This document shows, piece by piece, positions 1 through 64,000 of a DNA stretch of 64,000 nucleotides. The translations under genes were made by a program, and so were the position numbers. Position 1 is the stretch's first letter; each line of letters opens with the position of its first letter. The DNA lies in contig LT984855.1 of NCBI GenBank assembly GCA_900258555.1, positions 670,036 to 734,035 of the forward strand, written 5' to 3'. Below the pieces are notes generated by a model. The model ran no database searches. It was not told the DNA's origin and saw nothing but the letters and a program-made list of their open reading frames with translations. The stretch is from an uncultured Desulfobacterium sp. Lineage in GTDB: Bacteria > Desulfobacterota > DSM-4660 > Desulfatiglandales > Desulfatiglandaceae.

Positions 1-187
1 ACTATCATCAGGAATCGGCTCCCCTTCTTGCTTTTGAAAATATTGCTGGATCATTTCGTCCGTGCAAAACATCACGAGTCCGTATCGCCACCGCACCAGT
101 CAATATGCGCTTCCGATATTTGGGAAGCCAGATTAGGTGGACTTTGAGGTCTGTTTTGGTATGGGCACCTAGTTGATAACGTCGCAT
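1..187 (-). pseudogene. IS200/IS605-type transposase (TnpA) remnant with internal deletion
   Basis: Reading the minus strand from the ATG at 187 gives MRRYQLGAHTKTDLKVHLIW followed by LPKYRKRILTGAVAIRTRD. This is the recognisable start of a Y1 (HUH) IS200 transposase. Near position 65 the match stops. In a different frame the same strand then reads TDEMIQQYFQKQEGEPIPDD, which looks like the C-terminus of the same family. The central part with the HUH motif and catalytic Tyr is absent. I infer an internal deletion of roughly 250 bp that also shifted the frame, so the copy is dead. The end of the remnant lies outside the window. The assignment rests on remembered family sequence. Confidence 0.7.
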
Positions 188-209
188 AGCGACATGTATA
201 AACTTTTCT

Positions 210-223
210 TCGCCTAAAGGCGA
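210..223. repeat. Hairpin at the end of the IS200-like remnant
   Basis: TCGCCT-AA-AGGCGA forms a 6-bp stem with a 2-nt loop just upstream of the tnpA remnant. IS200/IS605 elements carry subterminal hairpins that TnpA recognises, so this is probably the left-end hairpin of the dead element. It lies 46 bp before aroC. Confidence 0.5.
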
Positions 224-269
224 GGGATTTCAACCATCCCTGACAGGGACATTAAAAGGATATCAAACA

Positions 270-1355
270 ATGGCCGGTAATACATTTGGAAAGGTATTCA
301 CTGTAACAACCTTTGGGGAGTCTCACGGACCTGGTATCGGCGTTATTGTTGACGGATGCCCGCCAGGCACAGCTCTTAAATCCGAGGACTTCGTCCATGA
401 CATGGCCAGGCGCAGACCTGGAAAACGCTCCTTTGAAAGCCCGAGAAAGGAAGAGGATCGGGTTGAGATATTATCCGGGGTATTCGAGGGGCTTACTACA
501 GGGACACCTATTGCCCTTTTCATTCGAAACCGCGACGCGGACAGCAGACCTTATGAGAAAATGAGGAATATTTTCAGGCCCGGCCATGCGGACTACAGCT
601 ATTTCAAGAGATACGGCCATGTTGATTTCAGGGGCGGCGGCAGGGCCTCAGCCAGGGAGACCGCCGCAAGGGTCGCGGCCGGCGTGGTGGCGGATAAGAT
701 CCTCAGTCCCATCGGCACCAAGGTTGTTTGCTACACGATTGAACTGGGTTGTGTCAGGGCGGAACATTTTGATATAGCCCTTATGGATGAAAGCCCGTTT
801 TACTGTCCTGACCCGGATGCGTCCAGACTCATGGAAGAGGCGGCCCAGAAGGCGAGGAATCAGGGCGATTCCATAGGAGGCATAGTTGAGATCAGGGTTA
901 CAAGTTGCCCGGCGGGTCTCGGAGAGCCTGTATTTGACAAGCTTGAGGCGGATCTTGCAAAGGCGGTTATGTCGGTGGGCGCAGTCAAGGGTGTTGAAAT
1001 AGGTGCCGGCTTTGAGGCGGCAAGGCTCGCGGGCTCTAAAAACAATGACCCTATCACGCCGGACGGATTTGCCTCGAATAACGCCGGGGGCATCCTGGGC
1101 GGGATATCCAATGGTGATGAGATTATCATCAGGGCAGCTGTAAAGCCCATTCCCTCCATCAGCATTGAGCAGGACACCATTGACCGCAATGGCAACCCAG
1201 TAAAGCTTACGATCACCGGCAGACACGATGCAACGGCTATTCCGCGCATCAACCCGGTGCTTGAGGCAATGGTCAGGATAACCCTTGCCGATCATTATTT
1301 GAGGTACATGCAGGTGGTTAGACTGAAGACTGAAGAGTCAATGTTATCAACTTAA
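270..1355 (+). CDS. aroC: Chorismate synthase
   Basis: This 361-residue protein should convert 5-enolpyruvylshikimate-3-phosphate to chorismate using reduced FMN, the last step of the shikimate pathway, in the cytoplasm. Family signatures are present: GESHG at 16-20, RPGHADYSY at 103-111 and [10 protein letters not shown] at 121-130. Length is normal for the bacterial enzyme. The ATG at 270 is preceded by AAAGGATAT, an acceptable ribosome-binding site. It is the first gene of a same-strand aromatic amino acid cluster, 35 bp ahead of the ADH synthase gene. No flavin reductase domain is fused, so it should be the monofunctional type. Confidence 0.96.
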
Positions 1356-1390
1356 GGGAATATCCAATCTATGAAGGAGGTATTTTAAAA

Positions 1391-2185
1391 ATGATCGGTA
1401 AATACATAAGACTCGAAAGGATCATCAACAGGGAGACAAAAAGGGCGGTGATCGTCCCCATGGATCATGGGGTGAGCGTCGGACCTATCCCCGGCATTAC
1501 CAACATGAAAGAGGCCATGGCTCAGGTGGCCTATGGCGGCGCAAACGCCGTGGTTGTGCACAAGGGTATTGTCGCAAGCGGCCACAGAGGCGGGGGACCG
1601 GATATGGGCCTGATAGTACATCTGTCCGGAAGTACGTCTCTTTCCCCTGAGCCGAACACCAAGACCCTTGTGTGCACAGTGGAAGAGGCCGTAAGGCTGG
1701 GTGCAGACGGCGTATCAGTTCATGTCAACATCGGTGACGATAACGAGAGGCAGATGCTGGCCGATTTCGGAAAGGTGGCGAAAGAGGCGTCGGAATGGGG
1801 GATGCCGCTTCTGGCCATGGTCTACCCAAGGGGGAAAAAGATCAAAGACGAATACGCGCCGGATGCTGTGAAACATGCTGCCCGTCTGGGCGCAGAGCTT
1901 GGAGCGGACATCGTCAAGGTCTCTTATACCGGTAGCTGCGAAACCTTCCGCGACGTTGTTGATGGCTGTCATGTACCTGTTATTATCGCAGGCGGCCCGA
2001 AAATGGATTCCGACAGGGCGATACTTGAAATGGTCAGAGGGGCCGTGGATGCAGGGGCATCAGGGACATCTATCGGCAGGAACGTGTTTCAGCATGATAA
2101 CCCGACAAAGATAGTGAAGGCCCTTTACATGATCGTCCACAATAATGCCACGGTGGATGAGGCGTTGAATTATCTTAATGGCTAG
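1391..2185 (+). CDS. 2-amino-3,7-dideoxy-D-threo-hept-6-ulosonate (ADH) synthase, class I aldolase-like
   Basis: This 264-residue TIM-barrel protein of the FbaB/DeoC-like class I aldolase family resembles archaeal ADH synthase (MJ0400 type). ADH synthase makes the six-carbon precursor that DHQ synthase II converts to 3-dehydroquinate, bypassing DAHP synthase and AroB. Visible features are VPMDHGVS near residue 25 and DIVKVSYTG with the likely Schiff-base Lys176, followed by a [13 protein letters not shown] phosphate-binding loop. A strong Shine-Dalgarno (GAAGGAGG) precedes the ATG. A plain fructose-bisphosphate aldolase is the alternative, but a DHQ synthase II gene 1.2 kb downstream makes the aromatic role far more likely. 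Confidence 0.9.
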
Positions 2186-2194
2186 TGGAGGAGG

Positions 2195-3307
2195 ATGGTG
2201 GCGCCTGATAATAAAATTAATGACAAAAACGGTCTTGATTCATACAGACAGGAGATAGACGGTATTGATAGTCAGATCATCTCACTGCTGACCAAGAGGC
2301 AGGAGATCGCCACATCTGTGGGACAGATCAAGAAGGCGCGCGGGCTCGAGATATTTGATCCGGCAAGGGAAGAGGAGATAATGAGGCGGCTTGCCGGAGA
2401 AGGAAAGGGTCTATTGTCCAAAGAGGCCATCCGTCACATCTACAGCGAAATCATATCCGCTTCCCGTGCTGTCCAGGAGTCTCTCACTGTGGCCTACTTT
2501 GGCCCTGAGGCCACCTTCACCCACCAGGCCGCCATATCGCTCTTCGGCCGCTCCGCCTCTATGAGGGCTGCGGAAACCATCGAGGAGGTATTCGGTCTTG
2601 TGGAAAAGGGCGTGTGCAGGCAGGGTGTTGTCCCGGTGGAGAATTCCTACGAGGGTTCAGTTAACAGGACACTGGACATGCTCCACAGGTATGAGCTCAA
2701 GATCTGCGCCGAGATCCTTCTCAGGATAAGACACCACCTGTTGAGCAAGGCCGAGGACATCAAGGATGTAAAGACCCTCTATTCCCATCCCATGCCCATT
2801 GCACAGTGCCGCGCCTGGATGAGATCAAATCTATCAAAGACAGTTACGGTCAAGGAGGTTGGAAGCACATCGCTGGCCGCAAAACTGGCCGCTGAAGATC
2901 CTGCGTCAGCGGCGGTGGGCAGCGCCCTTGCAGCCAAGACTTACAACCTTAAGACCTTGCAGGAAAACATAGAGGATCATCCGGATAACGTCACAAGGTT
3001 TCTTTCCATAGGAAAAGCGAGTTGTGAGCCGACAGGAAAGGACAAGTGCTCCATCCTGTTTTTCTTAAGCCACAAGCCGGGCTCCCTTTACAATGCATTG
3101 GGGATACTGGCCAAGAACAATATCAACATGACCAGGATTGAATCCCGGCCCATGAAGATAAGAAACTGGGAATACCTGTTCCTTGTAGACATTGAGGGCC
3201 ACGAAAAAAACATTAATGTACACGAGGCGATCTTAGAGATGGAAAAGACTTGTCCATTTGTAAAGAGGCTTGGCTCGTATCCTGCAGCAGGCGAGCCGTG
3301 GGAATGA
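2195..3307 (+). CDS. pheA: Bifunctional chorismate mutase / prephenate dehydratase (P-protein)
   Basis: This 370-residue protein should turn chorismate into prephenate and then phenylpyruvate for phenylalanine synthesis. An AroQ-type chorismate mutase domain occupies about residues 15-95 (YRQEIDGIDSQIISLLTKRQ). A prephenate dehydratase domain follows at about 97-275, with ENSYEGSVN and the NVTRFLSIG catalytic TRF segment. A C-terminal ACT domain (about 285-360, KPGSLYNALGILA) is the likely phenylalanine sensor. It starts 9 bp after the ADH synthase stop with GGAGGA just upstream, so the two are co-transcribed and probably translationally coupled. Feedback inhibition by phenylalanine is expected from the family. 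Confidence 0.95.
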   Translation: MVAPDNKINDKNGLDSYRQEIDGIDSQIISLLTKRQEIATSVGQIKKARGLEIFDPAREEEIMRRLAGEGKGLLSKEAIRHIYSEIISASRAVQESLTVAYFGPEATFTHQAAISLFGRSASMRAAETIEEVFGLVEKGVCRQGVVPVENSYEGSVNRTLDMLHRYELKICAEILLRIRHHLLSKAEDIKDVKTLYSHPMPIAQCRAWMRSNLSKTVTVKEVGSTSLAAKLAAEDPASAAVGSALAAKTYNLKTLQENIEDHPDNVTRFLSIGKASCEPTGKDKCSILFFLSHKPGSLYNALGILAKNNINMTRIESRPMKIRNWEYLFLVDIEGHEKNINVHEAILEMEKTCPFVKRLGSYPAAGEPWE

Positions 3308-3346
3308 GGAAGGATGAAGTGTGAAGGATGAAGGATGAATAGGAGG
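3303..3346 (+). repeat. Short GAAGGATGA-type tandem repeats between pheA and DHQ synthase II
   Basis: The 50-bp spacer holds degenerate copies of AGGATGAAG/GAAGGATGA immediately before the Shine-Dalgarno (AGGAGGAGG) of the next gene. It resembles the other simple repeats found at gene junctions in this window. Confidence 0.6.
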
Positions 3347-3359
3347 AGGAGATATCATC

Positions 3360-4352
3360 ATGAAGGAAATATGGGTCAAGGCAGATCCATGGAATAAGGA
3401 ATTGGTCACCACAGCCCTTGAGGCGGGGGCTGAGGCAGTAATAGTCCCTAAAGGAAAGACCAAAGACGTCAAGGAATTGGGTCTGATTACCACTGTAGCG
3501 GAAGACGGGGATCTTAAGTGGGGACAGGACATCGTATATGTTGAAGTCAAGTCTACAGCGGATGAGAAAAACATCATTGATCTTAGCCGCCAGAAAAAGG
3601 TCATTGTAAAGACCGATGACTGGACTATTATCCCCTTAGAGAATCTGGTGGCCCAGACCGGCAATATTTTTGTAGAAGTCGCCGACATTGAAGGCGCAAG
3701 GACCTCGGCAGGCATTCTGGAAAAGGGTGTTGACGGACTGATAATAACAGAGACCGATCCCATCAAGGTGAGGCAGATCATAAATGAGATCAGATCAGGT
3801 GAGCAGTCTATGGAATTGACCGCTCTTAAGATCCTGAATATCAGGCCCCTTGGAATGGGTGACAGGGTATGCATTGATACCTGCACCATGATGGGCATTG
3901 GCGAAGGATGTCTGGTGGGAAACAGCAGTCAGGCCCTTTTCCTGGTCCATGCAGAGAGCATTGAAAACCCGTATGTGGCCCCAAGACCCTTCAGGGTGAA
4001 TGCAGGGCCTGTGCATGCCTATGTCATGGCGCCCGGTGGAAAGACCAGGTATCTCTCTGAACTGACCGCAGGAGACCAGGTGACAAGGGTCAATGCAAAA
4101 GGCAAAACCATGGCACTGGTGGTAGGCAGGGTAAAGATAGAAAGGAGACCTTTACTGCTGGTGGAGGCGACAGGCCCAAATGGCCAGGTGAGCACAATAC
4201 TCCAGAATGCCGAAACCATCAGGCTTGTGGGCACAAACGGCGAAGCGATCTCTGTAGTAAAACTAAAACCTGGCGATGAAGTCCTTGCCTATGTAGAAGA
4301 AGCAGGAAGGCACTTCGGTCACAAGATAAAAGAGACGATAATGGAGAGATAA
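3360..4352 (+). CDS. 3-dehydroquinate synthase II (archaeal type)
   Basis: This 330-residue protein belongs to the DHQ synthase II family (MJ1249-like). It performs the NAD-dependent oxidative deamination and cyclisation of ADH to 3-dehydroquinate. Recognisable stretches are the opening MKEIWVKADPW, a central GDRVCIDTCTMMGIGEGCLVG, and PFRVNAGPVHAYVMAPGGKT followed by YLSELTAGDQV. It has no similarity to classical AroB. The start has a strong AGGAGG Shine-Dalgarno 12 bp upstream. Together with the ADH synthase at 1391 it completes the alternative entry into the shikimate pathway. This route is known in archaea and in Desulfovibrio relatives. Confidence 0.93.
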   Translation: MKEIWVKADPWNKELVTTALEAGAEAVIVPKGKTKDVKELGLITTVAEDGDLKWGQDIVYVEVKSTADEKNIIDLSRQKKVIVKTDDWTIIPLENLVAQTGNIFVEVADIEGARTSAGILEKGVDGLIITETDPIKVRQIINEIRSGEQSMELTALKILNIRPLGMGDRVCIDTCTMMGIGEGCLVGNSSQALFLVHAESIENPYVAPRPFRVNAGPVHAYVMAPGGKTRYLSELTAGDQVTRVNAKGKTMALVVGRVKIERRPLLLVEATGPNGQVSTILQNAETIRLVGTNGEAISVVKLKPGDEVLAYVEEAGRHFGHKIKETIMER

Positions 4353-4400
4353 AGGAACGGGACACGTTATAAGGTGCACGGTGCAAGGTATACTTCCTTC

Positions 4401-4434
4401 AACCGTGAACCGTGAACCGTGAACCGTGAACCGT
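4401..4434 (+). repeat. Tandem 7-bp repeat (AACCGTG, about 5 copies)
   Basis: AACCGTG is repeated four times perfectly and ends in a partial fifth copy, immediately before and partly overlapping the possible start of aroD. It occupies the place where a ribosome-binding site would be. Confidence 0.9.
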
Positions 4435-4437
4435 CTT

Positions 4438-5103
4438 ATGATCTGCATTCCCATAATGGCCCCGGATACCGCCGGGGCGATAGAAAAAATGACAGAGGCC
4501 GCATCCATTGCGGATATGATGGAGATCCGCCTGGATGTCATGGAATCGTTTGATCTCAAAAAGATCATTCAGGCGGCGGCAAAACCTGTTATCATCACCT
4601 ACCGCTCCAAAAAGGAGGGAGGCAAGGGACTGGCGCGATATGAAACCCGCGTTCATCATCTGAAATCGGCCATTGCAGCAGGCGCCGATTTTGTAGATGT
4701 GGAATTTTCCATGCCTCAGATATACAGACAGGAGATATTCAAGGCTGCCGGTTGTAACAAAGTAATTATCTCCAAGCACTTTTCCGGTAACACGCCACCA
4801 AAAGACAGGATTGAAGATACGTTTGAGAAGATGGCGGCTACAGGTGCAGGTATTGTAAAAATCGTCACCTACGCAAAGGCACCGGAGGACAACTTAAGGA
4901 TCCTGGACATGATCCCCTTTGCCAAAAGGCTTGGTGTCAATATCATAGCATTTTGCATGGGTCGGTCTGGTCGCATAAGCCGCATATTTACCTTGATTAT
5001 GGGCGGGTATCTAAGCTTCGCCTCACTGGAAGAGGGCCAGGAATCCGCCTCGGGCCAGATACCGGCAAGAGAAATGAAAAAATTGGTTGAGATGCTGTCC
5101 TAA
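4438..5103 (+). CDS. aroD: Type I 3-dehydroquinate dehydratase
   Basis: This 221-residue TIM-barrel enzyme dehydrates 3-dehydroquinate to 3-dehydroshikimate through a Schiff base. Family features are MEIRLDVME near the N-terminus (substrate carboxylate-binding residues), ISKHFSGNTP with the catalytic His, and GIVKIVTYAK with the Schiff-base Lys. I chose the ATG at 4438 because the family begins close to ICIPIMAP. An in-frame GTG at 4426 lies inside the AACCGTG repeat. Neither start has a visible Shine-Dalgarno, which is unlike its neighbours. It is not fused to shikimate dehydrogenase, unlike in some relatives. Confidence 0.92.
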   Translation: MICIPIMAPDTAGAIEKMTEAASIADMMEIRLDVMESFDLKKIIQAAAKPVIITYRSKKEGGKGLARYETRVHHLKSAIAAGADFVDVEFSMPQIYRQEIFKAAGCNKVIISKHFSGNTPPKDRIEDTFEKMAATGAGIVKIVTYAKAPEDNLRILDMIPFAKRLGVNIIAFCMGRSGRISRIFTLIMGGYLSFASLEEGQESASGQIPAREMKKLVEMLS

Positions 5104-5112
5104 AAAAACGAT

Positions 5113-6378
5113 ATGAAAGAAATAAAACCCATAAGCAATTTTAACGTCACCGTCGCAATCCCAGGCTCCAAAAGCATCACCCACCGGGCCATTATTGCTG
5201 CAAGCCTGGCAACCGGAAAAAGCCTGATCAGAAACTTTCTGGATAGCGAGGATACAATCTTTACTGCCGAGACGCTCAAAAAACTTGGTGTAGATATTGC
5301 CTTTGAAGGAAATAATCTACACGTTTCTGGAACAGGGGGAAAATTTATCCCGTTAGTGGGAAGAAAAGAGCTCTTCCTGGGAAATTCAGGTACATCCTTT
5401 CGCCTGCTTCTGTCAGTGGTCGCTCTTGGTCAGGGCGAATTTGTCATGACCGGCACTCCGAGGATGCTGACCAGGCCCATCGGCGCCTTGGTTACGGCGC
5501 TGAACAGGCTTGATGTAGAGGCATCCTGCATTAATCAAAATTCCTGTCCGCCTGTATTAATCATGGCGAACGGAATCCGCGGCGGCAGGACAGAGATTGC
5601 AGGGAACCAGAGCAGTCAATATCTCTCCTCTCTCCTCCTCACAGGCCCCTGCATGAATCAAGGTGTTGAAATAGAGGTAATAGGTGAATTGGTCTCAACC
5701 CCCTATGTGGACATCACTGTAGATGTAATGGAGCAGTTCGGAGTCAAGGTTGAAAGAGATAACTATAGTTATTTTAGGGTCAAGCCAGGTAAGGGTTATG
5801 AGGCCAGGGAATATACAATCCAGGGTGACGCCTCTTCGGCATCCTATTTCTGGGCCGCCGCTGCAATAACAGGAGGAGTTGTAACCACGGAAAATATTTT
5901 TCCCTTGAGCACAAGGCAGGGAGATATATGTCTGCTTGAGCTACTGGAAAAAATGGGCTGCCGTGTCGAAAGGTCATCTGACAGGGTAACTGTTCATGGA
6001 GGTGCGCTTTCAGGAATTGACGCGGATATGGGCGATCTGCCTGATATGGTGCCGACCCTTGCGGCCGTGGCGCTTTTCGCAGAAGGAAAGACACATATTA
6101 GGAACGTCCAACACCTGCGCATAAAAGAAAGCGACCGTCTCCGTGCAATAGCCCTGGAGTGGGGCAAGCTGGGGGCAAAGGTGGAAGAGACCGACGACGG
6201 ACTTATTATATACGGAAAAGGGGATCTTAAAGGTACTGTGGTCTTTCCCCATAACGACCATCGAATCGCCATGAGTCTCGCTGTGATAGGGCTGAAAGTC
6301 CATGGAGTGAAGATTGAAGATGAAGCCTGTGTAGGAAAATCATTTCCAAGGTTCTGGGAATTGTGGGACAAATTCTAA
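5113..6378 (+). CDS. aroA: 5-enolpyruvylshikimate-3-phosphate synthase
   Basis: This 421-residue enzyme transfers the enolpyruvyl group of PEP to shikimate-3-phosphate. The N-terminal motif PGSKSITHRA (about 16-25), LGNSGTSFRLL, GNQSSQYLSSLLL, and the C-terminal KESDRLRAIA and NDHRIAMSLA motifs are all present. Length is typical. It lies 9 bp after aroD on the same strand with only a weak ribosome-binding site, so coupling to aroD translation is likely. The last 16 bp overlap the following hydrolase gene. Shikimate dehydrogenase and shikimate kinase genes are not in the window. Confidence 0.95.
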   Translation: MKEIKPISNFNVTVAIPGSKSITHRAIIAASLATGKSLIRNFLDSEDTIFTAETLKKLGVDIAFEGNNLHVSGTGGKFIPLVGRKELFLGNSGTSFRLLLSVVALGQGEFVMTGTPRMLTRPIGALVTALNRLDVEASCINQNSCPPVLIMANGIRGGRTEIAGNQSSQYLSSLLLTGPCMNQGVEIEVIGELVSTPYVDITVDVMEQFGVKVERDNYSYFRVKPGKGYEAREYTIQGDASSASYFWAAAAITGGVVTTENIFPLSTRQGDICLLELLEKMGCRVERSSDRVTVHGGALSGIDADMGDLPDMVPTLAAVALFAEGKTHIRNVQHLRIKESDRLRAIALEWGKLGAKVEETDDGLIIYGKGDLKGTVVFPHNDHRIAMSLAVIGLKVHGVKIEDEACVGKSFPRFWELWDKF

Positions 6379-7340
6379 CGGTTTCTGCTGCGTCTAAACA
6401 TTTATTGCATTGGATTTTAATTGTATTCGGCATTATCTTTCTGACCTTTGCAGGCTGTTCCGCCAATGAACATGAAAAGCCAAGTGAAAAAACAGGAGAT
6501 GAGCATATGTCCGAGCCCTCCCATCCCGATTATTCTTCCCTTGATCATCGCGAGATATTGGCGCTTCTTTTTCATCCAAGGCCCGAGTGGAGCGGCCACG
6601 GGCATATAGATGGCGTAGAGGATCTATCCATTCCTGTTGCAGACGGTGTGTCAATTGGGGGAAAGCTGTATGGAACCGCTAAATCCGCCCCTGTAATCCT
6701 CTTTTTTCATGGAAACGGTGAAATCGTTTCAGACTATGATGACTTAGGCCCTGTATATACAAAAATGGGCATCAACTTCCTCCCTGTTGACTACAGAGGA
6801 TACGGCCGCTCAACCGGGTCGCCCACTGTCACAAACATGATGCATGACTGCCATGTGATATTTGACTACATAAACAAATGGCTTAAACAAAGGGATTGCG
6901 ACGGGCCGATGATCATTATGGGAAGGTCTCTCGGGAGCGCTTCAGCCCTTGAACTGGCTTTTCACTATCAAAGTGAAATAGACGGCCTCATCATAGAAAG
7001 CGGCTTTGCAGACATTATCCCCCTCTTAAGACTGGTTGGTGTAGATGTCAACAGATTGGGAATAGGAGAAAAGGACGATCTTCATCATCTTGACAAGATT
7101 AGAAGCTTCAACAAACCCTTACTTGTCATACACGCAGAATATGACCACATCATCCCTTTCAGCGACGGACAAGCACTCTTTGAGGCATGCAGTTCACCTG
7201 ACAAACGGTTTCTTAAGATACCTGACGCCAATCACAACAATATATTTGCATTGGGTTTAGAGATGTATCTGAAAGAGGTGAAAATGTTGGTGGAAGAGGT
7301 CATAAAACAAAAGGCGCATGATTCAAATAGAAGCAATTAG
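6363..7340 (+). CDS. Alpha/beta hydrolase, probable lipoprotein
   Basis: This 325-residue protein has a hydrophobic segment near residues 16-31 ending in LTFAGC, which fits a lipobox with lipidation at about Cys32. An alpha/beta-hydrolase fold follows. FFHGNGEIVSDYDD supplies the oxyanion region, GRSLGSAS the nucleophile elbow Ser, HAEYDHIIPF the acid, and DANHNN the His. The fold resembles the BEM46/ABHD13-like group, whose substrate is unknown. The first ATG overlaps aroA by 16 bp, so translation is probably coupled. A second ATG at 6507 would remove the lipoprotein signal and is less likely. A role in aromatic metabolism is not implied by position alone. Confidence 0.8.
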   Translation: MGQILTVSAASKHLLHWILIVFGIIFLTFAGCSANEHEKPSEKTGDEHMSEPSHPDYSSLDHREILALLFHPRPEWSGHGHIDGVEDLSIPVADGVSIGGKLYGTAKSAPVILFFHGNGEIVSDYDDLGPVYTKMGINFLPVDYRGYGRSTGSPTVTNMMHDCHVIFDYINKWLKQRDCDGPMIIMGRSLGSASALELAFHYQSEIDGLIIESGFADIIPLLRLVGVDVNRLGIGEKDDLHHLDKIRSFNKPLLVIHAEYDHIIPFSDGQALFEACSSPDKRFLKIPDANHNNIFALGLEMYLKEVKMLVEEVIKQKAHDSNRSN

Positions 7341-7371
7341 CCATCAGCTTTCAGCTGTGAGGTGACGAACC

Positions 7372-7648
7372 TGTAACTTCTCAAGAAGTGCGGGTAGCCG
7401 GGGCCGGACAAGGGACTTTTTTTCATGTTTGCATCACCAATGACAGAAGTGATAATTGCGCCTACCCATGATTTCAATCGCCGTACAGGCGGAAAAGGCC
7501 ATATATGCGCGGCGGATTCCCTTTTGAATCTGCTTAAGAAGAGTTGCGTAAAAAGCCGCCTGTTTGTTCGTAGTGACTCTCAAATATGCAAACATGAAAA
7601 AAAGTCCCTTGTCCGGCCCCGGCTACCCGCACTTCTTGAGAAGTTACA
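7372..7648. mobile_element. MITE-like palindromic element with 63-bp perfect inverted repeats
   Basis: Positions 7372-7434 and 7586-7648 are exact reverse complements (63 bp, no mismatch) around a 151-bp centre. The outer part of each arm also contains its own small palindrome, ACTTCT-CA-AGAAGT. The arms include a GC-rich core (GTAGCCGGGGCCGGACAAGG) and an A/T run of seven. The centre has weaker complementarity (CAGGCGG with CCGCCTG). No transposase is encoded, and I cannot define a target-site duplication. The reading frame crossing it (7425-7715) has no recognisable protein features. A miniature inverted-repeat transposable element is the simplest reading; a large bidirectional terminator between two convergent genes is the alternative. 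Confidence 0.75.
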
Positions 7649-7703
7649 CGAATCTCGACAAATTATTTCTTCAGCCTTCCACATAACCACCTTAGTAATC
7701 ACG

Positions 7704-9026
7704 TTATGTCTCTGATTGACTTCCCCTTGAATCTGGGATGAAATCGAATTCCTCTCCCATTCGTTGCGAAAACTCTGCCTGAAAAGCTTCAAAATAGTAT
7801 GCCGTCAATTGATCCCCGACATTTCCGCCATCAGCGCCAAGCCCCATGAGATGGCCGGGTGCGTTTGTCTGCCAAAAGTTCGGTGATGTCCCGGCCTGTG
7901 GATGGACCCTTCCTGATTGGGATTCAGGGTATTCATCGTAAAACCCCATATAGTGACCGACTTCATGGGCCAAGGCAAGTGATTGAACCCCATGCCGTAT
8001 TTCCCTGCAATCCGCGCAATCCTCATCCGCCAGACCCCATTGATGGTGGCTACAAGGGTTTCGGCCTCCGGTTCGGGTCTGATTTTCAAGACAGGCCTGG
8101 CAATCATCATGAAAACCCCTCTGGTGGGCCGGGCATGGATCGCCAGTGTGCCATCCATTGAACCAGTCATAGGTGCTGTCCCGGTCATAATCGGGCCAGA
8201 AATTTGCAACATGATAAGAGTTATTCCACACCTCCACAGTATTAATGCCGCTCACGGCGGTGTGATTCAGGAGTCTTACCTTTACAACCAGCGGAAACTT
8301 GCAGCAGCGAAAGGATGGGTCGCAGTCGCAGTCTTCTCCACGCTGACAATTACGCCGGTGAAGCAGGAGTTTATTCGCATAAATAGCCTCTATCCTGTTT
8401 GCATGCTCAGTTAGGACATCATTGGAGATGGGATCACCGATTGGAATCCTTCTGTTGATATCCGCAGCAGATTGAGCCCAAGGCACTGAAGGGTCGGCCT
8501 CGGGCCTGTTCTCGGCCCTCGAAATAAGATAAGCAGTTACTGTAATGATGAATTCGCCGTTTCGAAACTCAATCTGCACATCGCCCGGCTGGGGTCCCCC
8601 GACCCGGAACGTCTCACGGCCAAAATCAGCATAATTATGAAAGGACAGTTGTTCTGAATCACAATGGTCTCCGCCGGCCTCTGCTGTAAAGAAAACCTCG
8701 GGCTGTCCCATCCTGGCACAGGGTTTTTTGGATGGCCAGATAATTTGAGCGCGATGTCTTTCTGTATGCGAATTTCCATGTGCCACGGACCGCTGGCCGT
8801 GGCAGTGCTTCACCACAAATTCCACCGGCGCGTCATTTCGAGACCCATCACCTCGAACCCGTGCCTTCATAAGGACATTATCCCCGCAACGGACGGGCTC
8901 CTCTTCGGCTTCCCATCTGGCGTCAACAACACGCCAGTCTCCGCAATGTTCCTGCTCCCTTCTGAGCTCTTCCGTATCACTGCCGGCGGCCGGCGCCAGA
9001 GAGCTTCCGCAATGTCCACAACTCAT
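7704..9026 (-). CDS. Cys-rich metzincin-type zinc metalloprotease
   Basis: This 440-residue protein has no evident signal peptide. The ATG at 9026 has an excellent CAGGAG Shine-Dalgarno, better than a TTG nine codons upstream. The zinc site HEVGHYMGFYDE (His354, Glu355, His358, Asp364) follows the metzincin pattern HExxHxxGxxD/H. GHLMGLG (Met394) can serve as the Met-turn. The N-terminus (MSCGHCGSS) and a stretch just before the active site (several C-x2-C and CxHH pairs at about 300-345) are Cys/His-rich and probably bind metal. The middle resembles a beta-rich domain. The substrate is unknown. A secreted effector of a contractile system is possible, but no such machinery is in the window. 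Confidence 0.7.
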   Translation of the reverse strand: MSCGHCGSSLAPAAGSDTEELRREQEHCGDWRVVDARWEAEEEPVRCGDNVLMKARVRGDGSRNDAPVEFVVKHCHGQRSVAHGNSHTERHRAQIIWPSKKPCARMGQPEVFFTAEAGGDHCDSEQLSFHNYADFGRETFRVGGPQPGDVQIEFRNGEFIITVTAYLISRAENRPEADPSVPWAQSAADINRRIPIGDPISNDVLTEHANRIEAIYANKLLLHRRNCQRGEDCDCDPSFRCCKFPLVVKVRLLNHTAVSGINTVEVWNNSYHVANFWPDYDRDSTYDWFNGWHTGDPCPAHQRGFHDDCQACLENQTRTGGRNPCSHHQWGLADEDCADCREIRHGVQSLALAHEVGHYMGFYDEYPESQSGRVHPQAGTSPNFWQTNAPGHLMGLGADGGNVGDQLTAYYFEAFQAEFSQRMGEEFDFIPDSRGSQSET

Positions 9027-9055
9027 TAAGACAGTCTCCTGTTTATTGATCAATG

Positions 9056-9454
9056 CTATAAAGACAGATCGTCTTTGCTCTCGCCTGGTCTCTTTCCGAT
9101 GCTTACGGCTTCATTGATGTGTCTTTCAGCCTCTTCATATAAATCGTCCATCTTTTCCGGCCCCGACAGCCTCTTGTCTCCAAGGATTCCAGAGGCCCAT
9201 GCAATATCCACATCGTAATCCCTTCCAAAGGTGAACATCAAATTGATATATCTGCTGACATCGTACTCCAATGACATTTCGTAAGTCTCCGCACGAATAA
9301 GACCATATGCTAACACCTCCCGGACTTTTGCCTGTCCTAGCGCCTTACAATCATCGGGAAAATATTGATTCACATGCCGGATCATCTGTTTTTCAAACCG
9401 CTTTGCCATATAGTCTTTGAAAACATCCATCTGGTCATCTCTTATAACCAACAT
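9056..9454 (-). CDS. Small conserved protein of unknown function upstream of the metzincin gene
   Basis: This 132-residue soluble protein begins MLVIRDDQMDVFKDYMAKRF and is mostly helical and charged. I recall similar short proteins next to PAAR, VgrG or polymorphic-toxin genes in proteobacteria, but cannot assign a function. The start at 9454 is chosen because GGGAG lies 11 bp upstream and related proteins begin at this methionine; a longer frame to 9532 would run deep into the MFS gene. The first 20 bp overlap the 3' end of the MFS gene. The stop lies 29 bp before the metzincin start, so the three genes probably form one operon. Confidence 0.7.
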   Translation of the reverse strand: MLVIRDDQMDVFKDYMAKRFEKQMIRHVNQYFPDDCKALGQAKVREVLAYGLIRAETYEMSLEYDVSRYINLMFTFGRDYDVDIAWASGILGDKRLSGPEKMDDLYEEAERHINEAVSIGKRPGESKDDLSL

Positions 9455-10700
9455 CTGAATCTTTTCTCCCTTCCTCACGCCTGTGTGGACTCCTGCGGTA
9501 GAATAGGAGTCCGAACACAGAAATGGTAACAAAAACAGCCCCTGCTATGAAAGTGGACGGCGCACCGAATGCGCTCCAAAGCATACCCGCTATCAAACTC
9601 GCAAGCAAGAGGCTAATGCCACTGACAAGATTGAAAATTCCAAAGGCCGTACCACGAAGCACCGAAGGGGCGGTGTCGGCTACCAGCTTTGCGAACAGCC
9701 CCTGAGTAAGCCCCATATGCACACCCCAAAGCCCTGCTCCGATGAACACCAATAAAGGCGATGCGGCTCCTGCCAGTGCCAGATCGGCAGCAGCCAGCAT
9801 AACGAGCCCGGAGATAAGAATGGTTCTGCTACTGAACTGATCTGCAGCGACCCCTGCCGGGTAAGAGCTTAAGGTATAGGTGATATTCATTACCACAAAG
9901 ACCATCGGCACATAGCCTAGGCTCAACCCCACATCCTGGGCGCGGAGAACCAGAAACGCCTCACTGAAACGGGCCAAGGTAAATACAGCACCTAATAGGA
10001 CGATCAGCCAATAGTCAACAGGCAGCCGCATGGCATCGCCGAAACTCAGGGGGCCTTCTTTGCCGGAATGGCCTGCTGCCCTTTCGGGATCATGGACAAA
10101 AGATACAAGCAAGAGGACGGAAATAAACCCAGGTACAACCGCAACCCACAGGACCGACTTGATATCACCTGCAAACAATAACATAAAGACCACTGCCGCA
10201 AGCGGACCAAAAAATGCACCGATGGAGTCCAGTGACTGACGAAGCCCGTAAGCCGCCCCGCGCATTTCTAAAGGTGCTATGTCCGCTACAAGCGCATCAC
10301 GCGGCGCACTGCGAATGCCCTTTCCCACCCGGTCAATGAACCTTGCAACAAATACCCAACCAATAGTAGTCGCCAGGGGGAATACAGGTTTTGTAAAGGC
10401 AGCAAGTCCATAGCCAAGCACTGCAAGAAATTTTCGTTTTCCAATAAAGTCACTGATAGCGCCGGAGAACACTTTAATGATTGCAGCCGCGGCCTCGGCA
10501 ATACCCTCGATAAGGCCAATGTCGGTCATAGAGGCCCCGAGGACAGAAGACATAAATACAGGCAGCAGACTGTGAATAAGCTCGGAGGAGATATCCATGA
10601 ACATCGAGACAAAACCCAATGCCCAGATGCCCACAGGCAAGACCCGAAAGGATCCCAACGCGGCAAGACCGGTTTTCAGGCTATTTGGCAGATTATGCAT
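9435..10700 (-). CDS. MFS transporter
   Basis: This 421-residue integral membrane protein has about twelve hydrophobic segments. It shows the MFS signature between TM2 and TM3 (GAISDFIGKRKFLAVLGYGL) and a loop with RVGKGIRSAPRDALVADIAP, which is characteristic of a widespread bacterial MFS subgroup. The substrate cannot be predicted. The ATG at 10700 was preferred over a TTG one codon upstream; the ribosome-binding site is weak. It is probably the first gene of the operon with the small protein and the metzincin, and it overlaps the small gene by 20 bp. Confidence 0.88.
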   Translation of the reverse strand: MHNLPNSLKTGLAALGSFRVLPVGIWALGFVSMFMDISSELIHSLLPVFMSSVLGASMTDIGLIEGIAEAAAAIIKVFSGAISDFIGKRKFLAVLGYGLAAFTKPVFPLATTIGWVFVARFIDRVGKGIRSAPRDALVADIAPLEMRGAAYGLRQSLDSIGAFFGPLAAVVFMLLFAGDIKSVLWVAVVPGFISVLLLVSFVHDPERAAGHSGKEGPLSFGDAMRLPVDYWLIVLLGAVFTLARFSEAFLVLRAQDVGLSLGYVPMVFVVMNITYTLSSYPAGVAADQFSSRTILISGLVMLAAADLALAGAASPLLVFIGAGLWGVHMGLTQGLFAKLVADTAPSVLRGTAFGIFNLVSGISLLLASLIAGMLWSAFGAPSTFIAGAVFVTISVFGLLFYRRSPHRREEGRKDSDVGYKR

Positions 10701-10822
10701 CAAGGACCAAATACCGTATTCTTAACCTTAGCCCTTTTTAATGAGGATTAATCAAGAAGACCACAGAGGGCATAATCGGCAAAATAAAACTATTGCTTCA
10801 TTTTTTCAATCACATTTTATAA

Positions 10823-10990
10823 TTACTCTTCGCCTGTCTCTCCTGCTCTGCCGTCATCACAGGGCTCGTCTTCATCGTATGAACGGGCGTGTTCCGCACT
10901 CGCTGCTTTAGTGCAAAACGGAAGTTTTTTCTCGTCTTCACTACTCTTCTTTTTCTTCTTCTTGCCAGGCTTTTTGTCTTTATGCTCCAT
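10823..10990 (-). CDS. Small highly charged protein (55 residues)
   Basis: This short open frame starts at ATG 10990 with GAGGTG six bases upstream, a good Shine-Dalgarno. It encodes a Lys-rich N-terminus (residues 4-15 contain nine Lys), then KLPFCTKAAS, then a strongly acidic tail (YDEDEPCDD ... ETGEE). There is no signal peptide or membrane segment. I do not recognise the family. It lies upstream of the MFS gene on the same strand with 122 bp between them. The clear ribosome-binding site and non-random composition argue that it is translated, but this is moderate evidence only. Confidence 0.5.
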   Translation of the reverse strand: MEHKDKKPGKKKKKKSSEDEKKLPFCTKAASAEHARSYDEDEPCDDGRAGETGEE

Positions 10991-11507
10991 AATATTCACC
11001 TCGTTAAATCAAAGGCAGCTATTCAGGTGAATAGACTTAATGCTGAAGACAGGAGATGAAAAATTTCATGTATTCGAATCCCTTATACCATTCTTGGCCT
11101 GATTCCAGTCCGAAAGCTTTACCTTTCCCTCTCAATCTCTGTTCTCTCTCTTTCAGAACATTTCCATGCCAAGAAGTTGAAAAAAATAACGATTCAACCC
11201 ACAACGCTCCTGTGTCAACGCAGAAGTCTATTCAGATTCTTATTAAAATCCATGCTAATCCTATTTTAATTGTCACGCAAGGCTAATCTTAGGCGACAAG
11301 CCTGATGTTTTCAGCCAATCGTCGTCTCCCGGTTGGCTGAAATAACCATACATCTCTGGGCCTCTGGGGTGAATACCCCTTAAGTTTGTGTCATTGGGTT
11401 GCAACTATTGAAGAGGCCAGCTAAATGAGATATAGGGAAAAGGCAAAGTTTCGACCCTGATCATTAATAGAACAGACAGAACTACCAAACACCAATTGGA
11501 GGCAAAA
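10991..11507. other. Intergenic region with one stable hairpin
   Basis: This 517-bp region separates the divergent charged-protein and nitroreductase genes. A perfect 10-bp stem, TTTCAGCCAA (11309-11318) with TTGGCTGAAA (11333-11342) around a 14-nt loop, is the only strong structure I see. It is not followed by a T-run, so it is not an ordinary terminator. A 76-codon frame at 11056-11286 lacks a ribosome-binding site and protein-like features. I see no known riboswitch. Confidence 0.5.
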
Positions 11508-12005
11508 ATGCTTGAAAAAATAAGATCCAGGCGGAGTATCCGCAAGTTTACTGTGGACGATGTTGATGAGAAGACTGTAGATTTAATAATCGAAATGGGG
11601 ACATGGGCGCCATCCGGAATTAATAACCAGCCGTGGAGATTTGTGATCGTACGCGATCAGCATATCCGAAATGAGATATCTACACAGACCAGGTATTCCA
11701 AAATCATCCAAAACGCCCCTGTATGCATTGCCGTCTTCCTTGATCACAGCCGGTCCTATAACTATATCAAAGACGTACAGGCAATAGGAGCATGTTTACA
11801 AAACATGCTCCTGACCATTCATCATCTTGGCCTTGGCGGGGTATGGCTTGGCGAGATATTGAAAAACAGGCAAGAGGTTGAAAAAATCCTGGGTGTACCA
11901 GAAGGTATGGAGCTTATGGCGGTGATTGCCCTGGGACATACCACCGAAAAGAGCGGACAAGGAAACAGACGTCCACTCTCAGAGGTGATACTGGCGCACA
12001 AGTAA
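11508..12005 (+). CDS. Nitroreductase family protein
   Basis: This 165-residue FMN-dependent oxidoreductase of the nitroreductase superfamily shows the N-terminal FMN-phosphate contact RSRRSIRKF, then APSGINNQPWRFV, and GLGGVWLGEI near residue 110. The start is the ATG at 11508, preceded by TTGGAGGC, a strong Shine-Dalgarno. The short form without a ferredoxin domain is common in anaerobes and may reduce nitro compounds, quinones or flavins; the physiological substrate cannot be told. It is convergent with the rseC homologue downstream. Confidence 0.9.
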   Translation: MLEKIRSRRSIRKFTVDDVDEKTVDLIIEMGTWAPSGINNQPWRFVIVRDQHIRNEISTQTRYSKIIQNAPVCIAVFLDHSRSYNYIKDVQAIGACLQNMLLTIHHLGLGGVWLGEILKNRQEVEKILGVPEGMELMAVIALGHTTEKSGQGNRRPLSEVILAHK

Positions 12006-12065
12006 TTGGGCATTGTAATTTTCGGCCTTCAGTCTTCAGCCTGACAACCTGAGTAATCAGGAAAA

Positions 12066-12560
12066 CTACTCACCGGAGACGGATTGGCACGGGGCAGGAG
12101 GTAATTCAGGATCGCCAATGCCCGCCTTTTTTTTGACCCTGATGATTTCAGGACGGTATTTTCCGCTTTTTCTGGCTCTTTTGTCCATCAGCTTTACGAC
12201 GGCCATGGCCCCAAAGAAAAAGAAAAAACCGAAAAACGCGGAATATGAGGATGGATTGCCCTGAAAATTTTCAGCCATACGCTCCCCGATAAGCGCCCCG
12301 ACGATCATGATGATAACCGGGAACACATAGAGAAAAAAAGACAGCTTAAAAAGCTTGCTGCTTTCGAAATAGACCACCACCCAATCCCCCAGCCCGGCTT
12401 TTACCGTGTTAACCGCCTCCACTTCCATTATCCTCTTACCGCCCCCGCCGCTCTGGCAGGTATTTTTTTCCGCTCAGGACTCGCAGGCGGTCATCTGCCT
12501 TGTTTTCACCATGGCGGTGGCTTCAAAGACTTTTATAACAACGCCTTCTTCAGTGGCCAC
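12066..12560 (-). CDS. rseC: RseC/MucC family protein, candidate selenoprotein with in-frame TGA (Sec29)
   Basis: Starting at GTG 12560 the frame reads MATEEGVVIKVFEATAMVKT, then R-Q-M-T-A-C-E-S-[TGA]-A-E-K-N-T-C, then GGGGKRIMEVEAVN. Two membrane helices follow (about residues 65-85 and 95-115) with a basic tail, 164 residues in all. This is the complete Desulfobacterota-type RseC. TGA (12474-12476) sits exactly at the second Cys of the family's C-x2-C-x5-C motif. A 6-bp stem with a 5-nt loop follows 13 nt after the TGA. A Sec formate dehydrogenase nearby shows that TGA decoding is available. The alternatives are a nonsense mutation (TGC to TGA) or a sequencing error. Annotation from ATG 12428 would lose the whole Cys domain. 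In E. coli RseC works with Rsx/Rnf, and rnfB lies directly upstream here. Confidence 0.75.
12444..12476 (-). promoter_or_regulatory. Candidate bacterial SECIS element after the rseC TGA codon
   Basis: After the TGA (12474-12476) come 13 nt, then CCUGCC-AGAGC-GGCGGG. This is six base pairs including one G-U pair, closing a 5-nt loop that contains G. The loop begins 20 nt after the UGA, inside the range known for bacterial SECIS hairpins. The geometry is nearly identical to that at the formate dehydrogenase Sec codon (12 nt spacer, 6 bp, 5 nt). Confidence 0.6.
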
Positions 12561-12624
12561 GACGATTTCCCAGTGAATTCTGTTTTTGTTGCCTTCAGCC
12601 TTAGGCCTTCAGTCTATCTACCTG

Positions 12625-12767
12625 GGAGGCTGTCCGAGAATAACAATTTTTTCCAAAATCGAGGCATGCCCGTAAAAATTACCGGAGGCATATGGTTGAT
12701 ATGTTGAGGATAATTTTTTCGGGCATAACAAAGAGTTTGGGGGAAAAGGCATTCTCGGACAGCCTCC
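12625..12767. mobile_element. 143-bp palindromic (MITE-like) element between rnfB-gltD and rseC
   Basis: GGAGGCTGTCCGAGAAT at 12625-12641 is the exact reverse complement of 12751-12767 (17 bp). Inside, ATGCCCGTAAAAATTA pairs with TAATTTTTTCGGGCAT with one mismatch, so the whole element folds into a long imperfect hairpin. The right end touches the last base of the rnfB-gltD stop codon. The ends look like insertion-sequence termini, but no transposase is present. Confidence 0.65.
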
Positions 12768-14815
12768 TAGTTACCCGTGTGGTCGGAATAGCAGATCAGG
12801 CCGCACCGCAGGCACCGTTGTGCTTCGGCCAAGGCCTGTTCCTCGTTGAATCCTTTTTCGATTTCTTTTGCCCTGACCGGAATATCATGGATATAGTTTA
12901 GCTGCATGATTTGCCTTGGCGCGGATTTCACCTGTTCCAGACTGACAACATTCTGGACCAAGGTCTTACCGGTGAGCACGTCTTTGGGCAGTTCAAGGTC
13001 CAGACCATAGAGAGCCCTGTGAATGGAGGCGGCCCCGCGGCGGCCAGCACCAATGGCCTGAACAGCGGCACTAAAGTCGGTGATCACATCGCCATCAGTC
13101 AGCAGTCCTTTTGCCCGGACATGTTCGGGGTTCCGGTAAGACGCCACAGCCCGCCATTGCAGTTGGTCTGCAGAAGGTTTAGACCCTTCACCGGTTTCAG
13201 GGGCTTCTCCTTCAGGTTGTTCCACTGAGAAAATGAGCTCCGGCAGGCGACCGGATTCCAGTATCAGGGTGTCAGCAGCAATCAGTGTTTCACCGTTGAC
13301 AATAACGTTCTTCAGATTATTGCCTTTTCCGGTAAGTCCAGTGATGGTGGCGGCGAAGACAATTGTTCCACCTTTTGACTGGATGTCTTTGATTTCTGCT
13401 TCATTTAACCGAGAGGCCTGGGCGTCACAGCCCAAGACCACTGTAATTTTTTCCGCACCAAGGGATTTGCAGGCATTGACCGCATCTGCCGACAGGGGAC
13501 CGCTTTCCGCAATGACCACGTTTTTGCCGATCTTGAGCCCGAATTTATTGTCCGTTCCGGTCCTTAAAAGATCAATAAGCAGAAATGTCCCCGGAACGGC
13601 CTCTTCAGGGGCCGCGTCCTTGATACGTTCTGTGCGGCTGTCCCATCCGCCTGCGGCCAGAAATACGGTTTCAAACCCATCTGCCAACAGGGAGGCAATG
13701 GTGAAATCCCTGCCAAGGGTCTGACTAAGGCGGGTTTCAACCCCCATTTCCATGATACCCTCAATATCCCAGTCCAGGATATCAGCGGGCAGCCGGTAGG
13801 CTGCTATGGCGGTGCGAAGCAGTCCTCCGAGTCTTTCAGTGGCCTCAAACACGGTGGGCGAATGGCCCAGGCGCGCCGTGAAAAACGCGGTGGACAGTCC
13901 TTCGACGCCGCCGCCGACTACCGCCACCCGGAGGCCGGTTTCCGGGGCCTTGAAGGGCAGCGCCCGGTCGTTATTTTTCATTTCATAATCCGCGACAAAA
14001 CGTTTTAAGAAATTTATGGCCACCGGTTCATCTACAAGCTGTCTGCGGCAGAGGGTTTCACAGGGCCTGGGGCAGATACGGCCGATGACCGTGGGGAAGG
14101 GGTTGCGCTCCTTGATGACCTGGACAGCCCGATGGTAATTCTTTTCCGCGATCTGATGAATGTATTCACTAATATTTATGCCTGCCGGGCATGCCCGCTG
14201 GCAGGGAGTGGTACAATCGTCTGTAGTGTATTCCTTTAGTATCCTTCGCGTGACCGAAGACAGTGTGATGATATGTTTGGGGCAGACCCTCTCGCAGGTG
14301 CCGCAGCCGGTGCATTTTTTTTCGTCCACCACCGGCAGGCCGTTTTCACCCATGATGATGGCGCCGAAGGGACAGGCCGCCGCGCAGGATCCCAGGCCGA
14401 GGCAGCCGATGTTGCAGGTCTTCATGCCGCCATAAATCATGGCCGCAGCCCGGCAGGTGCTAAGTCCGTCATAATAGTATTTCACCGCAGCGTCCTTTAC
14501 ACCATAAGTGCAGCCCGGCAGGGCGATGTCCGGTTCTTTGGCCTCGACTTTCATACCCATGATTTCCGCGATGGCCTGGGCCAGTTCCGGGCCACCGGCA
14601 ACGCAAGAGGCGGGTGATGATTTACCCTCTGCAATGGCCTCAGCATTCGCCCCGCAACCTGGATACCCACATCCGCCGCAGTTGGCTCCTGGCAGCAGTT
14701 CACTGATTTTTTCAATCAGTGGGTCCACATATACATAAAATACCTTCGAGGCCACGGCCAGGCCGACTCCGATGACCACGCCCATTCCTCCCATGATCAG
14801 AACAGCTTCAATCAT
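12767..14815 (-). CDS. RnfB fused to a GltD-like FAD oxidoreductase
   Basis: The protein has 682 residues. Residues 1-28 form a membrane helix. LPGANCGGCGYPGC (41-54) is the RnfB iron-sulfur motif, followed by two ferredoxin-type clusters (to about 190, KKCTGCGTCERVCP). From about 205 it becomes GltD-like, with CTTPCQRACPAGINISEYIH and GRICPRPCETLCRR, an FAD-binding VAVVGGGVEGLS with GGLLRTAIAAYRLP, and a C-terminal RCLRCG. The second Rossmann motif, usually GGGNTAMD, reads AESGPLSADA, so NAD(P)H binding there may be lost. A strong AGGAG precedes the ATG. The rnf operon at 21 kb lacks rnfB, so this is probably the complex's RnfB, linking it to a second flavin site. RseC lies downstream. Confidence 0.9.
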   Translation of the reverse strand: MIEAVLIMGGMGVVIGVGLAVASKVFYVYVDPLIEKISELLPGANCGGCGYPGCGANAEAIAEGKSSPASCVAGGPELAQAIAEIMGMKVEAKEPDIALPGCTYGVKDAAVKYYYDGLSTCRAAAMIYGGMKTCNIGCLGLGSCAAACPFGAIIMGENGLPVVDEKKCTGCGTCERVCPKHIITLSSVTRRILKEYTTDDCTTPCQRACPAGINISEYIHQIAEKNYHRAVQVIKERNPFPTVIGRICPRPCETLCRRQLVDEPVAINFLKRFVADYEMKNNDRALPFKAPETGLRVAVVGGGVEGLSTAFFTARLGHSPTVFEATERLGGLLRTAIAAYRLPADILDWDIEGIMEMGVETRLSQTLGRDFTIASLLADGFETVFLAAGGWDSRTERIKDAAPEEAVPGTFLLIDLLRTGTDNKFGLKIGKNVVIAESGPLSADAVNACKSLGAEKITVVLGCDAQASRLNEAEIKDIQSKGGTIVFAATITGLTGKGNNLKNVIVNGETLIAADTLILESGRLPELIFSVEQPEGEAPETGEGSKPSADQLQWRAVASYRNPEHVRAKGLLTDGDVITDFSAAVQAIGAGRRGAASIHRALYGLDLELPKDVLTGKTLVQNVVSLEQVKSAPRQIMQLNYIHDIPVRAKEIEKGFNEEQALAEAQRCLRCGLICYSDHTGN

Positions 14816-14897
14816 TCTTCAACTCCTGATTTTAACGCCAAAACAGCATCGTCAGTTCATGTATTGGATGCTGCCAACCGGTTTTTCACGTATACTG

Positions 14898-14924
14898 TTA
14901 ACATGACCTTTACTGACATGTTAA
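14898..14924. promoter_or_regulatory. Operator-like inverted repeat upstream of rnfB-gltD
   Basis: TTAACATG (14898-14905) and CATGTTAA (14917-14924) form a perfect 8-bp inverted repeat with an 11-nt spacer. It lies 83-109 bp upstream of the rnfB-gltD start in the divergent region with fdhA. The form suits a dimeric repressor or activator site; the regulator is unknown. Confidence 0.4.
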
Positions 14925-15037
14925 ATTCAATGTTGTCTCTTTTTCATAATATTTTTTATATGTCAATAGAGTTTACCGCCGTAACTGCTTAGGAAGGAAG
15001 ACTGCGGTCCGAAGGCTCTCCAAGAGAAATTATCCGA

Positions 15038-15066
15038 TTGACAACACGGGGGATTATGAATATAGA
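15038..15066 (+). promoter_or_regulatory. Sigma-70-type promoter of the formate dehydrogenase gene
   Basis: TTGACA at 15038-15043, a 17-bp spacer and TATAGA at 15061-15066 make a near-consensus promoter facing the formate dehydrogenase gene. It would give a leader of about 240 nt that contains the palindromic element at 15137-15288. Confidence 0.6.
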
Positions 15067-15136
15067 TTTTTTTAGCCAAGATCATGAAATTCCTGGCGGT
15101 AACCGGTGCGCAGCACGAACATCGCACGAATGAATC

Positions 15137-15288
15137 TTGATGATCTTGTAAAAAGTCAGAAATCGCCTTTTTACTCGGTCTTAAGCTTTAGGTGTTATGT
15201 TTTAATAGGTTAAAATCAAAAGGTGGACATAAAACTTAACACTTAAAACCTAAAACCTGATGAATTCGACTTTTTACGAATTCATCAA
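15137..15288. repeat. Imperfect palindromic element in the formate dehydrogenase leader
   Basis: TTGATGATCTTGTAAAAAGTC at 15137-15157 matches the reverse complement of 15268-15288 except for a few bases. Inner segments (CTTTAGGTGTTATGTTTTAA and the complement of CTTAACACTTAAAACC) also pair partly. The right end itself contains an 11-bp hairpin, TGATGAATTCG (15258-15268) with CGAATTCATCA (15277-15287). It ends 27 bp before the start codon. A degenerate MITE-like repeat is likely. Confidence 0.55.
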
Positions 15289-15314
15289 CCTTAAAAGGGA
15301 GAAACAAACCGGCC

Positions 15315-18080
15315 ATGGATAAAGAAAACACCATCGTCATCAATGGTAACCGTCTTAATTTCGTCCGGGGCGAGACGATCTTAGATGTCGCCATGAAAAA
15401 TAATATCGAAATCCCAACCCTCTGTCATCTCAAGGGCACGACCCCCACCGGTAAATGCGGTGTGTGCGTGGTGCAGGTTGCAGACAAAGACGAACTGGTC
15501 ACCGCCTGTAGCACCCAGGCAGAGGACGGTATGACCATTTTAACGGAGTCTTCTTCAGTCGTGACCTCCCGGAAGCAGACCATCCAAAAAATGCTGTCCA
15601 TAGGAAATCACAATTGCGCAGTGCGGGCCTCATCCAAGGAGAACTGGACCCAATATCAGCTCAAGGTCCATCAGGAGGACAACAGCCCCGAGCTTTGTCC
15701 GGCCTGGGGAGACTGCAGGCTTCAGGACCTGGCCTACCGCTATCAGGTTACAGGCGGCGGGTATGCCAATGTCAAGGCCCTTTATCCTATGGAAATGGCT
15801 AATCCGTTTATAATACGGGATTTTTCCCGCTGCATTCTCTGCGGCCGGTGCGTTAAGGCCTGTAATGAAGTGCAGGTCAACAATGCCATTGAGTTCGGCT
15901 ATGATGGGGAAAAGCAGAAGATCATCGCACGGGATGACAAACCGCTCAAGGATTCAGACTGCGTATTCTGTGGAGAATGCGTCCAGGCCTGCCCGGTGGG
16001 CGCGCTGGTGCCAAAGGACAGCCGGTTTGAAAGGCCATGGGAAATGCAAAAAGTCAGAAGCACTTGCAGTTACTGCGGAGTGGGCTGTCAGATCAATTTT
16101 CACGTTAAGGATAACCGCGTTATCAAGATTACCGGGCCCGATGATGCGCCGCCCAATTACGGCAGACTGTGCGTCAAGGGCCGGTTCGGGTTTGATTTCA
16201 TTCATTCAAAAGACCGCCTCACAACTCCGCTCATCAAGGAAAACGGAAAATTCCGGGATGCCTCCTGGGACGAGGCACTGGATTTAACGGCCCGGCGTCT
16301 GTCCGAGATCAAAAAGCAGCATGGCGCTGACAGCATCGGGGTGTTGACATCAGCCCGGGTCACTAACGAAGACAATTACGCGGCCATGAAATTCACCAGG
16401 GCCGTCTTGAAGACCAACAATATTGATCATTGCGCCCGTCTCTGACACAGCTCCACAGTGGCTGGGCTAGCCGCAGCATTCGGAAGCGGGGCGATGACAA
16501 ACACCATCGGCGATGTGGAAGACGCTGAAGTGATTCTGGTGACCGGTTCCAATACGACGGAAAACCATCCGGTGCTGTCGTCATTTATCAAACGGGCTGT
16601 TAAATTTAAAAACGCCAAGCTGATCGTGGTGGATCCACGCCGGATCAAGCTCACGGAATTTGCCCATCTGTGGCTCCGGCCCAAACTGGGCACGGATGTG
16701 GCCTGGCTCAACGGGCTGATGCACGTGATCATAGCGGAAGATCTTCATGACAAGGCTTTTATCGAAAACCGGACCACGGATTTTGAAAAGTTGAAGTCAA
16801 TGGTGGAAAAGTTCACGCCGGATTACGTGAAACAGATTACCGGCATTCCAGAGGCCCGGATTATCGAAGCTGCCCGTCTCTATGCCGGGGCCAGGGCAGG
16901 GGCCATTCTTTACTGCATGGGCATTACCCAGCACACAACGGGCACAGACAATGTAAAATCCCTGGCCAATCTGGCCATGCTCTGCGGAAATCTGGGCATT
17001 GCCGGCGGAGGCGTAAACCCGCTGCGGGGTCAGAACAACGTGCAGGGGGCATGCGACATGGGGGGCCTTCCCAATGTTTTTAGCGGTTACCGGCCCGTGA
17101 CTGATGCAACGGTCCGAAAAGAAATGGAAGGGGCCTGGGGCGTCAGCGATCTTCCGGAAAAGCCTGGCCTGACCGTAACCAAGATGGTTCCCATGGCCCA
17201 CACCGGCGAGATCAAGGCCTTGTACATCATTGGCGAAAATCCGATGGTGTCGGACGCGGACCTCAATCACGCGGAAAAGAGTCTTTCCCATCTGGATTTT
17301 CTCGTGGTTCAGGATATTTTCATGACTGAAACCGGTATGATGGCGGATGTGGTGTTGCCATCGGCCTGTTTTGCGGAAAAAGACGGCACATTTTCAAATA
17401 CCGAGCGAAGGGTCCAGCGGGTGCGAAAGGCCGTTGACGCCCCGAAAGACGCATGGAACGACTGGCGCATCACATCTGAAATCGCAAAACGCATGGGCTA
17501 CCCCATGAATTACAAAAGCAGTCAGGAAATCTTCGAGGAAATAGCCAGGCTCACCCCGTCCTATGCCGGCATCAGCTATGAACGCATTGAGCGGCAAGGC
17601 CTCTACTGGCCGTGTCCGACCCAGGACCACCCGGGAACCCCCATCCTGCATACCCAGGAGTTTACCCGCGGCAAGGGGATGTTTCACGCCATTGATTATA
17701 TTCCACCGGCTGAAAAGACAGATGACGAATATCCGCTCTATCTGACCACCGGTCGGGTGTTGTATCATTACCATACCGGCACCATGACCCGCCGTACTGA
17801 GGGCCTAAACGAGCGGGCGCCGGAATCTTTTGTGGAGATTTCCGCCGAAGACGCGAAACGATTCGGAGTTGAAGATGAATCCATGATTACAGTAGCGTCC
17901 CGTCGGGGGGAAATCAACGTGCGGGCGAAAGTTTCGAAGATGGTAGAGGAGGGAACTGTATTTATCCCCTTCCATTATGCTGAAGCCGCAGCGAACAAAC
18001 TGACACATGCGGCGCTGGATCCGGTTTCCAATATTCCTGAATATAAAGTATGCGCCATTAGGCTTTCCCGGGCTGCTTAA
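15315..18080 (+). CDS. fdhA: Selenocysteine-containing formate dehydrogenase catalytic subunit
   Basis: The gene reads through TGA at 16443-16445 (Sec377) and encodes 921 residues. The context NIDHCARL-U-HSSTVAGLAA is the classic formate dehydrogenase selenocysteine site. Order of domains: [2Fe-2S] ferredoxin (1-80, TLCHLKG...GKCGVC), His/Cys-ligated cluster region (80-125), two 4Fe-4S motifs (CILCGRCVKACNEVQ and CVFCGECVQACPVG, about 170-230), CSYCGVGCQ for the cluster of the molybdopterin domain, then the bis-MGD domains. Formate is oxidised to CO2, or CO2 reduced. The NuoG-like N-terminus implies a soluble enzyme that passes electrons to a flavoprotein partner. None is adjacent except the divergent RnfB-GltD gene. 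Confidence 0.96.
16443..16474 (+). promoter_or_regulatory. Selenocysteine codon and SECIS hairpin of fdhA
   Basis: TGA at 16443-16445 is followed after 12 nt by GUGGCU-GGGCU-AGCCGC, a 6-bp stem with a 5-nt G-containing loop. The loop starts 19 nt after the UGA, which matches bacterial SECIS requirements for SelB binding. Confidence 0.8.
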
Positions 18081-18122
18081 ATATACTTATCATGCTGTTA
18101 AACAAGTTACTTGTCTTCGCGG

Positions 18123-18152
18123 GGACCGAAACATCTGTGTTTCGGTCCTTCT
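18123..18152 (+). terminator. Terminator after fdhA
   Basis: GGACCGAAACA (18123-18133), loop TCTG, TGTTTCGGTCC (18138-18148) gives a perfect 11-bp stem followed by a short pyrimidine run (TTCTTC). It lies 43 bp after the fdhA stop and before the MATE gene. Confidence 0.75.
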
Positions 18153-18220
18153 TCAAGCATCAGCAATTAATCCCCTTAACGACATTGTAATTCCGATTTT
18201 TCCTTTTTTAATGGAATAAG

Positions 18221-19567
18221 ATGGCTGACAACTTCTACAAACGGGCACTGGCTGTTGCCGTTCCCATCGCAGTTCACAATTTGATAATTTCATCAATAAA
18301 CATGGCCGATGTCTTCATGGTCGGTCAGCTTGGCGAGGCTTCCATAGCAGCCCTTGGTATAAGCAATCAGCTTATGTTTTTGTTTATCCTGTCACTTTTT
18401 GGAATGGGCAGCGGCGGACAGATATTCATTGCGCAGTTTTTCGGCAAAAAAGACAACATTAATCTCCAAAGGGTAATGGGGATAATGTTTATTCCGGCTT
18501 TCCTGCTCTCGGTTTTAATGGCATCCGGCGCTTATTTTTTTCCTGAACTTCTGATGTCGGCATTCTCAAAGGATGCCCACGTACTACACCTTTCTTCAAG
18601 CTATCTTAAAATTGTTGCTTTAAGCTATCCTTTCACTGCAGTTTCATTCATTTTTCAGATAGTTCTCAGAAGTACGGACAGTCCGAGGGTGCCTGTGTAT
18701 ACTTCGTCTTTCGCCCTACTGACTAATGTGATATTAAACTGGTTCTTAATCTTCGGCAACTGGGGCTTTCCTCAACTGGGGATCGCAGGGGCCGCCATTG
18801 CAACTGTTGCAGCGAGGATTTCAGAAACATTACTGACCCTGTTTTTTGTTTATTTCAAAAAAACAGCTTCAGCAGCAAAGATCAGCCACGTGCTTGATTT
18901 CAGGATGGATTTAATAAAAAGAGTTTTCGTGACCTCTATACCTGTTTTTATAAACGAGGTGACATGGGCAAGCGGAATCGTTGCATTAAACATCATTTTC
19001 GCAAGCTTGGGAACAGAATCAATTGCGGCTGTAAACATTGTGGAGAGTGTCTGTCGCCTTTCTTTTGCCGCATTCATAGGTATTGCAAATGCAGCAGGAG
19101 TCATTCTTGGGACTGATATCGGCGCACAGAAATATTCTCAAGTCAGGGAACATTCCAAACGGTTTTCAGGCCTTTCAATTATTTCAGGTATTTTAACCAG
19201 CATAGTCCTTTTTTCATCTGCTCCTGCTGTAATTTCAATCTACAACATATCCGATCATGTGGCCGGCCTTGCCTTGAAAACAATTTCGGTGTGGGTCCTG
19301 ATCATGCCCCTTGTTTCATTCAACTGCCTGAATATTGTAGGCATCTTAAGAAGCGGGGGAGACACTAAGGCAGCCTTGTGGATTGACATCAGTTCGCTCT
19401 GGGTGGTCGGGGTCCCTGCCGCTTTTATGGGAGTTGCCTTTTTCAATATGCCTGTCTACGCAGTTTATTTTCTTGCAAAAACCGAAGAGCTGTTCAAATT
19501 TTTCTTTGGACTGAAAAGGTATATGTCAAAAAAATGGATTAACAATCTTGTCGAGGATATTAATTGA
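18221..19567 (+). CDS. MATE family efflux transporter
   Basis: This 448-residue membrane protein has about twelve hydrophobic segments. The N-terminal MATE pattern is clear: INMADVFMVGQLGEASIAAL, then GMGSGGQIFIAQFFGKKD. The repeat in the second half (GTESIAAVNIVESVCRL) fits the two-lobed family fold. It should export cationic drugs or metabolites against Na+ or H+. The start is the ATG at 18221 behind a weak GGAATAAG. It is separated from fdhA by a terminator and is convergent with the universal stress protein gene. Confidence 0.92.
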   Translation: MADNFYKRALAVAVPIAVHNLIISSINMADVFMVGQLGEASIAALGISNQLMFLFILSLFGMGSGGQIFIAQFFGKKDNINLQRVMGIMFIPAFLLSVLMASGAYFFPELLMSAFSKDAHVLHLSSSYLKIVALSYPFTAVSFIFQIVLRSTDSPRVPVYTSSFALLTNVILNWFLIFGNWGFPQLGIAGAAIATVAARISETLLTLFFVYFKKTASAAKISHVLDFRMDLIKRVFVTSIPVFINEVTWASGIVALNIIFASLGTESIAAVNIVESVCRLSFAAFIGIANAAGVILGTDIGAQKYSQVREHSKRFSGLSIISGILTSIVLFSSAPAVISIYNISDHVAGLALKTISVWVLIMPLVSFNCLNIVGILRSGGDTKAALWIDISSLWVVGVPAAFMGVAFFNMPVYAVYFLAKTEELFKFFFGLKRYMSKKWINNLVEDIN

Positions 19568-19593
19568 ACAGCTTCAATTACTTCTCCCATCCC

Positions 19594-20526
19594 TTAGACC
19601 ACCCATACCGCCATTTTATTAGCCATCTGTATCACCTTGGTGCTGACGCGACCCAGAAAGAATTCCTCAACAACCGAAATCCCCCGCCGACCCACAACGA
19701 TTGAGCCGTAATTATCATTTTTCGCCTTCCGCACCATTGCCTCAGCCCGGCTGGATTCCCTTTTCAGGATGGTCTTGGAGATATGATTGTCCGGAACTCC
19801 GTATCGCATCAGGTGGTCAGCGGCCTCATCCATTATTGGCTTGATTTCTTTTATATTCGATTCTATCCATTCATCCTCAACGTTCGGATTAAACAGGGAC
19901 TTCACCCCCATTTGAATCTCCAATGGCCGGATTACATGGCAAAGGTCAAATATACATAAGGAGCTATTCGCCAGTGAACCGGCACAATCCACGGCCTTCA
20001 TCGCTCCTTTCGAGCCGTCAAAGCCGATCAACACCTTGCCGGGATCGGGTTTTCCGCCCACAACGATAATGGGCGCATGGGACATCTTTCCAAGCAGTTT
20101 GTTGGCTACACTTCCCATGACCACATCTTTCAATTTACTGACCCCCTTCCTCCCAACTACCAAGGCGTCATAACGGTCGCGGGACTCTGTCAGGATATCC
20201 CTTGCAATACCTTGCTGTTTTACCTGAACCTTTATGGTAACATTGCCGCTGGAAAAGCCTGAATCAATCAGTATAGCCCGGGCCCTATCCATAAAGTCGT
20301 TGATGTTCTTTTTCATCTGAACCGCCCAGGCGCTTATTTCGGCTACCCTGGACCGAAAGACCGCTTCCCTGCTCAAATCCAAAAAAGCTTCGGGCACAAC
20401 GGTATTGACGCAGAACAATACCACCCGGGTTTTGTGTGACGGGAAAATCCCGCTTATATACCGCACTGCATCAAATGACTGGTCAGACCCGTCCATTGCC
20501 ATTAGTATTTTCAGATTATCTTTCAT
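19594..20526 (-). CDS. Universal stress protein with two tandem UspA domains
   Basis: This 310-residue protein holds two Usp domains, about 1-155 and 160-310. Each ends with the nucleotide-binding G-x2-G-x9-G-S/T type motif: VVGRKGVSKLKDVVMGSVAN and VVGRRGISVVEEFFLGRVST. Each begins with an Asp-containing first strand (MAMDGSD, IGFDGS). ATP binding is likely, but the physiological role is unknown. It is a single-gene transcript as far as can be seen, convergent with the MATE gene. Confidence 0.9.
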   Translation of the reverse strand: MKDNLKILMAMDGSDQSFDAVRYISGIFPSHKTRVVLFCVNTVVPEAFLDLSREAVFRSRVAEISAWAVQMKKNINDFMDRARAILIDSGFSSGNVTIKVQVKQQGIARDILTESRDRYDALVVGRKGVSKLKDVVMGSVANKLLGKMSHAPIIVVGGKPDPGKVLIGFDGSKGAMKAVDCAGSLANSSLCIFDLCHVIRPLEIQMGVKSLFNPNVEDEWIESNIKEIKPIMDEAADHLMRYGVPDNHISKTILKRESSRAEAMVRKAKNDNYGSIVVGRRGISVVEEFFLGRVSTKVIQMANKMAVWVV

Positions 20527-21056
20527 AGGTTACTCCTTTTTCTCATTTCTATATACTGTGGCCGAAACTATCAATTTCAGACGGAAAAGTGCATACCAGA
20601 TATGTACATTGATGGAAAGCACCCTCTGGCTTAATAGCATGAGCATAAGGCATGCCAACAAAAACCAGGACCACAGCCTTCTAATAAAACCAGTAAAAAC
20701 AAGTTGTTAAGCAATAATGACCATTCAGTTGACCCGGATACTTGATATTTTTCGAAATCATAATTTCGAAATTTTTAGAAATGCTGCAATGGGAGGAAAA
20801 AAATAACTTATTTGAGATTAGGGTGATTAATCTTGACTGTCAATAAGCTATCAGAATATCTTATCACTGCCTTTACGATGAAAGCTACACTTTACATCCG
20901 CAATATCAATTTAATCCTATATCTTAAAAAAACTCCATTTTTACTTGAATATTATGATTTCCTGATATAGGAGAGGTAGAATTTAAAATCTGTGTTTTAA
21001 TTTGTCGTATTGATGATATCTACATTTTACACATTTAAGGGTGAGGGCAAATCGCC
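20527..21056 (+). other. Upstream region of the rnf operon
   Basis: This 530-bp AT-rich divergent region lies between the universal stress protein and the rnf cytochrome gene. A weak promoter candidate, TTGACT (20833-20838), 17 bp, ATATCT (20856-20861), faces the rnf genes but is about 195 bp from the first start codon. No gene, riboswitch or repeat is recognisable to me. Confidence 0.4.
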
Positions 21057-21422
21057 ATGACCTCAAAAAGAGAGTTGCAAATAGCTTCATTAGTGGCAGT
21101 TGTACTTTTTATTATCGGAATTACATGTTATGCCGCATTTCCACCGCCTTCACCTAAAGAACCTGTGCGTCTGATGTTCCAGACTACCGCCGGCAAGGTG
21201 CTTTTTACCCATGAAGTGCATAATAAGGAATATGACCTCTCGTGCCTTGATTGCCATCATAACATTGAAGAGGATGAAGTCTATAGTTGCAAAGAGTGTC
21301 ATGAGGCTGCAGGAGATGAAGATATGCCGGGAAGGACAGACGCATTCCACGCGCAATGTATAGGCTGCCATAAAGATAATGACTCTGGCCCCACGGAGTG
21401 TAATTCATGTCATGCGATGTAA
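21057..21422 (+). CDS. Membrane-anchored tetraheme cytochrome c (c3-like), Rnf-associated
   Basis: This 121-residue protein has an uncleaved or signal-type N-terminal helix (about residues 8-27). Four c-type heme motifs follow: CLDCH, CKECH, CIGCH and CNSCH, with additional His residues as axial ligands (THEVH, HH). This is the class III cytochrome c3 pattern. In Desulfovibrio and relatives a multiheme cytochrome heads the rnf operon and links Rnf to the periplasmic cytochrome pool. The same position here supports that role. GTGAGGG lies 9 bp before the ATG. Confidence 0.92.
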   Translation: MTSKRELQIASLVAVVLFIIGITCYAAFPPPSPKEPVRLMFQTTAGKVLFTHEVHNKEYDLSCLDCHHNIEEDEVYSCKECHEAAGDEDMPGRTDAFHAQCIGCHKDNDSGPTECNSCHAM

Positions 21423-21508
21423 GCTCATATTACATGATGCAAACTTGCTGATGTGAAAAATTAAACGAACAAGCATGGATCACCAGTTTCACCACATAAG
21501 GGTTTGTT

Positions 21509-22792
21509 ATGATTAAAAGATCGTTTATCGGACTGACTGCACCGAAGCTCAAGTGTGATATGGTTGAGCCGGATCCAAAAGATCCGGAAGCCATCCCCAT
21601 ACCACCCAGAATGATTCTCCTGCTGAATGAACCGTTGGACAGCATAAGGGAATCCCTTATCAAGCAAGGTGACAGGGTCCAAAAGGGGGAACGGATTTTC
21701 CTGTACAAAGACAGTCAGAGCTATGTCACGTCTCCGGTTTCCGGCGCCATAACAGCGATTGCTCCTATTACAGGAAATTATGGAGTAGATGCAACATATC
21801 TTGTCCTGGAGACAAACACGAAGCAGGATGTTGAGCAGAGCTTTGCCGAATTGGCCGCAACTCCGAATATTGAAAATGCAGACCGCTATTTGAGGGGGAT
21901 TCCAGGAGATCCTCCCCTCAAACAGCTTGCAGATCCTGAAAACCGCTTTAACAGGATCGTGATAACAGGTGTTGATGATGACCTGATGTGCACCACACGT
22001 CAGTATGTCCTGGCCAGATTCGCGGATAAGATAGACAGGGCAGTGGCGCTTCTCAAACAGATAACCGGAATTAATGATATATCAATTGCAATGACCGAAA
22101 CAATGGCAAAATTACCTGTATTCAATGGCATGAACCTGGTTAGAGTTGCATCTGATTACATCAGCTCCCTGCCTCCCATGATCATGGCAAAACACCTCGG
22201 CATCCCATTTGTTCCTGGCAAAGATCTTGATGTGTGCTTCATCCCGGTTGAGGCAGCGATGTCTCTTGTAAGGGCCTATGAAGAAAAGCAGTCAGTCTAT
22301 GACAAGGTCATCACCATCATAGACAAAACCGGTAAAAGGACACGGGTGACGGCAACTATCGGCACGCCCATACACAGGATTTTTACCCGGATAGGTGTTG
22401 AAACCGCTGAACAGGATAGGATTATTATTGGAGGCCCCTTAAGAGGGATCGCCGCCTACACCCTCTACCATCCGGTTATGCCGGATATGGACACTCTGAT
22501 AGTTCAGGCGAGCGGTGAAAGCCCCATGGCCTCTGACTACCCATGCATCAACTGCGGGAAATGTGTCAAGATCTGTCCGTCCAAGGTGCCGGTCAATCTG
22601 CTGGTGCGCTATCTGGAAGCCGGTCTTTATCAGGAGGCTGCCGACAGTTGTGATCTGCTCTCATGTATTGACTGCGGACTCTGCAGCTATGTATGCACTG
22701 CAAAGATTCCAATCTTCCAGTATATCCGGCTTGGAAAGCATGAGCTTATGAAAATGGAATCAGAGATTCAAACGGAGGCTCAAAATGTCTAA
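21509..22792 (+). CDS. rnfC: Rnf complex subunit RnfC
   Basis: This 427-residue peripheral subunit is the cytoplasmic NADH/FMN and Fe-S module of the ion-translocating ferredoxin:NAD+ oxidoreductase. An N-terminal barrel-sandwich region covers about 20-110 (IKQGDRVQKGERIF, TSPVSGAI). A flavin/NADH domain follows, then two 4Fe-4S motifs near the C-terminus (CINCGKCVKICPSKVP, CIDCGLCSYVC). It starts 86 bp after the cytochrome gene and overlaps rnfD by 8 bp. Confidence 0.93.
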   Translation: MIKRSFIGLTAPKLKCDMVEPDPKDPEAIPIPPRMILLLNEPLDSIRESLIKQGDRVQKGERIFLYKDSQSYVTSPVSGAITAIAPITGNYGVDATYLVLETNTKQDVEQSFAELAATPNIENADRYLRGIPGDPPLKQLADPENRFNRIVITGVDDDLMCTTRQYVLARFADKIDRAVALLKQITGINDISIAMTETMAKLPVFNGMNLVRVASDYISSLPPMIMAKHLGIPFVPGKDLDVCFIPVEAAMSLVRAYEEKQSVYDKVITIIDKTGKRTRVTATIGTPIHRIFTRIGVETAEQDRIIIGGPLRGIAAYTLYHPVMPDMDTLIVQASGESPMASDYPCINCGKCVKICPSKVPVNLLVRYLEAGLYQEAADSCDLLSCIDCGLCSYVCTAKIPIFQYIRLGKHELMKMESEIQTEAQNV

Positions 22793-23759
22793 ACAGAACA
22801 AATTTACAGTATCTCACGCCCCGTTCTGGCATGATGGCGACAGTATCAAGGTCATGAATCTTAATATCATGGCGGCAGCCCTTCCTGCCACACTGTTTGG
22901 CATTTTCCAATTCGGCACGGCAGCCCTGGGGGTAATCTGTCTATCCATCGCAAGCGCCATGGCCTGGGAGGCACTGTTTAACCTGGCATCAAAGCGTCCC
23001 ATCAATATTCATGATTATAATGCGGCAGTCATCGGCATGATGTTCGGCATGATGGCGCCCGCTACCATACCTTGGTGGGCGGTCATTACAGGTACATTCA
23101 TATCTGTAATTGTCGGACAACAGATATTTGGCGGCATCGGCGGCAACCCTTTTAACCCGGCGGTCATCGGTATCTCCATACTGATTCTCTCATGGAAGAA
23201 CATTTTTGATTTTGATGCAGCACTTCTTAACTACCGGTTTGATTTTACCTCACTTGCCCCCCTTGCCGCGCTTAAGCACCAGGGAACTGAAGTTGTGGAA
23301 TTATTCCCGATTGCCTCCCTGGCAATGGGCAATCAGTTGGGCTCAATCGGTTCAGTATTCGGCGTTGGTATTATCATAGGCGGCCTATATCTGATCATCA
23401 GGGGATATATCCGATGGGAAATTTCATTAGCATATATCCTTGGCATTATTATTACTGCATGGATATTCAACATCACCGACCCTTCAAAATATGCAAACCC
23501 GATATTTCACATATTTACAGGCTATACGTTGCTCGGCGCATTTTTTCTTGCCAATGAATCCTCATCATCGCCGGTCAATCTTATACCAATGTTCATATAT
23601 GGAACTATAGGGGGATTCCTGACAATTCTTATCAGGAATATCGGGAGCTACCCTGACGGCACATTATATGCCATCTTATTTATAAACCTGTTAAATCCCC
23701 TTATTGACAAAATCAGGCCAAAGGCTTTTGGGAAAGGGTGTGAAAAATGCGTGAAATGA
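22785..23759 (+). CDS. rnfD: Rnf complex subunit RnfD
   Basis: This 324-residue integral membrane protein with about nine to ten helices corresponds to RnfD/NqrB. Recognisable parts are GQQIFGGIGGNPFNPAVIG and the C-terminal GSYPDGTLYAILFINLLNP. It should carry covalently bound FMN and take part in ion pumping. The region where I would look for the flavin-attachment Thr reads NQLGSIGSVFG, and I could not identify the site with confidence. It overlaps rnfC by 8 bp and rnfG by 13 bp. Confidence 0.93.
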   Translation: MSKQNKFTVSHAPFWHDGDSIKVMNLNIMAAALPATLFGIFQFGTAALGVICLSIASAMAWEALFNLASKRPINIHDYNAAVIGMMFGMMAPATIPWWAVITGTFISVIVGQQIFGGIGGNPFNPAVIGISILILSWKNIFDFDAALLNYRFDFTSLAPLAALKHQGTEVVELFPIASLAMGNQLGSIGSVFGVGIIIGGLYLIIRGYIRWEISLAYILGIIITAWIFNITDPSKYANPIFHIFTGYTLLGAFFLANESSSSPVNLIPMFIYGTIGGFLTILIRNIGSYPDGTLYAILFINLLNPLIDKIRPKAFGKGCEKCVK

Positions 23760-24340
23760 TAAACATGGTTGTTGTTCTGACCATACTAAGCGCCTTTTCC
23801 GGAGGTCTGCTGGCTGCTGTCAGAACAGGAACAAAGGACAGAATCGAACAGCAGGTACTCAAATTTCAGAAGGCGCCTGCAATAAAACAAATTTTAAGTG
23901 ATGTCTCCAATGATCCGCTACAGGATCGTTTTAAAATGATGGATAACCAACAGGAATTGACTTTTTTTGTCGGCAAGCATGATGGCAAGCCCGATGCAGT
24001 CATCTTTGAAACGAAAGGAAAAGGGTTCGGCGGAGATATCGGAGTAATGGTCGGCGTCAACATCGAAACTGATAAAATTATTGGTGTGGCGGTCACAACC
24101 CACAGTGAAACACCCGGGCTTGGCTCCAGGGCCAAGGATGATCCCAAATTTGTCTCTCAGTTTGCCGGTATGGCCATGGATAAGAACTTTGCCACTAAAA
24201 AGGATGGGGGAGATATTGACGCCATGTCCGGCGCCACGGTTACATCCAAAGGTGTATGTATTGCTGCAAAACAGGCGCAGGATATATATACAAGACTGAA
24301 ACCTGAAATTCAGAAACAGATTGCACAAATGGCAAATTAG
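23747..24340 (+). CDS. rnfG: Rnf complex subunit RnfG
   Basis: This 197-residue protein has one N-terminal helix and an FMN-binding domain facing the periplasm. DAMSGATVTSKGV near residue 165 is the flavinylation motif, with FMN attached to the Thr of SGAT by ApbE. The apbE gene is the last gene of the same operon. It overlaps rnfD by 13 bp; the next gene follows after 11 bp. Confidence 0.94.
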   Translation: MREMINMVVVLTILSAFSGGLLAAVRTGTKDRIEQQVLKFQKAPAIKQILSDVSNDPLQDRFKMMDNQQELTFFVGKHDGKPDAVIFETKGKGFGGDIGVMVGVNIETDKIIGVAVTTHSETPGLGSRAKDDPKFVSQFAGMAMDKNFATKKDGGDIDAMSGATVTSKGVCIAAKQAQDIYTRLKPEIQKQIAQMAN

Positions 24341-24351
24341 GAGATTAACTT

Positions 24352-24945
24352 ATGGCGCAATCCATATTAAAAGAGTTTACAAAGGGACTCTGGGAGCAAG
24401 TACCGCCGTTTCGTCTTGTTCTGGGTCTCTGTCCCATTTTGGCTGTATCAAAGAATATTGAGAACGCAATTGGTATGGGTGTGGCATGTACTTTTGTATT
24501 TGCCTTTTCCAATCTTCTTGTATCAATGATGAGAAATATTATCCCATCAAAAGTGAGGATTGCCGCTTATATCATCATAATAGCCACCTTCGTTACAGTT
24601 GTTGAGCTGGTCATGCAGGCATATACTTATCCCCTTTTTCTTAAACTCGGCATATTCATCCCGCTGATTGTTGTAAACTGTATCGCCCTTGGACGGGCTG
24701 AGGCATTTGCATCCAAAAATCCTCCTCTTGCCTCAGTTGCAGACGGTCTTGGAATGGGAATAGGTTATACAATTTCCCTGATTGTGTTGGGTGCCTTGAG
24801 AGAATCTCTTGGTAATGGCACACTCATGGGACATCAGGTGTTCGGACCTGACTTTCTGCCATTTAAGTTCATGCTTGAAGCGCCTGGGGCTTTTGTGTGC
24901 CTTGGACTGGTTTTGTGTATTATGAACCTTTTCGGTAAAAAGTAA
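24352..24945 (+). CDS. rnfE: Rnf complex subunit RnfE
   Basis: This 197-residue integral membrane subunit with about six helices is paralogous to RnfA. Typical segments are GLCPILAVSKNIENAIGMG and PLIVVNCIALGRAEAFASKN. With RnfA it forms the membrane core with an intramembrane iron-sulfur centre. The conserved Cys residues (NCIALG and GLCP) are present. Shine-Dalgarno AGGAG is 9 bp upstream of the ATG. Confidence 0.94.
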   Translation: MAQSILKEFTKGLWEQVPPFRLVLGLCPILAVSKNIENAIGMGVACTFVFAFSNLLVSMMRNIIPSKVRIAAYIIIIATFVTVVELVMQAYTYPLFLKLGIFIPLIVVNCIALGRAEAFASKNPPLASVADGLGMGIGYTISLIVLGALRESLGNGTLMGHQVFGPDFLPFKFMLEAPGAFVCLGLVLCIMNLFGKK

Positions 24946-24959
24946 AAAGGAGAGAGCAA

Positions 24960-25535
24960 ATGGGTGACTATATTGTTCTTACCGTAAGCTGTATTCTTAT
25001 CAACAATATCCTTCTTGCACAGTTTCTCGGCAACTGCCCTTTTCTTGGGACATCAAAACGGATGGACACGGCAGTCGGCATGGCAATGGCGGTTGTATTT
25101 GTTATTGTGCTGGCAGGTGTTATCACATGGCTGACCGAGATGTATCTCCTGAAACCTTTTAATATTGAGTATCTTAGAACTCTCTCGTTTATCCTCATTG
25201 TTGCTTCGTTAGTTCAGTTTGTGGAGATGTTTCTTAAAAAGAGTATCCCCGCGCTCTACACAGGACTTGGTATTTTTCTGCCTCTGATAACCACAAACTG
25301 TGCTGTCCTTGGTGTATGTTTAATCAATATTAAAGAGGAATACTCATTTATTGAAACGCTAGTATCGTCTTTCACTTATTCCGTTGGATATGGCCTTGCC
25401 CTGATACTGTTTGCAGGGATAAGAGAGAGGATTATCCTTGCAAGGGTGCTAAAACCTCTTCAGGACACTTCCATCGGCCTTGTTACCGCAGGCATGATTG
25501 CAATCTGCTTTTTTGCATTCATAGGTATGGTGTAA
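24960..25535 (+). CDS. rnfA: Rnf complex subunit RnfA
   Basis: This 191-residue, six-helix membrane protein shows the RnfA signatures NNILLAQFLGNCPFLGTSK and PLITTNCAVLGVCLIN, whose Cys residues ligate the intramembrane cluster shared with RnfE. A strong AGGAGAG precedes the ATG. In related operons rnfB follows rnfA; here the next gene, only 2 bp away, is apbE. Confidence 0.95.
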   Translation: MGDYIVLTVSCILINNILLAQFLGNCPFLGTSKRMDTAVGMAMAVVFVIVLAGVITWLTEMYLLKPFNIEYLRTLSFILIVASLVQFVEMFLKKSIPALYTGLGIFLPLITTNCAVLGVCLINIKEEYSFIETLVSSFTYSVGYGLALILFAGIRERIILARVLKPLQDTSIGLVTAGMIAICFFAFIGMV

Positions 25536-25537
25536 TA

Positions 25538-26593
25538 TTGCTCAAATGTCCTGAATTATTAATTCCAACATCTCTCTATTTATTAATCGTATTACTTTTA
25601 TCACCCTTCCCTCCCTGCCCTGTAAATGCTGCTGATAGCCCATCCAATTCAGCCATTGAGCCGTTTACAGGCAATACCATGGGAACCACCTATCACATCA
25701 AGGTGGTCACGCAGAACAATGATGACAAAAAGCTGTTGAGTACTTTAATAGAGGAAAAGTTAAAGGATGTAAATCAGAGTATGTCTGTCTATGTACCGGA
25801 CAGCGAAATATCACTTTTCAACAACGCCAAAAAAGGAAAAGCAATACAAATATCCTTTGAATTTTATTCTGTCATGGTCACTTCACAGAAGCTTTATCGT
25901 ATTACAGGAGGCGCCTGGGACGGGACGGTGAAGCCATTGGTTGACCTATGGGGTTTTGGCACCAAAAAAGAGATCACAACCCCGCCATCTTCTGACGTTA
26001 TAAGGGCGCTACTTGAAAACACAGGATTTGATCAGATCACTATTCAAAACCAGACCCTTCAAAAACACAATTCAGCAATTACCCTCGACCTTGGTTCAAT
26101 AGCCAAAGGTTTCGGCGTTGACGCCATTGGACAGCTTTTAAAAGACCAGGGCTATATCAATTTCCTTGTTGAAATAGGAGGGGAGGTGCTGGCATCAGGA
26201 GAGAAAACGCCGGGAAAGCCCTGGATAGTCGGCATTAATAAGCCTGATAAATGGGACAATTCCAATGTGGCTTACCTTTCATTTCCACTCAGGGACAAAG
26301 CACTTGCAACCAGTGGGGACTACAAATCTTTTAGTATGATTGAAGGGGAGGCATACTCCCATATTATTAATCCTGCTACCGGATATCCTGTAGACAATGG
26401 TGTTGTGAGCGCCTCTGTGATATCAGACAACTGCACCTTTGCAGACGGACTTGCCACAGCACTGATGGTCATGGGGCAGGAAAAAGGCATCAAGCTGGTT
26501 AACAGCCTTGAAAATACCGAGTGTTTGATTGTTGTAAGAGATAAGGAGGGGGCATTAAAAGATTACAGATCCAAAAACTTTCCCCTCCCATGA
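25538..26593 (+). CDS. apbE: FAD:protein FMN transferase (ApbE)
   Basis: This 351-residue enzyme attaches FMN to Thr residues of RnfG and RnfD using FAD. An N-terminal hydrophobic signal segment (about 8-30) indicates export to the periplasmic side, possibly as a membrane-tethered protein. Motifs are MGTTYHIKV, DLGSIAKGFGVDAI, EIGGEVLASG, ATSGDYKSF and HIINPATGYP. It appears to begin with TTG at 25538, 2 bp after the rnfA stop, with no good ribosome-binding site, so translation is probably coupled. It is convergent with nuoN, 9 bp away. Confidence 0.93.
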   Translation: MLKCPELLIPTSLYLLIVLLLSPFPPCPVNAADSPSNSAIEPFTGNTMGTTYHIKVVTQNNDDKKLLSTLIEEKLKDVNQSMSVYVPDSEISLFNNAKKGKAIQISFEFYSVMVTSQKLYRITGGAWDGTVKPLVDLWGFGTKKEITTPPSSDVIRALLENTGFDQITIQNQTLQKHNSAITLDLGSIAKGFGVDAIGQLLKDQGYINFLVEIGGEVLASGEKTPGKPWIVGINKPDKWDNSNVAYLSFPLRDKALATSGDYKSFSMIEGEAYSHIINPATGYPVDNGVVSASVISDNCTFADGLATALMVMGQEKGIKLVNSLENTECLIVVRDKEGALKDYRSKNFPLP

Positions 26594-26602
26594 ATTTCAT
26601 CT

Positions 26603-28030
26603 TTATGGCATTATGGTGCCTGCGGCCTTCATTGCCATATTAAAGACCGGGGCAGGGATTACACCGAGGGCAAGGACTGAGACCGCAAGTGCCCCACCCC
26701 ATACAAGACTGAACTTCGGTTCATTCTGTATGGGCAGGGCGGCCTCTGTTTGATCCTTTGTGTAGGCATGAATCACCATGCTCAAATAGTAGTACATGGA
26801 GATTGCGGTGTTGACCGCTGCAAGTATGATCAGCCAATTATAGCCATGGTCCCATGCTGCAGTGAGTAAAAACAACTTTCCCATAAACCCGCCGGTGGGA
26901 GGAAGTCCCACCAAGGCAAAAGCGCCGACAGCCAGTACCAGAGCCAGGCCGGGCGCACGGCTGTGAAGCCCGTTTAAGTCTTCAAGATCCAGGTTTCTGC
27001 CGTCAGCGGCCACCCTGCATACCACCCAGAAACATGTGAGATTCATCAACACATAGGTAAGGACGTAAAAGCCTGCGGCAGCAAACCCCTCCCTGGTCAG
27101 CGCTACAAGGCCTACAAGCACATAGCCCGCGTGAGCCACAGTAGAGTAACCCAAGATCCTTTTTACATCCCTTTGTGCAAGGGCCGCGAGGTTTCCGTAT
27201 GTCATGGAAATGGCTGCAAGCACAGCCAGAATGCTTACTATTTCAGCACCGGGCTTGAGCATGGAAGTCAGTCTGATAAGAATTGCTACAGCACCAAGTT
27301 TTGGAAGAGTTGAAACATATGTCGCAGTCTCATTGCTGGAGCCCTGGTATACATCCGGTGCCCAGAAATGAAATGGAAATAATGCAAGTTTATAGAAGAA
27401 CCCGGCTAGAAAAAGTGTCAAACCGATGACAGCCATAGGACTTTTTGCCCAGGACCACTCACACAGGGCAAGATCCTTTATATAAGTGGTGTGCTGGGAT
27501 GCTACGATGTATGAAAGTCCATATAACGCGATTGCCGTAACAGCGGCCCCAAACAGTATGTATTTGATTCCCGCCTCTGCCGCCTGCCTTTCCTGTGCCC
27601 TTAACGGGATGAGTGAATATAGGCTGTACGAGGCCATTTCCATCGCAAGATATATTGTAATCAGCTCCACTGCGCTTGCAAGGAACATCAGTCCGAGGGC
27701 CGAAAGGGCAAGGAACATGAAATAGTCACTCTGTCTCCCGTGCTCCAGCGTAGGCTGCCTGGTTGCGTTTAATACCGCAGCGAAAAATCCTACTGCTACA
27801 GAAAATTTGAAAAACTGTGATAAAAGATCTATGCGATAGGCGTTTAGGAATAAATCGCCTTCACAGTCAATGGATACAAGCGTCAGCGGGATGCCGATAA
27901 ATGCAAGCCACGGTATCCATCGTGTTACTGCAAGATTCCTCTTATTATCAATTATGCTGCATATAAAGAGGAGAAGGACGACAATCGTCTGATAAATTTC
28001 CGGCAAGATCAATTCCGTTCTGAAATCCAC
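26603..28030 (-). CDS. nuoN: NADH-quinone oxidoreductase subunit N
   Basis: This 475-residue antiporter-like membrane subunit of complex I has about 13-14 helices. The proton-channel Glu on TM5 (YLAMEMASYSLYSLIP) and Lys on TM7 (GFFYKLALFPFHFWAPD) are present, as is RDVKRILGYSTVAHAGYVL around TM8-9. It is the last gene of the nuo operon, 15 bp after nuoM. Confidence 0.93.
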   Translation of the reverse strand: MDFRTELILPEIYQTIVVLLLFICSIIDNKRNLAVTRWIPWLAFIGIPLTLVSIDCEGDLFLNAYRIDLLSQFFKFSVAVGFFAAVLNATRQPTLEHGRQSDYFMFLALSALGLMFLASAVELITIYLAMEMASYSLYSLIPLRAQERQAAEAGIKYILFGAAVTAIALYGLSYIVASQHTTYIKDLALCEWSWAKSPMAVIGLTLFLAGFFYKLALFPFHFWAPDVYQGSSNETATYVSTLPKLGAVAILIRLTSMLKPGAEIVSILAVLAAISMTYGNLAALAQRDVKRILGYSTVAHAGYVLVGLVALTREGFAAAGFYVLTYVLMNLTCFWVVCRVAADGRNLDLEDLNGLHSRAPGLALVLAVGAFALVGLPPTGGFMGKLFLLTAAWDHGYNWLIILAAVNTAISMYYYLSMVIHAYTKDQTEAALPIQNEPKFSLVWGGALAVSVLALGVIPAPVFNMAMKAAGTIMP

Positions 28031-28045
28031 TTATTAAGCTCCTGT

Positions 28046-29596
28046 CTAGTTCTTTAATTCATCCAGGGGATCTTCAATACCCGCAACGGCCAATGAGGAC
28101 TTCGCCTTCTGTGTTTCAATGGCGTAAGCAGATGTCTTAGCCTTAAAGTCAGAAATTAATCCCGCTATAGATGTATCCATTGTCTTAAAAAACAACCCGG
28201 GGGCAAGTCCGATATAGAGGACAAACACCGCAGGTATAAAAAGATAGACCCACTCTCTGAAATTTAGATCTTTCCATCCTTGTTTAAAACTACTGGGTTC
28301 TCCCCATGATAGCTTTTGTGCAAGCCTCAGCATATAAGTTGCAGCAAGTAGCACGCCGGGGATTATAGCCGCTCCGATCCAGAGATTGGCCTGAAAGGCC
28401 CCTACAAGGACCAAAAGCTCTCCTACAAAACTGTTTGTTGCTGGAAAACCAAAAGAGGAGAAGGCAAACAGGCCGAAAAACCCGATGTAAGCGGGCATAT
28501 ATTTGGCGATGCCGAGATTGTCCAGAACCTGTCTACTGTGACTGCGCTCGTATATAGTCCCCACCATCATAAACAGGGCGCCTGTTGTTATACCGTGATT
28601 GAGCATCTGGAACAACGCCCCTTCAACGCCCCTTTGGTTGAATAAAAAGATGCCCAGGGTGACAAATCCCATATGACCGACAGAAGAATATGCGATGATC
28701 TTCTTCATGTCGTCCTGACCAAGGGCCACGGCGCCGCCGTAGATTATGGATGCAATAGAGATTGCTATCATCATCGGCGCAAAATACTCGCTGGCCACAG
28801 GGGTCAACGGTAGACAAAAACGCAGAAATCCGTATGTCCCCATCTTGAGCAGAATGGATGCAAGCACGACGCTGCCTGCTGTCGGGGCCTCAACATGTGC
28901 TGCCGGAAGCCATGTATGGAACGGAAACATCGGCACCTTAATGGCGAAAGCAAGGGTCATGGCCAGGAATGTCCAGAACTGGAAACGGAAACTGAATGAC
29001 TTTGTCATCAACTCCGGGATAGAAAAGGTCCCTCCGACTATCCTGAAGGCAATCAGGGCCACCAAAAGGACAGTACTTCCTGCCAGTGTGTAGAGTATGA
29101 ACTTTATGGATGCATAGCTCCGATTAGGCCCGCCCCATACGGCGATCAACAGATACATTGGGACGAGCATTGCCTCCCAAAATACGTAAAATAGAGTAAA
29201 GTCCAAGGCGCAGAATACACCAAGGCAGGCGGATGTCATAAAAAGAAGGCAAAAGTGGAACTCTTTGACCCGCTTCTCAATATAAGTCCATGAGCAAAGT
29301 ACGCAAAGGGGCAGGACAGCAACAGTAAGCCACACCATAAGGATACTGATGCCGTCTACTCCAAGGTAATACTCAAGCCCCCATCTTGGCATCCAAGCTA
29401 CGCGCTCTACAAACTGAAATTCAGTTGTATTGAACTGAAAATTCAGGAGAGGTTTCATCAATATTAATTCGATTATTGACACTATAAGGGTAAAAACCCT
29501 TACAGTAGATGGCCGTTCTATGAAAAACAGACACACGCATGCCACAATCGGCAAAAATATTATAGCCGTGAGTACCTGAAAACCAGAATCTAACAT
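28046..29596 (-). CDS. nuoM: NADH-quinone oxidoreductase subunit M
   Basis: This 516-residue antiporter-like subunit shows the NuoM hallmarks: YFLGVDGIS-like YYLGVDGISILMVWL, LFYVFWEAMLVPMYLL (channel Glu), AFAIKVPMFPFHTWLPAAH (TM7 Lys), and DDMKKIIAYSSVGHMGFV. A C-terminal charged tail of about 40 residues is present. It should be one of the proton pumps of the membrane arm. There is a 15-bp gap to nuoN. Confidence 0.94.
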   Translation of the reverse strand: MLDSGFQVLTAIIFLPIVACVCLFFIERPSTVRVFTLIVSIIELILMKPLLNFQFNTTEFQFVERVAWMPRWGLEYYLGVDGISILMVWLTVAVLPLCVLCSWTYIEKRVKEFHFCLLFMTSACLGVFCALDFTLFYVFWEAMLVPMYLLIAVWGGPNRSYASIKFILYTLAGSTVLLVALIAFRIVGGTFSIPELMTKSFSFRFQFWTFLAMTLAFAIKVPMFPFHTWLPAAHVEAPTAGSVVLASILLKMGTYGFLRFCLPLTPVASEYFAPMMIAISIASIIYGGAVALGQDDMKKIIAYSSVGHMGFVTLGIFLFNQRGVEGALFQMLNHGITTGALFMMVGTIYERSHSRQVLDNLGIAKYMPAYIGFFGLFAFSSFGFPATNSFVGELLVLVGAFQANLWIGAAIIPGVLLAATYMLRLAQKLSWGEPSSFKQGWKDLNFREWVYLFIPAVFVLYIGLAPGLFFKTMDTSIAGLISDFKAKTSAYAIETQKAKSSLAVAGIEDPLDELKN

Positions 29597-29645
29597 GAAT
29601 TATTACTCTCTATTTAATATTTAAGACAAAACTCGCTGTCCTGGC

Positions 29646-31418
29646 TCAATAATTCCACCAGACAACGGCGTAAATGACCAGAGCCGCAACCGATGCCCAG
29701 GCAAGATAATCCTGTAGCCTTCCTGTCTGCAGCCTTGCTGAAATCCTTCCAATACCTCGGACAGTATATGCAGAACCGTCCACAACCGTGTCAATTCCCT
29801 TAACATCAAACCATCTGGTGCCGAATGCCGCTCCCATTATGCCACGCATTCCTACTGTCCTGTAAACCTCTGTCCATATTCCGTCAAAGAAGGCAATGGG
29901 CTTGCATACCAGGTTAACAAATGCCTGTCCGATCAGTTTGTAGATGATATTAAAATCGAAGTTCCTTCCGGCATGAGGAACAATAACCTTCCGCAATAAA
30001 TAAAACCCTAAACCCGTAAAACTAAGCAGCATGGATGCCTGAAGAAGGGTCCACCTGGTGTAAGGTTCAAAGTGAACAGGATGGGGAAGAAGGCAATAGA
30101 GTATGTTTGGGAACAGCCCCTGTGCCAGGCACAGGCTTGCAGCAATAGCCATGGCAATATACATATTGGCCGGGATCGGCTTTAATTCGATATTGTTTTC
30201 AGGCTTTGCAAAAAATGCAAAATACGGCAACTTTATGCCCACAGAGAGGAATGTTCCGACAGCAGCCACCTCCAGAAATACGCCGATCATAATATGATGT
30301 GCCTCAACCGCCCCCAGTATGGTCATGTTCTTGCTTACAAAACCATTAAAAAACGGCATTCCTGAGATAGAAACCGCCCCGACCATGTAAAGGATCATTA
30401 CCCACGGTATCCTCCCCACGAGCCCGCCAAGCTCAGTCAGTTTTGAGGTGCCTGCAGCATACAGAAGGCACCCGGCGCCCATGAACAAGAGCCCTTTATA
30501 AAGAATGTGGGCATAGGCATGGGCAACGGCCCCGTTTACAGTCATTGCGGTCCCGACCCCAATGCCGGCAACCATGTATCCGACCTGGGATATGATGTGG
30601 TAGGAGAGGATCCTGCGGCAGTCGTTTTCTATGCACGCATAAAGGACACCGTAAACCGCCATTATAGTCCCAGCAATCGCCAGAATTTCAAATCCGAAAA
30701 AGCCGCGGGCAAGTACATACACAGCAGTCTTGGTGGTGAATGCACACATGAAGACAGCACCCGGTACTGTTGCCTCAGGATATGCATCGGGAAGCCACGC
30801 ATGCAGAGGAATAGTGGCGGCATTTACACAAAACCCGATCATTATCAGATAGTCATAAAGCTGTACATCTGCAGGCATAACGTGATCAAAGGTGAAATTC
30901 CCCACTGCTTTAAACCGAAGAAGAAGCCCGCCCAGCAGGAAAAGTCCTCCAAATATGTGGAACATCAGATACCTGAAACCTGCCTGTGTAGAAATCGGAT
31001 TTCTTCTCAGCCAGACAAGAAAGGTGGATGCCACTGCCATCAGTTCCCAAAAAATGAACAGGGTCAGAAAATCGCCTGCAAAGGTGCAACCAAAGGAGCC
31101 TGCAACATAGAGCATGCTTGCAACGTGATGGGCCTTTTCCTTTACATGAAAGGCGTAGATTATGCCGATAAAAGCCTGTATGGCAAAGACATGGGCGAAG
31201 ACCAGGGACAAGGTATCAACCCTGCCCATCAAGAGACTCTGCCCGAGATATTGTATGTGTCCGTACATACCATGATCTACGGAGATCACACTAATAAAAG
31301 CCGCAATGGCGGGAATAGGTGTGAGCCAGCGCCACCAGGATTCACCCTTTAAAAAGGGAATTATCAGAGCGGCCGCAATAAAAAAGAAAGAAGGATGATA
31401 AAAACTACTTGCTGTCAT
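29646..31418 (-). CDS. NuoL/MrpD-like proton-conducting subunit, long form
   Basis: This 590-residue membrane protein belongs to the antiporter-like family. The core reads LTLFIFWELMAVASTFLVW (channel Glu) and NAATIPLHAWLPDAYPEATV. The residue aligned with the TM7 channel Lys of NuoL/M/N is Asn199 here; I recall this NAA form in a deltaproteobacterial subfamily. A Lys on TM8 (FTTKTAVY) and one on TM12 (GFVSKNMTI) remain. The C-terminal 130 residues (VKGIDTVVDGSAYTVRG ... RLQTGRLQDYLAWASV) resemble the NuoL lateral-helix and TM16 tail. It is therefore the best candidate for the NuoL position, although a second such gene lies nearer nuoK. Confidence 0.85.
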   Translation of the reverse strand: MTASSFYHPSFFFIAAALIIPFLKGESWWRWLTPIPAIAAFISVISVDHGMYGHIQYLGQSLLMGRVDTLSLVFAHVFAIQAFIGIIYAFHVKEKAHHVASMLYVAGSFGCTFAGDFLTLFIFWELMAVASTFLVWLRRNPISTQAGFRYLMFHIFGGLFLLGGLLLRFKAVGNFTFDHVMPADVQLYDYLIMIGFCVNAATIPLHAWLPDAYPEATVPGAVFMCAFTTKTAVYVLARGFFGFEILAIAGTIMAVYGVLYACIENDCRRILSYHIISQVGYMVAGIGVGTAMTVNGAVAHAYAHILYKGLLFMGAGCLLYAAGTSKLTELGGLVGRIPWVMILYMVGAVSISGMPFFNGFVSKNMTILGAVEAHHIMIGVFLEVAAVGTFLSVGIKLPYFAFFAKPENNIELKPIPANMYIAMAIAASLCLAQGLFPNILYCLLPHPVHFEPYTRWTLLQASMLLSFTGLGFYLLRKVIVPHAGRNFDFNIIYKLIGQAFVNLVCKPIAFFDGIWTEVYRTVGMRGIMGAAFGTRWFDVKGIDTVVDGSAYTVRGIGRISARLQTGRLQDYLAWASVAALVIYAVVWWNY

Positions 31419-31665
31419 AGGTGTCCTCCGGTCCTGTGATCAATGGGAATATGATCTTCTTCATTACAATGATCATCAGCAGGGCCACGACCAACCCGAA
31501 TAAGGGCCAAAACCCCATGTATTTATCCAAATGATATTCTGCTTCATGGGGACGCACAAAATAGTTGATCCCTGCAAGGGCAGCCAGGAACAGGAAAAAA
31601 ATAGTTGTCCAGAACTTGGTGTGTTGTTTTCTGGTATTGTCCAGCCAGGGTCCTAAGAAAGACAT
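31405..31665 (-). CDS. Small two-helix membrane protein within the nuo operon
   Basis: This 86-residue protein has two hydrophobic helices (about 20-37 and 48-72) joined by a polar loop with VRPHEAEYHLDKY. It sits between the two NuoL/MrpD-like genes and overlaps the downstream one by 14 bp, so it is surely part of the operon. I do not recognise a named family. A guess is that it stabilises the extra antiporter-like subunit, as small Mrp subunits do. Confidence 0.8.
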   Translation of the reverse strand: MSFLGPWLDNTRKQHTKFWTTIFFLFLAALAGINYFVRPHEAEYHLDKYMGFWPLFGLVVALLMIIVMKKIIFPLITGPEDTYDSK

Positions 31666-31679
31666 GTCCCTTTATCTCC

Positions 31680-33173
31680 TCACATACCACCAAAAATTTT
31701 GATAAACTGAGTAACAGCCTCGGGATATAAGCCGAGCAGCACAGATACGATTGCAGTAAAGAACAAGGGCACCACCATTGTGGCGGGGGCCTCACTGTAT
31801 TGCTCTACATGAGAGCCCGGATCAGGCGACTTGAAAAACGCCGTATACAATACAGGGACGAAATAACCGACATTTAAAATGGTGCTTGCAAGAAGGGCTA
31901 TTAACAGCGGCATCTGGTGGATAGTAACTGCTCCGTTTACCATGTACCATTTGCTGACAAAACCGCACACAGGAGGCACTCCTATCATGGAAAGGGCTGC
32001 AATGCCGAATGCCCCGAAAGTCCATGGCATGCGCCAGCCATACCCTTTCATCTGACTGATTGATTTTGTGTGTGTGGCCACATAGATAGCGCCTGCAGTG
32101 AAAAAGAGGGTGATTTTTGAGAAGGCGTGATTTGCTATGTGGAGCATACCACCCTGAACCGCAATGGGTGTCAGCATCGTTACTCCAAGCACTACATATG
32201 AAAGCTGGCTTACAGTGGAATAGGCAAGCCTCGCCTTTAGATCATCCTTTGTAATTGCGATTATCGAGGCGGCGACGATGGTAAAGGCGGCTATATATGC
32301 AGTTGGGAGTCCAAGGCCGAGGCGGTCCATGGTATCGAGTCCGAATCCGGATAGGATAACGCGGCATATACAGAAGACACCTGCCTTAACAACGGCCACC
32401 GCATGCAGAAGGGCGGATACCGGAGTCGGCGCAACCATTGCAGAAGGCAGCCAGTTATGAAACGGCATAATCGCGGCCTTTGCAATACCGGCGATAAACA
32501 GTGCATAGGTGACTGTCACCAATAACCCGTTTGCATCTGACGGGTACATCCCTTTTGTCATATCACCCAGGTGATAATCAAGTGTGCCGCAGAGGATATA
32601 TGTCAGGACCATTGCAGGCAGCAAAAACACCTTCGATGTCCCTACGAGGTAAACCAGGTATTTGCGCGCCCCTGAATAGGCCTCTTCGTCCTGGTGATGG
32701 GCGACCAGAGGATATGTAAAGACTGTAATGATCTCGTAAAACAGATAAAGGGTGAAGACGTTTGATGCGAATGATACACCCTGTGCGCCTAAGATCGCTA
32801 CGGCAAAGCAGACATAATAGCGTGTCTGGGCATGTTCTTTAAGCCCCCGCATGTATCCGATGTTGTAACTGGTTGCGATAAACCACAGAAAGGATGAAAC
32901 CATGCCGAAGATCATCGAAAGCCCGTCCGCGGAAAATGACACCGTTATTCCCGGCATGATGGTAAAGACTGTGTATTTTAGGATCCTGCCTGCAAGCACT
33001 TCAGGGGCCATAGATAATACACACAGAAAAGTCGCCATTGCGGCGATAAACGATACGGCCTCTCTCTTATTCGGATCTTTGCGGAATGCATAGACCAAAA
33101 AGGGCGCTATGAGGGTAATGATAACAGGGTATGTTACCGCTACACTTTCTACTATTTCCTTTGCCGGTGTCAT
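31680..33173 (-). CDS. MrpD/NuoL-like proton-conducting subunit, short form
   Basis: This 497-residue antiporter-like membrane protein shows FTLYLFYEIITVFTYPLVAH with the channel Glu, FIAGIAKAAIMPFHNWLPSA with the TM7 Lys intact, and AITKDDLKARLAYSTVSQLS. It lacks the long NuoL lateral-helix tail. It lies 3 bp after nuoK, where nuoL would be, but its sequence is closer to MrpD/MnhD. With the 590-residue protein, NuoM and NuoN it gives four antiporter-like subunits, one more than canonical complex I. Confidence 0.88.
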   Translation of the reverse strand: MTPAKEIVESVAVTYPVIITLIAPFLVYAFRKDPNKREAVSFIAAMATFLCVLSMAPEVLAGRILKYTVFTIMPGITVSFSADGLSMIFGMVSSFLWFIATSYNIGYMRGLKEHAQTRYYVCFAVAILGAQGVSFASNVFTLYLFYEIITVFTYPLVAHHQDEEAYSGARKYLVYLVGTSKVFLLPAMVLTYILCGTLDYHLGDMTKGMYPSDANGLLVTVTYALFIAGIAKAAIMPFHNWLPSAMVAPTPVSALLHAVAVVKAGVFCICRVILSGFGLDTMDRLGLGLPTAYIAAFTIVAASIIAITKDDLKARLAYSTVSQLSYVVLGVTMLTPIAVQGGMLHIANHAFSKITLFFTAGAIYVATHTKSISQMKGYGWRMPWTFGAFGIAALSMIGVPPVCGFVSKWYMVNGAVTIHQMPLLIALLASTILNVGYFVPVLYTAFFKSPDPGSHVEQYSEAPATMVVPLFFTAIVSVLLGLYPEAVTQFIKIFGGM

Positions 33174-33176
33174 TGA

Positions 33177-33485
33177 CTATCCTTTCAATTCAGAGACCGC
33201 CTCGCTGTCCGATGTCTGGAAGCGTCTGACTACTATAACTACAATGGCTAGAACAAGGGTCGCCTCGGCAGCTGCAAGGCCCATTATCAAAAGCGTGCCC
33301 AACTGCCCCAGAACCGCACTGGCCTTGGTCAGCTGGCCTGCGGCTACAAGCGACAACCCTGCCCCGTTTAACAGGAGTTCTATACATATTAGCATGCCGA
33401 TCAGCGTCCTCCTCCAGATCAGGCCAAACAGCCCCAGGGCGAGAAGCATGATTGCAACAAGCTGATACAGGGTTAGCGGGTTCAT
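33177..33485 (-). CDS. nuoK: NADH-quinone oxidoreductase subunit K
   Basis: This 102-residue, three-helix subunit reads GLFGLIWRRTLIGMLICIEL followed by LNGAGLSL. The conserved Glu in TM2 (CIELLLN) and the second Glu in TM3 (AAAEATLVLAIVV) used for proton translocation are present. It overlaps nuoJ by 4 bp (ATGA). Confidence 0.95.
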   Translation of the reverse strand: MNPLTLYQLVAIMLLALGLFGLIWRRTLIGMLICIELLLNGAGLSLVAAGQLTKASAVLGQLGTLLIMGLAAAEATLVLAIVVIVVRRFQTSDSEAVSELKG

Positions 33486-33991
33486 TTACTTATTCTCCTC
33501 TCAAAAGCAATCAGGACCGCCCCGGCCATGGCAACCAGCAGGACAACCGAGATCAGTTCAAAGGCCAGGGTATAAGGACCTAAAAGACCCTTGCCGAGCT
33601 CCTTTACGGTCACAGCGGTGGGAGTGGAAAAACTCTCAACCGGATTAGTTACTACGACACTGCTAAGGATCACTGCAGGCGCTGCGAGGCCAAGAAGGGC
33701 GTAAAGGATCTGCCTTCCCGACCTTGAGGTGGTCTCGTCGCCGTCAGGGCCGGTGCGCACCAGCATGATTGCTATAAAGATAAGGACAGCAACCGCCCCC
33801 ACATAAATCAACAGTTGCATAAAGGCCATGACGGGGGCTGCCATCAGCAGATACATCCCCGCCACACCGAAGAGGGTCATGATAAGGCCAACAAGGGCGC
33901 GCACCAGGTTTCCTGCTGCCACGGCAATGACGCCTCCTATTGCGATAATTGATACGTATAACCCGAAGGCTGCATAGGCAAGGATTTCCAC
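33482..33991 (-). CDS. nuoJ: NADH-quinone oxidoreductase subunit J
   Basis: This 169-residue, five-helix membrane subunit of complex I carries the typical TM3 segment MAFMQLLIYVGAVAVLIFIA (Tyr and Gly of the pi-bulge helix). It lies between nuoI and nuoK with a 4-bp overlap to nuoK. Confidence 0.94.
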   Translation of the reverse strand: MEILAYAAFGLYVSIIAIGGVIAVAAGNLVRALVGLIMTLFGVAGMYLLMAAPVMAFMQLLIYVGAVAVLIFIAIMLVRTGPDGDETTSRSGRQILYALLGLAAPAVILSSVVVTNPVESFSTPTAVTVKELGKGLLGPYTLAFELISVVLLVAMAGAVLIAFERRISK

Positions 33992-33997
33992 CTTTAC

Positions 33998-34546
33998 TCA
34001 CTCCTTAGATTGAGATGAACCGCTCTTTATGCCCTTTGCCTGGTCAGCAAGTCTGGCCAAAAGGTCATATACAAAGTCCTCTTTATTCCTGCTTGCCAGA
34101 TAGGCATCGCTCGAAAACTGCAAAGACCCTACAGGACAGGTATCAACACAGGTTCCGCATAGACTGCACAGGGTAAAATCATATCTAAATGTCCCCAGCT
34201 CCTTCGGCGCCGCCTTCTTCACCTTCTCGCCCTTAGCCTCCGCCTCTTTCTTCGCCTTGATCTCCTCGGCCGTGGGCTTCGGCGCAGGCTTTGCCGCAAC
34301 CGTCAGGCATCCGCTCGGGCACGCGCCGGCGCACTGAAGGCAGACAATGCACTTAGGTTTTGTGGGATCATTGTCACTTGCCACAAGCTCAACAGGGCCG
34401 CGAAAGGTGGACAGGTTGTCCACGGTCTTCCTGGGGTAATGGACTGTAACCTGAGGGCAAACAAAATACTTGCCGGTGATCTTAAGCCCTACAATCAGGC
34501 TCCAAAGCCCTGAGATGTTTTTCCACATTTGACTGATACCGTTCAT
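33998..34546 (-). CDS. nuoI: NADH-quinone oxidoreductase subunit I with a charged linker insertion
   Basis: This 182-residue iron-sulfur subunit carries clusters N6a and N6b. The first motif is CIVCLQCAGACPSGC and the second CSLCGTCVDTCPVG. Between them is an insertion of about 35 residues rich in Lys, Glu, Ala and Pro (KPAPKPTAEEIKAKKEAEAK is part of it). Ordinary NuoI has only a short spacer there. It should transfer electrons from the peripheral arm to NuoB. It lies 45 bp after nuoH and 6 bp before nuoJ. Confidence 0.93.
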   Translation of the reverse strand: MNGISQMWKNISGLWSLIVGLKITGKYFVCPQVTVHYPRKTVDNLSTFRGPVELVASDNDPTKPKCIVCLQCAGACPSGCLTVAAKPAPKPTAEEIKAKKEAEAKGEKVKKAAPKELGTFRYDFTLCSLCGTCVDTCPVGSLQFSSDAYLASRNKEDFVYDLLARLADQAKGIKSGSSQSKE

Positions 34547-34591
34547 ATCTTTAACGTCCCTGTTATCTCCTTAGCTTCCATTACCAAGGTC

Positions 34592-35569
34592 CTATAACAC
34601 CTTGACCAGAAAAGCGGTTACAAACAAATTCAGTAATGATAGTGGGAGCAGCCACTTCCAGTTAATGTTGAGCAGTTGGTCAAACCGCACACGCGGATAT
34701 GTCCATCGAAGCCACATAAAGACAAGGATAAGGGCGTAGACCTTTCCCAGAAACCACCACGAGCCCGGATAAAAGGGGCCGTGCCATCCTCCCAGAAATA
34801 CGGCGGTGGCCACACAGCAGACAACAATAATATAGGAATATTCAGCGAGCATAAACATGCTGAAGGCCATGCCTGAATACTCAGTGTGAAAACCGGCGGT
34901 CAGCTCGCTCTCAGCCTCCGGCAGATCAAATGGGCAGCGGTTGGTCTCGGCTACGGCGCATACAAAGAAAATAATAAAGGCCAAGGGCTGGTATACAATA
35001 TTCCAGAGCCAGGGTTCCTGCTGGTTTACGATCTGGGTGAGATTGAGTGTCCCTTCCATAAAGGCGACACTCAATAAGGAGAGAAGCATTGGGATCTCAT
35101 AGGCCACACACTGCGACACAGCCCTTGCAGCCCCAAGGAGCGACCATTTGTTCCTCGAACTCCACCCGGCCAAACAAATCGCCAGCACATTTACACCGGC
35201 GAAGGCCAGGATCAGCAGCAGGCCCAGGTCTACATCCAGCGCAAAAAGCTTTGGTCCAAAGGGCATGGGGATAAGTAGCAAAAACACGGGGAGAAAGGAG
35301 AGGATCGGAGCTGCCCAGAATAGTATCTTGTCTGCACCTTTTGGTATAAACAACTGCTTGCCGATCAGTTTCAAGGCATCTGCTACGGGCTGAAGCAGGC
35401 CGTGCGGCCCAACTTCATAAGGACCCGGCCTTCTCTGCACATGGCCTGCAACCTTACGTTCAAGCCATACCAATATCACCCCGTTTAAACCAATAAACAA
35501 TGAAAAGGCCAGGATCGCCACCATGATCCTCACCAGTTCTATAGGTACTGTTATAGGGCCAATATTCAT
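34592..35569 (-). CDS. nuoH: NADH-quinone oxidoreductase subunit H
   Basis: This 325-residue membrane subunit with about eight helices forms part of the quinone site and the link to the proton channels. Typical stretches are VWLERKVAGHVQRRPGPYEV, ETNRCPFDLPEAESELTAGF and HTEYSGMAFSMFMLAEYSYI. There is an 18-bp gap to nuoD upstream. Confidence 0.95.
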   Translation of the reverse strand: MNIGPITVPIELVRIMVAILAFSLFIGLNGVILVWLERKVAGHVQRRPGPYEVGPHGLLQPVADALKLIGKQLFIPKGADKILFWAAPILSFLPVFLLLIPMPFGPKLFALDVDLGLLLILAFAGVNVLAICLAGWSSRNKWSLLGAARAVSQCVAYEIPMLLSLLSVAFMEGTLNLTQIVNQQEPWLWNIVYQPLAFIIFFVCAVAETNRCPFDLPEAESELTAGFHTEYSGMAFSMFMLAEYSYIIVVCCVATAVFLGGWHGPFYPGSWWFLGKVYALILVFMWLRWTYPRVRFDQLLNINWKWLLPLSLLNLFVTAFLVKVL

Positions 35570-35587
35570 AGTTGTCTCGCCTCTGTG

Positions 35588-36760
35588 TTATCTGTCCAAC
35601 TCTGGGATTACAAGATCCAGGCTCCCCAGGATAGCCACTGCATCAGCAATCAGCACACCGCGGGCGACCTCTGCAAAAAGGCTCATATTGCAAAAACCAG
35701 GGGCGCGGAGCTTTACGCGGTAAGGCGTATTGCTGCCGTCGCTTACTACATGTACACCTATCTTGCCGCGCGCCCCTTCCACAGCAAAGTAGCTTTCCCC
35801 TGCCGGGGCCTTCCATTTGACCTTTGGCGCACCCTTTACCATATGGGGACCATCGGGCATCGCATCCAGGGCCTGCTCAATAATACGCAGGCTCTGTTCT
35901 ATCTCTGCCACACGCACATTGTAACGGCCCATGGCGTCGCATTCCTTGTCCGTCGGGATCTCAAAGTCAAACTTGTCGTATACTGAATAGGGCTCTGCCC
36001 TGCGGACATCATAGGCAAGTCCTGATCCCCGGACAACAGGGCCTGTAGCGCCGTAACGCCTGCAAGTCTCTTCTGTGATTATCCCTACTCCTTCAACCCT
36101 TTTTCTCAGGATGATGTTGTCAGTGACCAGACCCTTATACATCGGCAGCCTTGACCTCATGTGAGGGATAAATTCCCTAAGTCCATCAATAAAATCCTTT
36201 GTCAGATCATTGACCACACCGCCCGGTCTGAAATAGCACAGGGTCAGACGCGAGCCTGTGGGGATCTGTAAAAGATCGAGGATCTTCTCACGGTCATCAA
36301 AGGCGTAGAGTATGGGTGTGAATGCGCCCAGGTCGAGCAGGAACGCACCCCACCAGAGAAGGTGAGAAGAGATCCTGTTCAGTTCTGTAGTAATAACCCT
36401 GACATATTGTGCACGCTCAGGCACCTCGATCCCGCCCAGCCGTTCCACAGCGCCCACATATGCCCAGTTCCATGCCAAGGCATGGAGATAATCTACACGG
36501 CCCATATTGGGCATATATTGAAGATAGGTCTTAAGCTCACCCATCTTCTCCTGCATCCGGTGCAGATAGCCTAGCACCGGTTCAGCCCTCAATATATATT
36601 CGCCGTCAATTTCTATGACTATGCGGAGCACGCCGTGTGTTGAAGGGTGCTGGGGGCCCATGTTAAGGATCATCGTCCGGTCATCCGGACCAGGTTCCAT
36701 ATGATGTGTGTAAAAGTCCCCAGCGATCAGTTTTGAATATTCGCGCTCTGTATGCAACAT
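35588..36760 (-). CDS. nuoD: NADH-quinone oxidoreductase subunit D
   Basis: This 390-residue 49-kDa subunit lines the quinone pocket with NuoB. It shows NMGPQHPSTHGVLR with the conserved quinone-site His, LGYLHRMQEKMGELKTYLQY, and the C-terminal ILGSLDLVIPELDR. The start is the ATG at 36760 with TAGGAA upstream, 7 bp after nuoC. A longer frame to 36874 runs back into nuoC and begins with unrelated Arg-rich sequence, so I rejected it. Confidence 0.94.
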   Translation of the reverse strand: MLHTEREYSKLIAGDFYTHHMEPGPDDRTMILNMGPQHPSTHGVLRIVIEIDGEYILRAEPVLGYLHRMQEKMGELKTYLQYMPNMGRVDYLHALAWNWAYVGAVERLGGIEVPERAQYVRVITTELNRISSHLLWWGAFLLDLGAFTPILYAFDDREKILDLLQIPTGSRLTLCYFRPGGVVNDLTKDFIDGLREFIPHMRSRLPMYKGLVTDNIILRKRVEGVGIITEETCRRYGATGPVVRGSGLAYDVRRAEPYSVYDKFDFEIPTDKECDAMGRYNVRVAEIEQSLRIIEQALDAMPDGPHMVKGAPKVKWKAPAGESYFAVEGARGKIGVHVVSDGSNTPYRVKLRAPGFCNMSLFAEVARGVLIADAVAILGSLDLVIPELDR

Positions 36761-36767
36761 ATTGTTC

Positions 36768-37355
36768 CTACGCCTCGCTAGATGATCCCGCCGTTTTGTC
36801 TGCGCCCGCCTTTGCTGCAACTTTGTCATCCGAGGCTGAGCCTTCCTCCGGTTCCGCCGGTGCAAATATGGCATCGAATTCCGGCGACTTAACTATCACA
36901 TCACCGGGACTGATAAATTCCGACATGCGTTTTCTCTTTCCATCCTCCTTTAACAGCGGATGGAAACCGGCGTCATCCGGCATGAGAAGCGGAGTCATAT
37001 TGGGGTGCCCCGTAAAAGAGACACCAAAAAAGTCGTGACATTCTCTTTCGTGCCAGTTAGCGCCGGAGAAGACCTCTGAGATGGTTGAAACCTCGGGTTT
37101 ATCGTGCGGAGCCAGCACCCTTAAAGCTATGCGGCCGGGGGAAGTAAAATGGTCAAAGTGATAGACCACCATGAAACCGTCAGCAGCGTCAACAACGCTG
37201 ATATCTTCTATGAAACAGCCCAAGTCATAAAGGCGTCTTGCCGCATCGAGCAGATGATCCGGCCCTAGGTATACGGAATAGGCAAGCCCCGTCTTTTCGG
37301 GCGACATCTTTGAGACTGATATAAGATTCAGGCCTTTAAACCAGTCGCTGTTCAT
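36768..37355 (-). CDS. nuoC: NADH-quinone oxidoreductase subunit C
   Basis: This 195-residue 30-kDa subunit has a core with [21 protein letters not shown] and [17 protein letters not shown]-terminal extension of about 40 residues ([20 protein letters not shown] and on) is low-complexity and probably disordered. The ATG at 37355 overlaps the nuoB stop (ATGA) and has GGAGG upstream, so the longer in-frame start was not used. Confidence 0.93.
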
Positions 37356-37882
37356 TTTACAGCACCTCCTGCCGGCATGGGCCACCAACGCTTTCCGGTG
37401 ATCTTCTTTTGTATCTCAAACAGCCCTTCAAGCAGGCCTTCCGGCCGCGGCGGACATCCGGGCACATAGACATCCACGGGGATCAAGCGGTCTACGCCTT
37501 CCACCACATTGTAGTTGCCCTTGATGGCAAAAGGTCCTCCTGAAATTGCACAGTTACCCAGCGCCATCACCCACTTGGGGGCTGGCATCTGTTCATAGAG
37601 CCTGACAACCGCAGGCGCCATCTTCTTAGTGACCGTACCTGCAACTATCATCAGGTCCGATTGTCTCGGGGATGGCCTGAAGACCTCCGCCCCGAACCTA
37701 GCTATATCAAACCTGGCCATGCCGACCGCCATCATCTCAATCGCACAGCAGGCAAGCCCGAAGGTCATAGGCCAAAGCGACATTGCACGACAGACATCAA
37801 TAAAATTCTGTGCAAGCTCGAGATTGACAATCGCAGGTTCTATTTTGCTCTTTGCTATCTTTAACGGATCTGCCGGGGCCAC
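37352..37882 (-). CDS. nuoB: NADH-quinone oxidoreductase subunit B
   Basis: This 176-residue subunit carries the N2 cluster next to the quinone site. The cluster ligands appear in [11 protein letters not shown] (tandem Cys), GNCAISGG and [10 protein letters not shown] place the start at GTG 37882, because AAAAGGAG lies 7 bp upstream, rather than at TTG 37903. It overlaps nuoA by 22 bp and nuoC by 4 bp. Confidence 0.93.
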
Positions 37883-38238
37883 GTGAAAACTCCTTTTGCC
37901 CAAAAATAGGCAATGGCCAACACCAGGATGGCCAGAAATACGAACACCTTAAAAAATGCGATAAGGCCGGTTGCCTCAGGATAATATGTAGCAACAGGAA
38001 AGAGATAGAGTACATCTACATCAAACGCCAGGAATAAGAGGGCATAGATGTAAAAGTTTGGACCGAACCTGATCCAGGATGTTCCCATGGGACGCATGCC
38101 GCACTCATAAGGCATGGCGAAATCACCGCCTTTAGCCTTAGGGGCGACAAAAAGAGACAACACCAGGGGGGCCCCAGCAAAGGTAAGCCCAACGATCAAA
38201 GCAACAAGAATGCCTAAATGTAGCCAATCGAAAACCAT
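37861..38238 (-). CDS. nuoA: NADH-quinone oxidoreductase subunit A
   Basis: This 125-residue, three-helix subunit shows [17 protein letters not shown], containing the conserved Cys-loop, and [19 protein letters not shown] with the conserved acidic residues. The ATG at 38238 has AAGGAAAA upstream. It is the first gene of the nuo operon, 107 bp downstream of the likely transcription start. Confidence 0.94.
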
Positions 38239-38313
38239 TTTATTTTCCTTAAGATGTGATAAGGCCCTGTAATAAGCATGTCTTACGCCGGCAGGGCTAA
38301 TGTTGTTTTCGCA

Positions 38314-38331
38314 GGCGCATACCAATGCGCC
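38314..38331. other. Hairpin in the nuo leader
   Basis: GGCGCAT-ACCA-ATGCGCC is a perfect 7-bp stem with a 4-nt loop. It lies downstream of rarA and inside the predicted nuo leader. There is no T-run on the minus strand, so it may influence the leader rather than terminate transcription. Confidence 0.45.
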
Positions 38332-38351
38332 GGGCCATTAAATGGGACCAG

Positions 38352-38380
38352 TTAATACGCAAAACATAAAACCATGTCAA
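38352..38380 (-). promoter_or_regulatory. Sigma-70 promoter of the nuo operon
   Basis: On the minus strand TTGACA (38375-38380), a 17-bp spacer and TATTAA (38352-38357) form a near-perfect promoter. It points at nuoA and would start transcription near 38345. Confidence 0.7.
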
Positions 38381-38426
38381 CCCTTTTTTGTGAAATAAGT
38401 AACGAGAATAGAAAATGAATCAGTAA

Positions 38427-39740
38427 TCAGACGGGCCGTTTTTTCTGCAACTCCATCCTTTTTTTGATTTCTTTTTCAAAACCCCTGTCGGTCGGCCGGT
38501 AAAAGACCCTGTTTTTGATATCCGTTGGCAAGTATTCCTGGTCCACACGCGCACCAGGGTAATTATGTGGGTACAGATAACCCCTGCTATAACCGATCCC
38601 CTTCATCAGTTTTGTGGGGGCGTTTCTGATGTGCATGGGGACCGGCTGAGCGCCGGAAAGTGCAATCTCTTCCTTTACGGATTTTTCCGTAATATAAAGG
38701 GCGTTACTCTTGGGAGCGCATGCGAGATAAACAGCCGCCTCTGAAAGGGCCAATTCCGCCTCTGGCGGCCCCACCTTCTGCCATGCCTCGAATGCGGCAA
38801 GGGCGATCCTGAGGGCCTGAGGATCGGCAAGACCGACATCCTCCGAGGCGAAGCGTATCATCCTCCTGCAGATAAAGAGGGGGTCTTCACCCGCCTGGAG
38901 CATCCTGTACAGCCAGTATACAGAGGCCTGGGCATCGCTGCCCCTCAGGCTTTTATGAAAGGCTGATATCAGGTTATAATGCTCTTCTCCATCCTTATCA
39001 TATAATAGCGCCTTTTTGCTCAGTGCCGACTCCACGGTTGGAAGATCAAGCACAATATGTCCCTTAGTTTCATCCTCAAGGGCATAATAGGCCGCCGCCT
39101 CCAGGTTGTTGAGCGCCACACGGGCATCCCCCATTGAAAGGCCGGCCAGGTGTTCCAGGGCATCGGGCGTGATTTCAATATCCATCTCCCCCAGTCCACG
39201 CTCCTTGTCTTTTAAGGCCATTAGGAGAATCGTCCTGATATCATCTTTTTCAAGCAATTTCAGGACAACCACCCTGGCACGGGAAAGCAGGGGGGAGATG
39301 ACCTCAAAGGACGGGTTCTGTGTGGTAGCTCCAATCAATATGATCAGCCCGCTTTCCACATGGGGGAGGAAGGCGTCCTGCTGGGCCTTGTTGAACCGAT
39401 GTATCTCATCAACGAACAGTATCGTGGCCCTGCCGGTCTCCTGTTTTGATTTCCTGGCCCTTTCTAACACGCGCCTAAGATCGTTGATTCCCGAGGTGAC
39501 CGCTGAAAATGCCTGAAAGGGGAGTTTGGAATACTCACCCATCAGTCTTGCGAGGGTGGTCTTTCCAGAGCCTGGCGGACCCCATAGGATCACGGAAAAT
39601 ATTCGACCGCCGGCAATTGCCCTTGACAGGGGACAGCCTTGGCCAAGGATATGTCCCTGACCAACCATGTCCTCAAGTCTCTTCGGCCTCATTCTCTCGG
39701 CCAGGGGTATGTCGGTATGTAGATTGAGATTGGTGGCCAT
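38427..39740 (-). CDS. rarA: Replication-associated recombination protein A (RarA/MgsA family AAA+ ATPase)
   Basis: This 437-residue clamp-loader-like ATPase acts at stalled replication forks. It shows RMRPKRLEDMVGQGHILG, Walker A LWGPPGSGKTTLARLM, Walker B TILFVDEIHRFNKAQQDAFL, sensor 1 GATTQNPSF, and the C-terminal tetramerisation region (SDAQASVYWLYRMLQAGEDP). Full length. It lies 11 bp after the histidine kinase on the same strand, so the two may be co-transcribed. Confidence 0.93.
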   Translation of the reverse strand: MATNLNLHTDIPLAERMRPKRLEDMVGQGHILGQGCPLSRAIAGGRIFSVILWGPPGSGKTTLARLMGEYSKLPFQAFSAVTSGINDLRRVLERARKSKQETGRATILFVDEIHRFNKAQQDAFLPHVESGLIILIGATTQNPSFEVISPLLSRARVVVLKLLEKDDIRTILLMALKDKERGLGEMDIEITPDALEHLAGLSMGDARVALNNLEAAAYYALEDETKGHIVLDLPTVESALSKKALLYDKDGEEHYNLISAFHKSLRGSDAQASVYWLYRMLQAGEDPLFICRRMIRFASEDVGLADPQALRIALAAFEAWQKVGPPEAELALSEAAVYLACAPKSNALYITEKSVKEEIALSGAQPVPMHIRNAPTKLMKGIGYSRGYLYPHNYPGARVDQEYLPTDIKNRVFYRPTDRGFEKEIKKRMELQKKRPV

Positions 39741-39751
39741 CGGAGTGTGTA

Positions 39752-41368
39752 CTACAGGTTGTGCGTTGCGCTTTGCGCGTTGCGCTTCGGGTGCATTGCC
39801 ATTGCCCTGGATATGATGGATGAAAGAACCTTAAACTCTAAAGGCCTTTCTATAAGCAGATCAGTATCCAGTTTTGATGAAATACGCCGGCCCTTGCCGT
39901 TTTGCCTAGGACTTAGCAAGATAACCGGCAGCGGGTCTTTCATTTTTTTTATATTTGAAATGATTGCTGAGGATTCAAAGTCAGGGGTTTCAATATCGGT
40001 GATTACGAGGTCAATATTCTTTTTACCCAAAAGTCTTTTTGACGCCTCTGCACAGGTGCTCACACCGGCAACCCTGCCGCCCTTCTGATCCAAGATCTCA
40101 GTCAATATATCAGTAAATGGGCCGCCCTTAGAGATGATGAGTATCCGCAAATCCTTTACGATGTTTCTGACCTCCTTTGTGACAGGCAGATCAGGCTGTC
40201 TATAAGGCGGTAGTTTTACGACAAAAACAGACCCATGCCCTTCCGTGCTACTCACGTCAATCTGCCCATTATGCCTGGAAATAATCGCATAAGAGATGCT
40301 CAGTCCAAGACCGGGCCGGTTAGCACCCCTGGTTGTAAAAAACGGGTCAAATATCTTGTCCTTGACCTCGTCTGGAATGCCGGTACCGCTATCCTGGATA
40401 TAGAGCCAGACAAAACCCAGGTTCTCCTCTACGGACAGATAGATATCGCCGCCATCCGGCATGGCATCCATGGCGTTTAGAATCAAACATATGAGGGCAT
40501 CCCGCATCTCCTCCGGCCGGCCTTCCACAGGTGAAACCGCCCTTGGATAGGTCGAAACATTGACAGGGCCTTGCCCATTAGCCCCCCCCTGTCTGGAGCA
40601 GCTTGCCGACACGGCTTCTGATATAACTTTATTTAAGTCAAAAACGACGAGTTCCTTTGGTTCGTATCTTTGTTTCGCCAAGCATCTGAGTTTCTGAGTG
40701 ATAGAATCCCCGGTCTCAATAATTGATTCAATATTTTTTAAGGATCTAAGCAGGTTCTTACTCTTAAAAGTCCCATCTGCGCTGATAAGGTTGAACTGTT
40801 CTCTGAAGTTCTTGAGTCCCAAGGTCATATCGCGGCTGAGGCCAAAAGCCATACTGCCTATGGAATTAATCTTCTGAGCCTGCAAGAGCTCTTTTTCCTC
40901 GCTCTTTCTTTTCTCAATATCCGCAATACAGAGAAGATATGCGGATCTTCCTCCATATCTTATCTTCTTCCAACTGACCTCACAGAACACCGGGGCGCCA
41001 TCGCTGGCAGACATAGAGAGCTCAAACTGTGAGGGCTGAGGTCCGTCATCCGCCCATCTCTCCAATATAGAGGCTGCATTCTCGGCGGATTTGTCATGAA
41101 ACAGCGACATGAAATCCCTTCCAATGAATTCCTCTTCCGCATATCTCAACATACTAAGCGCAGCCTGGTTTGAAAGGACAACCTGACCACCCTGTATAAG
41201 TATCACTGCCGGGGATATTTCATTTAAAATCATACTGGTGTATTTAAAGTCTTTGAGAAGCATGGCCCTGTCGGTTCTGACCGAGGTCAGTTTTTCCACA
41301 AGTCTTTTATTTTCCCGATTAAGCCTTTCAATCTTTTCCTTTAAGGCCTTTTCTTGAGATATCTTCAT
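39752..41368 (-). CDS. PAS-histidine kinase-receiver hybrid lacking the phospho-acceptor His
   Basis: This 538-residue soluble protein has an N-terminal coiled coil (1-40), a PAS domain (about 45-150) and a dimerisation helix (165-225). An HATPase domain follows (about 270-390) with intact N, G1 and G2 boxes (LNAMDAMPDGG, DSGTGIPDE, GLGLSISYAI). A receiver-like domain lies at 405-520. At the H-box the sequence is SIGSMAFGLSRDMT, where relatives have a His in GIAHD; Arg179 takes its place. The receiver keeps the Asp (VITDIETPD) but has lost the acidic pair at its start. ATP may still bind, but autophosphorylation at the usual site seems impossible. Confidence 0.85.
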   Translation of the reverse strand: MKISQEKALKEKIERLNRENKRLVEKLTSVRTDRAMLLKDFKYTSMILNEISPAVILIQGGQVVLSNQAALSMLRYAEEEFIGRDFMSLFHDKSAENAASILERWADDGPQPSQFELSMSASDGAPVFCEVSWKKIRYGGRSAYLLCIADIEKRKSEEKELLQAQKINSIGSMAFGLSRDMTLGLKNFREQFNLISADGTFKSKNLLRSLKNIESIIETGDSITQKLRCLAKQRYEPKELVVFDLNKVISEAVSASCSRQGGANGQGPVNVSTYPRAVSPVEGRPEEMRDALICLILNAMDAMPDGGDIYLSVEENLGFVWLYIQDSGTGIPDEVKDKIFDPFFTTRGANRPGLGLSISYAIISRHNGQIDVSSTEGHGSVFVVKLPPYRQPDLPVTKEVRNIVKDLRILIISKGGPFTDILTEILDQKGGRVAGVSTCAEASKRLLGKKNIDLVITDIETPDFESSAIISNIKKMKDPLPVILLSPRQNGKGRRISSKLDTDLLIERPLEFKVLSSIISRAMAMHPKRNAQSATHNL

Positions 41369-41452
41369 ATCCCTTTACCTGTTAAATGATATGCCAAAAA
41401 CTGCCTTGATGATTATGGCAGGATACCGTATCATGCCTAGTGCTGAGATACT

Positions 41453-41512
41453 TTCAACTCTTTAACTATTTTAACTAGTTTAACTCTTTTAACTTTTTTA
41501 ACTTACTTAACT
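41453..41512 (+). repeat. Degenerate TTTTAACT tandem repeat before dnaE
   Basis: Seven to eight degenerate copies of TTTAACT/TTTTAACT with a spacing of 7-11 bp fill the space just before the dnaE ribosome-binding site (GAGGT). Confidence 0.8.
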
Positions 41513-41528
41513 CCCCATCGAGGTAAAT

Positions 41529-44500
41529 GTGAGCGATATTTCACCCTTTGTTCACCTCCATGTCCACACCGAATACAGTCTCCTGGACGGAGCCATCCGA
41601 ACGGACCGCATGTTGAAAAAGGCGCAGGCTCTGGGAATGAGGGCCGCGGCCATCACAGATCACGGCAACATGTTCGGGGCCATCCAATTCTATGATCAGG
41701 CCACAAAGGCGGACATCAAACCCATCATCGGCTCTGAATTATATGTCGCACCAGGAGACCGCAGGGACCGCTCTCCCTCTCATGACGGCAGCCCAAATGC
41801 CTTTCATCTGGTCCTGCTGGTCATGAACGAAATCGGGTACAAAAACCTGAGCAAGCTGGTTACACTGGGCCATCTGGAGGGCTTCTACTACCACCCCAGG
41901 GTGGATATGGAACTATTAAAAGAACACAACGCCGGCCTGATCGCCCTGTCTGCGTGCCTGAAAGGCATAATCCCCCACGCCATCCTGGCCGGCCAGATTG
42001 AAAGGGCCATGGAAAAAACAAGGCAGATGGCCTCAATATTCAACGAGCGGTTTTATCTGGAGGTGCAGGCCAATAAACTGCCGGAGCAACTAATTGTGAA
42101 TAACGCGCTCAGGGAAATAGCCGGAGAACTCTCCCTCCCACTGGTAGCCACCAATGACTGTCATTATCTGAACAAGGAGGATGCTGAGGCACATGATATA
42201 CTACTTTGCATCCAGACAGGCAAGAATATTGATGATGAAAAACGCCTTAAGTTTTCCGCAGACGAATTCTATTTCAAGTCGGCACAGGAGATGGCCGAGG
42301 CACTGCCGGGCTTTGAAGACGCGATAAAGACCACTGCGGAAGTGGCCGATCGCTGTAATTACCGGATAGAATTCGGAAAATACAAGTTCCCTGTTTTTCA
42401 GGCGCCCGGCGGCAGGACCCTGGAAGATATATTGACGGAAAAGGTCATAAAGGGTTTTGAGGAAAGGATCACCCAAAAGGAGCAAGAAGAAGGCGGCATT
42501 TCTGAAGAGACCCTCCGAGAATACCGTGAGAGACTCGATTATGAACTTGAGGTCATCCGCAAGATGGGCTTTTGCGGCTATTTTCTTATCGTAGCGGATT
42601 TTATCGAATATGCAAGAAGCCGGGGCATCCCTGTCGGCCCGGGCAGGGGATCGGCTGCTGGCTCTCTTGTGGCCTATTCTCTTAAGATCACAAACATTGA
42701 ACCCATAAAATACGGCCTGTTATTTGAGCGCTTTTTAAATCCCGACCGTATAAGCATGCCTGATATTGATATTGACTTCTGCGTCAACGGCAGGGATGAG
42801 GTCATCCACTATGTGTCTGAAAAATACGGTGCTGAAAATGTCGGACAGATAATCACATTCGGCAGCATGAAGGCCAGGGGCGCCATCAGGGATGTAGGCC
42901 GCAGCCTCAATATTCCGCTTGCCGAGGTAGACCGCATCGCAAAGCTTGTGCCCGAGGGACCGGGCGTAAAGCTCGAAGAGGCTATTAATGAAGAGCCTGA
43001 GCTAAAAAAGCTCGAGCAGGAAACAGGGCCGGCACAGAAACTATTAAAGATATCCCGGGCGCTGGAAGGACTTGCAAGGCATGCATCCACACACGCATGC
43101 GGTGTGGTGATCGCGGACAAACCCTTAGTGGAGCATCTGCCGCTTTTCAAGGGCTCCAAGGATGAAATCATGACCCAGTTCACCATGGACAGGATAGAGC
43201 AGCTGGGCCTGATAAAGTTTGATTTTCTGGGGCTGAAGACCCTCACGGTGATAAGGAACGCCTTAGACCTTATAAAAGAGACCACCGGCACTGACATAGA
43301 CATTGACAAGATATCTCTTACTGATCCAGCCACATATCAATTGATCAGCGAGGGAAAGACCACAGGCATATTCCAGCTTGAAAGTTCTGGAATGAAAGAT
43401 ACTTTAAGAAAGCTCAGGCCCGAGATCTTCGAAGACCTGATCGCCATGGTCGCCCTTTACAGGCCCGGCCCCTTGGGCAGCAACATGGTGGATGACTTCA
43501 TTGCCGGAAAGCACGACGAGGGAAAGATAAGATACTTTCTCCCAATGCTAAAGCCGATCCTTAAAGAGACATACGGGGTGATAGTATACCAGGAACAGGT
43601 GATGAAGATCGCACAGGTCCTGGCAAAATATACAATGGCCGAGGCGGATGAACTCAGAAAGGCGGTCGGCAAGAAAAAACCAGAGGTCATGGCCAGGCAC
43701 CAGGCCAGATTTGTTAACGGGGCCAAGGAAAACGGTGTGGACGCCAAGATGGCCGAGGCCCTTTTTTCCCTGATAGAAAAATTCGGAGGATACGGTTTCA
43801 ACAAGTCCCACTCAGCGGCCTATGCCCTGATCGCTTATCAGACCGCATTTTTAAAGGCCCATTACCCGGTCCAGTTCATGGCGGCCCTGCTGACACAGGA
43901 TATGGGAAACCAGGACAAGACCATTAAAAATATCGCTGAATGCAGGGAAATGGGCATAGAGATACTGCCCCCTGACATCAATGAGAGTCAGGCGGATTTT
44001 TCGGTGGTGGGGGGAAAGATACGCTTTGGCCTTGCCGCGGTAAAGAATGTGGGTCTAAAGGCAGTGGAATCGGTAATAGAAGAGCGTAAAAATCAAGGTC
44101 CTTTTACGGACCTCAGTCAATTCTGCAGAAGGGTGGAGGGCGCAAAGGTCAACCGAAGGGTCCTCGAAGGACTTATACAATGCGGTGCGTTTGACTTTAC
44201 CAGGATCTACAGATCAAGACTCTTTGCGGCCTTGGATGACGTGCTCAAATCAACAGGGGCCAATCACGACCCCAATCAGTTGAGTTTATTCGGCTCCCCC
44301 GAACTTTTTGGCGGGACCCTTATAGGTGCGAGCGATTTTCCGGATATCGTCGAATGGGATGAAAAAGAGCTGCTTAGGAAAGAAAAAGAGGCCCTGGGCT
44401 TTTACATTACAGGGCACCCGCTAAATGGATTTAAAACAGAGATGGAACGTGCAGCCAGCTGCACCATCCAGGACCTTGTAGACATGCCGGACAGGTCACA

Positions 44501-44993
44501 GGTAAAGTTGGCGGGTGTCATAGAAGAGCTAAAGATAAAAAAGACCAAAAAGGGGGACAAAATGGCTGTCATAAGGTTTGAAGACCTGACAGGCTCAACC
44601 GAGGTGGTTGTGTTCCCTGATCTTTTCAACAAGACTGCGCACCTGCTCAAAAACGACGACCCCCTGCTGATAGAAGGTACGGCAGAGATCAGTGAAAACG
44701 CCGCCAAAATGATCGCCCAGGAGATCGTCTCTCTATACTCGGTAAGACAAAGGTTTATCAGGGGCATAGAGTTGAACCTGACAGGCAGAGAGGTATCAAG
44801 AGATCTCCTTGAAGACGTAAGGGATGCAGCCATCAGATTCCAGGGTGATTGCAGGCTGATATTCAAGATGGACGGGTCAAATGGTCAGAAATTTGTTATC
44901 GAGGCGGGAAGACGTTTCAGCGTGCTCCCTTGCAACGAATTGATCAAAGAAATGGAAGCCCTTACCGGAAACAGGGTGGAGCAGGTGTATTAA
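41529..44993 (+). CDS. dnaE: DNA polymerase III alpha subunit
   Basis: This 1154-residue replicative polymerase starts at GTG 41529, with GAGGT 4 bp before it. An N-terminal PHP domain (HLHVHTEYSLLDGAIR, ITDHGNMFGAIQFY) is followed by the C-family polymerase core with GPGRGSAAGSLVAYSL and the catalytic PDIDIDFC. The tudor-like HhH region comes next, and an OB-fold near 990-1070 (VKLAGVIEELKIKKTKKGD). The clamp-binding-type motif NQLSLF lies near residue 918. Length fits the DnaE1 group. Confidence 0.96.
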   Translation: MSDISPFVHLHVHTEYSLLDGAIRTDRMLKKAQALGMRAAAITDHGNMFGAIQFYDQATKADIKPIIGSELYVAPGDRRDRSPSHDGSPNAFHLVLLVMNEIGYKNLSKLVTLGHLEGFYYHPRVDMELLKEHNAGLIALSACLKGIIPHAILAGQIERAMEKTRQMASIFNERFYLEVQANKLPEQLIVNNALREIAGELSLPLVATNDCHYLNKEDAEAHDILLCIQTGKNIDDEKRLKFSADEFYFKSAQEMAEALPGFEDAIKTTAEVADRCNYRIEFGKYKFPVFQAPGGRTLEDILTEKVIKGFEERITQKEQEEGGISEETLREYRERLDYELEVIRKMGFCGYFLIVADFIEYARSRGIPVGPGRGSAAGSLVAYSLKITNIEPIKYGLLFERFLNPDRISMPDIDIDFCVNGRDEVIHYVSEKYGAENVGQIITFGSMKARGAIRDVGRSLNIPLAEVDRIAKLVPEGPGVKLEEAINEEPELKKLEQETGPAQKLLKISRALEGLARHASTHACGVVIADKPLVEHLPLFKGSKDEIMTQFTMDRIEQLGLIKFDFLGLKTLTVIRNALDLIKETTGTDIDIDKISLTDPATYQLISEGKTTGIFQLESSGMKDTLRKLRPEIFEDLIAMVALYRPGPLGSNMVDDFIAGKHDEGKIRYFLPMLKPILKETYGVIVYQEQVMKIAQVLAKYTMAEADELRKAVGKKKPEVMARHQARFVNGAKENGVDAKMAEALFSLIEKFGGYGFNKSHSAAYALIAYQTAFLKAHYPVQFMAALLTQDMGNQDKTIKNIAECREMGIEILPPDINESQADFSVVGGKIRFGLAAVKNVGLKAVESVIEERKNQGPFTDLSQFCRRVEGAKVNRRVLEGLIQCGAFDFTRIYRSRLFAALDDVLKSTGANHDPNQLSLFGSPELFGGTLIGASDFPDIVEWDEKELLRKEKEALGFYITGHPLNGFKTEMERAASCTIQDLVDMPDRSQVKLAGVIEELKIKKTKKGDKMAVIRFEDLTGSTEVVVFPDLFNKTAHLLKNDDPLLIEGTAEISENAAKMIAQEIVSLYSVRQRFIRGIELNLTGREVSRDLLEDVRDAAIRFQGDCRLIFKMDGSNGQKFVIEAGRRFSVLPCNELIKEMEALTGNRVEQVY

Positions 44994-45033
44994 CACTTCG
45001 TCATTTTATAGAAGGTGGGGCAATAATTTTGCT

Positions 45034-45061
45034 TTGATTTTTGCATTTTATGTGCAATAAT
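45034..45061 (+). promoter_or_regulatory. Possible promoter of the rloA-like gene
   Basis: TTGATT (45034-45039), a 16-bp spacer and AATAAT (45056-45061) lie 30 bp before the start of the RloA-like ATPase in an AT-rich stretch. It is a modest match to sigma-70. Confidence 0.3.
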
Positions 45062-45091
45062 TGGCGTTAAATTATCATTAAGGGGTTTATT

Positions 45092-46363
45092 ATGCTTATT
45101 GAATTTAGCGTCACAAATTATCGTTCTTTCCTTACAACACAGTCGCTGAAGTTGACGGCAAACACTGCCACTGAATTGCAGGAACAGAACACATTTGTAT
45201 CGCCTTTATCAAATACTCCGCGTCTTCTTCGCTCCGCCGTAGTCTATGGTCCAAATGCCGCCGGCAAAAGTAATCTGGTCCAGGCCATCGCTTTCATGAA
45301 GGCCATCGTCTTATTATCCGCAAAACAGAGTCAGGAAGGAGAAGAAATTGACGTAACACCGTTTTTATTCAATATGCAAAGCAGCCTGGATCCCTCAGAG
45401 TTTGAAGTCATATTCATCCAGGACGGCATTCAGTATCAGTATGGTTTTGCCGCCACTACCAAAAGGATAACAGGTGAATGGTTGTTCGCCTATCCAGAAG
45501 GCAGGGCGCAAAAGTGGTTTGAACGTAACTACGACTCCAAGACGCAAGAGGATATCTGGTACTTCGGTCCTAAGTTCACGGGCCGACGCACGATCTGGCA
45601 GGAAGCCACCCGCAGCAACGCACTTTTTCTTTCAACCGCGATTCAATTAAATAATGAACAGCTTAAGCCTGTATTCAAATGGTTTGACGATAAACTGGTC
45701 ACCCTAGGTCAGAAGGAAAGTCTCAACATTGGATTCAGTATCAGCGAATGTGAAGAGGAAGAAAAAAGAAGAAAGATCCTGGAATTCATGAATGCGGCTG
45801 ATTTATCTATCTCTGATATATTACTCGAAAAGAGAGAGTTTTCTTTGGATGATCTTCCCGATGAAATGCCGCAGCATCTTAAGGATGAAATTGTCCGGGA
45901 TCTTGAAGGGAAAAAACTCACCCGTGTATCTTTTCTGCATCCATCTTCTGATAACGGCAAGGATGTAGCGCTTGAACTTACCGAAGAATCTGCCGGTACC
46001 CGCAGACTTTATGCCTTGGCCGGCCCTTGGTTGGATGTCCTGGAAAACGGGCTTGTTTTTTTTGTAGATGAACTGGACACAAGCCTCCATCCCCTCCTTG
46101 TCAGATTCCTTTTGGGTCTGCTCCATAATACCGAAACAAACCGATTCAATGCCCAGTTGGTTTTTACTACCCATGATACCACGGTCCTGGATCAAACCCT
46201 GTTGCGACGGGACCAGGTATGGTTTGTTGAAAAGGATGATAATAATGCCACGCGCCTCTATCCGCTATCGGATTATAAACCACGTAAGGGCGAGGCACTG
46301 CAAAAAGGCTATTTATATGGCAGGTACGGTGCATTGCCCTTTCCAGGCGAATTGAGGTTTTAG
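45092..46363 (+). CDS. RloA/AbiLi-type AAA ATPase (defence)
   Basis: This 423-residue SMC/OLD-like ATPase opens with VTNYRSF, followed by Walker A GPNAAGKSNLVQAI. The ABC-type signature region reads LTEESAGTRRLYAL, Walker B FFVDELDTSLHP, and the H-loop TTHDTTVLD. RloA proteins pair with RloB in AbiL and related anti-phage systems and are often found beside restriction-modification genes. Here RloB follows with a 1-bp overlap. It probably senses phage and licenses the RloB effector; that is inferred from the family. Confidence 0.88.
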   Translation: MLIEFSVTNYRSFLTTQSLKLTANTATELQEQNTFVSPLSNTPRLLRSAVVYGPNAAGKSNLVQAIAFMKAIVLLSAKQSQEGEEIDVTPFLFNMQSSLDPSEFEVIFIQDGIQYQYGFAATTKRITGEWLFAYPEGRAQKWFERNYDSKTQEDIWYFGPKFTGRRTIWQEATRSNALFLSTAIQLNNEQLKPVFKWFDDKLVTLGQKESLNIGFSISECEEEEKRRKILEFMNAADLSISDILLEKREFSLDDLPDEMPQHLKDEIVRDLEGKKLTRVSFLHPSSDNGKDVALELTEESAGTRRLYALAGPWLDVLENGLVFFVDELDTSLHPLLVRFLLGLLHNTETNRFNAQLVFTTHDTTVLDQTLLRRDQVWFVEKDDNNATRLYPLSDYKPRKGEALQKGYLYGRYGALPFPGELRF

Positions 46364-47019
46364 TGGGTACGGACAATTTGTTCCACAAGAAAAAAGTGCG
46401 TAAGGCCGAATCGCTACGTCGTAGGCGGGCGATGAAGGCCCCATATGATGCAATACTTATAGTTTGCGAGGGGGAAAAGACCGAGCCAACTTATTTTAAT
46501 GAATTGAAAAAGGCCTTCCGGTTGAGCAACGCCAACGTGAGGATTTGTGGTCGAGGGTCTGATCCTCTCAGCGTTGTGAATTTCGCCATTGAAACTTTTC
46601 GACAGGAATCTGAATTTGATCGCGTATATTGTGTCTTTGATCGAGATAGGCATGCAAGGTATAATGAGGCATTGGATACGGTACGCCGGACCAGGCTGGG
46701 CAAAGGAAGTAAAATTTTCGCCATTCCTTCAGTGCCCTGTTTTGAATTTTGGCTGTTGCTGCATTTTATATATACCACCAGACCGTTCGATGCCCCTCCC
46801 GGTGATTCCATATGTTCCAAGGTTATCAAAGAATTGAAAAATTACCTTCCTGCATACCAAAAGGGAGAGCAGGATATTTTTAACAACATACATGATAGCC
46901 TGGATACTGCCATTGCCAATGCCTATCGAGTCGAGCAATTCCACCAAATTTCCAACACCGATAACCCCTCTACTCTGGTACACTCCCTGGTGGATTATTT
47001 GCGGAACTTGAAGAAGTAA
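46363..47019 (+). CDS. RloB/AbiLii-type protein (defence effector)
   Basis: This 218-residue protein has a basic N-terminus, then ILIVCEGEKTEPTYFNELKK and YCVFDRDRHARYNEAL. This Toprim-like arrangement (Glu, then DxD) is typical of RloB. VPCFEFWLLLHF is another family hallmark. It begins at GTG 46363 overlapping the RloA stop, with TGAGG upstream. A metal-dependent nuclease activity that causes abortive infection is expected from related AbiL/PARIS effectors, but is not proven for RloB. Confidence 0.87.
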   Translation: MGTDNLFHKKKVRKAESLRRRRAMKAPYDAILIVCEGEKTEPTYFNELKKAFRLSNANVRICGRGSDPLSVVNFAIETFRQESEFDRVYCVFDRDRHARYNEALDTVRRTRLGKGSKIFAIPSVPCFEFWLLLHFIYTTRPFDAPPGDSICSKVIKELKNYLPAYQKGEQDIFNNIHDSLDTAIANAYRVEQFHQISNTDNPSTLVHSLVDYLRNLKK

Positions 47020-47141
47020 TAAAAGAAACAGAAGCTGCTTTGGCGCATATCAAAGCTCTTATCGCAGAGACCCGATTGTAAAAGAAACACGAGAGTTGAG
47101 AGAACAATACGCGGCCAAAGTTTAAACATGAGGCTGATTCC

Positions 47142-47528
47142 ATGAAAGATAAAATTCAGTATTGGGCGGACATAGCTGAATACGATCTGGAAACTGCAAG
47201 GGTCATGTTGAAAGGCAAGCGATTCCTGTATGTAGGATTTATGTGTCATCAGGTTATAGAAAAAATTCTAAAAGGCTTTTATGTCTTTTCGAAAGGAGAA
47301 AACCCTCCATATACACACAATCTTAATTACCTTGCCGAAAAAAGTGGAATAAATGACAAGATGACAGAGGATCAGAAGGATATTTTAGATGTCCTAGAAC
47401 CTCTAAATGTAGAGGCCAGATACCCCACCCATAAGGAACGCTTGATCCGATCCTTGAGTGAAAAATGATGTAAGGAGATAATTCTGAAAACTGAGGAATT
47501 ATATAAATGGATAAAGCATCAGCTATAA
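47142..47528 (+). pseudogene. HEPN-domain toxin gene with in-frame TGA
   Basis: The frame starts at ATG 47142 and reads a typical HEPN (PF05168-type) protein: YWADIAEYDLETARVMLKG, then RFLYVGFMCHQVIEKILKGF, and VEARYPTHKERLIRSLSEK. TGA at 47466-47468 stops it at 108 residues. The same frame then continues CKEIILKTEELYKWIKHQL to a TAA at 47526-47528, which is the expected family C-terminus. The expected residue at the TGA is, as I recall, a basic one (KERC), so CGA to TGA nonsense is likely. The full-length frame would overlap the partner MNT gene by 22 bp. Confidence 0.75.
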
Positions 47529-47830
47529 AACGAGTGAAGCAATACGCAGAGATTGTGAGACAGAATTTCGATGTCAAGAAGATTATACTTTACGGCTCTT
47601 ATGCAAGAGACGCCGCGCGAAAAGACAGCGATATTGACGTTGCCGTGGTCTTGGAACGTGTAGATGATGATTTTTTGCTATCCGAGGCCAAACTCTTTCG
47701 GTTAAGACGAGAAATAGATGTCAGGATAGAGCCTGTTTTGCTGGAGGAATCAAATGACAAGAGCGGATTTTTGGAGGAGATCTTAAAAACCGGGGAAATT
47801 ATCTACAGTGCGGAAATGGAAAGAAGGTGA
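47507..47830 (+). CDS. MNT-type nucleotidyltransferase antitoxin
   Basis: This 107-residue minimal nucleotidyltransferase carries the GS-x10-DxD motif (LYGSYARDAARKDSDIDVAV) that binds NTP and metal. Such proteins pair with HEPN proteins as toxin-antitoxin modules in which the MNT partner modifies or blocks the HEPN RNase. It overlaps the natural end of the broken HEPN gene and, by 4 bp, the next small gene. Confidence 0.88.
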   Translation: MDKASAIKRVKQYAEIVRQNFDVKKIILYGSYARDAARKDSDIDVAVVLERVDDDFLLSEAKLFRLRREIDVRIEPVLLEESNDKSGFLEEILKTGEIIYSAEMERR

Positions 47831-48012
47831 GTCAAGAGCAGACACTATCTCTCTATTATCGTTCAGATGCTAAGTTGAATCTGCCGATTTACCTTGATGA
47901 GGAGATTCAAGCCTTTGTTGCCAAAATAGCACAACGAAAAGGAACAGACATGAGTTCTGTTGTAAACAAACTTCTTCGCGGTGACATGCTTATCTCTGAG
48001 GCTATGGAGTAA
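47827..48012 (+). CDS. Small ribbon-helix-helix-like protein
   Basis: This 61-residue protein starts with GTG in a GTGA overlap with the MNT gene. LNLPIYLDEEIQAFVAKIAQ and SSVVNKLLRGDM resemble a ribbon-helix-helix DNA-binding fold of antitoxins. No toxin gene follows. It may regulate the MNT/HEPN operon or be the orphan half of another module. Confidence 0.6.
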   Translation: MSQEQTLSLYYRSDAKLNLPIYLDEEIQAFVAKIAQRKGTDMSSVVNKLLRGDMLISEAME

Positions 48013-48237
48013 TCCAGACCGACGAACAAATTATCGGGGTCACCCATTAAAAGGACCTCTGTCATTCTTGACTTATGTCTAACATGTTGAACGTAGAAGA
48101 GTAATGTAGACCATAAGCTTGAAGAGGTGCCTTGGCGATTACGGAAGTGCTTTAAGTTGAGTCAAGGGCAGACCCCCTTTTTGACATATGAGGATTGATC
48201 AGGTGGTAATCAAGATCTACAGAAACAAGTGGGCAAT
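48013..48237 (+). other. Intergenic region without a recognised gene
   Basis: This 225-bp stretch contains GAGTCAAGGGCAGACCCC near 48159, which echoes GAGTCAAGAGCAGACAC at 47829. This suggests a small duplication or an eroded mobile element. I see no gene, promoter or terminator of good quality. Confidence 0.35.
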
Positions 48238-48462
48238 ATGCAGACTACTGTGATTTATTCAGATGGGGATAACATAAGGGTAAGTCCACCCGTGCGTAAG
48301 TGGATGGGAAACCAAAAGGAATTTCTTGCTATTATTGCAGGTGATAGCCTTATAGTCAAGAAGGCGTATTCACTCTTGGATTTTGCGATCGAGCCAGACG
48401 AAGACTTTATGCCGATAGAGAAAATAAGCGGGGAAGTGCATATGGCGAGAGAAAATAATTGA
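48238..48462 (+). CDS. AbrB/DUF104-like small protein, possible antitoxin
   Basis: This protein of about 74 residues starts at ATG 48238 (a GTG at 48229 is possible). VIYSDGDNIRVSPPVRKWMG, then FLAIIAGDSLIVKKA, has the beta-strand pattern of SpoVT/AbrB-like antitoxins. The C-terminal half (DFAIEPDEDFMPIEKISGEV) could be a toxin-binding tail. No partner toxin is adjacent; TcmP follows after 21 bp. Function is uncertain. Confidence 0.5.
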   Translation: MQTTVIYSDGDNIRVSPPVRKWMGNQKEFLAIIAGDSLIVKKAYSLLDFAIEPDEDFMPIEKISGEVHMARENN

Positions 48463-48483
48463 AATTTATGTGATGGTTGAGCG

Positions 48484-49332
48484 ATGGCCAAAAATCTAAA
48501 ATATGACGAGATAGGATACTGGTCCGAGATTAAGCTTGATATTATCAGGGAATATGCAACTGCCTATTCCAAAATTCTTCGTAGCCAGAGTAAACCGGAA
48601 TTTTATCATATTTACATAGATGCCTTTGCAGGCGCAGGACAACACCTATCCAAAACCACAGGCGATTTCGTCACCGGCAGCCCCATTAATGCATTATTGG
48701 TGGAGCCCCCCTTTTTTGAGTACCATTTCATTGATCTAAATGAACACAAGATCGAAGAGCTTGAGAGGCTTGTCGGAACCCGTCAGGATGTTTTTATCTA
48801 CAATGAAGACTGCAACGACGTTCTTTTAGATAAAATTCTTCCAAGGGCAAAATACGAAAATTATCGCCGTGCCTTATGCGTATTAGACCCTTATGGATTA
48901 CATCTTGACTGGGAGGTGTTACGTACTGTCGGACAGATGCGGTCCGTTGAAATATTTTTAAATTTCCCTGTAGCAGATATGAATCGAAATGTGCTCTGGC
49001 GAGATCCTGACCGAGTTTCTCAGGCACAAGCTGATAGGATGAATCGCTTTTGGGGAGACAATTCCTGGCGAGATATTGCCTATGAACCAGCAAAGCAATT
49101 GAATCTATTCGGTAACAGTGAGGAAGAAAAAGTCTCCAATGAAACAATTGTCGATGCTTTCAGGATGCGATTAAAAGAAGTTGCCGGTTTTAAGCATGTG
49201 CCCAAACCCATCGCGATGCGTAACACTCAAAATGCTGTGGTATATTACCTGTTCTTTGCCTCTCACAAACCTGTGGCAGAAGATATTGTCAAAGACATCT
49301 TCAAAAAATATGGAGGTCGGAGAGGAAGCTGA
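48484..49332 (+). CDS. tcmP: Three-Cys-motif partner protein (TcmP)
   Basis: This 282-residue protein opens with [20 protein letters not shown] and has [20 protein letters not shown], a methyltransferase-like glycine motif. [14 protein letters not shown] and [13 protein letters not shown] complete the TcmP pattern. TcmP is always encoded beside a Gp37/Gp68 (DUF5131) three-Cys protein, and that gene follows with a 1-bp overlap. The biochemical role of the pair is unknown; its place inside a defence island is suggestive. Confidence 0.9.
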
Positions 49333-50093
49333 TGGGTGAGAATTCTAAAATTGAGTGGACAAGCGCCACATGGAATCCTGTAACAGGTTGCACCAAGATC
49401 AGCGCAGGATGCCTGAACTGCTATGCCGAGAGGATGGCCAATCGTCTGCGGCTGATGGGGCAACCCAATTACCGTGCTGGTTTCAAGGTAAAAACTCACC
49501 CAAACGCCTTGTTGCTCCCCTTAAAATGGAAAAAGCCGCGTATGATTTTTGTAAACTCCATGAGTGATCTTTTTCATGAGGAAGTGCCCGCCTCTTTTAT
49601 AACCAAGGTTTTTCAGATAATGGAGACACAGCCGCAGCATATTTTTCAGGTCTTAACAAAACGGTCAAAGCGATTGTATGAATTAAGAAAGGCATTAACT
49701 TGGCCGGAGAATGTATGGATGGGAGTAACGGTAGAGAACAGCGAATACCGCCATCGGATAGATGAGTTACGCGCCACACCCGCAAAGACAAAATTCCTTT
49801 CCATTGAACCGCTTCTAGGGACTATTCCCGATCTTGATTTGACGAATATTGACTGGGTCATCGTGGGAGGGGAATCAGGCCCTGGGGCGCGGCCTATGGC
49901 ATCCGAGTGGGCAAGAGATATTCGCGATCAATGTCTGGCTGCTGGCATCCCTTTCTTTTTTAAGCAATGGGGTGGGATTAACAAAAAGAAGGCGGGCCGA
50001 TTACTGGATGGCCGCTCGTGGAATGAGATGCCCTCCTTGGTCGTTAAGAAAAGGTTGGATTCATATGACACACCGGCAATTGCGATTGCATAA
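49332..50093 (+). CDS. Phage Gp37/Gp68 family (DUF5131) three-Cys-motif protein
   Basis: This 253-residue protein begins with [20 protein letters not shown], then [11 protein letters not shown]. The Cys spacing C-x6-C-x2-C gives the family its name and may bind an iron-sulfur cluster in a radical-SAM-like fold. [35 protein letters not shown] and [15 protein letters not shown] are further conserved blocks. It is coupled to tcmP. The family also occurs in phages. The reaction is unknown. Confidence 0.9.
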
Positions 50094-50118
50094 TGAAAAT
50101 TAATACGAGAGGATCTAC

Positions 50119-52689
50119 ATGGCTCAAAAGAAAAATTCGCGAAAGAAGCCGATTGAACAATATGATCACAAGGGAAAAGACAGGGTCAATAATCCTCCGG
50201 TTGGTCTTGTAACACCGGATACGGATAAGGAGACCGGCAGAAAGACATATGCCTATGACCCGCACCTTGACCCGAGTTTGCAATGGTCGGGAAAGGCCGA
50301 ACATACTGCGTTTGATGTCCCCACCGTTTCGCTTCATGTCCATGAACGCATTGACCCCCGCACCATCATTGAGGCGGTGCGAAAACGAAACGGACAGAAG
50401 TATGACCAGCTTTCCTTGTTCGCATCCCTGGAAGAAAACCCGCCTCTGAGAGAAGCCATCGAGTTTTACAAGCACAGGCACAACTGGTCTAACCGCCTTG
50501 TTGCAGGCGACAGCCTTCTGGTGATGAATTCACTCCTTGAAAAAGAAGGCATGGCAGGCAAGGTGCAGATGATCTACATGGACCCGCCCTATGGAATAAG
50601 ATACGGCAGCAATTTTCAGCCGTTTGTCAACAAACGCGATGTCAAGGACGGCAAGGATGAGGATCTGACCTCGGAACCGGAGATGATCAAGGCATTCAGG
50701 GACACGTGGGAACTGGGGATTCATTCCTATCTGACCTATCTGCGTGATCGGTTGTTGCTGGCGAGGGAGTTGCTGACTGAGAGCGGAAGCGTTTTTGTGC
50801 AGATCAGCGATGAGAATGTGCATCTGGTGCGGTGTTTGATGGATGATGTTTTTGGGGTGGGGAATTTTGTAGCCATAATTCCCTTCAGAAAAAAAACTAT
50901 GCCCCTCGGCGCCAAGTTTATAGAAAGCATGTACGACTATCTTCTGTGGTATGGCAAAGACAAGAAAATTACAAAATACCATGCGTTGTATGAACCTCAA
51001 TCTGTAGAAGGTGATTTTCATTGGGCATGGTATGAGTTGCCCGATGGAACGCGCATGAAAATGACCAAGGAGCAAGTGGCGGACCACTCCCTTGTTCCTG
51101 AAAAGACTCGAATATTCCGCCTTGTCTCAATGTGGCCAGCCTCATTCAGCGAAAAGGCAATTTTTGATGTAGAGTACAAGGGCAAAATCCTTAAACCCCC
51201 AAAAGGACAGTGTTGGCCTACAAGCGAGCAAGGCATGAGGAACATAATTGAATCTGATCGTGTACATATCGAAGGGAATAACCTGCGCCGCATCGTCTAT
51301 CTTGACGAATATAGTCATACCAAAATAATTGGACTTTGGACTGATACAACTGGAGCAAGGGACCAAAACTATGTTGTCGAGACGTCGCACAAGGTTATCC
51401 AACGCTGTCTTCTCATGACCACCGACCCAGGTGATCTCGTCTTCGACCCCACCTGCGGTTCAGGCACCACCGCCTATGTCGCAGAACAATGGGGCAGACG
51501 CTGGGTCACCTGTGATACATCACGTGTAGCTATCACCCTTGCCAAACAGCGGCTGATGACCGCCCTGTTCGACTACTATGAACTGGCCCACCCGGGAGAA
51601 GGCGTGGGAAGCGGGTTCAGATACAAGACCGTCCCACATATCACTCTAAAGTCCATCGCCAACAACGAGCCCCCGGCCCAGGAGACCCTTTATGACCAGC
51701 CTTTTGTAGATAACTCAAGGGCAAGGGTTACAGGCCCTTTTACAGTTGAGGCGGTGCCCGCGCCTGTGGTGAAACCTTTGGATGATGTAAGCGCGGAAAC
51801 AGATGCATCTTTACCCGCGGATGAATCCATCGCCCGATCCGGCGAGACCCTGCGACATACCCAGTGGCGTGATGAACTTTTGAGGACAGGCATTCGAGGC
51901 AAGGCGGGTCAATACATCATGTTTTCCCGCGTGGAACCACTGCCGGGAACCCGATGGCTCCATGCAGAGGCCGAGACAAGGCCTAATGATCGGGGCGCTG
52001 ATTCGATAAAGGACCCTGCTGTGTTTTATGGGGAGCCGGTGCGAGCAGTTATCTCCTTTGGTCCTGAACATGCGCCCCTGGAACAGAGGCAGGTGGGGCT
52101 TGCCATTGAGGAGGCGCAGAAACTGGTCCCAAAACCTAAGATTATTGTGTTTGCAGCATTTCAGTTTGATCCGGAGGCCGCCAAGGACATTGATGAGACC
52201 GACTGGCCTGGGGTGATACTCCTCAAGGCCCAGATGAACGCAGACCTCTTGACCGAAGACCTGAAGAAAAAACGCTCCGGCAATGAAAGCTTCTGGCTCA
52301 TGGGTCAACCTGATGTAACAATCAGGAAGGTCAATGAAGGCAAAAATAAGGGAAAATACCTTGTAGAGGTTCTGGGATTTGATTACTACAATACCAAGAC
52401 AGGGGTTATTGAATCAGGCGGTGCAGACAAGATTGCCGTGTGGATGCTGGACACGGATTATGACGGGAGGAGCCTTTTCCCGAAGCAGGTCTTTTTCCCC
52501 ATGTCCGGCGAAAAGGACGGATGGTCCCGGCTCGCAAAAAACCTGAAGGCGGAAATAGACGAGGAACTGATCGAGGCATACAGGGGGACGGTCTCACTGC
52601 CTTTTGAGATAGGTGAAAATAAGCGCATAGCAGTTAAAATCGTTGATGACCGGGGCATAGAGAGCCTGAAGATAACGGAGGTTTCGTGA
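50119..52689 (+). CDS. mod: Type III restriction-modification methyltransferase (Mod)
   Basis: This 856-residue DNA N6-adenine methyltransferase has the catalytic DPPY at 155-158 ([16 protein letters not shown]) before the SAM-binding [10 protein letters not shown] at 442-451. This is the beta-class order typical of type III Mod and related enzymes. The segment between them should hold the target-recognition domain. The C-terminal 350 residues are unusually long and may contact Res. It is followed by an MNT/HEPN pair and then res on the same strand. The recognition sequence cannot be predicted. Confidence 0.92.
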
Positions 52690-52994
52690 TGGGAACGATA
52701 AGTATTGATTTTCCGAAAGATAAGGTTGCGGACTTTTGCCGGAGAAATCATATCCGGAAGCTGTCTGTTTTCGGCTCTGTTCTAAAAGATAACTATCGAG
52801 CGGATAGCGATATAGATATACTGGTAGAATTTGATCCTGACCACACCCCTGGTTTGATCAGTCTGGCACGAATGGAAAATGAATTGACAAGAATTTTGGG
52901 GCGTAAGGTGGATATGCGGACAGCCGAGGACCTGAGCCGTTACTTCAGAAATGAAATCCTTCAATCGGCGGAGGTTCAATATGCAGAAAGATGA
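52689..52994 (+). CDS. mntA: MntA-type nucleotidyltransferase antitoxin
   Basis: This 101-residue MNT protein has [20 protein letters not shown], the GS-x10-DxD catalytic motif. MntA antitoxins inactivate HepT by adenylylating a Tyr in its R-x4-H-x-Y motif. The start codon overlaps the mod stop by 1 bp, so it is translationally coupled to the methyltransferase. It overlaps hepT by 14 bp. Confidence 0.9.
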
Positions 52995-53328
52995 TGCCAC
53001 ACGTCTTCGTCATATGCTGGATGCGGCAAGGGAAGCCGAAAGTTTTATCCGAAATAAAACCAGAAAAGACCTAGACACAGATCGTAAGCTGGTTTTTGCC
53101 CTTGTTAAATGTATGGAGATTGTCGGAGAAGCAGCCTCTAATATTTCAAAAGAATGCCGCAATAATTCCCGCCAAATCCCTTGGCCGGATATTATCGGGA
53201 TGCGGAATCGTCTTATTCACGGTTATTACGATATCAACCTTAACATCTTGTGGAAAACTGTAATAGAAGACCTCCCTCCTTTGATTGTTGAACTCGAAAA
53301 AATCGTTCCGCCGGAGGATGATTCGTGA
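52981..53328 (+). CDS. hepT: HepT-type HEPN ribonuclease toxin (DUF86)
   Basis: This 115-residue HEPN protein carries [18 protein letters not shown], which holds the R-x4-H-x-Y catalytic and modification motif, intact here. HepT toxins cleave tRNA or other RNA until MntA modifies them. I chose the ATG at 52981 because the family starts near this point and GGAGG precedes it by 6 bp. It overlaps mntA upstream and the res gene by 4 bp downstream. Confidence 0.9.
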
Positions 53329-56129
53329 AATCCACTATTGACCAACTGATCATAAACTCACCATATGAAGAGCCAAGGCGGTTTTGGAGCTATGACCGTG
53401 AGAGCCGGCTTTTTGCACTTAAAAACGGCAGACGGCCAGCGGGCTATGTAATAGCCTCCGAGGGGTCAAAGGCCTTTGATGACCCAGGCGTCTTTGTGGA
53501 GATTCCGCTTGTAAATCAGATCAGGTCCCGCATCGAGAGTTGGCGCAGAGCAGGATATCCGGGTGTCACAGGGATAACGAAACGCTTGCTGGACCACTGG
53601 CAAAACCCCGAGGAACGAGAATACCGCAGGTTCTTTTTTTGTCAACTGGAGGCCATGGAAACAATCATCTGGCTTACCGAAGGCCCGGATGCGGAGAGGG
53701 TGGGAATAGTGATACCATCGGATGGCGGGCCGTTTGAACGTCTATGTTCAAAGATGGCGACCGGTTCCGGCAAGACCATTGTTATGGCCATGCTCATTGC
53801 CTGGCAGGTATTGAACAAGGTCACATATCCCCAGGATTCCCGGTTTTCCAAACATATCTTCGTGGTGGCCCCTGGTCTGACGGTCAAAAGCCGACTCCGG
53901 GTGCTCATCCCGTCTGATGATCAGAATTATTATGATGAATTTAATATTGTACCGGTGGGTCTGAAGGAAAAACTGCGGCAGGGGAAGATCCTTATCCGCA
54001 ACTGGCATGCCCTTCAGTGGGAGTCTGAAGAAAAGATAGCCAAAAAGAAGAGCGTGGATAAAAGGGGGCCGAAAAGCAACGAGGCCTATGTTCGGGAAGT
54101 GCTTGGCGAGATGGCTAATGTAAACAATATCATTGTCATAAACGATGAAGCGCACCATGCGTGGCGTGTGCCTGCCGAATCAAAAGTAAAAGGGATAAAC
54201 AAGGCGGAACTGGCAGAGGCAACCATTTGGGTCAGCGGCCTTGACCGCATTCATGAGGCGAGGAATATCCTTGCCTGCTATGATTTCTCAGCCACCCCGT
54301 TTGCCCCTTCCGGTAAAAAGACCACCGAAGAGGCCCTTTTCGGATGGATCGTGAGCGACTTCGGCTTGAATGACGCCATTGAATCCGGATTGGTAAAGAC
54401 CCCACGCGTTGTTATCCGCGATGATGGGCAGTTGACCAAAGACTATAAGTCCCGTCTTTATCACATATACAATGATCCGGAAGTAAAGGATGATATCAAC
54501 CGGAAGGCGGAGGCACATGAAGCTCTGCCAGATCTGGTGACAAACGGGTATTACCTTTTGGGTAAAGACTGGCTTGAGACAGCTAAGGCTTGGAAAGAAG
54601 CGGGATTCAAAACCCCTCCTGTAATGATATCAGTGGCGAACCGCACGGAAACCGCCGCGCGTGTGAAATATGCGTTTGACCATAACAAAATTCGTATTGA
54701 TGAATTGTGCAATGCTCAAAAGACCCTCCATATCGATTCGAGGGTGCTTGATCTGGCCGAATCTCAGGAAGAGGTCACGCAAATTTATGATGACGCTGAA
54801 GAGGATATGCCGGAAAACGAATCGGAGAGGAGATTAACAAAGAAAGAAATTGCCGAGTCGCTTCGCCAGATAGTTGATACAGTCGGTCAGGTGGGGAAAC
54901 CGGGAGAGTTAATACAGAAAGTGATTTCCGTAGGAATGTTATCCGAAGGATGGGATGCAAAGACTGTTACCCATATAATGGGGCTTCGCGCATTCTCCAG
55001 TCAACTGCTCTGTGAACAGGTTGTCGGCCGTGGTTTGAGGAGAACCTCTTATGAAATAAATCCGGAAACCAATCTGTTTGAAGCAGAATACGTCAACATT
55101 TTTGGGGTGCCTTTCACGTTTCTGCCGCATGAATCGCAAGACGGCCCTCCGCCTCCTCCTCCGTTGCCAAAAGCGCGTATAGAGCCGGTTCCGGAAAAAC
55201 AGCAATTTGAAATAAGCTGGCCGAATATCATCCGTATTGAACACGTTTATAAGCCGCGCCTTACCCTTGATATGGGCAAGGTTTCGCTTCTTGAATTGTC
55301 GGCCTATGACACCACGACCCTGGCCGAGCTAGCGCCGGTTGTGGAGGGTAAACCCGATGTGACACGGATTGCGACTATTGACCTGGAAGATCTCGGCCGG
55401 AAGTTCAGGATGCAGAAGATCATTTTCGAGACGGCAAGGGATGTCTTTGATCAGATGAAGCCCAGTTGGAAGGGGAGCAGGGAATATCTCCTGGCCCACT
55501 TGATAAGACTGGTAGGGACATTTATTGAATCCGACAAAATTCAAATTATGCCGCCACTTTTTTATCGGGATGATGTCAGACGACGCATTCTTTTGACACT
55601 CAACATGAACAAAATCGTTCAGCATATCTGGGAAGCCATCCGTTTTGAAAATTCCGAATCCATTGAACCGGTATTTGACAATGAGCGCCCTGTATGTTCC
55701 ACCGGAGACATGCAACCTTGGTATACGGGAAGACCTTGCGAACACACCCAGAGGTCCCACATCAACATGTGTGTATATGACAGCACATGGGAGGCCAGTG
55801 AATCCTTTGAACTTGATCATGACCCCCATGTTTCGGCATGGGTGAAGAATGACCACCTGGGGTTTGAGATCCTTTATATTTTTTCAGGGGTTGTTCGAAA
55901 ATACCGACCGGATTTTATTATCCGGCTTAAATCAGATAGCTTTTTAGTGCTTGAAACCAAAGGGAAAGACTCTCAGCGAGACCAGACAAAACGTGCGTTT
56001 ATGGATGAATGGGTGCGGGCGGTAAATATACACGGCGGGTTCGGCAAATGGAAGTGGGCGGTGTCCAAAAATCCAGGGGATGTAAGAAAGATTTTAGCGG
56101 CTGTAAAATCTGGAATTGAGCGACTCTGA
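53325..56129 (+). CDS. res: Type III restriction enzyme Res subunit
   Basis: This 934-residue superfamily 2 helicase-endonuclease has Walker A ATGSGKT at 145-151 and the DEAH box at 274-277 (INDEAHHAW). Helicase motif III reads DFSATPFAP, and motif VI VGRGLRRTSYEIN. A C-terminal PD-(D/E)xK nuclease shows Asp863, Glu877 and Lys879 (RPDFIIRL ... VLETKGK). With Mod it should cut unmodified DNA after ATP-driven communication between two sites. It overlaps hepT by 4 bp. Confidence 0.93.
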   Translation: MKSTIDQLIINSPYEEPRRFWSYDRESRLFALKNGRRPAGYVIASEGSKAFDDPGVFVEIPLVNQIRSRIESWRRAGYPGVTGITKRLLDHWQNPEEREYRRFFFCQLEAMETIIWLTEGPDAERVGIVIPSDGGPFERLCSKMATGSGKTIVMAMLIAWQVLNKVTYPQDSRFSKHIFVVAPGLTVKSRLRVLIPSDDQNYYDEFNIVPVGLKEKLRQGKILIRNWHALQWESEEKIAKKKSVDKRGPKSNEAYVREVLGEMANVNNIIVINDEAHHAWRVPAESKVKGINKAELAEATIWVSGLDRIHEARNILACYDFSATPFAPSGKKTTEEALFGWIVSDFGLNDAIESGLVKTPRVVIRDDGQLTKDYKSRLYHIYNDPEVKDDINRKAEAHEALPDLVTNGYYLLGKDWLETAKAWKEAGFKTPPVMISVANRTETAARVKYAFDHNKIRIDELCNAQKTLHIDSRVLDLAESQEEVTQIYDDAEEDMPENESERRLTKKEIAESLRQIVDTVGQVGKPGELIQKVISVGMLSEGWDAKTVTHIMGLRAFSSQLLCEQVVGRGLRRTSYEINPETNLFEAEYVNIFGVPFTFLPHESQDGPPPPPPLPKARIEPVPEKQQFEISWPNIIRIEHVYKPRLTLDMGKVSLLELSAYDTTTLAELAPVVEGKPDVTRIATIDLEDLGRKFRMQKIIFETARDVFDQMKPSWKGSREYLLAHLIRLVGTFIESDKIQIMPPLFYRDDVRRRILLTLNMNKIVQHIWEAIRFENSESIEPVFDNERPVCSTGDMQPWYTGRPCEHTQRSHINMCVYDSTWEASESFELDHDPHVSAWVKNDHLGFEILYIFSGVVRKYRPDFIIRLKSDSFLVLETKGKDSQRDQTKRAFMDEWVRAVNIHGGFGKWKWAVSKNPGDVRKILAAVKSGIERL

Positions 56130-56305
56130 ACTTGCCAGGCAGGCCCTAGTCCAATGGACAAACGGGCTTTATCGGATATGGAGTTGCCGTTAAGGCAATT
56201 ACTTGATTAATATGTAGAAGATCAAAGCATAGTTGTATGACAGTTAATATCAAGTGGGGATTAGGTTTGGAAAAAGCGACACTGCCATGAGATTTTTTTA
56301 ATGAA

Positions 56306-57820
56306 TCACTCCTTCATGAAGTAATCGGAAATCACGCCCATGAAGGGATTGTATTTGATCGCATAGTGGGTCTTTCCCTCAGCCTGGAACCTGAGAGAGA
56401 TCTGACGATCTTCTTCATGGATCGAGGAAGAGATCTTTTCAAACTCATCCTGATCCATCTGCATCAGCCTTTCCACCTTCTCCCGATAGAATGGGGATAC
56501 ATCGAGACCTGCGCAGGCATTGACAAACCAGGGCATAATCAGGCCCACCTTTTTGAGGAATAGATTGTGTTCACTGCCGAAATCCAGGCAGGATTCATCG
56601 GTGAAATTTAAGAGGGTGCCTATCTTGTCCATGTCCACATAGCCGCCCTCGATGCTCAGCTCATGCGCCTTTGTGCCGGGAAAGGGGAAAAAGAATGTCC
56701 AGCGGAACCTCCCCGGTCTTGCCTCGCCCAAAAGGGTGATGGTTTCCATTACATCCTGATATCCCTCGTACGGCAATCCGATCATTATAAAGCATGAGCT
56801 GTGCATCCGGTATTTGTGGACAAGACCAATGGCCTCTATGATCTTTTTGTTGCTGGTTCTGCGGTTCATCACCTGCCTGCGTATACGCTCGCTTCCGCTT
56901 TCAACGCCGAATTTTACGATCTTGCAGTTGGCGTCTGCAAGGGCCTTTGCCCGGTCATCATCAAAGAAGCCCACATGGGCGTTAACGACAAACGGCAGGG
57001 TTGAGGCCTTCTTGTAGGCATTACAAAATTCAACGACATAGTCCTTGTCAAAGGTGAACAGATCGTCATCAAAGATAAACATCTTAATATTACTGAAATT
57101 CTTTTCCAGATATACAACCTCGTCAATGATCTGCGCAACACTGTGATGGCGTATGTAATGCAGGTCTTTAAAGCTGCATGCAAGATCATCACGGTATTTC
57201 TTCACCATGATGTGGTTAAAGCAATATGAACAGTTAAACGGGCAGCCGCGGGATGCCATCAAACCCACCCAGCCGTTTTTTGCGTCAATAATCTTCTGGA
57301 AGTCAAATATCTCGTAATCCTTGGGCTGAAGCCCCGTGAGCTCAGGCATCGGCCTTATCGGGTTGATCCTTATGTTATTATCTACAACGAGCCCCATGTT
57401 GCGGACGTCCGAGACATCTTCCTTGCGGGCCATTCTATCCACGAATTCAAGAAACGCATATTCGCACTCCCCTGAAAATACGTAATCAAATGAACCTGAC
57501 TCAAGTACCTCGCGGGTTGCCACAGTGGCATGGATGCCGCCGCAGACAAGGGGGGCGGTAGAAACCTCACGGCACCAGCCGGCAAGCCTGGCGGCATAGG
57601 GCCATTGGTTGGTCACCACGGAAAAGCCTATGATGTCCGGCCTTATTTCCATAAGCCAGGAGGAAAATTCTTCTTTGGAGGGCAAAGGACCTAAGTCTTC
57701 GCAGAACTGCCGGAATATGACTTGGTGACCAGAGTTCTTCAAAAGGGCTGACAGAAAAGAAACACCGTAATTGAACCCCAATTGAGAACCGATATTCGGA
57801 TAAATAAACAGTACCTTCAT
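56306..57820 (-). CDS. B12-binding-domain radical SAM protein
   Basis: This 504-residue protein has an N-terminal cobalamin-binding-like domain (MKVLFIYPNIGSQLGFNYGV, residues 1-130) and a radical SAM domain with the cluster motif RGCPFNCSYCFN. FGVESGSERIRRQV and FIMIGLPYEGYQD are typical of the Elp3/MiaB-like B12-radical SAM group. I took the ATG at 57820 because the longer frame adds 19 unrelated residues. It closes a minus-strand operon of two GT9-like genes, so modification of a cell-surface glycan or lipid is possible. The substrate is unknown. Confidence 0.87.
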   Translation of the reverse strand: MKVLFIYPNIGSQLGFNYGVSFLSALLKNSGHQVIFRQFCEDLGPLPSKEEFSSWLMEIRPDIIGFSVVTNQWPYAARLAGWCREVSTAPLVCGGIHATVATREVLESGSFDYVFSGECEYAFLEFVDRMARKEDVSDVRNMGLVVDNNIRINPIRPMPELTGLQPKDYEIFDFQKIIDAKNGWVGLMASRGCPFNCSYCFNHIMVKKYRDDLACSFKDLHYIRHHSVAQIIDEVVYLEKNFSNIKMFIFDDDLFTFDKDYVVEFCNAYKKASTLPFVVNAHVGFFDDDRAKALADANCKIVKFGVESGSERIRRQVMNRRTSNKKIIEAIGLVHKYRMHSSCFIMIGLPYEGYQDVMETITLLGEARPGRFRWTFFFPFPGTKAHELSIEGGYVDMDKIGTLLNFTDESCLDFGSEHNLFLKKVGLIMPWFVNACAGLDVSPFYREKVERLMQMDQDEFEKISSSIHEEDRQISLRFQAEGKTHYAIKYNPFMGVISDYFMKE

Positions 57821-57857
57821 CTTGTACTTTCCGTGTATATTATAAAAAGGTTTGCGG

Positions 57858-59342
57858 TTATCCTCTTCTAGCATCAATTATCCTGGCTACGATATCCTCA
57901 TAATCAAACATCGGAGGATGGGTCAGGGTGTCCACATGGATTATCTCGCTCTTGGCAGGGCCGCAGGCTTGCCAGCGCCGGACAAAACGGGTGTTGTTGC
58001 TGCCCGCAAAGATCGTGTAGGCAGGGACACCGACAGCGGCCGCTATGTGCTGACAGGCGGAATCATAACCGATGAATTCATCACTGTTGGAGATCAGCGC
58101 TGCGATCTCACCCATATCGCATTCAATACTGATAATGCCGCCGGCAAAAAGGCCGGCAGTTTCCCCGTCAAAAGAGGTGTCCATGCGCTGATACGAATCA
58201 AATGACCCCATCAGGCGGGCTGTGCGCTTAAGTTCTTCTTCGCCGAAGCCCTTATCCAGGATAATGACCGTATTTGGCTCTTCCAGTAATTTTGATATCA
58301 GCAACCTTTCAAAATCTTCGCCAAGCCGCTTTCTGGAATTCCCTCCCACACCGAAATTGATTACAATAATTCTGTTGCACCCTGCCGCCCGCAATCCATC
58401 AGTAAAAAGTGCTGCCCTGTCAAGGTCCTTTTTTTGAAGCCAGACCATGGGATAGCAGAATCTTGACTCGCCGAACACCATATCGAGCCAGTGATTTGTA
58501 AGCTCTGAAATGGACATCTTCTTTGGATAGGAATCCTTGCCGCGGCTGTTGAAAAACAGGTGATTCTCATCACCTATCACCGGCAGGACGCCAAGCTGGG
58601 AAAGCCTGGAATCAGGGTCCACAAGGATTACATCTTGTGCAATGTCAAAGGTCACCTCCCTGCTGACAGTCTCAAGCACTGCATCCCACGCGGTAAAGCG
58701 TTCAAATAATCCTCCGCGCCGGGAATAGTCAAACACATCAATTTTTATCCGGGGATTTCCGCCAAAGATCTGTAACAGCTTTGACCCGCCTATTACCAGT
58801 ATCTCCGCCTCCGGGAACGTATGCGCAAGACGCTGGATCATCACGCTTGTAATGGCTACATCCGCTCCGATGGTCACCCTGGATAAAACAAGGATCTTCC
58901 GGGGGCCCCTGATATCCTTTCTGCATTGGTCGCTTGTGCTTCTGATCTTCTCGATCCGATTAAACATCGTATCATAGGAATCTATCCCGAAATCCTTAAG
59001 CCTTCTGTTAAGCCACCTCCCGGCAGGCATCCTGCGGCAGTACGATACCACCTGACACATCACCCTGTTGTAGGTCTCGGCCTGGAGTTCTTCAAAATCA
59101 TCACAAAGGCCTTCTATTACAATACCAAAAAGGGCGGCAGACCCAATCAGATTGAGGTCCTCGTCCTCAAAGGCCGTTGCCATCTCACACAACAGCCGTA
59201 TATATTCCCCTTCATATTTGTCATTGTAAAAATAGTAATCCAGAAATGACAGGGCGATTTGTCTTGCCAAGGGTTTTAGATCCTGCGTTGTTGGACTCTG
59301 CCGCAGGCCTTCCCATTTATTTTGGTAAAATTCGGGCCTCAT
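57858..59342 (-). CDS. Glycosyltransferase family 9-like protein with N-terminal extension
   Basis: The protein has 494 residues. The first 165 form a helical region of unknown function. From about 170 a GT9/heptosyltransferase-like fold begins (KILVLSRVTIGADVAITSVM). The C-terminal ligand-binding half carries NFGVGGNSRKRLGEDFERLL and EFIGYDSACQHIAAAVGVPA, which match GT9 sequences. It probably transfers a sugar in polysaccharide or core assembly. The ATG overlaps the waaF-like stop by 4 bp, so the pair is coupled. Confidence 0.8.
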   Translation of the reverse strand: MRPEFYQNKWEGLRQSPTTQDLKPLARQIALSFLDYYFYNDKYEGEYIRLLCEMATAFEDEDLNLIGSAALFGIVIEGLCDDFEELQAETYNRVMCQVVSYCRRMPAGRWLNRRLKDFGIDSYDTMFNRIEKIRSTSDQCRKDIRGPRKILVLSRVTIGADVAITSVMIQRLAHTFPEAEILVIGGSKLLQIFGGNPRIKIDVFDYSRRGGLFERFTAWDAVLETVSREVTFDIAQDVILVDPDSRLSQLGVLPVIGDENHLFFNSRGKDSYPKKMSISELTNHWLDMVFGESRFCYPMVWLQKKDLDRAALFTDGLRAAGCNRIIVINFGVGGNSRKRLGEDFERLLISKLLEEPNTVIILDKGFGEEELKRTARLMGSFDSYQRMDTSFDGETAGLFAGGIISIECDMGEIAALISNSDEFIGYDSACQHIAAAVGVPAYTIFAGSNNTRFVRRWQACGPAKSEIIHVDTLTHPPMFDYEDIVARIIDARRG

Positions 59343-60397
59343 CCTTTCTTTGGTCTCCCCAACATTTTTTTCACTTCACCAAAGACCATCTCAGGCCTGA
59401 TCTCTGTCATGCACCGGTGGTCTGTGGGGCATACCTTTTTATGGCATGGGGAGCAGTCAAGCTCTCTTCTGATCACCACGGTCTTATCAAGATTTGCAGA
59501 AGTATAAAGTGGGTTGGTCGGTCCCATTATCACGACAACCGGGATACCGAAGGCGACCGCAAAATGCCTTGGCCCGGTATCATTAGTAATCAAAATGGAG
59601 CAGCGTTTTATAAGGGGCTTTAAAGTGGCCAGATCAACCCTGTCCGGCCCGGTGTTGACCACCGGGACCCGACAGTTTTTCACAATAGCCTCGGCAATCC
59701 CCTCTTCGCCGGGGCCGACAAACAAGATGATCTTGCATTCAAATTGGCTCTTAATCAACCCGGCAAGTTCAGCAAAGTATTCGGCAGGCCAGCACTTGGA
59801 TGAGCCGAAACTCGCCCCCGGGTTTAAACCAACGACTATGTCATTCGGCTCAATCTGATATGACCTAAGGAGCCTTTCACCCTTTGCCCTGAGAGAATCA
59901 GAGACAAAAAGCTCCGGCCTTGGATAAGCAGGCAGCTTGAGGTCAAGAAACCGGCAGAGCTCCAGATAATAATCCAGCATCGCCATGGGCCTGACCTTAC
60001 CGGCAATATCACGAATGGGCGAAGGGCCCCCGGCAAGGAACAAGCTCCTGAAATTTCTCTTATAACCGTAAATATTCCTTACCCCCCCCAGCCAAACGCT
60101 CAGAAAGGAACGGATGGAATTGGGCAAAACTATCGCCATGTCCGGACGAATACGGCGGATATCTTTTACAGTCTGCTTGAAGCCGGCATATGTCTTGTCA
60201 TTGCAGGCAATAATCCTGTCAAACCATGGGCTGCCTTCAATTATGCCTTGCGCATATTGTTTAATGCAGGCAGCAATCAAGGCATTTGGAAAATTCTCCC
60301 TCAGGCATGCAAAGACGGGGGTAGCCATTACAATATCTCCAACCCAGTTAGGGCAGCGAACTAATATGGAATTGACCGATGCCGGATTTTCCTTCAT
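59339..60397 (-). CDS. waaF: ADP-heptose:LPS heptosyltransferase II-like (GT9)
   Basis: This protein of about 352 residues begins near SILVRCPNWVGDIVMATPVF, the WaaF N-terminal signature. GLNPGASFGSSKCWPAEYFA and ITNDTGPRHFAVAFGIPVVV follow, and a C-terminal ELDCSPCHKKVCPTDHRCM Cys cluster is seen in many family members. It should add the second heptose to the lipopolysaccharide inner core. The start is uncertain: 60397 matches family length, and a start at 60448 is open too. Confidence 0.88.
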   Translation of the reverse strand: MKENPASVNSILVRCPNWVGDIVMATPVFACLRENFPNALIAACIKQYAQGIIEGSPWFDRIIACNDKTYAGFKQTVKDIRRIRPDMAIVLPNSIRSFLSVWLGGVRNIYGYKRNFRSLFLAGGPSPIRDIAGKVRPMAMLDYYLELCRFLDLKLPAYPRPELFVSDSLRAKGERLLRSYQIEPNDIVVGLNPGASFGSSKCWPAEYFAELAGLIKSQFECKIILFVGPGEEGIAEAIVKNCRVPVVNTGPDRVDLATLKPLIKRCSILITNDTGPRHFAVAFGIPVVVIMGPTNPLYTSANLDKTVVIRRELDCSPCHKKVCPTDHRCMTEIRPEMVFGEVKKMLGRPKKG

Positions 60398-60489
60398 GTT
60401 ACCATTACCTTGACAGACAGTCCGCCTTCTCATATACTGCGCCACCATCTGCCAGTCAAAGGAAAAAACCGGATAATATCGTGCCCCTA

Positions 60490-60524
60490 TTCAATTCAAA
60501 ATTAATAATTCAAAATTCAAAATT
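60490..60524 (+). repeat. ATTCAAAATT short tandem repeats before the ABC transporter
   Basis: Three imperfect copies of ATTCAAAATT (separated by AATA in one case) run directly into the GTG start of the msbA-like gene, leaving no room for a Shine-Dalgarno. Confidence 0.8.
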
Positions 60525-62402
60525 GTGTCTGAACAACCTTCTCGTTCAGACGCCACACATGGCTTTCAAGTGCTAGATTTCATCCTGGGTAAAGAAATTG
60601 CTTCTTACGTAAGACTCCACAAAAGGCTGGTGGTCATCTCTATGGTCCTTTCAGCAATTTCAGCCTTTTTTGCGGTTATGCCTGCTGTCTTGATCGGGCC
60701 GTTTATAGATGAGTGTATGAAAAAGGGCACGGAACCGGCGTCATGGAAAATTCCGTGGCTTGCGATTGACCCCCATTCATGGCTGTCATGGCATAGAACG
60801 GAATGGGTGCTTGTTGATAAGATCTCACAGAATGAACTCCTTGTCATATTGTTGGTTGTTTCGCTGGTTTCGGTTTTCGGCAAGTCTATTACCACGTATA
60901 TCAGCAGCTATGCTGCTGCAGCCTTCTCCAACAGAGCCACCAGGTCCTTAAGAATAGATCTTTTCAGAAAATTTGTATCTCTCTCTTTAAGTTATTACCA
61001 TAAGAGGAAATCAGGAGAGCTGGTATCAAGGGCGGCAAGTGATGTAACAGCTATGCAGAATAACATCCCAAACATCCTTATGGGGTATGTCGAAAATCCG
61101 TTGGCGGCGGTGGTTACCCTCGGTTACCTCCTGGTGATGAATTATAAACTTACTCTGATAGTATTTATCTCAGCCCCGGTAATAGTGGGGTTGGTTCGAC
61201 TTTTTGGCAGAAAGGTAAAGAAAAATGCGGTGAGGATGCAAGATGCCACCGCCAAGGTCACCTCAACGTACCACGAAACCATACAGTGCCTAAAGGTTAT
61301 TCAATGTTTTGTCAGGTCAGACTACGAAGAAGAAAAGTTCAAAAAGCATACCTATGAGCAGTACAAGAGAATAATGCACTGGAGGCGTTGGGACCTAGCG
61401 GTCAACCCTGTTATGGACCTTACTGTTTTTCTTGGAGCTCCCCTTGTGCTAATTGCTGCGAGATTTTATTTTAACCACAGCCTAGGTGAAATAATGTCAA
61501 TGTTTTTCGCCTTCAGCAAACTTTACACTCCGGTAAAAAAGATCGTTAAGATCAACAATGAGCTAAGGACGCTTCAGGGCATAACCAAGCGTGTTTTCGG
61601 TATCTTGAGCACAAGCCCCGAAATTAAAGACAGCCACCAGGCAAGAATACTGCCCAGGCATAATAAGTCCATTGAATTCAAGAATGTTGATTTCAGTTAC
61701 AGCCCTGAGGAGCCGGTCCTGAAGGGGGTCTCGTTCGTGGTCAAGGCCGGAGAGATGGTGGCATTTGTCGGATCTACAGGCGCGGGTAAGAGCACACTCC
61801 TTGACCTCATCCCACGTTTTTATGATGTGACAAATGGGGCTATAACCATTGATGGGACCGACATAAGAGATGTTACCCTGGAATCCCTCAGAGGCCAGAT
61901 TGGTATTGTCAGTCAGGACGTGGTGTTATTCCACGACACAATTTTTAATAATATTGCTTACGGAAGGTCAGGATCTACTGTTAAAGAGGTTGAATCTGCG
62001 GCCAAGGCCGCCCATGCCCATGAATTTATAATTGCCCAGCCAAAGGGCTATGAAAGCATTGTGGGCGACCGGGGGACTCGCTTGTCCGGTGGACAACGTC
62101 AGCGAATTGCAATCGCAAGGGCGATATTGTCATCCCCAGCAATCTTGATGCTTGATGAGGCGGCCTCGGCCCTGGATGCAGAGAGCGAAGAATATATAAA
62201 GAAGGCGATTGAAAAATTACAAGGCACACAGACTATTCTGGTTGTCGCCCACAGGTTGAGCACTATCATGAGGGCCGATCATGTCTATGTCCTTGAAGAC
62301 GGAAAAATTATAGAATCAGGAACATTAGAGGAACTGATAGCCTTTGGAGGCAGGTTCCGTCAACTTTATGATATGCAATTCAAAACTAACTCAATGTCTT
62401 AG
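60525..62402 (+). CDS. msbA: ABC transporter with fused ATPase domain, MsbA-like
   Basis: This 625-residue protein has six transmembrane helices (about 30-350) with YYHKRKSGELVSRAASDVTA in the coupling region. A nucleotide-binding domain follows, with Walker A GSTGAGKST, Q-loop IVSQDVVLF, signature RLSGGQRQRIAIARA, Walker B ILMLDEAASALD and H-loop VAHRLST. Residence among envelope genes supports lipid A-core or lipid-linked glycan flipping. A periplasmic insertion between TM1 and TM2 (about 60-95) is longer than in E. coli MsbA. The start is GTG 60525 with no visible ribosome-binding site; a start further in is possible. Confidence 0.9.
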   Translation: MSEQPSRSDATHGFQVLDFILGKEIASYVRLHKRLVVISMVLSAISAFFAVMPAVLIGPFIDECMKKGTEPASWKIPWLAIDPHSWLSWHRTEWVLVDKISQNELLVILLVVSLVSVFGKSITTYISSYAAAAFSNRATRSLRIDLFRKFVSLSLSYYHKRKSGELVSRAASDVTAMQNNIPNILMGYVENPLAAVVTLGYLLVMNYKLTLIVFISAPVIVGLVRLFGRKVKKNAVRMQDATAKVTSTYHETIQCLKVIQCFVRSDYEEEKFKKHTYEQYKRIMHWRRWDLAVNPVMDLTVFLGAPLVLIAARFYFNHSLGEIMSMFFAFSKLYTPVKKIVKINNELRTLQGITKRVFGILSTSPEIKDSHQARILPRHNKSIEFKNVDFSYSPEEPVLKGVSFVVKAGEMVAFVGSTGAGKSTLLDLIPRFYDVTNGAITIDGTDIRDVTLESLRGQIGIVSQDVVLFHDTIFNNIAYGRSGSTVKEVESAAKAAHAHEFIIAQPKGYESIVGDRGTRLSGGQRQRIAIARAILSSPAILMLDEAASALDAESEEYIKKAIEKLQGTQTILVVAHRLSTIMRADHVYVLEDGKIIESGTLEELIAFGGRFRQLYDMQFKTNSMS

Positions 62403-62574
62403 AGTTGGTGATTAATCCGCAGCACAAGTGATGGGCCTTACCCTTAAACATCTAATGCATTACCGAAAGCGCACTCAATTACACGACTTGTGTAAAAATA
62501 CAATTCAGTTTATTACCGGAAAAAGAACAACCATTAGTTGAACTACCTTATTCAGATCAAAATATGTAGCAATA

Positions 62575-63810
62575 ATGAAAAAATTTAAACATACTTTAAA
62601 AACTGTTAAAGCTCTAATACTTGGATGGGCCGTGATTATTCCCCTTATTCACTTATTGCCCTTGAAAAAAAATCTAGTCTTATTCATCGGCAAAAATAAT
62701 GGCTCGTTCTTTGATAATGTAAAATATCTTTATTTATATCTACATAGACTCAATCGAAAAGACATCAAGTATTACTTTTTTACAGAAAAGCAATCTGTGT
62801 ACAATATGTTGAAATGCCATAACCTGCCGGTCTTATTTCATCCAACCTTGCGTTCTATATATGCCTTGGCTTGCTCAAATATCATAATTTCCTGCAACAT
62901 GGCATGGATTAAAAACTACAAATATCATTTGTCAGTCAGAGCAAAAAAGATTCAGTTATGGCATGGCGTACCACTTAAAAAAATAGGGATGCTGGTAAAT
63001 GATTCGTTAAAAAAGCATAATTCCCTTTTAGCTAGAATTGATAACGCAATACGAGGCAAAAACTGTATTCATGATCTGTTTCTGTCTACATCAGATTACT
63101 TCACAGTAAATATTTTTTCAAAGGCAATGAGAGCAAAAAGATTCATCGAATTAGGTTACCCTAGAAACAGTATCTTCTTTAAGGGACAATTGGATAAGTT
63201 AGATTTTCTTGATGCAGATGTCCAATCACTTGAGAAGATAACTGAATTTCAAAAAAAAGGCTTCAAGTGTGTTTGTTACGCACCAACGTGGGATGACCCG
63301 ATGGGTAATGCCATCCAAAGCGGATATCTTGATTTGAAAAGGCTTTCGAAGTTCGCGCAAGAGCACAAGATATTGTTTGTCTTTAAATTTCACCCGTCAA
63401 TAAATTGCAAAAATGAATTTGGCCTATTAAGTAATATTATTTATTATAATAGTTCAAAAGATATACAGCCTCTATTAAGGGTAACAGATATTCTTGTAAC
63501 CGACTATTCATCAGTATATATGGATTATCTGTTACTCAATAGACCCATAATATTTTTCCCCTACAATTTAGATGGTTATTTGAAAGCACATAATGGTTTG
63601 CTTTTTGATTTTAATTCCATGGCTCCGGGCCCCAAATGTTATTCACAAGAACAGCTCCATGAAGCGATATTAGATTGTACCGCTGGCCAGAAAGACGATT
63701 TCGCTGATGACAGGGGCCAAATAAGAAAACTAGCTTTTAAATATGAAGATGGCCGCGCTTCAGAAAGAATATGGGATTTTATCATGAAAGAATACATGGA
63801 AGTTCCATAG
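62575..63810 (+). CDS. CDP-glycerol glycerophosphotransferase family protein (TagB/TagF-like)
   Basis: This 411-residue protein has the family motifs IQLWHGVPLKKIG, CYAPTWDD, FVFKFHPS, VTDYSSVYMDYLLLNRPIIF and a hydrophobic segment near residues 10-30. Such enzymes polymerise or attach glycerol- or ribitol-phosphate in teichoic acids and in capsules of Gram-negative bacteria. Its base composition is clearly more AT-rich than the preceding 62 kb, and Lys, Asn and Ile are abundant. This points to recent transfer into a variable surface-polysaccharide locus. The ATG at 62575 has no strong Shine-Dalgarno. Confidence 0.87.
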   Translation: MKKFKHTLKTVKALILGWAVIIPLIHLLPLKKNLVLFIGKNNGSFFDNVKYLYLYLHRLNRKDIKYYFFTEKQSVYNMLKCHNLPVLFHPTLRSIYALACSNIIISCNMAWIKNYKYHLSVRAKKIQLWHGVPLKKIGMLVNDSLKKHNSLLARIDNAIRGKNCIHDLFLSTSDYFTVNIFSKAMRAKRFIELGYPRNSIFFKGQLDKLDFLDADVQSLEKITEFQKKGFKCVCYAPTWDDPMGNAIQSGYLDLKRLSKFAQEHKILFVFKFHPSINCKNEFGLLSNIIYYNSSKDIQPLLRVTDILVTDYSSVYMDYLLLNRPIIFFPYNLDGYLKAHNGLLFDFNSMAPGPKCYSQEQLHEAILDCTAGQKDDFADDRGQIRKLAFKYEDGRASERIWDFIMKEYMEVP

Positions 63811-63894
63811 AAAAGAGTTGAAGTTCTGACAGATTTTATTCGCCATTTTAAAACGCTAAGAAGTCACGATTAAAGTATCTATAAGGGTCCAGAT

Positions 63895-64000
63895 ATGAAG
63901 AAATATGATTTCAGATTATTTATTAATGATCTGTTTTTTCGCCGGCTATGGCGAATAGTTAGGTGGTTTCAGCGACGGATGGAATCGGCCAATAGTCGTA
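63895..64000 (+). CDS. Partial gene of unknown function, cut by the window end
   Basis: From ATG 63895 the frame is open to the end of the window and gives MKKYDFRLFINDLFFRRLWR and a further basic, aromatic stretch. It lies 84 bp after the TagB/TagF-like gene on the same strand. The visible 35 residues are too few to assign a family; sulfotransferase or glycan-biosynthesis neighbours are common in such loci. Confidence 0.5.
   Translation, partial: MKKYDFRLFINDLFFRRLWRIVRWFQRRMESANSR

What the first reader, a model, noticed from the sequence alone, without database searches (positions are those of the whole stretch)
12066..12560. Candidate new selenoprotein: RseC homologue with TGA at the second Cys of its C-x2-C-x5-C motif
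Seen directly: one frame runs from GTG 12560 to the stop at 12066, interrupted only by TGA at 12474-12476. The N-terminal part (MATEEG...) and the C-terminal part (MEVEAVN...) both match RseC and lie in the same frame. The TGA replaces exactly the second Cys (A-C-E-S-[TGA]-A-E-K-N-T-C). A hairpin CCUGCC-AGAGC-GGCGGG follows 13 nt later. The Sec codon of fdhA, 3.9 kb away, is followed by a hairpin of the same size at 12 nt. Known: TGA replacing a family Cys plus a nearby SECIS is the standard signature of bacterial selenoproteins. I do not know of a described Sec-containing RseC. Inference: a CxxU redox site in an Rnf/Rsx-associated protein.
Basis: partly seen in the sequence, partly recalled or inferred. 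Interest (0 to 1): 0.88.

Follow-up and report, generated by a model that had tools for sequence, protein, structure and literature searches.

The report
Selenium version of the RseC protein
This gene very probably makes a selenium-containing form of RseC, a small membrane protein that works with the Rnf electron-transfer complex; related bacteria have put selenocysteine at each of the three cysteines thought to hold its iron-sulfur cluster, which points to a new family of selenium proteins.

Summary
The frame 12560-12066 (-) is an RseC gene (PF04246). Its only interruption is TGA at the middle cysteine codon (residue 29) of the family's CX2CX5C motif. It is the only RseC in the genome, which also carries selB, tRNA-Sec and a TGA-containing selD.

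Searching related genomes gave eight more RseC genes with a single TGA. All nine TGAs sit on motif cysteines: Cys2 in five, Cys1 in three, Cys3 in one. A tree places them at about seven separate points among cysteine forms. Eight of nine have a strong hairpin starting 13-17 nt from the T of TGA, against 13 of 243 control positions in cysteine homologues. E. coli RseC is reported to bind an oxygen-sensitive [4Fe-4S] cluster through these three cysteines.

Best reading: an undescribed, recurrent selenoprotein family in which Sec replaces one probable Fe-S ligand of an Rnf partner. A 2026 review of 119 families does not list it.

Caveat: this genome also has a selC*-like tRNA (UCA anticodon, U73) beside a second selB, so the codon might sometimes be read as Cys. 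Selenium itself has not been shown.

The parts
12066..12560 (-). rseC, Sec form (164 aa, GTG start), read through the TGA
   Evidence: translation; PF04246 107.8 bits over profile positions 1-130; only RseC in the genome
12474..12476 (-). recoded TGA, residue 29, replacing the second Cys of CX2CX5C
   Evidence: same codon TGA in L048, L049, L148, L151
12444..12460 (-). bacterial-SECIS-like hairpin CCUGCC-AGAGC-GGCGGG, 6 bp, G at second loop position
   Evidence: fold; enrichment over Cys homologues; nearest Cys homologues lack it; not significant alone
12456..12485 (-). CX2UX5C motif (Cys26, Sec29, Cys35), same numbering as E. coli RseC Cys26/29/35, reported [4Fe-4S] ligands
   Evidence: invariant columns 26, 29, 35 in 75 aligned RseC, U scored as C; PMC11729352
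12767..14815 (-). rnfB fused to a GltD-like NAD(P)/FAD oxidoreductase, directly upstream of rseC on the same strand
   Evidence: NCBIfam and Pfam; same order in L107, L108, L112, L148, L149, L150, L151 (rnfB assigned there by ORF sequence, not by profile)
15315..18080 (+). fdhA with canonical Sec TGA (16443-16445) and hairpin 16458-16474; positive control for Sec use at this locus
   Evidence: TIGR01591 911 bits read through; fold
21509..26593 (+). rnfC-rnfD-rnfG-rnfE-rnfA-apbE, rest of the Rnf complex (rnfB is the copy beside rseC)
   Evidence: ORFs and their sequences; names by family knowledge, not profile-searched here

Best explanation
The gene encodes a selenocysteine form of RseC. The UGA at codon 29 is decoded as Sec by SelB and tRNA-Sec, directed by a hairpin 13 nt downstream, giving a 164-residue protein: an N-terminal domain carrying CX2UX5C, two membrane helices and a short C-terminal part. 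By analogy with E. coli RseC, the three chalcogen residues hold an oxygen-sensitive [4Fe-4S] cluster, and RseC acts beside the Rnf complex (its gene follows rnfB), relaying or sensing electrons or helping to set up Rnf. Sec would put a selenolate on the cluster, changing its potential or stability or its recovery after oxidation. Related lineages made the same kind of Cys-to-Sec change separately at Cys1, Cys2 or Cys3. Shown from sequence: gene, codon, recurrence, hairpins, machinery, neighbours. Inferred: that Sec is inserted, that it is a cluster ligand, and what advantage it gives. My estimates: the UGA is recoded about 0.95, mainly as Sec about 0.87, Sec as an Fe-S ligand about 0.6.
For: Nine RseC genes with exactly one TGA inside the domain, all on a motif Cys. 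C26, C29 and C35 invariant in 75 aligned RseC with U scored as C. No listed full-length RseC hit has TAA or TAG inside. Each of the nine genomes shows only this one RseC. An uninterrupted hairpin of 6 bp or more with a G early in the loop in 8 of 9 Sec genes against 13 of 243 Cys control positions; the nearest Cys homologues lack it. About seven separate placements on the tree, at least 6 label changes forced by well-supported branches. Machinery: selB in G000, G001, G057, G038, G668, G469; tRNA-Sec in G000, G001, G057, G038; selD with an in-frame TGA in G000, G001, G017, G038. A same-genus pair, Cys (L020) and Sec (L051), differs at Cys3. Fe-S cluster on these cysteines in E. coli: PMC11729352. 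Rnf neighbourhood.
Against: No selenium or protein data. The window hairpin alone is within the range of synonymous shuffles (fraction 0.33), and the rule used was written after the folds had been seen. L148 meets only a looser hairpin. No SelB passed the cut-off in G017, G682 and G795, MAGs 80, 83 and 60% complete, and no SelD in G057. dN/dS before the TGA rests on few changes (0.35 over 27 codons). A selC*-like tRNA (UCA) and second selB in this genome could insert Cys. In E. coli single Cys-to-Ser changes still work, so one position may tolerate change, and the motif loop of the model is too uncertain to show a cluster site.
Confidence: 0.85

Rival explanations
1. UGA in rseC is recoded, but as cysteine: a selC*-type tRNA (UCA anticodon, U73, a CysRS identity base) delivered by the second SelB reads it, always or when selenium is short, so RseC carries Cys or a Sec/Cys mixture.
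For: G000 has a 92-nt tRNA-Sec-like gene with UCA anticodon and discriminator U at C1:1453893-1453980, directly upstream of a second selB. selC*/selB* pairs are described in Desulfobacterales and Syntrophobacterales (PMC7609411), and recoding of the Sec UGA by Cys is the title of a paper cited in PMC8762117.
Against: G000 also has a canonical tRNA-Sec with G73 and a stronger SelB match. In G001, G057 and G038, also with UGA-RseC, only a canonical tRNA-Sec was found, although those assemblies are incomplete.
Confidence: 0.09
2. The TGA is a nonsense mutation: rseC is a decaying gene, or only the part from ATG 12428 is made, a truncated membrane protein without the cysteine motif.
For: An ATG-started ORF of 120 aa follows the TGA. 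TGC or TGT to TGA is a single change. The window hairpin alone is unremarkable.
Against: TGA shared with a second species at 82% protein identity, dN/dS 0.25 after and 0.35 before it. Nine of nine TGAs on motif cysteines in about seven separate lineages, with no other stop inside the domain. It is the sole RseC in a genome with an Rnf cluster.
Confidence: 0.04
3. Sequencing or assembly error (TGC read as TGA).
For: Reads are not available here.
Against: The same TGA in an independently assembled genome of the genus (L048/L105), and hairpin-forming bases next to it that the nearest Cys homologues lack.
Confidence: 0.01

Closest known systems
RseC of E. coli (SoxR-reducing system; PF04246, NF008115)
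   Same: Same Pfam domain over its whole length, same three motif residues at positions 26, 29 and 35, two predicted membrane helices, linked to an Rnf/Rsx complex.
   Different: Residue 29 is UGA-encoded. NCBIfam equivalog score only 24 bits (cut-off 184), so it is a distant member. The gene follows rnfB rather than lying in rpoE-rseABC. A SoxR link was not tested.
RseC of Clostridium ljungdahlii (rseC next to rnfC, needed for autotrophy; PMC9124969)
   Same: Rnf-linked RseC in an anaerobe.
   Different: Clostridial RseC relatives seen here lack the CX2CX5C spacing, and no Sec is described.
Sec proteins with probable Fe-S ligation, e.g. the RnfB-like 'Fe-S cluster domain-containing protein' NF005503 (UxxC) and CopZ-type 2Fe-2S proteins (PMC13188914, Table 1)
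   Same: Sec in place of a Cys in a cluster-binding protein; predicted from sequence.
   Different: Different protein families. In RseC, Sec is found at each of the three motif positions in different lineages; the review would count these as separate subfamilies.
selC* tRNA-Cys / selB* systems of Desulfobacterales and Syntrophobacterales (PMC7609411)
   Same: The genome carries a U73, UCA-anticodon tRNA-Sec-like gene directly upstream of a second selB.
   Different: Acceptor stem starts G1:C72, not the A1:U72 described for Desulfobacterales; no cysS* was looked for. Whether it acts on rseC is unknown.

Membership tests
RseC/MucC family (PF04246) | match to the profile above the gathering score over the full domain | tested here: met
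   107.8 bits against cut-off 24.4, positions 1-130
RseC/MucC family (PF04246) | CX2CX5C motif in the N-terminal domain | tested here: met
   C26, U29 and C35 align with the invariant cysteines; met with Sec in place of one Cys
RseC/MucC family (PF04246) | two transmembrane helices after the N-terminal domain | tested here: met
   AlphaFold2 model: helices 67-99 and 103-132, block pLDDT 89-98; membrane location itself not tested
RseC/MucC family (PF04246) | genetic linkage to Rsx/Rnf | tested here: met
   follows rnfB here and in seven other loci, lies beside it in three more
RseC/MucC family (PF04246) | [4Fe-4S] cluster on the motif cysteines; reduction of SoxR | not testable with these tools
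   reported for E. coli only (PMC11729352); motif loop of the model has pLDDT about 60
bacterial selenoproteins | in-frame TGA aligned with a conserved Cys of homologues | tested here: met
   nine TGA genes against 81 distinct Cys homologues with the motif
bacterial selenoproteins | other genes with TGA at the equivalent position | tested here: met
   L048, L049, L148, L151 at Cys2; others at Cys1 and Cys3
bacterial selenoproteins | SECIS-like hairpin just downstream, small apical loop with a G | tested here: met
   8 of 9 Sec genes against 13 of 243 control positions; for the window gene alone inconclusive
bacterial selenoproteins | Sec machinery in the genome | tested here: met
   selB, tRNA-Sec, selD with TGA, fdhA with TGA; selA was not searched
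bacterial selenoproteins | selenium present in the protein | not testable with these tools
   needs 75Se labelling or mass spectrometry
selC*/selB* Cys recoding | tRNA-Sec-like tRNA with U73 next to a second selB | tested here: met
   present in the genome
selC*/selB* Cys recoding | the tRNA is charged with Cys and reads the rseC UGA | not testable with these tools
   needs charging assays and peptide sequencing

The most novel reading that the evidence does not exclude
RseC carries a natural selenolate-ligated Fe-S cluster whose ligand position is interchangeable: evolution has put Sec at any one of three ligands about seven times, tying Rnf function to selenium. In this genome the same UGA could be read as Sec or Cys by two parallel SelB/tRNA systems, giving a selenium-responsive choice of cluster ligand.
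Probability: 0.2. Interest if true: 0.88.

Novelty: new variant of a known kind. Interest (0 to 1): 0.74.

Why it matters
It adds a selenoprotein family, found in an accessory protein of an energy-conserving complex in relatives of sulfate reducers, and links selenium supply to Rnf. Sec at each of three positions of one motif, reached repeatedly, differs from the usual case of a fixed Sec position. Close Cys and Sec pairs (for example L020 and L051, same genus) make it possible to ask directly what selenium does for an Fe-S cluster ligand. It also corrects annotation: an ordinary gene caller would start this gene at ATG 12428 and lose the cysteine motif.

Tried and rejected
The window hairpin alone gave no significance in synonymous shuffles, so it is not used as proof by itself. 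Rfam on the window: nothing. PDB by sequence: no match. Foldseek: only weak OB-fold-like hits, E 0.03 and worse, not used. Two further tRNA-Sec-like hits that were checked, one in G000 and one in G038, are tRNA-Ser. SelB hits of about 180-190 bits in G000, G017, G682, G668 and G795 look like EF-Tu (inference from length, partial match and neighbouring tRNA-like hits) and were not counted as Sec machinery. The second in-frame TGA in L050, L051 and L150 lies at the end of the protein and is taken as the normal stop. TGA read as an amino acid genome-wide was rejected: TGA ends 9 of 29 genes checked. Literature: no paper held joins RseC with selenoproteins in this sense; Haft and Tolstoy 2025 is not held. 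Possible horizontal transfer of rseC was noted but not pursued.

Full report
Observation. The minus-strand frame 12560-12066 is open except for TGA at 12474-12476 and reads ...MTACESUAEKNTCQSGGGG.... The read-through protein matches Pfam RseC_MucC at 107.8 bits over positions 1-130. The part after the TGA alone scores 72.2, so both halves belong to one RseC. fdhA is a standard Sec gene (TIGR01591 911 bits when read through).

Machinery. The genome (5.4 Mb, 99% complete) has two SelB over the family cut-off, two tRNA-Sec-like genes with UCA anticodon and a selD with an in-frame TGA. TGA is an ordinary stop as well, ending 9 of 29 genes checked in the window. There is one RseC only.

Other TGA RseC genes. 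PF04246 searches that read through stops gave eight more, each with one TGA inside the domain: L048 (same genus, CESUGEKNTC), L049 (CANUGSKGTC), L050 (UAHCQSHGSC) and L051 (CSHCSARGTU) from the same order, and L148 (CDGUTAKGSC), L149 (UEACSARSGC), L150 (UESCTARSGC) and L151 (CGGUSERDTC) from the class of G380. So Sec is at Cys2 in five, Cys1 in three and Cys3 in one. No listed full-length RseC had TAA or TAG inside. The only other hits with stops were two fragments near the significance limit (G301; G806). A sample of 395 genomes across the phylum found only the window's own, so the trait is scattered and rare. None of the nine genomes showed a second RseC.

Evolution. The three motif positions are invariant in 75 aligned RseC, U counted as C. 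A maximum-likelihood tree of 94 rows needs eight label changes over all groups, at least six forced by well-supported branches for the Cys/other split; I read this as about seven Cys-to-Sec events. The same-genus pair L020 (CKHCSARGTC) and L051 (CSHCSARGTU) shows one such change. The window RseC lies among Desulfobacterales-type sequences (L106-L109, 66-69% identical, all Cys) rather than with its own family's, suggesting transfer. Against the same-genus gene, dN/dS is 0.25 after the TGA (135 codons) and 0.35 before it (27 codons, few changes).

Hairpins. Starting 12-18 nt from the first base of the codon, an uninterrupted stem of 6 bp or more with a 3-9 nt loop and a G in its first two positions occurs in 8 of 9 Sec genes and at 13 of 243 motif-Cys positions of Cys homologues (Fisher p 3e-7 against the Cys2 controls). 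The rule was fixed after the folds had been seen, and related genes are not independent, so the p-value is a guide only. L148 has an interrupted hairpin. Single-gene synonymous shuffles are weak (fractions 0.02 to 0.43; 0.33 for the window). Next to the TGA, the window and L048 read ACC TGC CAG AGC GGC GGG where near Cys genes read, for example, ACC TGT CAC AGC ACC GGG, which does not form this stem.

Function. In E. coli, RseC Cys26, Cys29 and Cys35 are reported to bind an oxygen-sensitive [4Fe-4S] cluster; [quoted passage not shown] The residue numbers are the same here. In Clostridium ljungdahlii rseC is required for autotrophy, through Rnf expression (PMC9124969). Here rseC follows an rnfB fused to a GltD-like oxidoreductase, an arrangement repeated in L107, L108, L112, L148, L149, L150 and L151, with rnfB beside rseC on the other strand in L050, L051 and L020. 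The rest of Rnf with apbE lies at 21.5-26.6 kb. The model shows a beta domain and two long helices, but the motif loop is low confidence, so cluster geometry is not shown. I infer that Sec is one chalcogen ligand, or a redox partner, at this cluster.

Sec or Cys. The second tRNA (92 nt, UCA, discriminator U) lies just upstream of the second selB. This resembles described selC* tRNA-Cys / selB* systems (PMC7609411). It might insert Cys at SECIS-marked UGA codons. In G001, G057 and G038, which also have UGA-RseC, only a canonical tRNA-Sec was found, so Sec is the better general reading, but in this genome both are possible.

Novelty. A 2026 review listing 119 prokaryotic selenoprotein families or subfamilies has no RseC, nor does the deep-Sep paper text, and no paper in the library joins the two in this sense. 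Papers outside the library, including the groundwater-MAG study cited in the review, and GenBank annotation could not be checked.

Noticed in passing
G000:C1:1451941-1453980 (L003, L011, L156): Second selB directly downstream of a 92-nt tRNA-Sec-like gene with UCA anticodon and U73: a selC*/selB*-like pair, beside an XdhC/CoxI-like gene and a SufS-like cysteine desulfurase.
   Followed up: partly
window 12619-12773: 155-bp element with 23-nt inverted ends (91% complementary) between rnfB and rseC; part of its end sequence also occurs in L092 (same-genus genome) and L122, so it may be a small mobile repeat.
   Followed up: partly
window 12767-14815: RnfB fused to a GltD-like NAD(P)/FAD oxidoreductase (682 aa), found next to rseC in many related genomes: an RnfB with a built-in flavin module.
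   Followed up: partly
window 12066-12560; tree: The window's RseC is closer to Desulfobacterales RseC (66-69% identity) than to those of its own family (about 25-35%), suggesting horizontal transfer of rseC, perhaps with rnfB.
   Followed up: no
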